This document shows, piece by piece, positions 1-35,741 of a stretch of DNA of 35,741 nt. A program made the translations under genes and the position numbers. The stretch is from Candidatus Methylomirabilota bacterium (GTDB lineage Bacteria; Methylomirabilota; Methylomirabilia; Rokubacteriales; CSP1-6). The first letter of the stretch is position 1, and each line of letters opens with the position of its first letter. The stretch spans positions 1-35,741 of the forward strand of contig DASYUQ010000061.1 in assembly GCA_036001065.1 (NCBI GenBank). Direction: 5' to 3'. Under the pieces are notes generated by a model. That model was not told the origin of the DNA. It searched no databases and saw nothing but the letters and a program-made list of their open reading frames with translations.

Positions 1-14
1 GCGCTTCGGTTCGG

Positions 15-1355
<1,341 letters not shown>

Positions 1356-1364
1356 GCGTGCGCG

Positions 1365-2558
1365 CTACTCGATGACGCCTTTCTCGCGGAGCCGCCCGAT
1401 GTCGGCGGCGGAGAGCCCGAGGTCCTTCAGGACGTTCTCGGTGTGCTCGGAGGGCAGGGGCGCGGCGCTCCGGATCGCGCCGGGCGTGTCGGAGAGCTTG
1501 ATGGCGACGCCGACCTGTCGGACGCGCCCGTGTTTCGGGTGCTCGACGTCCACGATCATCCGCCGGTGGTTGAGCTGCGGGTCCCGCACCATCTCCTCGA
1601 CCTCGTACACCTTGCCCACGCACACGTCGGCCTTCGTGAGGAGGTCGAACCACTCGTCGCGGTCCCGCGTCCGGATGATCGCCTCGATCTCGCGCCGCGC
1701 CGCCTCCTCCTCGGCGTTGGCGGCGCGCACGAACTGGTCGGGCTTGCGCGCGAACCGCGCGAGCTCCGGGCGGCCGATCGCCTTGCAGAAGTTCTCCCAG
1801 AGCCACGGCTCGGTGCAGCCGATCGTGAGGAGCTTGCCGTCGCGGGTCTCGTAGATCGCGTAGTAGGGGTAGGACCCCCCGAGGAACCCTTCGCCGCGCC
1901 GCGGCGCCAGGCCGTCGCTGAAGAAGAAGCGCATGTTGGGCGTCGCGGCGAGGAGCGAAACCGACGTGTCGAGGTAGGCGACGTCCACGTGCTGGCCGCG
2001 CCCGGTTCGCTCTCGCGCATAGAGCGCGAGGACGATGCCGAGAGCGCCGTGCATTCCGGCGCCGGCATAGTCGGCGACGAGGTTCAGCGGGATGACGGGC
2101 TTGCGGCCAGGCTCGCCGATCAGGCCGAGGACGCCAGCGAGCGAGAGGTAGTTCATGTCGTGGGCGGGGTAGTCCCGGTACGGGCCATCCTGGCCGAAGC
2201 CCGAGAGCGAGCAGTAGACGACGCGCGGGTTCAGCTGGCCGATCGTCGCATAGTCGGCGCCGAGCCGCTTCATGACGCCCGGGCGGAAGCCTTCGACGAC
2301 CACGTCGGCGCTCGCGGCGAGCCTCCTGAAGATCTCCTGCCCGTCGACGGATTTCATGTTCAGCGTCATCGAGCGCTTGTTGCGGTTCGTGAACGTGTGG
2401 ATCGTCCGGCGGACCCAGTCCTCGTCGGCCGGCCGCCCGGGCTCGGGGGTCTCGATCTTCAGGACGTCCGCCCCCATGTCAGCCAGCAGCATCCCGGGGA
2501 ACTCCGCCGGCGGCACTCGCGCCAGCTCGAGAATTTTGATTCCGTCGAGCACGCCCAT
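1365..2558 (-). CDS. CaiB/BaiF family (class III) CoA-transferase
   Basis: The 397-residue product has the length and signature blocks of the family III CoA-transferases, which move CoA between an acyl-CoA and a free carboxylic acid in the cytoplasm. Visible blocks are GIKILELARVPPAEFPGMLL at residues 6-25, the LADMGADVLKIE block at 25-36, NRNKRSMTLNMK at 58-69, and D163 in VADYAGAG, the position of the catalytic Asp. The ATG start at 2558 is preceded by a GAGGAG ribosome site, and the gene lies ten bases after the PrpD-like gene. The combination with PrpD and an MFS carrier suggests activation of a dicarboxylic or methyl-branched acid. The actual substrate is unknown, because formyl-, succinyl-, mesaconyl- and acyl-carnitine-type members look alike at this level. 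Confidence 0.9.
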   Translation of the reverse strand: MGVLDGIKILELARVPPAEFPGMLLADMGADVLKIETPEPGRPADEDWVRRTIHTFTNRNKRSMTLNMKSVDGQEIFRRLAASADVVVEGFRPGVMKRLGADYATIGQLNPRVVYCSLSGFGQDGPYRDYPAHDMNYLSLAGVLGLIGEPGRKPVIPLNLVADYAGAGMHGALGIVLALYARERTGRGQHVDVAYLDTSVSLLAATPNMRFFFSDGLAPRRGEGFLGGSYPYYAIYETRDGKLLTIGCTEPWLWENFCKAIGRPELARFARKPDQFVRAANAEEEAARREIEAIIRTRDRDEWFDLLTKADVCVGKVYEVEEMVRDPQLNHRRMIVDVEHPKHGRVRQVGVAIKLSDTPGAIRSAAPLPSEHTENVLKDLGLSAADIGRLREKGVIE

Positions 2559-2568
2559 GCGCGTCTCC

Positions 2569-3933
2569 TCAGTCAGAGTCGCCCGCGAGCCGCGAGGTGA
2601 GGGCGCGAATGTCGGGGATGTCCTCGAGGTGCGCGAGCTGCTCGGCGACTCCCTCGACCTCGTCGCGCGGCAGGACGAGCGTCGCGCACGCGCGGAACTT
2701 GGCGCGGAGCGCGTCGGGGTTGAGGGGCGTGTCCGGATGCCCGCGCGCCCCGCGCGGCCCGGCCGTGAGCGTGCGCCCGTCCCGCACCCGCACGGTGACG
2801 CGGCTCCACGCGTGCTGCGCGAGCTCGTCCGGGAGCGCCGGATCCACGACCACCGTGATGCGCTCCATGAGGTCGCGCACGGCGTGATTCCGGACCTCGC
2901 CGTCCTCGAACGAGCGAAGGTCCACGCGTCCCTCGGCGAGCGCCGCCGCGGCGCAGAACTGCATCGAGAACTTCCGCTCGAGCGCCGTCGTCGGCCGCGG
3001 GTGGGCGAGGACGTCGGGAACGACGCGGTTCACGGCGACTTCAACAGCCGTCACATCGCGCGGCGTCAGCCCGTGAGCGGCGCGCAGCTCGAGGAGCGAG
3101 TCGATCGCCGAGTGGGTGAGGGCGCACGACGGATAGGGCTTGACCGCGATGCCCGAGGCGAGGAGCTGCCAGGCGCGGCCGAGCCCGTCCAGCGCCGGCT
3201 CGAGCCGCCGGGCGCCTCCGAACGCGGCGACATACCCCTGCTTGCCCTCGAGCGCCGACTCGGATGCGGTCAGCCCCTCGCGGGCGAGCTGCGCGGCGAG
3301 GATCCCGTTCCGCGCCGCGTGCCCCGCGTGGTAGGGCTTGGTCATCGAGCCGAAGTTCTCCTTGAGCCCCGACGCGTGCGTGGCGGCGATCGCGAGGGCG
3401 TGGCGCGTCTGGATCACGTCGAGCCGCAGGAGCCGCGCCGCCGCTGCGGCGCAGCCGAGGGTACCGATCGTGGACGTCGCGTGCCAGCCGCGAGTGTAGT
3501 GCTCGGGATTGAGCGCGGCGCCGAGAGTCGCGCCGACCTCGAAGCCGACGATGTAGGCGAGCGTCACGGCGCGCCCGTCGGCCGTCTCGGCCTCTCCCGC
3601 CGCGAGAGCGGCCGCCAGGAGCGGCACGCTCGGGTGCCCCATCAGCGCGAAGTTTGTGTCGTCGAAGTCGTGCGCGTGCCCGGCCGTGCCGTTGGCGAGC
3701 GCGGCCCACCCGGGGGAGGTTACGAACCGGGTGCCCACGACGGTCGCCAGGGGCGTGCCGCCCTCGGCGCGCGCGACCGCGCGGACGGCGCGCGCGGCGG
3801 GCTCGCCCGCGCCGGCGAGCATCACGCCGAGCGTATCGAGCGCGGCCAGGCGCACGCGGGCGAGCGCTTCGGGCGGGCAGTCCTCGAGCGCGGTCTTGAC
3901 GGCGAACTCCGCGAGCCGGGCCGTGAGGCTCAC
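2569..3933 (-). CDS. MmgE/PrpD family protein
   Basis: This 454-residue cytoplasmic protein belongs to the MmgE/PrpD family (2-methylcitrate dehydratase, cis-aconitate decarboxylase and relatives). Diagnostic segments are the LAALDTLGVMLAGA block near residues 29-42, the NGTAGHAHDFDD block near 96-107 with the family's paired His and Asp residues, and the MTKPYHAGHAARNG block near 196-209. The start is GTG at 3933, only 22 bases from the start of the divergent MBL gene, so promoters for both must lie within or upstream of these genes. It is the first gene of the operon with CaiB and MFS. Dehydratase or decarboxylase activity on a tricarboxylic acid is likely from the family. The particular substrate is open. 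Confidence 0.9.
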   Translation of the reverse strand: MSLTARLAEFAVKTALEDCPPEALARVRLAALDTLGVMLAGAGEPAARAVRAVARAEGGTPLATVVGTRFVTSPGWAALANGTAGHAHDFDDTNFALMGHPSVPLLAAALAAGEAETADGRAVTLAYIVGFEVGATLGAALNPEHYTRGWHATSTIGTLGCAAAAARLLRLDVIQTRHALAIAATHASGLKENFGSMTKPYHAGHAARNGILAAQLAREGLTASESALEGKQGYVAAFGGARRLEPALDGLGRAWQLLASGIAVKPYPSCALTHSAIDSLLELRAAHGLTPRDVTAVEVAVNRVVPDVLAHPRPTTALERKFSMQFCAAAALAEGRVDLRSFEDGEVRNHAVRDLMERITVVVDPALPDELAQHAWSRVTVRVRDGRTLTAGPRGARGHPDTPLNPDALRAKFRACATLVLPRDEVEGVAEQLAHLEDIPDIRALTSRLAGDSD

Positions 3934-3955
3934 AGGGGCACGATATCATGAGTGT

Positions 3956-4687
3956 GTGAGGGTCCGGTTTCTCGGATCGGGCGATGCGTTCGGCAGCGGC
4001 GGGCGGTTCCAGACGTGCATCCACGTCCAGGCGGCCGGCGCGCAGGTGCTGCTCGACTGCGGCGCCTCCTCGCTCGTCGCGATGCGCCGCTTCGGCGTGG
4101 ACCCGCAGGCGATCGACGCCGTCGTCCTCTCGCACCTGCACGGTGATCACTTCGGCGGCGTGCCCTTCCTGATCCTCGACGCTCAATTCAAGCGGCGCAC
4201 ACGGCCGCTCACCGTGGCCGGCCCACCGGGCGTCGAGGCGCGGGTCCGCGCGACGATGGAGGTGCTGTTCCCCGGCTCGACCGCCGTCGAGCGCCGATTC
4301 GTCACGCGTTTCGTCGAGCTGGCCGAGCGGCTGCCGCAGGGACTCGGGCCGTTCACGGTGACGCCGTTCCCCGTGGTGCACGCCAGCGGGGCGCCGTCGT
4401 TCGCGCTGCGCCTGGCGTGCGACGGCAAGGTGATCGCCTACTCGGGGGACACCGAGTGGACCGAGGTCCTGGTCGACGCGGCGCGAGCGGCCGACCTGTT
4501 CATCGCGGAGGCGCTCTTCGTCGACAAGCGCGTCAAGTTCCACCTCGACGCGCAGACGCTGCTCGCGAACCGCGCGCGGCTCGACTGCCGCCGGCTCGTC
4601 GTGACGCACATGAGCGACGACGTGCTGGGGCGCCTCGACGCGCTCGGTGTCGAGGCGGCGGAGGACGGCCGGGAATTCGTGGTCTGA
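3956..4687 (+). CDS. MBL-fold metal-dependent hydrolase (RNase Z/AtsA-like)
   Basis: The 243-residue protein starts with VRVRFLGSGDAFGSGGR, a first strand typical of the RNase Z/arylsulfatase branch of the metallo-beta-lactamase fold. The metal-binding motif HLHGDH lies at residues 60-65, followed by a Gly-rich turn. Further ligand positions are the strand around VVHASGAPS, the Asp in YSGDTEW, and the late His in VVTHMSDD. GTG at 3956 is chosen because homology starts right there; upstream codons in the same frame lie under the PrpD gene. No strong ribosome site is visible. It is cytoplasmic by lack of a signal peptide. It is too short for a full RNase Z with exosite, so a small-molecule phosphodiesterase or esterase is equally possible. 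Confidence 0.85.
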   Translation: MRVRFLGSGDAFGSGGRFQTCIHVQAAGAQVLLDCGASSLVAMRRFGVDPQAIDAVVLSHLHGDHFGGVPFLILDAQFKRRTRPLTVAGPPGVEARVRATMEVLFPGSTAVERRFVTRFVELAERLPQGLGPFTVTPFPVVHASGAPSFALRLACDGKVIAYSGDTEWTEVLVDAARAADLFIAEALFVDKRVKFHLDAQTLLANRARLDCRRLVVTHMSDDVLGRLDALGVEAAEDGREFVV

Positions 4688-4707
4688 GCGCGAATCTGAC
4701 GGGAAGA

Positions 4708-5481
4708 TCAGCCGAAGAGGCTGTACCGGAATACGCAGCGCAGCCCGCTGACGGCGTCCCGGAAGCCGATCTTCTTTCCCTCCTCGTAGGTTCGGCCGGC
4801 GTACGAGATCGGCACCTCGAACACCCGGCACCCCATTCGCGCGATCTTCGCCGTCACCTCGGGTTCGAAGCCGAACCGCTCCTCACGCAACGTGAGTCCC
4901 TGAAGAACCTCTCGCCGGAAGACCTTGTAGCACGTCCACACGTCCGTCAGATTCAGGTCCGTGAAGATGTTCGAGAGGTGCGTGAGGGCCTTGTTCACGA
5001 GCGAGTGTCTGTAGAAGAGGACGCGATGGGGCCCACCGAGAAACCTCGACCCGTAGACGACGTCGGCAAGGTCGCGCTCGATTGGATCGATGAGCTGGAA
5101 GTACTCCTGCGGGTTGTACTCGAGGTCTGCATCCTGGATGATGACGATGCGCCCACGCGCGTGCCGGAAGCCTCGACGAAGTGCCGCGCCCTTGCCGCCG
5201 TTCGTCGGCTGGAGGTAGATCGAGATGTTCCCGGTGGTCAGCGAATGGCCGGTCTTCGGGAGGATTGTGGACTCCTCGCCGGACGCGGTGCTATCGACGA
5301 TCTGCTGGAGGAGCTCGCGTGTCCCGTCGGTCGAGCCGTCGTCGACGACGATGACTTCCTTGTCGATCCCGACCTGCTGGACCCGCCACAGAATTTCCTC
5401 GATCGTGCCGCGCTCGTTGTAAACCGGGATGACGACGGACAGCGTCGGTACGCGCGGAACTTTTGCCGAGGGGACTTCCAA
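4708..5481 (-). CDS. Family 2 glycosyltransferase (polyprenyl-phosphate sugar transferase-like)
   Basis: This 257-residue GT-A fold enzyme resembles dolichyl/polyprenyl-phosphate mannosyl- and glucosyltransferases that load a lipid carrier at the inner membrane. It has the opening block [17 protein letters not shown] (14-30), DDGS at 47-50 for nucleotide-sugar binding, [12 protein letters not shown] around 94-105, and the metal-binding DAD at 117-119. The VYGSRFLGG loop and the [15 protein letters not shown] block follow. It has no C-terminal membrane helices. An extra loop (residues about 64-88) separates the first two strands. It lies alone on the - strand, converging with the MBL gene 20 bases away, and its codon use appears less GC-biased than its neighbours. 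The sugar is not predictable. Confidence 0.88.
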
Positions 5482-5548
5482 CGCTCCTCCTCCTCGACAG
5501 CTATTGTAAGGGACCGGCTCGCGCTGGACTAAGCCTTTAGCTGAGCCC

Positions 5549-6268
5549 TCACCGTGCGTCGTGGAAGATGACGCCGAGGGTGTAGCGCGAGCCGGAACGT
5601 ACGCGGCTCACGCCGTGCCGCATCACGGCGCGGTAGTAGCCGCGCGCGCCCCGCGCGGGGCGGGAGCGCGTCGTGAAGATGACGACTTCGCCCTGCGCGG
5701 TCGCCACGGCCTCGCCGCGCGACTGGGCGCGCGGCCGCTGCTCGATCAGCAGGAACTCGCCCCCCGTGTAGTCCACGCCCGGGCGGGAGAGGAAGCCCGT
5801 GAGCTGCAGGGGGAAGACCACGTCGCCGTAGAGGTCCTGGTGGAGGCAGTTGTAGCCGCCCGCCTCGTAGTGGAGGAGGAGCGGCGTCGGCTTCGTTTGG
5901 CCCCGCTGCCGGCAGCGGGCGAGAAGCGACGGGAGATCGGGCGGGTAGCGTGTCGCCGTGCCCAGCGCGGCCTCCCAGCGGTTCGCGATCGCCGCGAGCG
6001 CCGGGTAGGCGTGGCCGCGCAGCGCCTCGACAAGCGGCGGCAGCGGCGCGTCGAAGTACTTGTAGTCGCCCACGCCGAACTTGTACCGCGCCATGTCCAC
6101 GCGGCTCCTGAAGCGGCCGTCGTCGGCGTAGAGCGCGATCAGCTCGGCGCACTCGGCGGGCGTGAGCACGGGCGGCGTCTTCGCGTAGCCCCACTCCCAG
6201 AGCGACTGCTCGATCGCCTGCCAGTCGAGCGCCGTGAGCCGGGCCGCGACGTCCGTGTTGACGCTCAT
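5549..6268 (-). CDS. 2-oxoglutarate/Fe(II)-dependent oxygenase (prolyl hydroxylase-like)
   Basis: The 239-residue product has the facial triad of the 2-oxoglutarate/Fe(II) oxygenases: H143-x-D145 in CLHQDLYGD and H218 in MRHGVSRV, with R228 in [12 protein letters not shown] as the likely 2-oxoglutarate carboxylate anchor. The segment from HYEAGGYN to the C-terminus is the double-stranded beta-helix. The first 100 residues are a helical N-terminal part with [13 protein letters not shown], as in prolyl-4-hydroxylase-like proteins. It is cytoplasmic, without a signal peptide. The ATG at 6268 overlaps the ATG of the divergent PAP2 gene by two bases. The substrate could be a protein side chain or a small molecule, and the neighbours give no clue. 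Confidence 0.85.
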
Positions 6269-6893
6269 GGCATACTTTCCGGCGGTGAAACTCCCGAGAG
6301 TGGTGGTGCCCCTCGCCGTGGTCTCCGTGCTCGCATTCCTGGCCCTCGCCGCGGTCGCCCGCGCGCAGTACTTCTTCCCACTCGACTATACGGTGCAGGC
6401 GCTCGCCCAGGGTGCACGCAATCCGCTCCTCGAAGCGCCGATGCGTGCGGTGACGCTCCTCGGGTCGGGCTGGGTCCTGGCGCCGCTCTCCGCACTCGGC
6501 TGGGTCGGTCTCCGGCGCCTCGGCCATCCCCTGGCGCGCTTCGTCCCCGCGACCGTCGTCGGCGCCTTCCTGCTGGGCGCCGTGACCAAATGGCTCGTGT
6601 CGCGTCCCCGTCCGCGCGGCTCCGAGTATGGATTCCCCAGCGGCCACACGCTGGGGGCCGCCGTCTTCTTCGGCGCCGTCGTCTACGTGCTCTGGACGCT
6701 CGGCGTCCCGCGCGTCCCCCGCTGGCTCGGCACCCTCCTCGCGTGCCTGCTCGTCCTCGGCGTCGCCTGGAGCCGGCTCTACCTGAGATCCCACTGGCTG
6801 AGCGACGTGGCCGGCGGTCTCGCGGGCGGCGTGGCCTACCTGCTGGTGGCCCTCATCGTGATCGAGCGACGGCTCCGGGCGCCGCCTACTTGA
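6267..6893 (+). CDS. PAP2-family membrane phosphatase
   Basis: This 208-residue integral membrane protein carries the complete three-part PAP2 phosphatase signature: K108 with KX6RP in KWLVSRPRP, PSGH at residues 124-127, and SRX5HX3D with R170, H176 and D180 (SRLYLRSHWLSD). Hydrophobic helices surround these motifs. Family members remove phosphate from phosphatidic acid, undecaprenyl pyrophosphate or related lipids on the outer face of the inner membrane. The start is ATG at 6267; GTG at 6285 is a possible alternative because no ribosome site precedes either. Its 3' end overlaps the convergent dctM gene by eight bases. A second PAP2 gene of similar size lies at 25528-26121. Confidence 0.88.
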   Translation: MAYFPAVKLPRVVVPLAVVSVLAFLALAAVARAQYFFPLDYTVQALAQGARNPLLEAPMRAVTLLGSGWVLAPLSALGWVGLRRLGHPLARFVPATVVGAFLLGAVTKWLVSRPRPRGSEYGFPSGHTLGAAVFFGAVVYVLWTLGVPRVPRWLGTLLACLLVLGVAWSRLYLRSHWLSDVAGGLAGGVAYLLVALIVIERRLRAPPT

Positions 6894-8172
6894 CGAACCC
6901 GAGGAGCCGCGGGATCACGAGCACCGTCTCGGGCACGAAGGCGACCAGGAAGAGCACGACGAGAATCGCCGCCAGGAACGGCAGCAGCGGCCTCACGAGC
7001 TTTTCCATCGGCAGGCCGCTGATCGCCATGCCGAGGAAGAGGCAGAGGCCGACGGGCGGCGTCACGTGGCCGACCGCGGAGGCGATCACGCACACCATCC
7101 CGAAGTGGATGGGGTGGATGCCGAGCGCCTGCGCGCCGGGCAAGAGCACCGGGACCGTGACCAGGATGATCTCCGACGGGGTGAGGAAGGTCCCGAGGAA
7201 GACGTAGAGCACGATCACGAAGGTCATGAAGAGCCACCACGTCGGGGCGAAGGTGAAGATGAGCTCGGCGACGCGGAATGGGAACTTCGAGTAGGTCAGC
7301 ACCCAGCCGAACGCCCCGACCAGCCCGATGATGAGCCCGATCACCCCGCTGAGCCGCGCCGAGTCGGCGAAGATCCCCGGCACCTCCCGCCACGAGAGCT
7401 CCCCGTAGAAGAGCGGCGGGACCGCGAGCGCGTAGACGACCGCGACCGCCGCCGCTTCCGTCGGCGTGAACCAGCCGAGGAGGATGCCGCCCATGATGAT
7501 GATCGGGATCATCAAGCCCGGCAGCGCGTTCCGGAGGGCGCGGGTGAACGTCGCCAGGGTGGGCGGGGGCTCCTTGGGGTAGTTCCGCCGCTTGGCGATC
7601 ACGAACGTCGGCACCGCCATGCCGAGCGCGATGAGGAGCCCGGGCAGGTAGCCGCCCGCGAAGATCGCCGCGACCGACTCGTCGGCCATCCACGCGAAGA
7701 TCACGGCGATGATGGACGGCGGAATGATCGGCGCGAGGATCGCCGTGCAGATCGTCAGGACGGTCGCGAAGTCACGGTCGTAGCCCTTGCGCACCATCTG
7801 CGGGATGAGGAACGTCCCGAGCGCCGACACGTCCGCCACCGCCGAGCCCGAGATCCCGCCGAAGATCATCGAGTCCACGATGTTCACGTAGGCGAGCCCG
7901 CCCCGGAAGCGGCCCACGAGCACGGTGGCCAGGTCGATGATGGCGCGCGCCACGCCCCCGCGCGCCGCGATGTTCCCCGCCAGGATGAAGAGCGGCGCGG
8001 CGAGGAGCAGGAACGAGTCGGACAGGAGGCCCACGAAGCGCGAGGGGATGATGATCGGGTTGAGCGCCGGGTAGAGCGTCGCCGCGGCGAGCGTGCCGAC
8101 GCCGAGCGCGATGCCGATCGGCATGCCGAGGAGGACGAACACGACGAAGACGATCAGGAGCGTCTCGGCCAC
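6886..8172 (-). CDS. dctM: TRAP transporter large permease subunit DctM
   Basis: The 428-residue protein is an inner-membrane protein of the DctM/TRAP large-subunit family, with about twelve hydrophobic segments. Typical family blocks are GMPIGIALGVGTL near residues 18-30, FILAGNIAARGGVARAIIDLA near 60-80, GGISGSAVADVSALGT near 108-123 and the mirrored second half with PPVGLCLFLG near 375. It forms the ion-coupled channel of the uptake system together with DctQ. Its ATG at 8172 lies 19 bases inside the end of dctQ, consistent with translational coupling. Its own 3' end converges on the PAP2 gene. The substrate is set by the DctP protein. Confidence 0.93.
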   Translation of the reverse strand: MAETLLIVFVVFVLLGMPIGIALGVGTLAAATLYPALNPIIIPSRFVGLLSDSFLLLAAPLFILAGNIAARGGVARAIIDLATVLVGRFRGGLAYVNIVDSMIFGGISGSAVADVSALGTFLIPQMVRKGYDRDFATVLTICTAILAPIIPPSIIAVIFAWMADESVAAIFAGGYLPGLLIALGMAVPTFVIAKRRNYPKEPPPTLATFTRALRNALPGLMIPIIIMGGILLGWFTPTEAAAVAVVYALAVPPLFYGELSWREVPGIFADSARLSGVIGLIIGLVGAFGWVLTYSKFPFRVAELIFTFAPTWWLFMTFVIVLYVFLGTFLTPSEIILVTVPVLLPGAQALGIHPIHFGMVCVIASAVGHVTPPVGLCLFLGMAISGLPMEKLVRPLLPFLAAILVVLFLVAFVPETVLVIPRLLGFVK

Positions 8173-8654
8173 AGCTCACGCACCGCGGCGACCAGGCGCC
8201 ACGCCATGGGCAGGATGATGAGCGCCGCGCCGACGGGCACGGCCGCGTACACATAGCCGAGCGAGAGGCTCAGGCCGGCGCTCGACTGGAGATTCGAGTT
8301 CGGGACGAGCACGAAGCTCGTCTTGATGAGCGAGAGGAACAGCAGGATGCCCGCGGCCTGGGTGATCGCGTTCGTGAGGGCCTGCCCCCGGGGCGACAGA
8401 CGGTCGCGGAAGTACTCGAGCATCGTGTGCTCGCCGCGGTGCATGGCGGCGGCGGCGCCGATCATCACGAGCCAGACGAACAGGTAGCGGGGAATCTCGT
8501 CGATGCCGTCGAACGCGCTGCGGCCGACGTAGCGGAGCGCCACCTGGACGAAGACGGCGGCCGTCATCACGGCGAGGAGGGCGCCTCCGAGCAGGCCGAG
8601 CCCGTCGTAGAGCCGGGTGCCCCAGCGGCCGAAAGGCCGATCGGGAGCGGGCAC
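8154..8654 (-). CDS. dctQ: TRAP transporter small permease subunit DctQ
   Basis: A GTG at 8654, two bases after the dctP stop codon, opens a 166-residue frame that begins VPAPDRPFGRWGTRLYDGLG and carries four hydrophobic helices, the pattern of DctQ. Family features are the first helix with AVFVQVALRYVGRS, then a conserved block with DEIPRYLFVWLVMIGAAAAM followed by HRGEHTMLEYF. The reading frame is also open upstream through dctP in another phase, so the start has to be set by family and spacing. The gene lies between dctP and dctM as in most TRAP operons. DctQ is the small membrane partner that stabilises DctM and contacts the loaded binding protein. Confidence 0.9.
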   Translation of the reverse strand: MPAPDRPFGRWGTRLYDGLGLLGGALLAVMTAAVFVQVALRYVGRSAFDGIDEIPRYLFVWLVMIGAAAAMHRGEHTMLEYFRDRLSPRGQALTNAITQAAGILLFLSLIKTSFVLVPNSNLQSSAGLSLSLGYVYAAVPVGAALIILPMAWRLVAAVRELWPRRS

Positions 8655-8656
8655 GC

Positions 8657-9655
8657 CTACTTGATGCTGAGGATGTGATCCACGATCTTCCGCGCGTCTT
8701 TGCCAGCCGGCGTCGCGTAGAACTCCTCGTAGACGCTCCGCGTCGCCTCGCGGAACGGCGTCGCGTCGGGCTTGGTGATCGACACGCCCTTGGCCCGGAC
8801 CTGCTCCTGGATCCCCTTGTCCTCGTCGAGGATGAACTTCCGGTTCCACTGCTCGGCGTGCCTGGCCGCCTCCATGATCGCCTTCTGGGTGGCCGCGTCC
8901 TGCTTGCCCCATGAGGCCTTGGACATGATCAGGGCGACGGCCTGGTGGGTGTGGCGCACATCCGCGACGTGCTTGACGATGTCGTAGAACTTGTTGTGGT
9001 AGAAGGTGTTGATCCCGCCCTCGGCGAAGTCGATGACCTTGGTCTGAAGCGCGGTGGCCACCTCGGGGAAGGCGATGGGCGTGGAGATCATCCCCAGCGC
9101 TTTGAACGTCGCCACTAAAATTTTGTCCTCCTGCACGCGGATCTTCTTGCCCTTCACGTCGGCGATGGAATTGATCGGGTAGTGGCCGTAGATGCCGCGG
9201 TAGCCGGCGGCGATGAACCCGACCAGCTTGAAGCCCTTCCGGTCCAGCACGGGCTCGTAGTATTTGCGGATGACGTCGTTTCCGTCGAGCGCGGCGTAGA
9301 CGTGCTGGTAGTCCCGAAAGATGTAGGGGAGCTGGAAGACCGACATCTCGGGCACCAGCGTGGAGAGCGGCGCCGTGGTGATGGGGCCGAAGTCGACGGT
9401 GCCGAGCTGGATCTGCTGGGCCACCTCCCGTTCGCCCCCCAGCGCCCCCGAGTGGTGGTGAATGATCTTGACCTTGCCGCCGGTCAGCTCGGCCACCTTG
9501 TCGGCGAACTGCTGGGCCGCCTGGGCGGTCCCGTGCTTGGGTGGGTTGACGTTGCCCATCACGAGCTCGCGGGTCTGCGCGCCGACGGGCGTCCACCCCG
9601 CCAAGACCACCAGGAACGGCGTCACCAGCAGCGCGCTCAGGAACCTCGATCGCAT
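8657..9655 (-). CDS. dctP: TRAP transporter substrate-binding protein DctP
   Basis: This 332-residue protein has an N-terminal signal peptide (MRSRFLSALLVTPFLVVLAG, cleavage likely after VGAQ) and the DctP fold that captures a substrate in the periplasm and delivers it to DctQM. Typical blocks are FADKVAELTGGKVKI near residues 50-64, GALGGEREVAQQIQLGTVDF near 70-89, and the DVKGKKIRVQ block near 167-176, which usually holds the Arg that binds the substrate carboxylate. ATG at 9655 is preceded by a good GGAGGAG site. The operon order is lactonase-like gene, dctP, dctQ, dctM. The ligand is presumably a carboxylate, but its identity is unknown. Confidence 0.93.
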   Translation of the reverse strand: MRSRFLSALLVTPFLVVLAGWTPVGAQTRELVMGNVNPPKHGTAQAAQQFADKVAELTGGKVKIIHHHSGALGGEREVAQQIQLGTVDFGPITTAPLSTLVPEMSVFQLPYIFRDYQHVYAALDGNDVIRKYYEPVLDRKGFKLVGFIAAGYRGIYGHYPINSIADVKGKKIRVQEDKILVATFKALGMISTPIAFPEVATALQTKVIDFAEGGINTFYHNKFYDIVKHVADVRHTHQAVALIMSKASWGKQDAATQKAIMEAARHAEQWNRKFILDEDKGIQEQVRAKGVSITKPDATPFREATRSVYEEFYATPAGKDARKIVDHILSIK

Positions 9656-9669
9656 GGTCGCTCCTCCAC

Positions 9670-9687
9670 GCCGGCCACGCGGCCGGC
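9670..9687 (-). terminator. Hairpin between the lactonase-like gene and dctP
   Basis: GCCGGCC and GGCCGGC form a perfect seven-base-pair stem with a four-base loop in the 35-base gap. There is no T-run, so it is not a standard intrinsic terminator. It may partly block read-through or protect an RNA end between the two genes. GC-rich palindromes arise easily here, so confidence is low. Confidence 0.3.
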
Positions 9688-9690
9688 CGC

Positions 9691-10446
9691 TCAGCGGTAC
9701 GGGTCAGGGGACTGCTTCACGGTTCGCCAGAACTCGGGGTCGTGCCCCGGGAAGACGCGGGCGCCGGTCAGGCGCGCCAGCGTCTTGAGCCGCTTGATGG
9801 CGTGGAGCGCCAGCGTCGGGTTCCAGACGACGCCGGGCACGCGCTCGGCGTCCAGGTGCTCCTGCCAGTAACAGGCGTCGCCCGTCAGGATGATGGGCCC
9901 GCTCTCCGGCAGCTCCACCAGCAGCGACTGGTGGCCGGGGGTGTGGCCCTCGGTGCGCAACACCGTCACGCCCGGCGCCAGCTCGGCGTCGCCGTCGAGC
10001 AGGCGCCAGCGGCGGTCGGGCAGGTCGAAGTTCTTGCGGTAATAGAAGGACGCGAAGAACGGCGCCGGGTAATGCGCGTACGCGTACTCGTCCTTCTGGA
10101 CGACCAGCTCGGACCGGGCAAAGAGCTCGGTGCCGCCCGCATGATCATAGTGCAGATGGGAGAGCACCACGACGTCGATGTCGTCGGCCTCCAGACCCAG
10201 CACGTCCAGGCGGTGGACCAGCAGGTCCTCGTTCGTGAAGCGCGCCAGCGGGTCGTTACGGAGCAGTCCGGGGACGGCGCGTGGCGACAGGCCGGTGTCG
10301 AAGAGGATGGTGCCGTCGGTGGCGCGCACCAGGTAGCAGGCGACGGGAATCTGGGCGCGCTCGGCGGAAAAGTCGCCGTAAAACAGCAGCGAGCGGGGGG
10401 CGCCCATGAACCCGTTCTGCAGGGCGTACAGGGCCTGGACTCCCAT
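9691..10446 (-). CDS. MBL-fold hydrolase, N-acyl homoserine lactonase-like
   Basis: The 251-residue protein matches the AHL-lactonase (AiiA/AttM) branch of the metallo-beta-lactamase fold. It has HLHYDH at residues 97-102, TEGHTPGHQ with H168 and H172, D190 in LTGDACYW, and H235 in FPGHD, so all dinuclear zinc ligands are in place. The N-terminus MGVQALYALQNG and the strand IPVACYLVRATDGTILFDTG are typical of that branch. ATG at 10446 is preferred over GTG at 10464. It lies 35 bases upstream of dctP on the same strand and could be co-transcribed, so it may hydrolyse a lactone or ester taken up by the TRAP system. Quorum quenching is possible but not shown. Confidence 0.85.
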   Translation of the reverse strand: MGVQALYALQNGFMGAPRSLLFYGDFSAERAQIPVACYLVRATDGTILFDTGLSPRAVPGLLRNDPLARFTNEDLLVHRLDVLGLEADDIDVVVLSHLHYDHAGGTELFARSELVVQKDEYAYAHYPAPFFASFYYRKNFDLPDRRWRLLDGDAELAPGVTVLRTEGHTPGHQSLLVELPESGPIILTGDACYWQEHLDAERVPGVVWNPTLALHAIKRLKTLARLTGARVFPGHDPEFWRTVKQSPDPYR

Positions 10447-10586
10447 GGCGCGCCATGATAGCACCAGTGCTCAGCGCACGGTCCGGGCGGACGCCGGCGG
10501 CCGACCGGCCGCCCACTTGGCGGTTGTCGTCGGCCGTGGTGTCGAGCATCATGGCGGGGAGCGCTGACCCGCGGGAGGAGGACGTG

Positions 10587-10856
10587 GTGAACCGGATGGC
10601 AGTGATCGTCGGGATCGCGGCGCTGGTGGTGGGCCTGCTGGCGGGCTTTCTCTGGTGGGGGATGCCGACCGAGCGCTTGCAGGGCCAGTTGACCGATGCC
10701 CGGAGGCAGGCGCAGGCGCTGGAGCGCCGGGCCGACGAAGCGGAGGCGAAGCTTCGCGCCGCCCAGGACGACACGAAGGCGGTGGAGGGCGACCTGGCGC
10801 GCGAGCGCGAGCGGCGCTCCCGCCTCGAGGTGATCATCAGCGAGGGACGGAAGTAG
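10587..10856 (+). CDS. Small membrane-anchored coiled-coil protein
   Basis: This 89-residue protein starts at the second of two adjacent GTG codons, behind a strong GGGAGGAGG ribosome site at 10573-10581. One hydrophobic helix (residues 4-24, ending in FLWWG) is followed by a charged helix rich in Ala, Arg, Glu and Gln with heptad-like spacing up to residue 85. It would sit in the inner membrane with a coiled coil projecting from it. No enzyme motif is visible. It lies 17 bases before the acyl-CoA dehydrogenase gene and divergent from the lactonase gene. Its anchor segment closely resembles that of the CusF-like protein at 31702-32067. The function is unknown. Confidence 0.7.
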   Translation: MNRMAVIVGIAALVVGLLAGFLWWGMPTERLQGQLTDARRQAQALERRADEAEAKLRAAQDDTKAVEGDLARERERRSRLEVIISEGRK

Positions 10857-10873
10857 GGCGGGAGGGCCGGCTC

Positions 10874-12037
10874 ATGGACTTCGTACTGACCGAGCAACAG
10901 GAGCTGATCCGCAAGGACGTGGCCACGCTGGCGCGCTCCTTCCCGCCGGACTACTGGCTGGAGAAGGACCGGAAGGCGGAGTACCCGTGGGAGTTCGTCA
11001 AGGCCTTCGCCGCCGGCGGCTGGCTGGGGATCATCATTCCCGAGGCCTACGGCGGCTCGGGGCTCGGGGTGACGGAGGCGTCCATCCTCCTGCACGAGAT
11101 CTGCGCCGCCGGCGCCGGCACCAGCGGCGCCTCGCCCATCCACTTCTACGTCTTCCCGCCGATGCCGCTCGTCAAGCACGGCAGCGAGGCGCTCAAGCGG
11201 CGGCATCTGCCGCGCATCGCGACCGGCGAGATCGTCATGTCTTTCGGTGTCACCGAGCCCAACGCGGGGACGGACACGTCGCGGATCGAGACGCGGGCCG
11301 AGCGCCGCGGCGACGGCTTCGTCGTCCATGGACGCAAGGTGTGGAACACCAACGCGCGGCAGGCCACCCACATGCTCCTGCTGGCCCGCACCGCGCCCCG
11401 CGATCCCGCCCGGCCGTTCGCGGGCATGACGCTCTTCTTCGCCGAGTTCGACCGCTCGAAGATCACGGTGCGCGAGATCGAAAAGATGGGGCGCGCCGCG
11501 GTGGACTCCAACGAGCTCTTCATCGAGGGCCTCGAGATTCCCGCCGATAACGTGGTCGGCGAGATCGGCCGCGGCTTCTACCACCTGCTGGACTCGCTGA
11601 ACCCCGAGCGCATCCTGACCGCGATCGAGGCCGTCGGCATCGGGCGGGCCGCGCTGGAGCGCGCCGTCCAGTACGCCAAGGAGCGCGTCGTCTTCGGGCG
11701 ACCGATCGGTCAGAACCAGGCGGTCGCTCACCCGCTGGCGCTGGCGTGGGCGAAGCTGGAGACCGCCGAGCTGATGACCATGAAGGCCGCGTGGCTCTTC
11801 GATCACGGCCGCCCCTGCGGCGCCGAAGCCAACTCGGCCAAGCTGGTGGCGGCCGAGGCGGGCTTCGAGGCGTGCGACGCCGCGGTCCAAACGCACGGCG
11901 GCTACGGTTACGCCAAGGAGTTCCACGTCGAGCGTCTGTGGCGCGAGATCCGTCTCTACAAGATCGCGCCCATCTCTCAGGAGATGGTGCTGAACTACCT
12001 CAGCGAGCACGTGCTGGGGCTGCCGCGCAGCTACTAG
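10874..12037 (+). CDS. Acyl-CoA dehydrogenase family flavoprotein
   Basis: This 387-residue flavoenzyme has the standard acyl-CoA dehydrogenase order: helical N-terminal domain, central FAD-binding block with FGVTEPNAGTD (125-134), and C-terminal helical domain with the YAKERVVFGRPIGQNQAV and THGGYGYAKEFHVERLWREI blocks. It would oxidise an acyl-CoA to the 2,3-enoyl-CoA, passing electrons to ETF. The Glu that acts as base in medium-chain enzymes sits in a YEGT motif, but here the aligned stretch reads KIAPISQE with Pro at that position. The base must therefore come from elsewhere, as in some atypical subfamilies, or the reaction differs. ATG at 10874 is preceded by GGGAGGG. Confidence 0.9.
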   Translation: MDFVLTEQQELIRKDVATLARSFPPDYWLEKDRKAEYPWEFVKAFAAGGWLGIIIPEAYGGSGLGVTEASILLHEICAAGAGTSGASPIHFYVFPPMPLVKHGSEALKRRHLPRIATGEIVMSFGVTEPNAGTDTSRIETRAERRGDGFVVHGRKVWNTNARQATHMLLLARTAPRDPARPFAGMTLFFAEFDRSKITVREIEKMGRAAVDSNELFIEGLEIPADNVVGEIGRGFYHLLDSLNPERILTAIEAVGIGRAALERAVQYAKERVVFGRPIGQNQAVAHPLALAWAKLETAELMTMKAAWLFDHGRPCGAEANSAKLVAAEAGFEACDAAVQTHGGYGYAKEFHVERLWREIRLYKIAPISQEMVLNYLSEHVLGLPRSY

Positions 12038-12063
12038 AGCTGCTCCTCGGACCCGCTCGTCGT

Positions 12064-12078
12064 GCCGGCGGCGCCGGC
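12064..12078 (+). terminator. Short GC hairpin after the acyl-CoA dehydrogenase gene
   Basis: GCCGGC and GCCGGC, itself a palindromic word, pair across a three-base loop within the 81-base gap before the YdbH-like gene. There is no T-run. It could slow RNA polymerase or stabilise the upstream RNA end, but may also be chance in GC-rich DNA. Confidence 0.25.
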
Positions 12079-12118
12079 GAATCGGAGACGTCTTCCGACC
12101 GTCTGCTACTGTGAGCTT

Positions 12119-14303
12119 ATGAGGGTGCGCCGGCGACGTTCACTGATCGTCTTCGCCCTCGCGGCCCTGGTGACCGTCGCCGTGCTCGCGGTGGGGTGGT
12201 ATGTCCTCGGCGAGGAACGCCGCCTGGGCCGCCTCCTGACCGGCGTCCTCGCCAGTCGCACGGGCCTGCCGATCAGCGTGGAGCGGGCGGCGACGGATGG
12301 CTCGCGCCTGAGGCTCCGGGGCGTCCGGCTGCCGGCGACGGCCGGGCGTCCGCTGGACGTGCGCATCGGTGACGTCGAGGTCACCGGGGGCGTGCTGCCC
12401 TGGCTGGCGCCCAGCGGGCGGCGCCTGTCGGTGGTCGCCCGGACGACGACGGTGACCGTTTCCGAGAGCGCCGGCGGCCTGCCCGAGGGGGCGGTGCTCG
12501 ACGCGCTTCGCGACACCCCTGCGTGGTCTGCTCGACTGGCCCGGCGCTCTCACCCTGCGCGTCGAGGGCGGGGAGCTGCGCGCACGCGGCGTCCATCACT
12601 TCTGGCTCACCGCTGACAAGACCGGTGGCACGCTGACGCTCGCGCTGGCGCTCGAGCCCGACGGTCGGGGGCGGGCGCTCAGGGTCGACGCCCGGAGCGC
12701 GGGCGTGGCGGACGGGGGCGTCCGGATCGAGGTCGACCTCGCGGGCGAGCCCCGGCAGCTCGGGGGGCTTTGGCCTGCAGCGGTGCCACCACCGGCCTCG
12801 CTGGCCGCCCGCAGCGATCTCAGCATGCTCGGCGATGGTCAGGTGACGGCGACGGGGCGCCTGACGGTCGTCGCGGCGGCCACGCCGACCGTGATCGACT
12901 TCGCCTCGCGCTACGACGCGCGGGGCAGCCGCCTCACGGTGTCCCACTATGCCCTCGACTGGGGAGCCGACGTCCGTCTCGAGGGCGAGGCCGAGGTCAC
13001 CGCCGGCCCGCGGATCTCGGGCACGGCGCGGGGGGCGGTCGACGGCAGTCCGCTCGGAGCTCGAGCGACCTACCAGGCGACCAGCGGTGCCTTCGACGGC
13101 GAGGTGACCGTCGAGTCGTTCAGCATGCTCCGCGTAGCGCGGCGCCTGGGCGCGAATCCGCCCCCGGGCGAGGCGACGGCGCGCAGCGTGGTGGTGCGAT
13201 TCTCCGGCGTTGCCGGCCCCCCCCGGTCCACGGCCCGCATCGATCTTTTCGCGCGGGGGCTGACGGCCACCGCCCTACGGTCCTTCCCGCTGGACGCGGC
13301 GCTCGAGGCGACGGTCACCCTGGCCCCGGCCGCCGTTCCGCCTCGCCTGGCCCGCGTCACCGCGGCGACCCTGACGCTCACGCGCCAGGGCCAGCCTGTC
13401 GGGGTCCTCACCGGCGGCTCGCGCGGGGGCGCGCTGTGGCCCATCGCCGTCGACGGAAAAGTGGACGATCTCGGGCGGGTCGCGCCGGCCCTGCCGCTGA
13501 CGGCGATGCTGTCGGGGTCAGCGCGGATCGTGGGCGAGGTCCGGACCGCCGACGGTCTGGACTTCCAGGGGACGCTGACGGCGAACGTTCCGCGAGCCCA
13601 GGTCATCCTCGGCGCGCCCGTCGTGGTCACGGACCTCCGAGCCACGGTTCCCGTGGCGTCAGGGGCGATCGCCGACACGCAGGCCGGGTCGGTGACGGTC
13701 GAGCGCGTCGCGGGTTACGGCCTGACGCTCGATCAGGCGACGAGCACCGCGCGCATCGCGGAGGGGCGGCTGCTGCTGCCCGACATCTCCTACACCCAGT
13801 ACGGAGGGCACGGCCGGGGCTGGCTCGAGGCCGCCCTCGACGGGCGGCCGGCGCCCTTCCGCGCCCGGCTGGAAGGCCAGGGGGTGGACCTCGCGCTCTT
13901 CGTCCACGAGTCGGGCTCGAACGTGGCGCACCTGACGGGGACGGTGCGGTATCTGGCCAGCGCCCAATACACGACCAGGGACGGGCTCGTCGCCCTCGTC
14001 CGCATGGACTCCGAAGATGAGGGCGAGATCAGCATCGACGCCATCGAACGGCTGATCGAATCGGCGGCCGTGCAGGCGGAGTCGAGCGGCGTGCTCCGGA
14101 TGACGCTCGAGAACCTCCGCGTCTTCCAGTACGAGTCGCTCGAGGGCGAGCTCCGCCTGAGCCGGGGCGACGGGCGCGTGGACTTGACGCTGCGCGGTAA
14201 GAAGCGGCTCGGAATCTTTCCGGCTCCGGTGGAGGCGATCAATTTCCGGAACGTGCCGCTGGCGGTGCTGGCGCGCACGTTCGCGAAGGGGACCACGCCA
14301 TGA
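12119..14303 (+). CDS. YdbH-like AsmA-family envelope protein, interrupted by a frameshift
   Basis: ATG at 12119 opens a frame with an N-terminal membrane helix (RSLIVFALAALVTVAVLAVGW) and beta-rich repeats typical of AsmA-like proteins. It runs to TGA at 12614-12616. Before that, near 12516-12519, coding character moves to the next frame, where LLDWPGALTLRVEGG continues smoothly to the stop at 14301-14303. Removing one C from the CCCC run would give a single chain of about 727 residues, near the size of E. coli YdbH (about 880). The C-terminal block (LENLRVFQYESLEGELRL and RGKKRL) matches the end of YdbH. Such proteins form a hydrophobic groove that bridges inner and outer membranes for phospholipid transport. 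The next gene is its expected lipoprotein partner. Confidence 0.75.
12516..12519 (+). other. Frameshift site in the YdbH-like gene
   Basis: A CCCC run marks the point where frame 2 (LPEGAVLDALRDT) stops making sense and the next frame (LRGLLDWPG) takes over. Removal of one C joins the two into LDALRDTLRGLLDWPGAL. An assembly or sequencing error is the simplest cause; a real mutation is possible. No known slippery motif is present. Confidence 0.6.
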
Positions 14304-14917
14304 CGCGCGCGAACGTACACCTGCCGGCCGCTCCCCTCTGGCTCCCGGCGCTGCCGCTGCTGGTCGCCGGCTGCTTTGCGGTGACGATCAACGTGACGTT
14401 CCCGCAGGAGAAGATCGAAAGTGCCGCCTCGGGCATCGAGGATCTGGTGCGAATGCCCGCGCCTTCGGCCCCGGCGCCGGCGGCTCCGAAGCGCGACGGC
14501 TCCGCTCCCGTGCCCAACCCGCCCGCCGCCGCTCGGTTCGCCTGGAGGGGGCCGGCGGTCGCGGAGGCCCAGACGCCGGAGCTCAAGACACGCACGCCCG
14601 AGGTGATGGCGGTCGTCGAGTGGCGCCGCGCCCGCTACCCGGAGCTGGCGGCGGCGCTGGCGAAAGGGTGTCTGGGCGAGAACAGCCAGGGGCTCGTCGA
14701 GGTCCGGCCGGGCAGCGGCTGCCCGCCGAACCTCGGCGCGCTGGTCTCCGCTGAAAACCGGGACCGGATGTTCCTCTACCGCACCCTGGTCGAGCAGAAC
14801 AACATGCCCGCCGGCGATCTGCCGCGGGTTCAGGCCGCGTTCGCCAAGGCCAACCGGGAACGCGCCCCCGCCGGGGCCTGGGTGCAGGACGACTCCGGCC
14901 AGTGGTCGCGCAAGTGA
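14300..14917 (+). CDS. Lipoprotein joining YnbE-like and YdbL-like (DUF1318) parts
   Basis: The 205-residue product has a signal peptide ending in lipobox VAGC (residues 22-25, lipidated C25), so it is an outer- or inner-membrane lipoprotein. Directly after it come FAVTINVTFPQEKIESAA, a YnbE-like strand segment, then a Pro/Ala-rich linker (about residues 50-95). The C-terminal half (about 100-205) resembles YdbL/DUF1318, ending in AGAWVQDDSGQWSRK like the YdbL tail. In E. coli ydbH, ynbE and ydbL are separate adjacent genes, in which YnbE stacks on YdbH to complete the bridge and YdbL restrains YnbE. Here ATG at 14300 overlaps the YdbH stop by four bases. Fusion is the notable feature. Two cysteines (C117 and C134) could form a disulfide. 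Confidence 0.7.
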   Translation: MTRANVHLPAAPLWLPALPLLVAGCFAVTINVTFPQEKIESAASGIEDLVRMPAPSAPAPAAPKRDGSAPVPNPPAAARFAWRGPAVAEAQTPELKTRTPEVMAVVEWRRARYPELAAALAKGCLGENSQGLVEVRPGSGCPPNLGALVSAENRDRMFLYRTLVEQNNMPAGDLPRVQAAFAKANRERAPAGAWVQDDSGQWSRK

Positions 14918-14934
14918 GCCCGGAGAAGGGCGGT

Positions 14935-14962
14935 TTGACAGCCCGCCAGCAAGCCTGATAAG
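14935..14962 (+). promoter_or_regulatory. Sigma70-type promoter for the signalling operon
   Basis: A perfect TTGACA (-35) at 14935-14940 is followed after 16 bases by GATAAG at 14957-14962, which matches four of six positions of TATAAT. It points toward the receiver gene at 15125 and would give a leader of about 155 bases. Two direct copies of GTCGGGCGG at 15004-15012 and 15035-15043, 31 bases apart, lie in the leader. Confidence 0.5.
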
Positions 14963-15084
14963 TCTGATAGAACGACCCTGTCGAGTAGTTCTGCGCCCCT
15001 GGAGTCGGGCGGAAAGGCTGACGATGTCCAGTGTGTCGGGCGGTCAGGACCCTCGCGGCGTGCCGGCGTCCCCGGGTGATCTCC

Positions 15085-15102
15085 CTAGTGTATTTTCACT
15101 AG
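15085..15102 (+). repeat. Inverted repeat CTAGTG...CACTAG in the receiver-gene leader
   Basis: Two six-base arms, CTAGTG and CACTAG, flank the AT-rich loop TATTTT. The hairpin lies 22 bases before the start of the response regulator gene. It could be an operator or an RNA stem near the ribosome site. The same six terminal bases occur on the inverted-repeat element at 35517-35606, which may be coincidence. Confidence 0.45.
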
Positions 15103-15124
15103 TCAGCCGCCGGCGGCGAGCGCG

Positions 15125-15508
15125 ATGAGCCTTCCCAGGGGCAAGCAAAAAGTTCTCGTCGTAGATGACGCGGGCGAGGTGGTGGTGCTCTGCGTGAACA
15201 TGCTCCAGTCCCTGGGATACGCCGTCAAGGGCGCCAACCGTGGTGACGCGGCGCTCGACCTCGTTCGCAAGGAACCCTTCGACCTCGTGATCGTGGACTA
15301 CAAGATGCCGGAGATGAATGGCTTCCAGGTCTTCGAACAATCCCGGGCGATCCGCCCCGACACGGCGTTCATGCTGCTCACGGGGCACGGATCCTCGGAC
15401 GTGGTGGAGGACGCGACGGAGATGGGGTTCAACGCGATTCTGCTGAAGCCGTTCACGCGCGACCAGTTGCGCACCGCCGTCGGGCAGGCCCTTCAGGGCC
15501 GGACCTAG
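15125..15508 (+). CDS. Stand-alone response regulator receiver (CheY-like)
   Basis: The 127-residue protein is one receiver domain with no output domain. The acidic pocket is D14-D15 (LVVDD), the phospho-acceptor is D58 in LVIVDYKMPEMNG, and the signalling residues T86 (LLTGHG) and K108 (LLKPF) are present. As in CheY or Spo0F, it must act by binding a partner or passing phosphate on. It is the first gene of a + strand run with two methyltransferases, an acetyltransferase and two kinases, and its natural phosphodonor is probably one of those kinases. The ATG at 15125 has only a weak GGCGGCGAG ribosome site, with a hairpin at 15085-15102 just upstream. Confidence 0.9.
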   Translation: MSLPRGKQKVLVVDDAGEVVVLCVNMLQSLGYAVKGANRGDAALDLVRKEPFDLVIVDYKMPEMNGFQVFEQSRAIRPDTAFMLLTGHGSSDVVEDATEMGFNAILLKPFTRDQLRTAVGQALQGRT

Positions 15509-15517
15509 GAGGCGCCC

Positions 15518-16306
15518 ATGCTGTCGCGGGCTGAGACGGGAAAGGGAACTGACACCTCCGTGCTGCGCTCGATCCTCAGGGGCCTGCAGTGGGGCCTCGA
15601 CCGCACGGTGTCCGTGGGCTATGGCGTCGTCTACGACTACATCTTCGAGCAGTTCGCTCCGTACCAGGCGCTGCAGCGCGAGGTGCTGACCCGCGTGGAA
15701 GCCTCTGTTCCCGAGGGCGCCCAGCGCCGCGACGTGCGGGTCCTGGAGGTCGGATGCGGCCCGGGCAACTTCAGCTGCATCCTGGCCGAGGCGGGCTTCT
15801 CGGTGGTCGGGATCGACCCCTATGGGGGGTTGATCGAGCTGGCCCGCGAGAAGCGCCGGGCCAAGCGCCTGTCGAACCTGGCCTTCCAGCACGCCGATCT
15901 GGCGCTGGGCAACACCTTCTGGGACGGGGCGTTCGATCAGATCGTCAGCATCCACTCGCTCTACGCGCACCCCGAGCCCCGCCGGGTGCTGGAGGAGGCC
16001 TGCCGCATCCTCAGGCCCGGCGGGCACGCCATCTTCGTCAACCACACGCGGCGCATCGGGCTGGCCTCGACGTTTCGCGAGGTCAGGCGGCGCGAGGGGC
16101 CGCTGGCTGCCTCCCGCTCTCTGCTGTGGATCGGACCGAACGCGCTCTTCGAGATGGGCCGCAAGCGGATCGGCCCGCACTACTGGAGCGAGGAGGTCTT
16201 CGCGCGCGAACTGCACGCGGCGGGCTTTACGGTGCTCGAGATGCGGCGGACCTTCCTGAACGCCGCCAGTCTGTTGGTGTGGGCGCAGAAGGGCACGAAG
16301 GATTAG
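15518..16306 (+). CDS. Class I SAM-dependent methyltransferase (first of a tandem pair)
   Basis: This 262-residue cytoplasmic enzyme has the Rossmann-like SAM-binding fold. Motif I is VLEVGCGPGNF (75-85), the acidic end of the second strand is D100 in VVGIDP, and a post-motif block reads RILRPGGHAIFVNHTRRIG. An N-terminal segment (VGYGVVYDYIFEQFAPYQAL, residues 33-52) precedes the fold and is shared with the next gene, so it is probably a family-specific substrate cap. The start follows GGAGG by seven bases, nine bases after the receiver gene. The last codon abuts the next ATG at 16307. The methyl acceptor is unknown. The operon context suggests a role linked to signalling or to a small metabolite, which is inference. 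Confidence 0.88.
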   Translation: MLSRAETGKGTDTSVLRSILRGLQWGLDRTVSVGYGVVYDYIFEQFAPYQALQREVLTRVEASVPEGAQRRDVRVLEVGCGPGNFSCILAEAGFSVVGIDPYGGLIELAREKRRAKRLSNLAFQHADLALGNTFWDGAFDQIVSIHSLYAHPEPRRVLEEACRILRPGGHAIFVNHTRRIGLASTFREVRRREGPLAASRSLLWIGPNALFEMGRKRIGPHYWSEEVFARELHAAGFTVLEMRRTFLNAASLLVWAQKGTKD

Positions 16307-17083
16307 ATGAAGGAGCCCGGGACCCTGGCCTGGAAAGACGCGGCGGCCTCCACTCCATTTCGGGGCGCGCTCGAACGCCTGGTGGCCGTCGGGTACGGCC
16401 TCACCTACGACGCCATCGTGCGCGGCTTCCCGCCGTACCAGGCGCTGCTGGACGAGGTGGCGTCGTACGTGGGGCGCTCGGGCCGGGCCGGATCGTCCCG
16501 GGGCCTCGTCAAGGTCCTCGACGTCTCCTGCGGCACGGGTACGGTGGCGGCCCGGCTGGCCCGCGACGGCTACGCGGTCGTCGCCCTCGACGTGGTGGAG
16601 CATCTCGTCGCGGTGGCGCGCCGGCGCTACGGGTCGGCGCGCAACGTCGCCTTCCACCACCTGGACGTGGCGCGCGACCCCATCCCTGGCGCGGGGAGCT
16701 TCGACGCGCTGGTGAGCATGCACACCCTCTACTGGCACCCGAATCCGCTCGGTGTGCTGGAGGCCTGTCGCCGCGCGCTGAAGGCCGGCGGGCACGGCGT
16801 CTTCCTGACCTACGCGCGGCCGGCCCGGGTCGGGCGCACGTTCCGGCAACTCCGGGCGCGACAGGGGTTCGGCGCGGCGGCGCGGGCGCTCCGGTGGCTG
16901 TTGCCGACCGCCGCCTTCGAGATGTTCCGGCAGAACGAGCCGCAGTACTTCGGTCGGGACGAGTTCGAGCGACTCCTGGCGCGGGCGGGCTTCGAAGTCC
17001 TGGAAGTGCGGACGACGTTTCTGGCCGAGCTCAGCCTGCTGGCCTGGGTCCGCGCCCGTAACGTCGCGGTTCGGCAGGCCTAA
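16307..17083 (+). CDS. Class I SAM-dependent methyltransferase (second of a tandem pair)
   Basis: This 258-residue enzyme is a diverged paralogue of the preceding one. Shared features are the N-terminal segment VGYGLTYDAIVRGFPPYQAL (28-47), motif I (VLDVSCGTGTVAARLA, 70-85), D95 in VALDVV, and a late segment AFEMFRQNEPQYFGRDEF that parallels AFEMGRKRIGPHYWSEEVF of gene 1. The first gene carries the standard GCGPG, this one SCGTG, so the cofactor loop still looks usable. It starts immediately after the TAG of its neighbour (no gap). Two divergent paralogues with the same cap suggest two related acceptors or a two-subunit enzyme. The methyl acceptor is unknown. Confidence 0.87.
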   Translation: MKEPGTLAWKDAAASTPFRGALERLVAVGYGLTYDAIVRGFPPYQALLDEVASYVGRSGRAGSSRGLVKVLDVSCGTGTVAARLARDGYAVVALDVVEHLVAVARRRYGSARNVAFHHLDVARDPIPGAGSFDALVSMHTLYWHPNPLGVLEACRRALKAGGHGVFLTYARPARVGRTFRQLRARQGFGAAARALRWLLPTAAFEMFRQNEPQYFGRDEFERLLARAGFEVLEVRTTFLAELSLLAWVRARNVAVRQA

Positions 17084-17165
17084 AGGAGGTGCCGGAGGGT
17101 GCCGCCCTCATCGACGCCCGAATGCTGCTCGGTTCGTACCCCGGTGATGTCATGATAGTCACGCG

Positions 17166-17874
17166 GTGGGACGAGCCCGAGGCGTGATCGAGGTGGAAGC
17201 GCCGCGGCGGGAGCCAGCGCCGGACACGAAGCCTGGGGTCACGGCCGAGGGCGGCGTCGTCATCGCCAGGGGCCAACGCGTCTATCTCCGCACCCTCGCC
17301 CCCGGCGACCTCGACTACCTGTCCGAGTGGGCGGAGAATCCATTCCTCGAGCGGATGGTCGGCAGCGAGTTCCTGCGCGCGTACAAGCACGCCTACGACA
17401 AGCACCCCTCCTTCTACGAGGCCTGCCTCAACGACCCGACCCAGGTGGTGCTGGTCATCACCGCCGTCGGCCGGACCAAGCCCCGCGCCAAGAAGCCGCT
17501 GGGGCTGGTCCGTCTCTTCAACATCCACCTGATCGAGGGGTACGCGTTCCTGGAGACGCTACTCACCGACGAGAAGGCGCTGCGCCGCGGCTTCGGCGTC
17601 GAGGCCGGCAAGCTCGCCTGCGCCTACGGGCTGGACGTGCTCGGGCTCCGACGGATCGAGGCCAAGGTGTACGAGTACAACCTGCTCTCCATCAACTCCC
17701 TCCGGCGGCACGGCTTTCGGCAGGAGGGGGTGCTCCGCAAGGCGGGGTACTACGCGGGGCAGCATTTCGACGTCCTGGTGTTCGGCATCCTCAGAGAGGA
17801 GCTGGAGGAGCAGCGGAAGAAAGAGGTCGATCAGGAGCGCTTCCACTTTCCTTACGTGAGCGACGAGGGGCCGG

Positions 17875-17888
<14 letters not shown>
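17166..17888 (+). CDS. GNAT-family N-acetyltransferase (RimJ/RimL-like)
   Basis: The 240-residue product has the RimJ/RimL-type GNAT fold: VYLRTLAPGDLDYLSEWAEN near residues 38-57, a central strand with GYAFLETLLTDEKALRRGFG near 120-139, where acetyl-CoA usually binds, and VYEYNLLSINSLRRHGFRQEGVLR near 165-188. The catalytic substrate site cannot be read. A charged N-terminal extension of about 30 residues precedes the domain. GTG at 17166 is the first start after an in-frame TGA at 17145; no clear ribosome site is visible, so GTG at 17184 or later is possible. Its end overlaps the kinase gene by 14 bases, tying it to the signalling operon. It may modify a protein N-terminus or a small amine. 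Confidence 0.82.
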
Positions 17889-20018
<2,130 letters not shown>

Positions 20019-20022
<4 letters not shown>

Positions 20023-23000
20023 GCGTGCGGACGCCCCCACGTGACCGCCGGTCGACGAAGATCCTGCACATCGAGGACAACCCCGAGAACCGCGCGCTCG
20101 TGCGGGCCTTGCTGGAGGCCGAGGGCTACACCCTGGTGGAGGCCGAGGACGGGCTGTCGGGCATCGAGGCGGCGCTTCGCGAAGAGCCGGCGCTGATCCT
20201 GCTCGACATCAACCTGCCGGGCGTCGACGGCTACGAGGTCGGCGTCATTTTGAAGTCGTTCCCGAGCCTCAGCGCCACGCCGGTGATCGCGGTCACCGCC
20301 TATGCGATGGACGGCGACCGCCAGCGGACGCTGGTGGCGGGGTGCGACGGCTACATCGACAAGCCGATCGACGTGGACGCCTTCCCGCGGCAGATCACGG
20401 AGTTCCTGCGCGGTAAGCGCGAGCGCGTGGAGGAGCACGAGGCGGGCCCTTATCTCCGGGAGCTGAACCAGCGGCTCGTCTACCGCCTGGTCAGCCAGGT
20501 GGAGGAGCTGAAGCGCCTCAACCACCACTTCGTGCGCCGGGCCGTCCAGCTCGAGGACCTCCACGCGGCTGTGCAGGACATCACCTCCGAGATGGGCGTC
20601 GTCCCGCTGCTCGAACGCCTCCTGCCCGCCCTGGCCCGCGCGCTGGGGACCACGAGCCTGGTGGTCGAGCTGAGCGATCTGGCCGGCTTTCGCGTGGCCG
20701 CCGCCGGCGAGCCCTTCGAACGGCCGCGCGGGGTGCTGGCCGCCACCGGCGCCGCGCAGTCCGACGAGTGGACGGAGGTGGAGTGGGCGCTTCCGCTGGC
20801 CGTGCTCGGTCGCTCGCTCGGCGTCATGACCGCGCGTCACATCCTCCCGTCGGGTGCCCGGTCCGACGAGGAGCAGCTGCTCAAGATCGTCGCCAACCAG
20901 GTGGCGATCGCGGTCGAGAACGCGCGGCTGTACCGGGGCATGGAGCAGCGGGCGGCCGAGGAGGAGAGCCTCGTCGAGGCGGGGCGGCTGCTCACCGGGA
21001 CCCTCGACCTGTCGGAGGTGCTGCATCGGCTGGCCGAGCTGGTCCGCAGCCGTCTGTCCGGAGATCTCGTGCGCATCTGGTTGCTGGAGCCCACGGGCGA
21101 GCTGCGGTTCGCCGCCCGCGCCGGCGACGTGCGCGGCCCCGAGCAACGGGAGATGACGTTCCGGCGCGGGGAAGGCACGGTCGGCTGGATCCTCGAGCAG
21201 CGCGTGCCGCTGGTGCTGCCGGACCTCGCGTCCGATCACCGGGTCAAGTACGCCGACTACGTCCGGGACGAGGGCTTCGCGTCGTTCCTGGGTGTGCCCC
21301 TGCTCCTTCAAGACGAGGCGGTGGGCGTCCTGATCGTCGGCTGCCGCACGCGTCGAGACTTCGCTCCGGAGGAGGTGGCTCTGACCGAAGCCCTCGCCAC
21401 CTCGGCCGCCGCCGCCATCCGCAACGCGCGGCTCTACGCGGAAACCCAGCAGCGCCTGCGCCAGACGGAGACGCTGCTCAGCGTCAGCCGCGCGGTCGGC
21501 TCGACGCTGGACATCTCGGAAGGGGCGCGCCGGACGATCCGGGAGCTGGTGCGCGCGCTGGACGCGGACATGGGCGGCGCTTGGCGCCTGGCCCCGACGC
21601 GGGATCGGCTGATGCCCCTGGCCGGCTACCACATCCCGAGGGACAACTTCGGCGAGCTGTCGGGGGCCCTGATACCCACCGGCAACGCGCTGATGGATGT
21701 CGTCCGGGCCCTGGGGTCGCCGGTGTACGCGACCGACAGCAAGGCCGACCCGCGCTTCGAGCACCCGCTGTTGCGGCTCGTGCCCCACAAGTCCGTCCTG
21801 GTCCTGCCCATGCGGGTGAAAGACGAGATCGTCGGCGGCTTCGCCATCGTGTGGACGCGTCGGCACCACGTGTTCACGGCCGACGAGCTCCGCCTGGCCG
21901 AGGGCATGGTCCGGCAGGCGGCCATCGCCCTCGAGAACGCCCGGCTGCTCGCGGCCGAGCGCGAGGCCCGCGAGCGACTGGCGGTCTCCGAGACGCGCTA
22001 CCGGGAGCTCTTCGAGGACGTCATCGACATCGTGTACCTCCACGACCTCGAGGGCCGGATCCTCGAGATCAACGAAGCCGGGGCCCGGGCCAGCGGCTAC
22101 ACGCGCGAAGAGCTGCTGACCATGAACATCGCCGAGTTCCTGGCGCCCGAGGACCGCGAGCGCGCGGTCGAGATGGTGCGGCGGATCGCCACCGGCGAGC
22201 GACCCGTGGAATCGTTTACCGCCGAGTTCATCGGCAAGGACGGCGGGCGCCTGATCCTGGAGGCCGTGGTCCGCGCGGTCTGCAAAGACGGGGCGCCGGT
22301 GGCGATTCTCGGCAGCGCGCGCGACATCACCGTGAGGCGAAGCCTCGAGCGGCGCCAGGATGCCCTGGTGGCCCTGAGCCGGGAGCTGGCCACCGAGATC
22401 GATCTCGAGCGCCTGCTACCGCGCATCGCCGAGGAGGCCCGCCGGCTGATGGGGATGCACTCCGCGCTGCTCCTGCTCATCGAGGGTGACGACGACCTCG
22501 TGATCCGGGGCGCCTCGGAGGTGGAGCCGGAGCTGCTGGCCGTCGGCCAGCTGAGCATCGGGGCGAGCCTCACCGGGCTGGCCATCCGCGACCGCCGGCC
22601 GCTCGTCTACGCTAATCTGGCCGCCGACCCTACCTGGGGCGCGACGTCCCTGGTGCGCCAGTTCGGCTACCAGGCGATGCTGGCGGTGCCGGTGGCGGTC
22701 AAGGAGCGGACACTGGGCCTCCTCAAGCTCCTGCACCGGGAGCCGCGCAACTTCCCTCTGGAGGAGATCGAGTTTCTCCGGGCCCTGGCCACCCAGGCGG
22801 CCCTGGCCATCGACAACGCGCGGCTGTTCGCCGCCCAGCGGGATGAAGCCGAGGTCTCGGCCGCCCTGCTCCGGCTGGCCGAGGCCATCGAGGGGGTGCA
22901 GGACCTCGATCAGGTGCTCCACACTGTCGTCCGCACGACGGCCGAGCTGCTGGGTGGCACCCAGTGCCTGCTCTTCCTCTCGGACCCCAGTCACGAGCGA

Positions 23001-25544
23001 CTCATCCCGACCGCCGCCTGCGGGCTCCCCGACGACAGCCGCCCGGCGTTCCTGGCCCTCACCGAGACATCGCGGCTGCCGTCCATGCTGTCGGCGCTGA
23101 GGACGCAGGACCCGGTCATCCTCGAAGCGGGCGCGCCCGACTTCCAGCTCTCGCCGGTCCTCGCCGACGTGTTCGGGATCCGCTCGATGCTGATCATCCC
23201 GCTCGTGAGCGGCGGCCGGCTCATGGGCGCCATCGGCGTCCACACGCCGGGCCGGCCCCACGCCTTCACGCCGAAGAAGATCGCCCTGGCCCGGGGCATC
23301 GCGGCCCACGCGGCGGTCGCCATCGACAAGGCCCGCCTCTTCCAGCAGACGCAGGCCCGCCTCCGGGAGACCGAGACGCTGCTGAACATCACCAATGCGC
23401 TGACCTCGACGCTGGATCCCACGGAGACGATGCGTCGCGTGGCGCGGGAGATCGCGCGGACGTTGGGGGCGGACATGGTCGGGGCCTACCTCGCCGACGC
23501 CGAGCACACGTGTCTCCGCCCCATCGCGGGCTATCGCGTGCCGAAGGAGCTCCACCAGAAGTTCATGGAGTTCCCTATCCCCATCGTGGGCCATCCCGTG
23601 ATGGAGGAGGCGTGGCGGACGCGCGAGGCGGTCTGGTCGAACGACGCCGCCAGCGATCCGCGGATCGACCGCGAGAGCTTCGCGCGCTTCCCCCACCGGT
23701 CCCTGCTGTTCGTGCCGATGATCGTCAAGGGCGAGCCGATCGGCGGCTTCTTCGTCATCTGGTGGGAGGAGCGGCGCCAACTCACGCCCGAGGAGATCCG
23801 GCTCGTCAAGGGCATCAGCGACCAAGCCGCCATGCTCATCGAGAACGCGCGCCTGTACTCCGAGGCCACGCGCCGCCGCCGCGAGGCGGAGGAGCTGGCC
23901 CGGCTGGCGCGGATGCTCACCGAGAGCCTGGACGCCGCCGACGTGGGCGAGCGGATCGTCGAGAGCTCGCTGCTCCTGCTGGGCGGCCGGTTCTCCGTCC
24001 TCCGGCTGCAGCAGCCGGACGGATCGCTCAAGCTCATCGCGTCCAGGGGCGACGCCCGCACCCTGGGGCGGCTGTTGCCGATCATCCCGGCCGGCGTCGG
24101 CGTGGTGGGTCGGGCGGTGGTGGAGGGGAGGCCCGCGTGGTCGGCCGACGTCTTCGGCGACCCCAGCCTCAGCCTCCCCGAGGACATGCGGCGTCACGTG
24201 GAGGGGCTGGGCCTCAGCGCGTACCTGGCGGTCCCGCTCCGGGTCAAGCGCGAGATCGTCGGCGTCATCGGCATCTGCGACGAGGCCGGCCGGAACTTCT
24301 CCCAGGCCGAGGTCGCGCTGCTCCAGACCTTCGCCGATCAGGCGGCCATCGCGCTGGAGAACAGCCGACTCTACGGCGATCTGCGCGCCGCCCTGCGGGC
24401 GGTGGAGGAGTCGCAGCAGCGCATCGTCCAGGGCGAGCGGCTCCGCGCGCTGGGCGAGATGGCGGGCGGGGTCGCCCACGACTTCAACAACGTGCTGGCC
24501 ATCATCGTGGGCCGGGCCGAGGTGCTGCTCAACGAGACGGAAGACCCGGAGCTGCAGCGGCAGCTGAACGTCATCATCAAGGTCGCGCTGGACGCCGCCC
24601 AGACGGTCAAGCGCATCCAGGAGTTCACCCGGATGCGGCGCGCCCGGCCCTTCCAGCAGGTGCACCTCAACCACCTGGTCGAGGAGATCGTGGAGGTCAC
24701 CCGCTCGCGGTGGAAGGACGAGGCCCAGTCCAAGGGGATCAAGTACGAGGTGGTGCTTGAGACGAGCCCGACGCCCTCCGTCGCCGGCGACCCGTCGGAG
24801 ATCCGCGAGGCGCTGACCAACATCATCTTCAACGCGCTCGACGCGATGCCCGAGGGCGGGCAGATCGCGCTCCGGACCGGGGTCGAGGGCAGCCACGTCG
24901 TCTGCGCCGTCAGCGACACCGGCGTGGGGATGTCGGAGGACGTGCGCCAGCGGATCTTCGATCCGTTCTTCACGACCAAAGGCGAGCGGGGCACCGGCCT
25001 CGGTCTCAGCGTGGTGTACGGCATCATGACCCGCCACAACGGCGAGGTCGACGTGCAGAGCCGGCTGGGGCACGGCACCACCTTCTTCGTCCGGCTGCCG
25101 ATCGGCGGGGACGTCCAGCGGGAGGCCCCGGCGCGAGTGACCGCGCGGACGCCGACCAAGGGGCGCGTGCTCGTCATCGACGACGAGCGGGAAGTCGGCG
25201 ACGTGCTCCACGATCTGCTGACCCGTGACGGCCACGCGGCGGTCGTCTGCTCCGACGCCCAGTCCGGCCTGACCCGGTTCGACCACGAGTCCTTCGATCT
25301 CGTGATCACCGATCTCGGCATGCCCGGCGTGTCCGGCTGGGAGGTCGCCCGGCTCGTCAAGCTCCGACGCCCCGGTACGCCCGTCGCCATGGTGACGGGC
25401 TGGGGGGACCGGATCGACCCGTCGGAGGCGGCGGCCCGCGGCGTCGATTACGTCGTCGCCAAGCCCTTCAAGCGCGAGAACATCCGCGAGGTCGTCGCCG
25501 CCGCGCTCGGCGGCGGCCCGTGGCCGCTCAGCCCTCGTCGCTGA
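20019..25544 (+). CDS. Giant hybrid histidine kinase with about seven GAF domains
   Basis: A 1841-residue cytoplasmic protein starts at ATG 20019, overlapping the previous stop. Domain order is receiver (about 15-130, D63 in LLDINLPG, K in YIDKPID), GAF 1 (190-305), GAF 2 (313-477), GAF 3 (481-652), PAS (655-774), GAF 4 (775-944), GAF 5 (943-1113), GAF 6 (1117-1293), GAF 7 (1293-1461), HisKA with H1487 in GGVAHDFNNVLA, HATPase (about 1591-1695) with NIIFNALDAMPEGG and GTGLGLS, and a C-terminal receiver (about 1716-1828, D1765 in LVITDLGMPG). The HisKA/HATPase part is of the NtrB-like AHDFNN type. GAF 3 and GAF 6 are alike and point to internal duplication. The ligands are unknown. No membrane helix is seen, so it probably receives signals from the previous kinase. 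Confidence 0.9.
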
Positions 25545-26121
25545 GCGGCGTCGCGGCCAGCGCCGCCCCCGCGGCGAGGGCCAGGCCGAGCGCGATCCCC
25601 GCCAGCACATCGGAGGGCCAGTGGGCGCGCAGCATCACCCGCGCTGCCGCCACCAGCACCACCGCGCCGAGCGCCAGCCCCCGCACGACCAGGCACGCCC
25701 TCCGGGACGGGAGCGCCCCCGCCAGGTAGACGACGGCGCCGAAGAACGCGGCGGCCGCCGTGGCGTGCCCGCTGGGGAAGCCGAGGGAGGCGTTCTCCGG
25801 CCGCGGCCGGCCGATCGCCTCCTTCAGCATCCACTGGGCGATCGGCGCCGCCACCATCAGCCCGAGCCAGATCCACCAGCGCGCGCGGGCCCGCGTGAAG
25901 ACGACGAAGAGTAGCAGCGTCCCCGGCAGGATCACCCGCCAGTCCCCCGCGTAATTGACCACGCGCATCACCGTCAGCACCGGCGGCGTGGCCCAGGCTA
26001 GCAGCGCGTCGCGGATCGCCGCGTCCATCGGGAGCGTGCCCAGGAGCGCGACGGCGCCCGCCAGCGCCAGGAAGGCGGCGCCGGCCACCAGCAGCACCGC
26101 CCGCGACCGGGGAATGATCAT
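25528..26121 (-). CDS. PAP2-family membrane phosphatase (second copy)
   Basis: This 197-residue membrane protein carries the PAP2 signature: K100 with KX6RP in KEAIGRPRP, PSGH at 116-119 and R161/H167/D171 in AARVMLRAHWPSD. Hydrophobic helices fill the rest. The start at ATG 26121 overlaps the stop of the metal permease gene as ATGA, and that coupling is why I prefer it to longer starts. It converges on the hybrid kinase gene, whose end it overlaps by 17 bases. It is only about as similar to the PAP2 at 6267 as expected for separate family members. Its place as the last gene of a metal-uptake operon may be incidental. It likely dephosphorylates a lipid or undecaprenyl pyrophosphate. Confidence 0.88.
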   Translation of the reverse strand: MIIPRSRAVLLVAGAAFLALAGAVALLGTLPMDAAIRDALLAWATPPVLTVMRVVNYAGDWRVILPGTLLLFVVFTRARARWWIWLGLMVAAPIAQWMLKEAIGRPRPENASLGFPSGHATAAAAFFGAVVYLAGALPSRRACLVVRGLALGAVVLVAAARVMLRAHWPSDVLAGIALGLALAAGAALAATPLSDEG

Positions 26122-26942
26122 CGCCGCCCCATTAGACCACGCATGAACGCCGAGACCGCCAGGAGCGCGAGCCCGAACACGCACACCACCGTGGCCCCGG
26201 TGGGCAGATCGAAGGCGGCCGAGGCGGTGATGCCGACGAGGCTGACCAGCGCGCCCAGGCTCCAGCCCACTCCGAGCTGGCGCCGGATCGATCCGCCCAG
26301 CGCCATGGCGGCCAGGGCGGGAACGATGAGATAGGAGAAGACCAGCAGAACACCAGCGATCCGGACCGAGGTTGTCACCATCAGGCCGAACGACGCGTAG
26401 AAGAGGAAATCCCAGAGGCGCACGCGCCGCCCCGCCCGGAAGGCGGCCTCAGCATCGGTGGAGATCAGGAGCAAGGGACCACGCCACCACCAATGCAGCG
26501 CGCCGATGACGGCATAGAGCAGGCCCACCTTGAGCACCTCGCTCCCGCTCACCGTGAGGATGTTGCCGACGAGCATGGTCCGGAGATGCTCGGTGCCGTG
26601 AGGGGCCCCGGCGACGAGCAGCACGGTCGCCGCCGCCGATACCGCGTAGACGACCCCGATCACGGCTTCCTGCGAGATCCGGCGCTCCCGGGTGCGGGTG
26701 AGCGCGAGGACGAGGGCTCCGGCCAGAGTGGCGCCGAGCCCGGAGAAGTAGGACACCCAGGAATCGAGCTCGAAGCCCAGCAGAAACGCCGCGGTGGCGC
26801 CGAGGGCCGCGATCTGGGCCAGCGCGATGTCGACGAAGACGACCTCCCGCGCGATCACGTGGAGGCCCAGGTAGGCGTGGAGGCCGGTGAGGACCAGGCA
26901 CATCAGGAACGGCGCCCACAGGAGCGAAAAGAGATCGCTCAC
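26118..26942 (-). CDS. Metal ABC transporter permease (ZnuB/MntB type)
   Basis: This 274-residue inner-membrane protein has the order of hydrophobic helices and the loops typical of the zinc/manganese ABC-3 permease family. Matching blocks are LHVIAREVVFVDIALAQIAAL near residues 27-47, ERRISQEAVIGVVYAVS near 86-102, and VRIAGVLLVFSYLIVPALAA near 198-217. Start GTG at 26942 overlaps the stop of the binding-protein gene as GTGA. The permease needs an ABC ATPase, yet no such gene is present in this window. It and the binding protein at 26939-27850 form the uptake pair. Zinc, manganese or iron is possible. Confidence 0.9.
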   Translation of the reverse strand: MSDLFSLLWAPFLMCLVLTGLHAYLGLHVIAREVVFVDIALAQIAALGATAAFLLGFELDSWVSYFSGLGATLAGALVLALTRTRERRISQEAVIGVVYAVSAAATVLLVAGAPHGTEHLRTMLVGNILTVSGSEVLKVGLLYAVIGALHWWWRGPLLLISTDAEAAFRAGRRVRLWDFLFYASFGLMVTTSVRIAGVLLVFSYLIVPALAAMALGGSIRRQLGVGWSLGALVSLVGITASAAFDLPTGATVVCVFGLALLAVSAFMRGLMGRR

Positions 26943-27850
26943 CGGAGCGCCTCGGCCAGTGCCCGGACGTTGTGGTCGATGAGGTCGAGGTAGGAGTCGA
27001 TGCCCTTGATGCCGCCGACTGCCGACGGTAGCACCAGGGTCCGGGCGCCGCTGTCGCGGGCGACCAGCTCGACGACCTTTCGGTCCGCGTAGGGCTCGGC
27101 GACGATCACTTTGATCTTCTGCTCGCGGATGGTGCGGATCAGCTCGGCCAGATGGGCCGGCGAGGGTGGGATGCCCGGCCGGTCCTCGATGGCGCCGGCC
27201 AGCTCAAGGCCGAAGCGCCGCAGGAAATAGTTGAACGTCTCGTGATAGGTGACGACCTTGGCGCCACGGTAGGGCTCGAGCGTCTTCTGCCAGCGTGCCA
27301 TCGCCGCCTCCAGCCGCCCCAGGAACTCGCGGCGCTGCGTCTCGAACAGAGGCCCGTGCTGGGGCGCGACCCGCCGGAGCCCCTCCACGATGTTTGCGGT
27401 GACGACTCCGGCGTTGGCGGGGTCGAGCGTGTAGTGTGGGTCGCCCTCGGGGTGGACATCACCGCGCGAGCGGTCGATCGGTCCCTTCGGAGGAATGACG
27501 GCCACGCCGCGGGAGGCGTCGACGTAGCCGGCAGTGCCGGGCAGGATACGCGCGTTGTGGGCGCCCACCACGAGGGGCTCGACCCAGTAGTCGAGACCGA
27601 GCCCGTTGCGCACGAGGAGGTCTGCATGGCGGAGCTTGAGCATGAGACTGGGCCGCACCTCGACATCGTGCGCGTTCTGGGTTCCTCGGACGAGACTGAC
27701 GACGTCCACCAGATCGCCGCCCACGGCGTCGGTGAGCGCCTTGAGGTCGGGGGTGGAGGCCACGCTCCGGACCTTGGCCGCGGCCTCGCCCCCGGTCGCG
27801 AGCCCGAGGGCGAGCAGGACAGCGGTCAGCGTGAGGATCGATCGCCCCAT
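26939..27850 (-). CDS. Periplasmic metal-binding protein (ZnuA/cluster A-I type)
   Basis: This 303-residue periplasmic protein has a signal peptide (MGRSILTLTAVLLALGLATG) and the cluster A-I metal-binding fold. Candidate ligands are H61 in NAHDVEVRPS, H139 in DPHYTLDPANA and H203 in YHETFNYFL; the fourth position normally holds Asp or Glu, and the LPSAVGG stretch at 274-280 has no acidic residue. The long His-rich loop of classic ZnuA is reduced to a short segment. ATG 27850 follows a strong GGAGGAGGAG site. It passes metal to the permease that follows. Zinc or manganese is favoured; copper is possible from the neighbourhood. Confidence 0.88.
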   Translation of the reverse strand: MGRSILTLTAVLLALGLATGGEAAAKVRSVASTPDLKALTDAVGGDLVDVVSLVRGTQNAHDVEVRPSLMLKLRHADLLVRNGLGLDYWVEPLVVGAHNARILPGTAGYVDASRGVAVIPPKGPIDRSRGDVHPEGDPHYTLDPANAGVVTANIVEGLRRVAPQHGPLFETQRREFLGRLEAAMARWQKTLEPYRGAKVVTYHETFNYFLRRFGLELAGAIEDRPGIPPSPAHLAELIRTIREQKIKVIVAEPYADRKVVELVARDSGARTLVLPSAVGGIKGIDSYLDLIDHNVRALAEALR

Positions 27851-27864
27851 GATTCTCCTCCTCC

Positions 27865-29238
27865 TCAGAAGGGATGCGGCGGGTGCGCGCCCAGGAAAAA
27901 GGTCGCTTGAAGGAAAATTTCGTCGGCGATCCGGGCGCTGGCGTCGTTGGCCGAGAACAACTCGCGGCGATCGCGCTCGGTGCGCTTGTAGCCGAGCCGG
28001 AAGCGTAGGAAGTCGGAGAGCATGAAGGCGAGATAGGGCTCGATCGCCCACTCGCGCCCGGGATCTTCCAGGAGCTGCGTGGAGTCGTAGCGCAGGCCGG
28101 CCACCCAGCGCCGCCAGGGCTGCACCTCGCCGTAGGCGTACCAGCCAAAGCGCCGGCGGCTGTCGATCTCCTCGTCCTCTTGGACCCGGCGGAACGACCA
28201 GATCCCCTCGCTGGCCAGAGTCAGCAGCGGGTGGCGCCAGCCCTCCGGGGTCAGCTTGTACTTGACGTCGTAGCCGGCGAAAGTCTGGCGTCGCCGCGCC
28301 TCCGTCTGGCCGCTGGCGGCGGAGGCCCCCAGTTGAATGGCGCCGAGATCGCCGAGCTCGAAGAACGTCCGCAGTCGCCCCGTGGCCAGTGGCGTCTTGA
28401 GGCTGCCCCGGCCGAACGCCTCCTCGTTGTCGCCGTTGAACACCCCGACCAGCGCCTCCAGATAGAACGGCAGCGGCGGGACCCACGTCAGCTCCACCCC
28501 GCGCTCCACCAAGCCCTCCTCGCCCAGGAAGCGCGTCAGCACGTTCGGAACGTCGGGCTGCGGCAGGGCCTCGCGATGGCGCTCGTTGAGGAGGCCGAAG
28601 CGGTTGCGCATCTGCCCCGCCTTGAGCTGGGTGCCGAAGGGCAGCGTGAGCAGCGTGAGGTGGGCTTCCGCCAGACCGACCTCGGTCACGCGCTCGCCGT
28701 CCTCGAACTCCTCGGCGGCCTCCAGCCTGACCTCACCGCGGGCGAACGGGTCGATCTGGCCGAAGAGCTGCAGCTCGACCTCGCGCGGAAAGAAGCGGTT
28801 CTCCCGGCCGGCGAAGGATCCGGCGTCGGCCTTGTCGATGTTGCGCTGCGTGATGTTGCCGATGAAGTCGGCGACCACGCCGATATCGAACAGCAACCGG
28901 CCCCCCTGGGTCCGCTCAGCGAGCGAGAACGGGGGCCGAGGCGTTACGTAGTCGCGCAGGCTGGGCTGGGGCGAGGGCGCCGGGCCGGCCGGTGCCTGGA
29001 CGACCGCCGGCGGGGCGGCCGCGGCCCGGGGCTGCGCCGCGATACGCTGGAGCCGTTCGGCCATCACCCCCATCGCCTTTTCGTACTCCTGCCTGACGCG
29101 CTCGAACTGCTGGCGCATCTGCTCCAGATCCCGGCGGAGACTTTCCGTCTCCCCCCGGGGATCCGCGGGTTGCTGCGCGAGAGCGGGTGCCGCCAGCGCG
29201 AGGCCGAGCAGCACGCACACGACGACGAAGACTCGCAT
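27865..29238 (-). CDS. Porin-like outer membrane protein with N-terminal coiled coil
   Basis: A 457-residue protein with signal peptide (MRVFVVVCVLLGLALAAPALAQ) begins with a coiled-coil segment (about residues 25-70) and an Ala/Pro linker (about 70-105), then alternating beta-strand-like stretches rich in aromatic and acidic residues. It ends in ATFFLGAHPPHPF with a terminal Phe, as outer membrane barrels often do. ATG 29238 is chosen over 29244, because the GAGAGGAG site ends exactly at 29244 and would leave no spacer. It sits 14 bases upstream of the metal-binding protein gene. It resembles the porin-like proteins encoded near zinc or other metal uptake genes; admission of metal across the outer membrane is inferred. 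Confidence 0.75.
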   Translation of the reverse strand: MRVFVVVCVLLGLALAAPALAQQPADPRGETESLRRDLEQMRQQFERVRQEYEKAMGVMAERLQRIAAQPRAAAAPPAVVQAPAGPAPSPQPSLRDYVTPRPPFSLAERTQGGRLLFDIGVVADFIGNITQRNIDKADAGSFAGRENRFFPREVELQLFGQIDPFARGEVRLEAAEEFEDGERVTEVGLAEAHLTLLTLPFGTQLKAGQMRNRFGLLNERHREALPQPDVPNVLTRFLGEEGLVERGVELTWVPPLPFYLEALVGVFNGDNEEAFGRGSLKTPLATGRLRTFFELGDLGAIQLGASAASGQTEARRRQTFAGYDVKYKLTPEGWRHPLLTLASEGIWSFRRVQEDEEIDSRRRFGWYAYGEVQPWRRWVAGLRYDSTQLLEDPGREWAIEPYLAFMLSDFLRFRLGYKRTERDRRELFSANDASARIADEIFLQATFFLGAHPPHPF

Positions 29239-29325
29239 GGCCATCTCCTCTCAGCGAAGGTTGTGGGCGCTTCGCCGGAGGCGCACGGACCTCCGGCGCC
29301 GGGACCTCAGGACGCGGGAGAGCGA

Positions 29326-29634
29326 CTAGCGGAGAGGCGGCGCGCGGGAGTCGGAGTGCCGCCGCGGTTCGGAGGCGGGGCGGGCGGCATCGAGAGCGAG
29401 CTCCGGGACGACGACGACGGCGACGACCAGCGCCGCGGCTTCGGGAAGCGGCGCCACGCCGCCCAGCGCGGCCAGGTAGCTAAGATCGTGCTCGTGGTTG
29501 TAGAAGCCGTCCTCGGGCCCGACGTGGACGTGGGGGACATTGGCCGCGCTCAGCAGCACCCCGGCCAGGGCCAGCGTGCACAGCAACGCCGGGACCGGAC
29601 GGCGGACCCAGCGCGCGCAGCGGGACGGGATCAT
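29326..29634 (-). CDS. Small His-rich membrane protein
   Basis: A 102-residue frame from ATG 29634 (GTG 29655 is possible) shows a hydrophobic N-terminal helix (residues 13-32) followed at once by NVPHVHVGPEDGFYNHEHDL, which holds four His and several acidic residues on the outer side of the membrane. A second hydrophobic stretch (about 50-75) and a Pro/Arg-rich tail follow. Its place between the metal-binding/porin genes and the cytochrome c-P19 fusion, and the H-x-H and H-E-H-D pattern, suggests a periplasmic metal-binding accessory. No known family is assigned. No strong ribosome site is visible, so expression is uncertain. Confidence 0.6.
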   Translation of the reverse strand: MIPSRCARWVRRPVPALLCTLALAGVLLSAANVPHVHVGPEDGFYNHEHDLSYLAALGGVAPLPEAAALVVAVVVVPELALDAARPASEPRRHSDSRAPPLR

Positions 29635-29671
29635 GTCGCGCGCGAAGAATAGCACACTGGCCGGCGTGACC

Positions 29672-30664
29672 CTACTCGAAGACCGCCGTGACAGGCTTCT
29701 TGAACCGCCCTTTGGCCCCGCCGGTTACTTGCATGGCCGTGGCGCCGATCGAGAGCGCGATCTTCTGGGTACCCTCGGGGAGGGCCAGGCTCGCCCCGTA
29801 GTGGAAGCCACGATCGCTCACCATGGGCGCGAGCTTCACCGTCCGCGGTGGACGGCCTGGCGTGTGCACGATCGCCGTCACCGGCAGATAAGGGACCGGC
29901 TCGTTGAACTCACGGTCGGTGATAAACGCCATGAGGTGCCCTGGGGCTGCCGTCGCGCTGGGGGATGCGCCGTGCGCCCCGGAGTGACCGTCCCCGTGGG
30001 GAGTGCTGGCGCCGGGCTCGTAGACGATCCGGATCCGGTAGTCGCCAGCGACCTGCGAGCGCTCCACCCCGCGCCCATGGGGCGGAGCATCGCCGCCCTC
30101 GGTCAGGCTCTTGAGGTAGGCCACCAGGTCCACCCACTGGGCGAGGGAGAGGCTGTCGGCGAAGCTCGGCATGATCGACAGCCCGTCGGGACCCGTGAAG
30201 CCCGGCCCTTCGACGATGACGTGGTTGGGCGCCAGGATCGACTCGGCGAGGTACTCCGCGGGATGCGCGGCGCCCATGCCGGTCAGATCAGGGCCGACGC
30301 TCTTCGGGTCACCACCCGATGGCGGAAAGCTCTCGCCCTTAATCGCGTGGCACTTGAAGCACTCGAGGTCCTGGAAGAGCTGGCGTCCCTTCGCCGCGTC
30401 GCCCGGCGGCACCGCGAACTGCCAGCCGCGCGGCACGCCGCCCCCGCGGTGCACCTCCTCCATCGTCAGGCGCCGTGGCGGCCGAACGCCGGGGGCCGCC
30501 GGGGGCCTGGTCCTGTCAGTAGGCCCGGGGCTGTGAGCACCGTGGCCGCCGCCCTGCGGCGCCTCGGCGTGGACGACGGCCCCGGCCACCACGCCGAGCG
30601 GCACGATCCCCAGCGCCATCGCGACGAGTCCAACCCGGATTCGCGTCGTCGTTCCACTTCGCAT
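29672..30664 (-). CDS. Cytochrome c fused to a P19/Tp34-like metal domain
   Basis: A 330-residue exported protein has a membrane/signal helix (about residues 10-32), a His-rich linker, and a class I c-type cytochrome with CFKCH (C102, C105, H106) and likely axial M165 in SIMPSF. Its C-terminal domain (about 205-330) reads YLPVTAIV, LAPMVSDRGFHYGASL and IALSIG, which matches the P19/Tp34 family of periplasmic iron/copper-binding proteins, including M281 and H288 as candidate ligands. In other bacteria, P19-type proteins work with iron permeases and cytochrome or ferredoxin partners. Fusion to a cytochrome could couple metal oxidation state change to electron transfer. It lies 37 bases from the His-rich protein gene and 52 from the beta-propeller gene. 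Confidence 0.78.
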   Translation of the reverse strand: MRSGTTTRIRVGLVAMALGIVPLGVVAGAVVHAEAPQGGGHGAHSPGPTDRTRPPAAPGVRPPRRLTMEEVHRGGGVPRGWQFAVPPGDAAKGRQLFQDLECFKCHAIKGESFPPSGGDPKSVGPDLTGMGAAHPAEYLAESILAPNHVIVEGPGFTGPDGLSIMPSFADSLSLAQWVDLVAYLKSLTEGGDAPPHGRGVERSQVAGDYRIRIVYEPGASTPHGDGHSGAHGASPSATAAPGHLMAFITDREFNEPVPYLPVTAIVHTPGRPPRTVKLAPMVSDRGFHYGASLALPEGTQKIALSIGATAMQVTGGAKGRFKKPVTAVFE

Positions 30665-30716
30665 GGTCGTTCCCCTCCGAAGAGCGTTGGCCCGAGCGGG
30701 CCCCGCGCGGTCGCGC

Positions 30717-31688
30717 TCAGCGCGGCCGGAGCGCCATGCCGTGGGGCGCTTTGCCCACGGAGATCGTCCGGACCTCTTTGTGGCTGGCGAGGTCGATGAC
30801 GGCCACCGCGTCGGCCCAGCGGTTGGTCACCAGGGCGTACCGGCCGTTCGGCTCCATCGTCACCAGGTCCGGATACCCCCGCTGGGGGATGGTGGCGACG
30901 ATCTTGCCGTCGGCCGTGCGGATGACGACCACCTTGTTGGTCTTGCGCAGCGTCGCGTAGAGGAACTTGCCGTCGAGGGTGAGCGTGGCCTCGTGGACGA
31001 CGCCGGGCAGAGCGATCTCCCCGCCGACGCGGCTGGTCGCCGTGTCGATCTTGAGGATCGCCTTGTTCTCGCCGGCGGCGGCGTAGAGCGTCTTGCCGTC
31101 GGCCGACAGCGCGAGCCCCATGGCATCGCCGCCGCCGTGGACGATCCGCCCGACGACCGCGCGGGTTGCGGTGTCGATCACCGTCACGTCGCCGGCCGTC
31201 TCGCCGGACACGTAAAAGATCCGGCCGTCGCGGGTGAAGATGCCGTGGGCCGGCCAGGTGGAGACTTCGATGCGTCCCTCCACGCGCTCGGCCTTGAGGT
31301 CGTAGATGATCACCGCGTCGCTGCTGGTCTCACTCGACCAATCGAGCACGTAGAGATAGCGGCCGTCGGGGGTGAAGGCGAGGTTGTAGGGGTTGCCGCC
31401 GATCTTCACCCGCTTGACGAGCTTGCGGGTGTCCGGGTCCACGATCCCCAGATCGCGACTCTTGTCGTAGACGACCCAGGCGAGCTTGCCGTCCGGCTGG
31501 AAGACGATGCGGTTGGGCTTGCCCCGGCCGAGCGGGATGGCGCCCACCACTTCGAGCGTGGTCGTGTCGATGACGGAGATCGAGTCGGATTTCGTGTTGG
31601 TGACGAAGAGGGTGGCCGCGGCCGCCGGCCCCGCGGCCAGGGCGGCGGTCCAGGCGGCGACGACAATCAGGGCGATCCGCGATGTCAC
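30717..31688 (-). CDS. YVTN-type beta-propeller protein
   Basis: This 323-residue protein has a signal peptide (residues 1-24, ending in AAAA) and seven or so repeats of the pattern of a YVTN beta-propeller, such as LFVTNTKSDSISVIDTTTLE, YLYVLDWSSETSSDAVIIYD and YALVTNRWADAVAVIDLASH. It would be periplasmic. Such propellers serve as scaffolds or as partners of cytochromes and copper proteins; the sequence shows no catalytic residues. GTG at 31688 follows an AGGAGG site. The gene lies 13 bases after the CusF-like gene, in the copper/redox run. Its partner is not evident from sequence. Confidence 0.85.
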   Translation of the reverse strand: MTSRIALIVVAAWTAALAAGPAAAATLFVTNTKSDSISVIDTTTLEVVGAIPLGRGKPNRIVFQPDGKLAWVVYDKSRDLGIVDPDTRKLVKRVKIGGNPYNLAFTPDGRYLYVLDWSSETSSDAVIIYDLKAERVEGRIEVSTWPAHGIFTRDGRIFYVSGETAGDVTVIDTATRAVVGRIVHGGGDAMGLALSADGKTLYAAAGENKAILKIDTATSRVGGEIALPGVVHEATLTLDGKFLYATLRKTNKVVVIRTADGKIVATIPQRGYPDLVTMEPNGRYALVTNRWADAVAVIDLASHKEVRTISVGKAPHGMALRPR

Positions 31689-31701
31689 CCCAGGCCCCTC
31701 C

Positions 31702-32067
31702 TCACGGGATCCTTTCGACCGCCGTCACCAGCACGTCGGGCGGCGTCCCGCGCACGGTAAATCGTACCGCGTCTCCGACCTGGAGTCCGTCGTAAATCTT
31801 GGGCGAGGCGGCGCGGAATCCCATCGTCATGGGCGCCATGTAGCCGGGGATCTCCTCGTGGCTCAGGACCATGAGGTTGATGTCGGGCAGGATGGCGCGC
31901 ACGACGCCCCGGACCCGCCACTCCCGCTCTCCGACCGCCGGCGCCGCTCGGGCCTGCCCGAGCTCGCGCTCGAGCCGCTCCGCCCGGCGTCCCCACCAGA
32001 GGTAGCCCCCGCCGATGCCCAGGGCCAGGGCCAGGTTGACCAGGAGCACGACCTTCCAGAGCCGCAT
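31702..32067 (-). CDS. Membrane-anchored CusF-like copper-binding protein
   Basis: A 121-residue protein has an N-terminal anchor helix (residues 5-25, ending in YLWWG), a short coiled-coil-like stretch with ERLERELGQAR, and a CusF-type OB fold (about 50-121). The metal-binding features are H70 in LSHEEIPG, with M77, M80 and M82 in YMAPMTMGF, and the usual GLQVGDAVRFTV. CusF family members bind Cu(I) and hand it to an efflux or assembly system. ATG 32067 shares one base with the previous stop (TGATG), so translation is coupled to the CopD fusion gene. The anchor resembles that of the small protein at 10587-10856. The usual Trp that stacks on the copper is not clearly seen. Confidence 0.82.
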   Translation of the reverse strand: MRLWKVVLLVNLALALGIGGGYLWWGRRAERLERELGQARAAPAVGEREWRVRGVVRAILPDINLMVLSHEEIPGYMAPMTMGFRAASPKIYDGLQVGDAVRFTVRGTPPDVLVTAVERIP

Positions 32068-34052
32068 CAGTGCACGTGCTCGTCGGCGGCGGGCGTCGCC
32101 GCCTTCTCCTCGTTGAGCTCCTGGATCTCCGCGAGCAGCCGGTTCAGCTCGCGGACCGACGGCCTCTCCGCCGCCCACAGGGCCCGGACGTAGCCCTGGC
32201 GGTCGACCAGGAACTCCGCGTGGGGGGCGCGCGCGAACAGGCCGTAGGCGGCCGCGATCTCGCGCGCCCCCTCGGTGACGACCGGAAACAGGATCAGTGG
32301 ATCGGCGCCGAGACGGCCGATGGCGTCGGGCGCGGCGTCGCCGGGCACCGCGATCACCTCGACGCCCAGCAGACCGAGGACGTTGTAGCCGGCGGCGAGC
32401 TGCGCCAGGCGCGGGCGGGAGTCGGGCAGGGTATAGAGCACGAGCAGCACGATGCGCCGACCGCGATAATCTCTGAGGCCGCGGGTCGGCGTGGGGCCGA
32501 CGGCGAAGGTGAAGTCCGGGGCGACCAGCCAGGGCCGACCCCGCTCGACGCTGGGGCCCAGCATGCGCGCGGCCGCGGCGGCGCCGAGCGCGCGGACGAA
32601 GTTCACCAGGTCCCACCGCGCCTCGGGCCCGAGCCGATCGCCGAAGCCCGGCATTCCCCCCCGTGGGATTCCTCCGGTGATCCACCAGAACAGATCGCCG
32701 GCGGTGTGCTGGTTGGTGTGCGGCGAGCGTAGATCGGGGGGCCGGCGCGGCAGCGTCGCAGCGCGATCGCCGTCCCCGGCGCCGCTCGGACCATGACAGG
32801 CGGCGCACTGCTCGCGGTAGAGGCGCGCGCCCTGGGCGATGGACGCCGCCTGATATGGCACGCGCGGTCGCACGTACGTCGTCGGGTATGCGTCGATCGC
32901 CAGCGGGGGCAGGCCGAGACCCAGACCCATGCCCACCAGGACCACGGCGCCGGCGAGCAAGGGCCCGCGGCGGGATCGGACGACCAGCGCGGCCAGCGCG
33001 GCCGCCACCCCCAGCACTGCCACCTGCGAGCCGATCAACGCGCGCAGCCGAAGCTCGGGCGCGCTCTGGAGCGCCCCCAGCGAGAGCCGGAACGCGAACG
33101 GCCAGTCCGGCTGCTGGTGGCGGGCCGGTGGCGTCATCCCCAGCGCGGCAGCGACCGCGATCAGGAGCAGCGCGAGCATCGCCTCGGCGGTCACGAAACG
33201 CGCGAGCCGGCGCATCGCCGGACGGCCCACCGTCGCCGCCTCGCCGGAGAGCGCCGGAACCAGGCGCCGCCGGTTCACGGCCGCCAGCGCGAGGATCATG
33301 AGCAGGAGGCCGAGCTTGGCGAGGAGCAGGCGCCCGTAGGAAGTTCCCACGAGGGCGGCGATGCTGCCGATCTGGGCGACGACGTTCCCCATCCCCGAGA
33401 TGACGAGCGCGACGACGGCGGCGAGGGCCAGGCGGGAGAACCGGCGGGCGGCCAGCACCGCGTAGGGGCGCGCGTCCGCCCCCTCGGGGCGGCTCGCCGC
33501 GCGGAGCAGCAGCGCGAGCGGCAGGAGGCCGCCCACCCAGATCCCCGTCGCCAGCAGGTGGACCGCGTCGATCGTGACCGCAGGCCACGGGTCGGGCTTG
33601 ACGGCGGCGGCGTGACCGCCGGCGGCGACGAGTGCAAGCGCACCCGCGCCCAGGGCCAGCGCCTCGCCCCGCCCGGCGAGCCAGTCCAGGCGCCCGTCGA
33701 CATCGGCCCTGAGGCTGACGAGGGCGAAGAGCAGCAGCAGCACGCCGTGGCGCACGAGCCACACGTGGCCGGCCTGGGTCTCGAACAGGACCTGCGCGAG
33801 CGTACGGCCCTCGAAGGCCGCGGCGGTGCGCCCGGACAGATACGCGGCCTGGTAGGCCAGCAGCAGGGCGCCGGTGGCGAGCGCCAGGAGCACCAGAACG
33901 CGCAGCCACCGGAGCACGCGATCCTCCCACGCCCGCGCGGTGGGCCGGTCGGAGCGGCCGGCGACGAGCAGCGTGGTGCAGGCGCCCACGACGGCGACGG
34001 CCAGGGCCAGATGGGCCCAGCGCGCGAGGAATCCCAGCCCTTCGAGGCTCAT
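32067..34052 (-). CDS. CopD-cytochrome c-redoxin fusion protein
   Basis: This 661-residue protein joins three domains. The first (about residues 1-385) has eight or so hydrophobic helices of the CopD copper-resistance/uptake family, with AVHLLATGIWVGGLLPLALL as the family block. A cytochrome c domain follows (about 405-500), with CAACH at C416, C419 and H420 and a GGMPGFGD Met motif. The last part (about 520-640) is an AhpC/redoxin-like fold (LVLYTLPDSRPRLAQLAAGY, AEFLVDRQGYVRALW), where the expected catalytic Cys is replaced, so it probably acts as a binding or structural domain. The C-terminus reads DEHVH. It lies seven bases after copC. Copper entry and cytochrome electron transfer seem linked. 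Confidence 0.82.
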   Translation of the reverse strand: MSLEGLGFLARWAHLALAVAVVGACTTLLVAGRSDRPTARAWEDRVLRWLRVLVLLALATGALLLAYQAAYLSGRTAAAFEGRTLAQVLFETQAGHVWLVRHGVLLLLFALVSLRADVDGRLDWLAGRGEALALGAGALALVAAGGHAAAVKPDPWPAVTIDAVHLLATGIWVGGLLPLALLLRAASRPEGADARPYAVLAARRFSRLALAAVVALVISGMGNVVAQIGSIAALVGTSYGRLLLAKLGLLLMILALAAVNRRRLVPALSGEAATVGRPAMRRLARFVTAEAMLALLLIAVAAALGMTPPARHQQPDWPFAFRLSLGALQSAPELRLRALIGSQVAVLGVAAALAALVVRSRRGPLLAGAVVLVGMGLGLGLPPLAIDAYPTTYVRPRVPYQAASIAQGARLYREQCAACHGPSGAGDGDRAATLPRRPPDLRSPHTNQHTAGDLFWWITGGIPRGGMPGFGDRLGPEARWDLVNFVRALGAAAAARMLGPSVERGRPWLVAPDFTFAVGPTPTRGLRDYRGRRIVLLVLYTLPDSRPRLAQLAAGYNVLGLLGVEVIAVPGDAAPDAIGRLGADPLILFPVVTEGAREIAAAYGLFARAPHAEFLVDRQGYVRALWAAERPSVRELNRLLAEIQELNEEKAATPAADEHVH

Positions 34053-34059
34053 GCGTCGG

Positions 34060-34431
34060 TCACGGCGCGATGTTGAAGCTGAACTCGCCTCGGGTGACGT
34101 GGGTGTCCACGGACACGACGCGCCAGATCACCCTGTAGGTGCCGGCTGGCAGCGGAGAAAGCGTGATGCGGAGCAGGGCAGGGTTGTCGGCATCCACGCG
34201 GCCGTCGCCCCGATCGACCGGCCGGCCGTCCGCAGCGACGACCCGAACGGTGCTGAAGGCCGGCTCGAGATTTTCGGTGAACCAGAGCTTGACCTCGCTC
34301 GGCGCCGTCCTCACCGTGCTGCCCGCCCGCGGGTCGGCCCGATCGAGAACCGCGTGAGCGCTCGCCCCCGGGGCCGCGGAGAGGAGGGCGGTCAGAGCCA
34401 GGCTCGCGGCGGCGATCATCCGCTCCGTCAT
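34060..34431 (-). CDS. copC: CopC-family periplasmic copper protein
   Basis: The 123-residue product has a signal peptide ending APGASA, so the mature protein starts with His (HAVLDRADPRAGS). This His, with the Asp/His pair in VSVDTHVTRGEFSF near the C-terminus, makes the Cu(II) site known in CopC. The EVKLWFTENLEP strand is typical of the family. It is a periplasmic copper carrier that feeds a CopD-type protein, which is encoded directly downstream. ATG 34431 is only 39 bases from the divergent HAD gene, and a perfect 10-base palindrome ATCGGCCGAT (34430-34439) covers its start codon and could be an operator. No strong ribosome site is visible. Confidence 0.88.
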   Translation of the reverse strand: MTERMIAAASLALTALLSAAPGASAHAVLDRADPRAGSTVRTAPSEVKLWFTENLEPAFSTVRVVAADGRPVDRGDGRVDADNPALLRITLSPLPAGTYRVIWRVVSVDTHVTRGEFSFNIAP

Positions 34432-34470
34432 CGGCCGATTGTACGCGGCCTCCGGTGTATTCTCATCCCG

Positions 34471-35199
34471 ATGTCCGGACGCTCCGCGTCGCCGATCCGC
34501 GCGATCTTCTTCGACGCCGGTAACACGCTGCTGAGGATGAACTACCCGGCGATCGCCGCCGAGCTCGCCGCCCGCGGCATCCGCGTGACGCCGGAGCACG
34601 TGCAGCGGGCGGAGTGGCGCGCCCGGGTGCGGCTGGACGAGGCGCTGCTGTCCCGGCGGGCGCCGGGCACCTCCACCGAGACCCCGGCCACCGCGGGCCG
34701 ATATCTGAGATTCCTGCTGGAAGAGCTGGGCGTCACCGACGAGGCGATCGTTCGCGGTCTCACCGAGTGGCGCCGCGCCTACAACCCGCCCGTCGGTCTC
34801 TGGAACGTCCGCGATCCCGACGCGCCCGCGGCCCTGTCGCTGGTGCGCGGCGCCGGGCTCCGGGCCGCGGTCATCTCGAACTCCAACGGCTCCATCCACT
34901 CGATCCTCGAAGCGCTGGGCCTGGCCGCCCACCTGGACTTCGTGCTGGACTCGTTCCTGGTGGGGGTCGAAAAGCCAGATCCGCGGATCTTCCGCCTGGC
35001 GCTGGAGCGCGCCGGCCTCGAGCCCGCTCAGGCGGTGTACGTCGGCGACCTCTACTCGATCGACGTGGTGGGCGCGCGGGCCGCCGGCATGGGCGCGGTG
35101 CTGCTGGACCCGGGCGGATGCTGGGGCGCGCGCGACTGCCCGGCGGCGCCCGATCTGATGGCCGCCGTCCGCATGGTCGTCGACGGCGCCTGGACCTAG
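34471..35199 (+). CDS. HAD-superfamily hydrolase (HAD-IA type)
   Basis: The 242-residue protein has the HAD core: nucleophile D15 in FFDAGNTLL, motif II ISNSNGS, motif III Lys in VEKPDPRIF, and motif IV VGDLYSIDV. A helical cap (about residues 22-95) lies between motifs I and II. The usual second Asp of motif I (DxD) is Gly here, as in some dehalogenase- or phosphonatase-type members, so the enzyme may not be a simple phosphomonoesterase. The ATG at 34471 is preceded by no strong ribosome site. It is divergent from copC and followed by the repeat-rich stretch. Confidence 0.85.
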   Translation: MSGRSASPIRAIFFDAGNTLLRMNYPAIAAELAARGIRVTPEHVQRAEWRARVRLDEALLSRRAPGTSTETPATAGRYLRFLLEELGVTDEAIVRGLTEWRRAYNPPVGLWNVRDPDAPAALSLVRGAGLRAAVISNSNGSIHSILEALGLAAHLDFVLDSFLVGVEKPDPRIFRLALERAGLEPAQAVYVGDLYSIDVVGARAAGMGAVLLDPGGCWGARDCPAAPDLMAAVRMVVDGAWT

Positions 35200-35300
35200 A
35201 GCTCGCCGGGGAAGGTCAGGACTCGCTCGCGCCCGAGGGGCGGCCGTACGCCCCGCCCCGGCGGAGGTCCCCGGGCGAGGAGCGCGTCGGGGTGAGCGTC

Positions 35301-35373
35301 GTTCGAGCGCGGGCTTGGCCCGCGCAATCCTCGGGGGAGGTTTCGGAGGGGGCCGTAACGTCCGCCCCCTCCG
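35301..35373. repeat. Double-hairpin repeat, copy A
   Basis: This 73-base unit begins GTTCGAGCGC. Its first hairpin has an 8-base-pair stem (35307-35314 with 35318-35325, loop TTG). After a shared GGGGGAGGTTTCGGA stretch comes a second hairpin (35344-35353 with 35364-35373, ten base pairs, ten-base loop). Copy B differs at the stems by paired changes. It lies between convergent genes and could also terminate transcription from both sides. The 101 bases before it hold no gene that I see. Confidence 0.75.
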
Positions 35374-35436
35374 ATTGCGCTAAGAGCCTGGCGGAGAATG
35401 GCCAAACTCGCCGACGCACTCACCGAACCCGCCACG

Positions 35437-35510
35437 GTTCGAGCGCCGGCTTTGCCGGCGCAACCTATTCCTGGGGGGAGGTTTCGGAAGGGGGGCGAAG
35501 CCCCCCTCCG
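35437..35510. repeat. Double-hairpin repeat, copy B
   Basis: This is a second copy of the unit at 35301-35373, 136 bases downstream in the same orientation. Hairpin 1 pairs 35443-35450 with 35454-35461 around loop TTT. Hairpin 2 spans 35485-35510, with an eleven-base-pair stem, one bulged A and loop GAA. Base changes between copies keep the pairing, so structure rather than primary sequence is conserved. Bases 35374-35436 between the copies hold no gene that I see. Confidence 0.75.
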
Positions 35511-35516
35511 AGTCTG

Positions 35517-35606
35517 CTAGTGCCGTTCCAACTTGTTGATACTAAATCTGTCCACGAACGACGTACACGGTGCCTTCCTAGGCGCGAATAGTTGGAACGG
35601 CACTAG
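35517..35606. mobile_element. MITE-like element with 17-base inverted repeats
   Basis: The arms CTAGTGCCGTTCCAACT (35517-35533) and its exact complement (35590-35606) flank 56 bases with a clearly lower GC content than the surroundings. CTAG at both outer ends can be read as a four-base target duplication, giving 13-base terminal repeats TGCCGTTCCAACT. It has no coding capacity. The right arm contains the stop codon of the phosphomannomutase gene. A small non-autonomous element or a long hairpin terminator are both possible. Confidence 0.6.
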
Positions 35607-35741
35607 TCGGGCAGGGTGATGAACGGGTAGCGGCGGAGCGCGTCGTAGATGACGCGCTTCATCTCGTCGATCTCGCGCTCGGTCCGGGCCTCGAAGCGCA
35701 GGGTGAGGCAGGGGCTCGTGTTGGACGCCCGCACCAGACCC
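35603..35741 (-). CDS. Phosphomannomutase/phosphoglucomutase, C-terminal fragment
   Basis: Forty-five residues enter from the right edge and end at a TAG at 35605-35603. The start of this piece reads GLVRASNTSPCLTLRFEAR. R-A-S-N-T is the phosphate-binding loop of domain 4 in alpha-D-phosphohexomutases, and CLTLRFEA is the strand that follows it in phosphomannomutase/phosphoglucomutase. The rest is the closing helix (EIDEMKRVIYDALRRY). The stop codon lies in the right arm of the inverted-repeat element. The remainder of the gene lies outside the window, so it cannot be judged whether it is intact. Confidence 0.8.
   Translation of the reverse strand, partial: GLVRASNTSPCLTLRFEARTEREIDEMKRVIYDALRRYPFITLPD

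Follow-up and report, generated by a model that had tools for sequence, protein, structure and literature searches.

The closest described systems fall into several groups. Proteins of the P19 superfamily include P19 of C. jejuni, FetP of uropathogenic E. coli, FtrA, Tp34 and HftA; in P19, an acidic Mn/Fe site made up of Glu3, Glu44, Asp46 and Asp92 is located about 7 Å from the copper site (PMC9174327). H. pylori CrdA and CopC/PcoC have short Ig-like copper domains and are encoded in copper loci; in CrdA the proposed site is a His-free, Met-rich loop (PMC9182242). CopD-cytochrome c fusions are found in the same phylum as the sequence considered here. Finally, PDB entry 2l4d is named after a Sco-cytochrome c fusion protein, presumably a thioredoxin-fold Sco copper domain joined to a mono-heme cytochrome c.

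The gene described here is on a 35,741 nt stretch of Candidatus Methylomirabilota DNA (the window; contig DASYUQ010000061.1), and encodes a cytochrome c fused to a P19/Tp34-like domain (Table 1). With P19, FetP, FtrA, Tp34 and HftA it shares the fold of that domain, the His-Met-His of the copper site, and the PMV..HYG motif; unlike them it includes a cytochrome c, lacks the iron-site acids and the C-terminal ligand His, has a shorter domain with a His-bearing loop, and belongs to a cop operon rather than an FTR1 operon. The short Ig-like domain in a copper locus recalls CrdA and CopC/PcoC, but CrdA is a weak structural match and is not a cytochrome. As in the Sco-cytochrome c fusion, a copper-chaperone-type domain is tethered to a cytochrome (the cytochrome parts being weakly similar, E 0.03), but there the copper domain is Sco and in the Rokubacteria fusion it is P19. 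The CopD-cytochrome c fusions have the same cytochrome module and the same copper pathway, with a membrane CopD in place of the soluble P19-like domain. No description of a cytochrome c-P19 fusion was found in the open literature searched; the individual domains are already known, and their combination is apparently new.

Table 1. The fusion gene, its predicted domains and residues, and neighboring genes (window positions).
Feature	Position	Strand	Basis
Cytochrome c-P19-like fusion gene, 330 aa	29672..30664	minus	ORF, start 30664; two Pfam domains; 22 aligned orthologs
N-terminal Sec-type signal peptide, residues 1-35, putative AEA cleavage site	30560..30664	minus	Sequence inspection
Mono-heme cytochrome c domain, residues 88-188	30101..30403	minus	Pfam Cytochrom_C 90-187, E 1.8e-11
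Heme attachment motif CFKCH, residues 102-106	30347..30361	minus	C102, C105, H106 invariant, 22/22 orthologs
Met165, predicted sixth heme ligand	30170..30172	minus	Invariant, 22/22 orthologs; role inferred from class I cytochrome c fold
P19/Tp34-like beta-sandwich domain, residues 199-330	29675..30070	minus	AlphaFold2, Foldseek, hmmsearch Tp34 1.4e-6
Low-confidence His-containing loop within P19-like domain, ~residues 217-241	29942..30016	minus	Sequence; pLDDT about 50
His243 = FetP His44, predicted copper site	29936..29938	minus	Gapless register with HLE of standalone P19-like L029; His 17/22
Met245 at FetP Glu46 position (iron-site acid)	29930..29932	minus	Met 17/22, acid 0/22
Met281 = FetP Met90 / P19 Met88, predicted copper site	29822..29824	minus	Met 17/22; hhalign register
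His288 = FetP His97 / P19 His95, predicted copper site, in GFHYG	29801..29803	minus	His 19/22; hhalign register
YVTN/YncE-type beta-propeller, upstream neighbor	30717..31688	minus	Pfam YNCE 4.5e-28, NCBIfam beta_rpt_yvtn; adjoins fusion in several orthologous operons
CusF-like periplasmic copper protein	31702..32040	minus	Pfam CusF_Ec 1.8e-13
CopD-cytochrome c-AhpC/TSA redoxin fusion, 661 aa	32067..34052	minus	Pfam CopD 4e-24, Cytochrome_CBB3 2.2e-13, AhpC-TSA 3e-6
CopC copper-binding protein	34060..34422	minus	Pfam CopC 3.9e-25
Downstream block: porin-like 27865-29244, ZnuA 26939-27841, ABC-3 permease 26118-26942	26118..29244	minus	Pfam ZnuA 1.8e-55, ABC-3 5.2e-31

The protein is apparently exported, judging from what looks by eye like a signal peptide (an Arg in the N-terminus, a hydrophobic stretch, and A-x-A). 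Both marks of a class I cytochrome c, CxxCH and a distal Met, are present (Pfam 1.8e-11), and all 22 full orthologs, which align over their entire length, keep CxxCH and Met165 unchanged. The linker and loop region has four His in the 330-aa protein, and from 1 to 13 across the orthologs.

Several lines of evidence identify the C-terminal domain. Searched as a whole, the protein matches PF10634 (Iron_transport, “Fe2+ transport protein”) over residues 257-310 with 20.9 bits, just below the cut-off of 21; the C-terminal 144 aa scanned alone reach 23.9 bits, above the cut-off. By Pfam, all 22 orthologs contain Cytochrom_C and 18 contain Iron_transport (E ≤ 0.01). A profile built from 18 homologous domains and run against all PDB chains returned only P19-superfamily matches, the best being Tp34 (1.4e-6). 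The AlphaFold2 model of the P19-like domain alone (pLDDT 87.7, pTM 0.79) was used for a Foldseek search, in which the top 38 PDB chains all belong to the P19 superfamily (Tp34, HftA, FtrA, FetP, P19), with E-values from 7e-7 to 4e-5 and TM-scores of 0.57-0.70 on the query; one of the 38 comes from a designed cage built with a P19-like chain (4nwn). The full-length model likewise placed 38 P19-superfamily chains ahead of all others. The next matches were DUF4426 and CrdA, at E-values about a hundredfold or more weaker, and CrdA (E 9e-4 to 8e-3) was rejected as nearest relative for this reason. A viral structure library gave no meaningful match. Rmsd values are high, at 6-8 Å, with alignments that span loops and insertions; for the modeled domain, then, the fold assignment is firm and the superposition loose. 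The models contain no metal, and the pTM of the full-length one is 0.49, with the relative placement of the two domains of such low confidence that no heme-to-site distance can be taken from it.

The fusion is not peculiar to this assembly. In a search of the phylum the two-domain protein was found in 25 genomes (truncated in two of them), and one further genome, G052, has the C-terminal part only, at a contig end; all belong to one family of the Rokubacteria, a lineage of soil and groundwater. An alignment of the C-terminal domain, compared with 85,000 species genomes, yielded 19 loci, all Candidatus Rokuibacteriota, in a scan that relied on two conserved peptides and could miss distant relatives elsewhere. 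The whole fusion protein used alone as query found nothing among the species-genome contigs, and a plasmid collection gave one weak match, unannotated, from Photobacterium and to the cytochrome part only. Because the same two-domain protein recurs in 25 genomes, the fusion is not a chance event or an assembly artefact. An earlier note on this DNA had read the gene as a CFKCH cytochrome c and a P19/Tp34-like domain in one exported chain, with H243, M281 and H288 as candidate metal ligands, and had named another fold, or an absent site, as grounds for giving this up. The two-domain reading is confirmed across the 25 genomes, PF10634, the PDB profile search and AlphaFold/Foldseek agree on P19 for the C-terminal region, and all three residues are present; neither ground for giving up the reading was borne out.

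At the residue level, the comparison was made with FetP, numbered from its printed sequence (H44, E46, D48, M90, D94, H97, H127). The fusion has H243, M245, F247, M281, R285 and H288 at the first six of these positions; H243 falls in GHLMAF, and M281 and H288 in PMVSDRGFHYG. The register was supported by profile-profile alignment (hhalign) with P19-type proteins that these bacteria also encode as separate chains, in which the PMV..HYG motifs coincide, and by gap-free alignment of the HLM motif with HLE of L029, a short standalone P19-like protein. The three proposed metal residues thus align with H44, M90 and H97 of the FetP copper site, whose His residues we take to be ligands from published structures. 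No equivalent of the fourth ligand, H127, was found in the fusion, so three of the four copper-site residues are present, with the new Met245 alongside. Of the four iron-site acids, the three that were aligned, P19 E44/D46/D92 (FetP E46/D48/D94), are replaced by M245/F247/R285. Across the 22 orthologs an acid is never found at the E46 or D48 positions and in only three at the D94 position; overall these positions hold Met, Phe, and mostly Arg, Gln or Ser. Judged from these alignments, the copper site is mostly kept and the iron site lost.

H243, M281 and H288 are all present in 17 of the 22 orthologs and the complete H-M-M-H set in 16, and GFHYG is among the best-conserved stretches of the domain. 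In five orthologs at least two, and up to all four, of the site residues are missing: in G005 and G045 the site is partly lost, and in G032-G034, one clade in the gene tree, entirely so. As all five still have cop genes nearby, some members evidently do without the site.

In the window, the genes are read on the minus strand in the order CopC, CopD-cytochrome c-redoxin, CusF, YVTN propeller, fusion. The fusion is no more than about 6 kb from the CopD-cytochrome-redoxin gene in 15 of the 25 family genomes, from nine genera (G000, G005-G010, G027, G028, G032-G034, G045, G049 and G056), a count that leaves out G052, where the contig ends at the fusion. Most of these loci also have CusF, CopC and/or the propeller, some with gaps of only a few bases (about 5 in G008). 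In the other 10 genomes (G002, G011, G013-G017, G019, G020 and G042) the CopD protein is on another contig, and several of the fusions share a different setting, with genes that by eye are for thiol peroxidase and molybdate-transport-like or aldehyde-dehydrogenase-like proteins. A single change between linked and unlinked states suffices in the gene tree, with moderate branch support (68/79). The downstream porin-like/ZnuA/ABC-3 block is near the fusion in only a few genomes, among them G033, G052 and G056.

Some neighbors deserve mention in their own right. The CopD-cytochrome c-redoxin protein, in which a membrane copper protein carries two redox domains, is matched at E ≤ 1e-60 in 50 of the family's 57 genomes. 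The propeller is about 70-83% identical across many family genomes, more conserved than its neighbors. A small exported-looking protein with no Pfam match (HVHVGPEDGFYNHEHD; 29326-29655, minus) is also present in G052, a genome of the same genus.

The cytochrome module has other associations. It is fused directly to CopD-like membrane proteins in several genomes (L107, L109-L112, L117 and L118; by Pfam for L107). Without the P19 domain it adjoins CopD in genomes G036 and G037, which makes the P19 domain look as if it had been added to a cytochrome already associated with CopD. In L105 (G012:C310, ORF 2213-3667) it is fused to an OmpA/Pal-type lipoprotein (OmpA 3e-21), possibly as a peptidoglycan-anchored cytochrome, and in L115 (G078:C168, ORF 2776-3801) it follows a secreted domain with no Pfam match. 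The source genome has six heme-copper oxidase subunit I matches and PF01578 cytochrome c assembly genes, which is consistent with a working c-type cytochrome that has a sink for its electrons; System II heme attachment (ResB) was not found there.

The usual place of the fusion in a copper-handling gene cluster makes a copper role probable. That the protein acts in the periplasm as a copper-redox chaperone in the CopC-CopD pathway, its copper exchanging an electron with its own heme, we would put at about even chances; the domains, the fold, the kept and lost site residues and the operon are observed, and from them we infer the copper binding, the electron transfer, its direction and its partners. 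Copper would be bound by the His-containing linker or loop together with H243, M281 and H288, with M245 probably standing in for the lost fourth His and Glu; the two-Met set would favor Cu(I), and the tethered heme c would exchange one electron with the copper in the site. In the likeliest direction, the heme would accept the electron, Cu(I) becoming Cu(II), and pass it on to terminal oxidases; CopC/CopD would then receive the copper in the oxidation state they work with. Almost as likely is the opposite direction, in which the heme reduces Cu(II) before CopD imports it. Two considerations tip the balance slightly toward Cu(I) oxidation: class I cytochromes commonly donate their electrons to oxidases, and a two-Met metal site favors Cu(I). 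Reduction of Cu(II) before CopD uptake would also fit a question raised by the B. subtilis CopC-CopD protein YcnJ: according to a 2026 study, no reductases are known to be associated with it (PMC13344008).

More tentatively, and short of an even chance, the fusion could be a dedicated and hitherto undescribed copper oxidoreductase of the CopC-CopD route: a P19 iron domain re-purposed by conversion of its Glu/Asp site to a His2Met2-type one and wired to a heme, which would set copper valence before membrane transport and link it to the respiratory chain. Copper valence change in CopC/CopD-type import is an open question, and a soluble, single-chain candidate with a colored heme reporter by a P19-type copper site would make it directly testable. 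The fusion would also be a natural experiment on P19, with the copper site largely kept and the iron site removed.

The same copper genes would suit a chaperone or sequestration protein with no coupled redox. Its P19-like domain, together with the His-rich linker, would store copper or pass it on, perhaps to the assembly of cytochrome oxidase, and its cytochrome would be a separate electron carrier or a module for docking to the CopD-cytochrome protein. The module is mobile, being found by itself as well as joined to an OmpA/Pal domain or to CopD, and six heme-copper oxidases need copper; but a heme tethered to a redox-metal site over many genera exceeds what docking needs, and the module is attached to CopD too, so we consider this explanation rather unlikely.

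The earlier note had allowed for either iron or copper as the metal whose redox change is coupled to electron transfer. Its placing of this step before uptake may hold, by way of CopD. The copper half is favored by the site residues and the cop genes; iron is unlikely because the acids are replaced, FTR1 is not linked and the neighbors are copper genes, and iron uptake was rejected as the main reading. A ferroxidase-type protein, as proposed for P19, FetP and FtrA, would use the copper site to oxidize Fe(II), with the heme taking the electron and Fe(III) going to the FTR1 permease. The PF10634 match is in keeping with this, Cu-loaded FtrA from Rubrivivax has been reported able to oxidize Fe(II) in vitro (PMC11966278), and the source genome does have FTR1, on another contig (C53); but FTR1 was never found adjoining the fusion among the loci examined, the iron-site acids are gone, and the seven family genomes with strong canonical P19 matches (G024, G026, G040, G041 and G053-G055), in most of which the contig also has an FTR1 match nearby, all lack the fusion. 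This separation into different genomes is suggestive only, the genomes being related; taken with the rest, a ferroxidase is improbable. Slightly less probable still is a plain electron-carrying cytochrome whose Ig-like domain is structural and whose P19-like site is a remnant, which would account for decay of the site in G032-G034, G005 and G045, where the domain and the operon remain, but not for retention of the H/M/H set in 17 orthologs and of full H-M-M-H in 16, nor for the conservation of GFHYG.

Tandem P19 genes were also seen in FTR1 genomes (L123-L127, L151 and L152). The first copy keeps HLE/PM/HYG; the second has lost these and keeps the His of GRHTD, as if the site were split between the copies.
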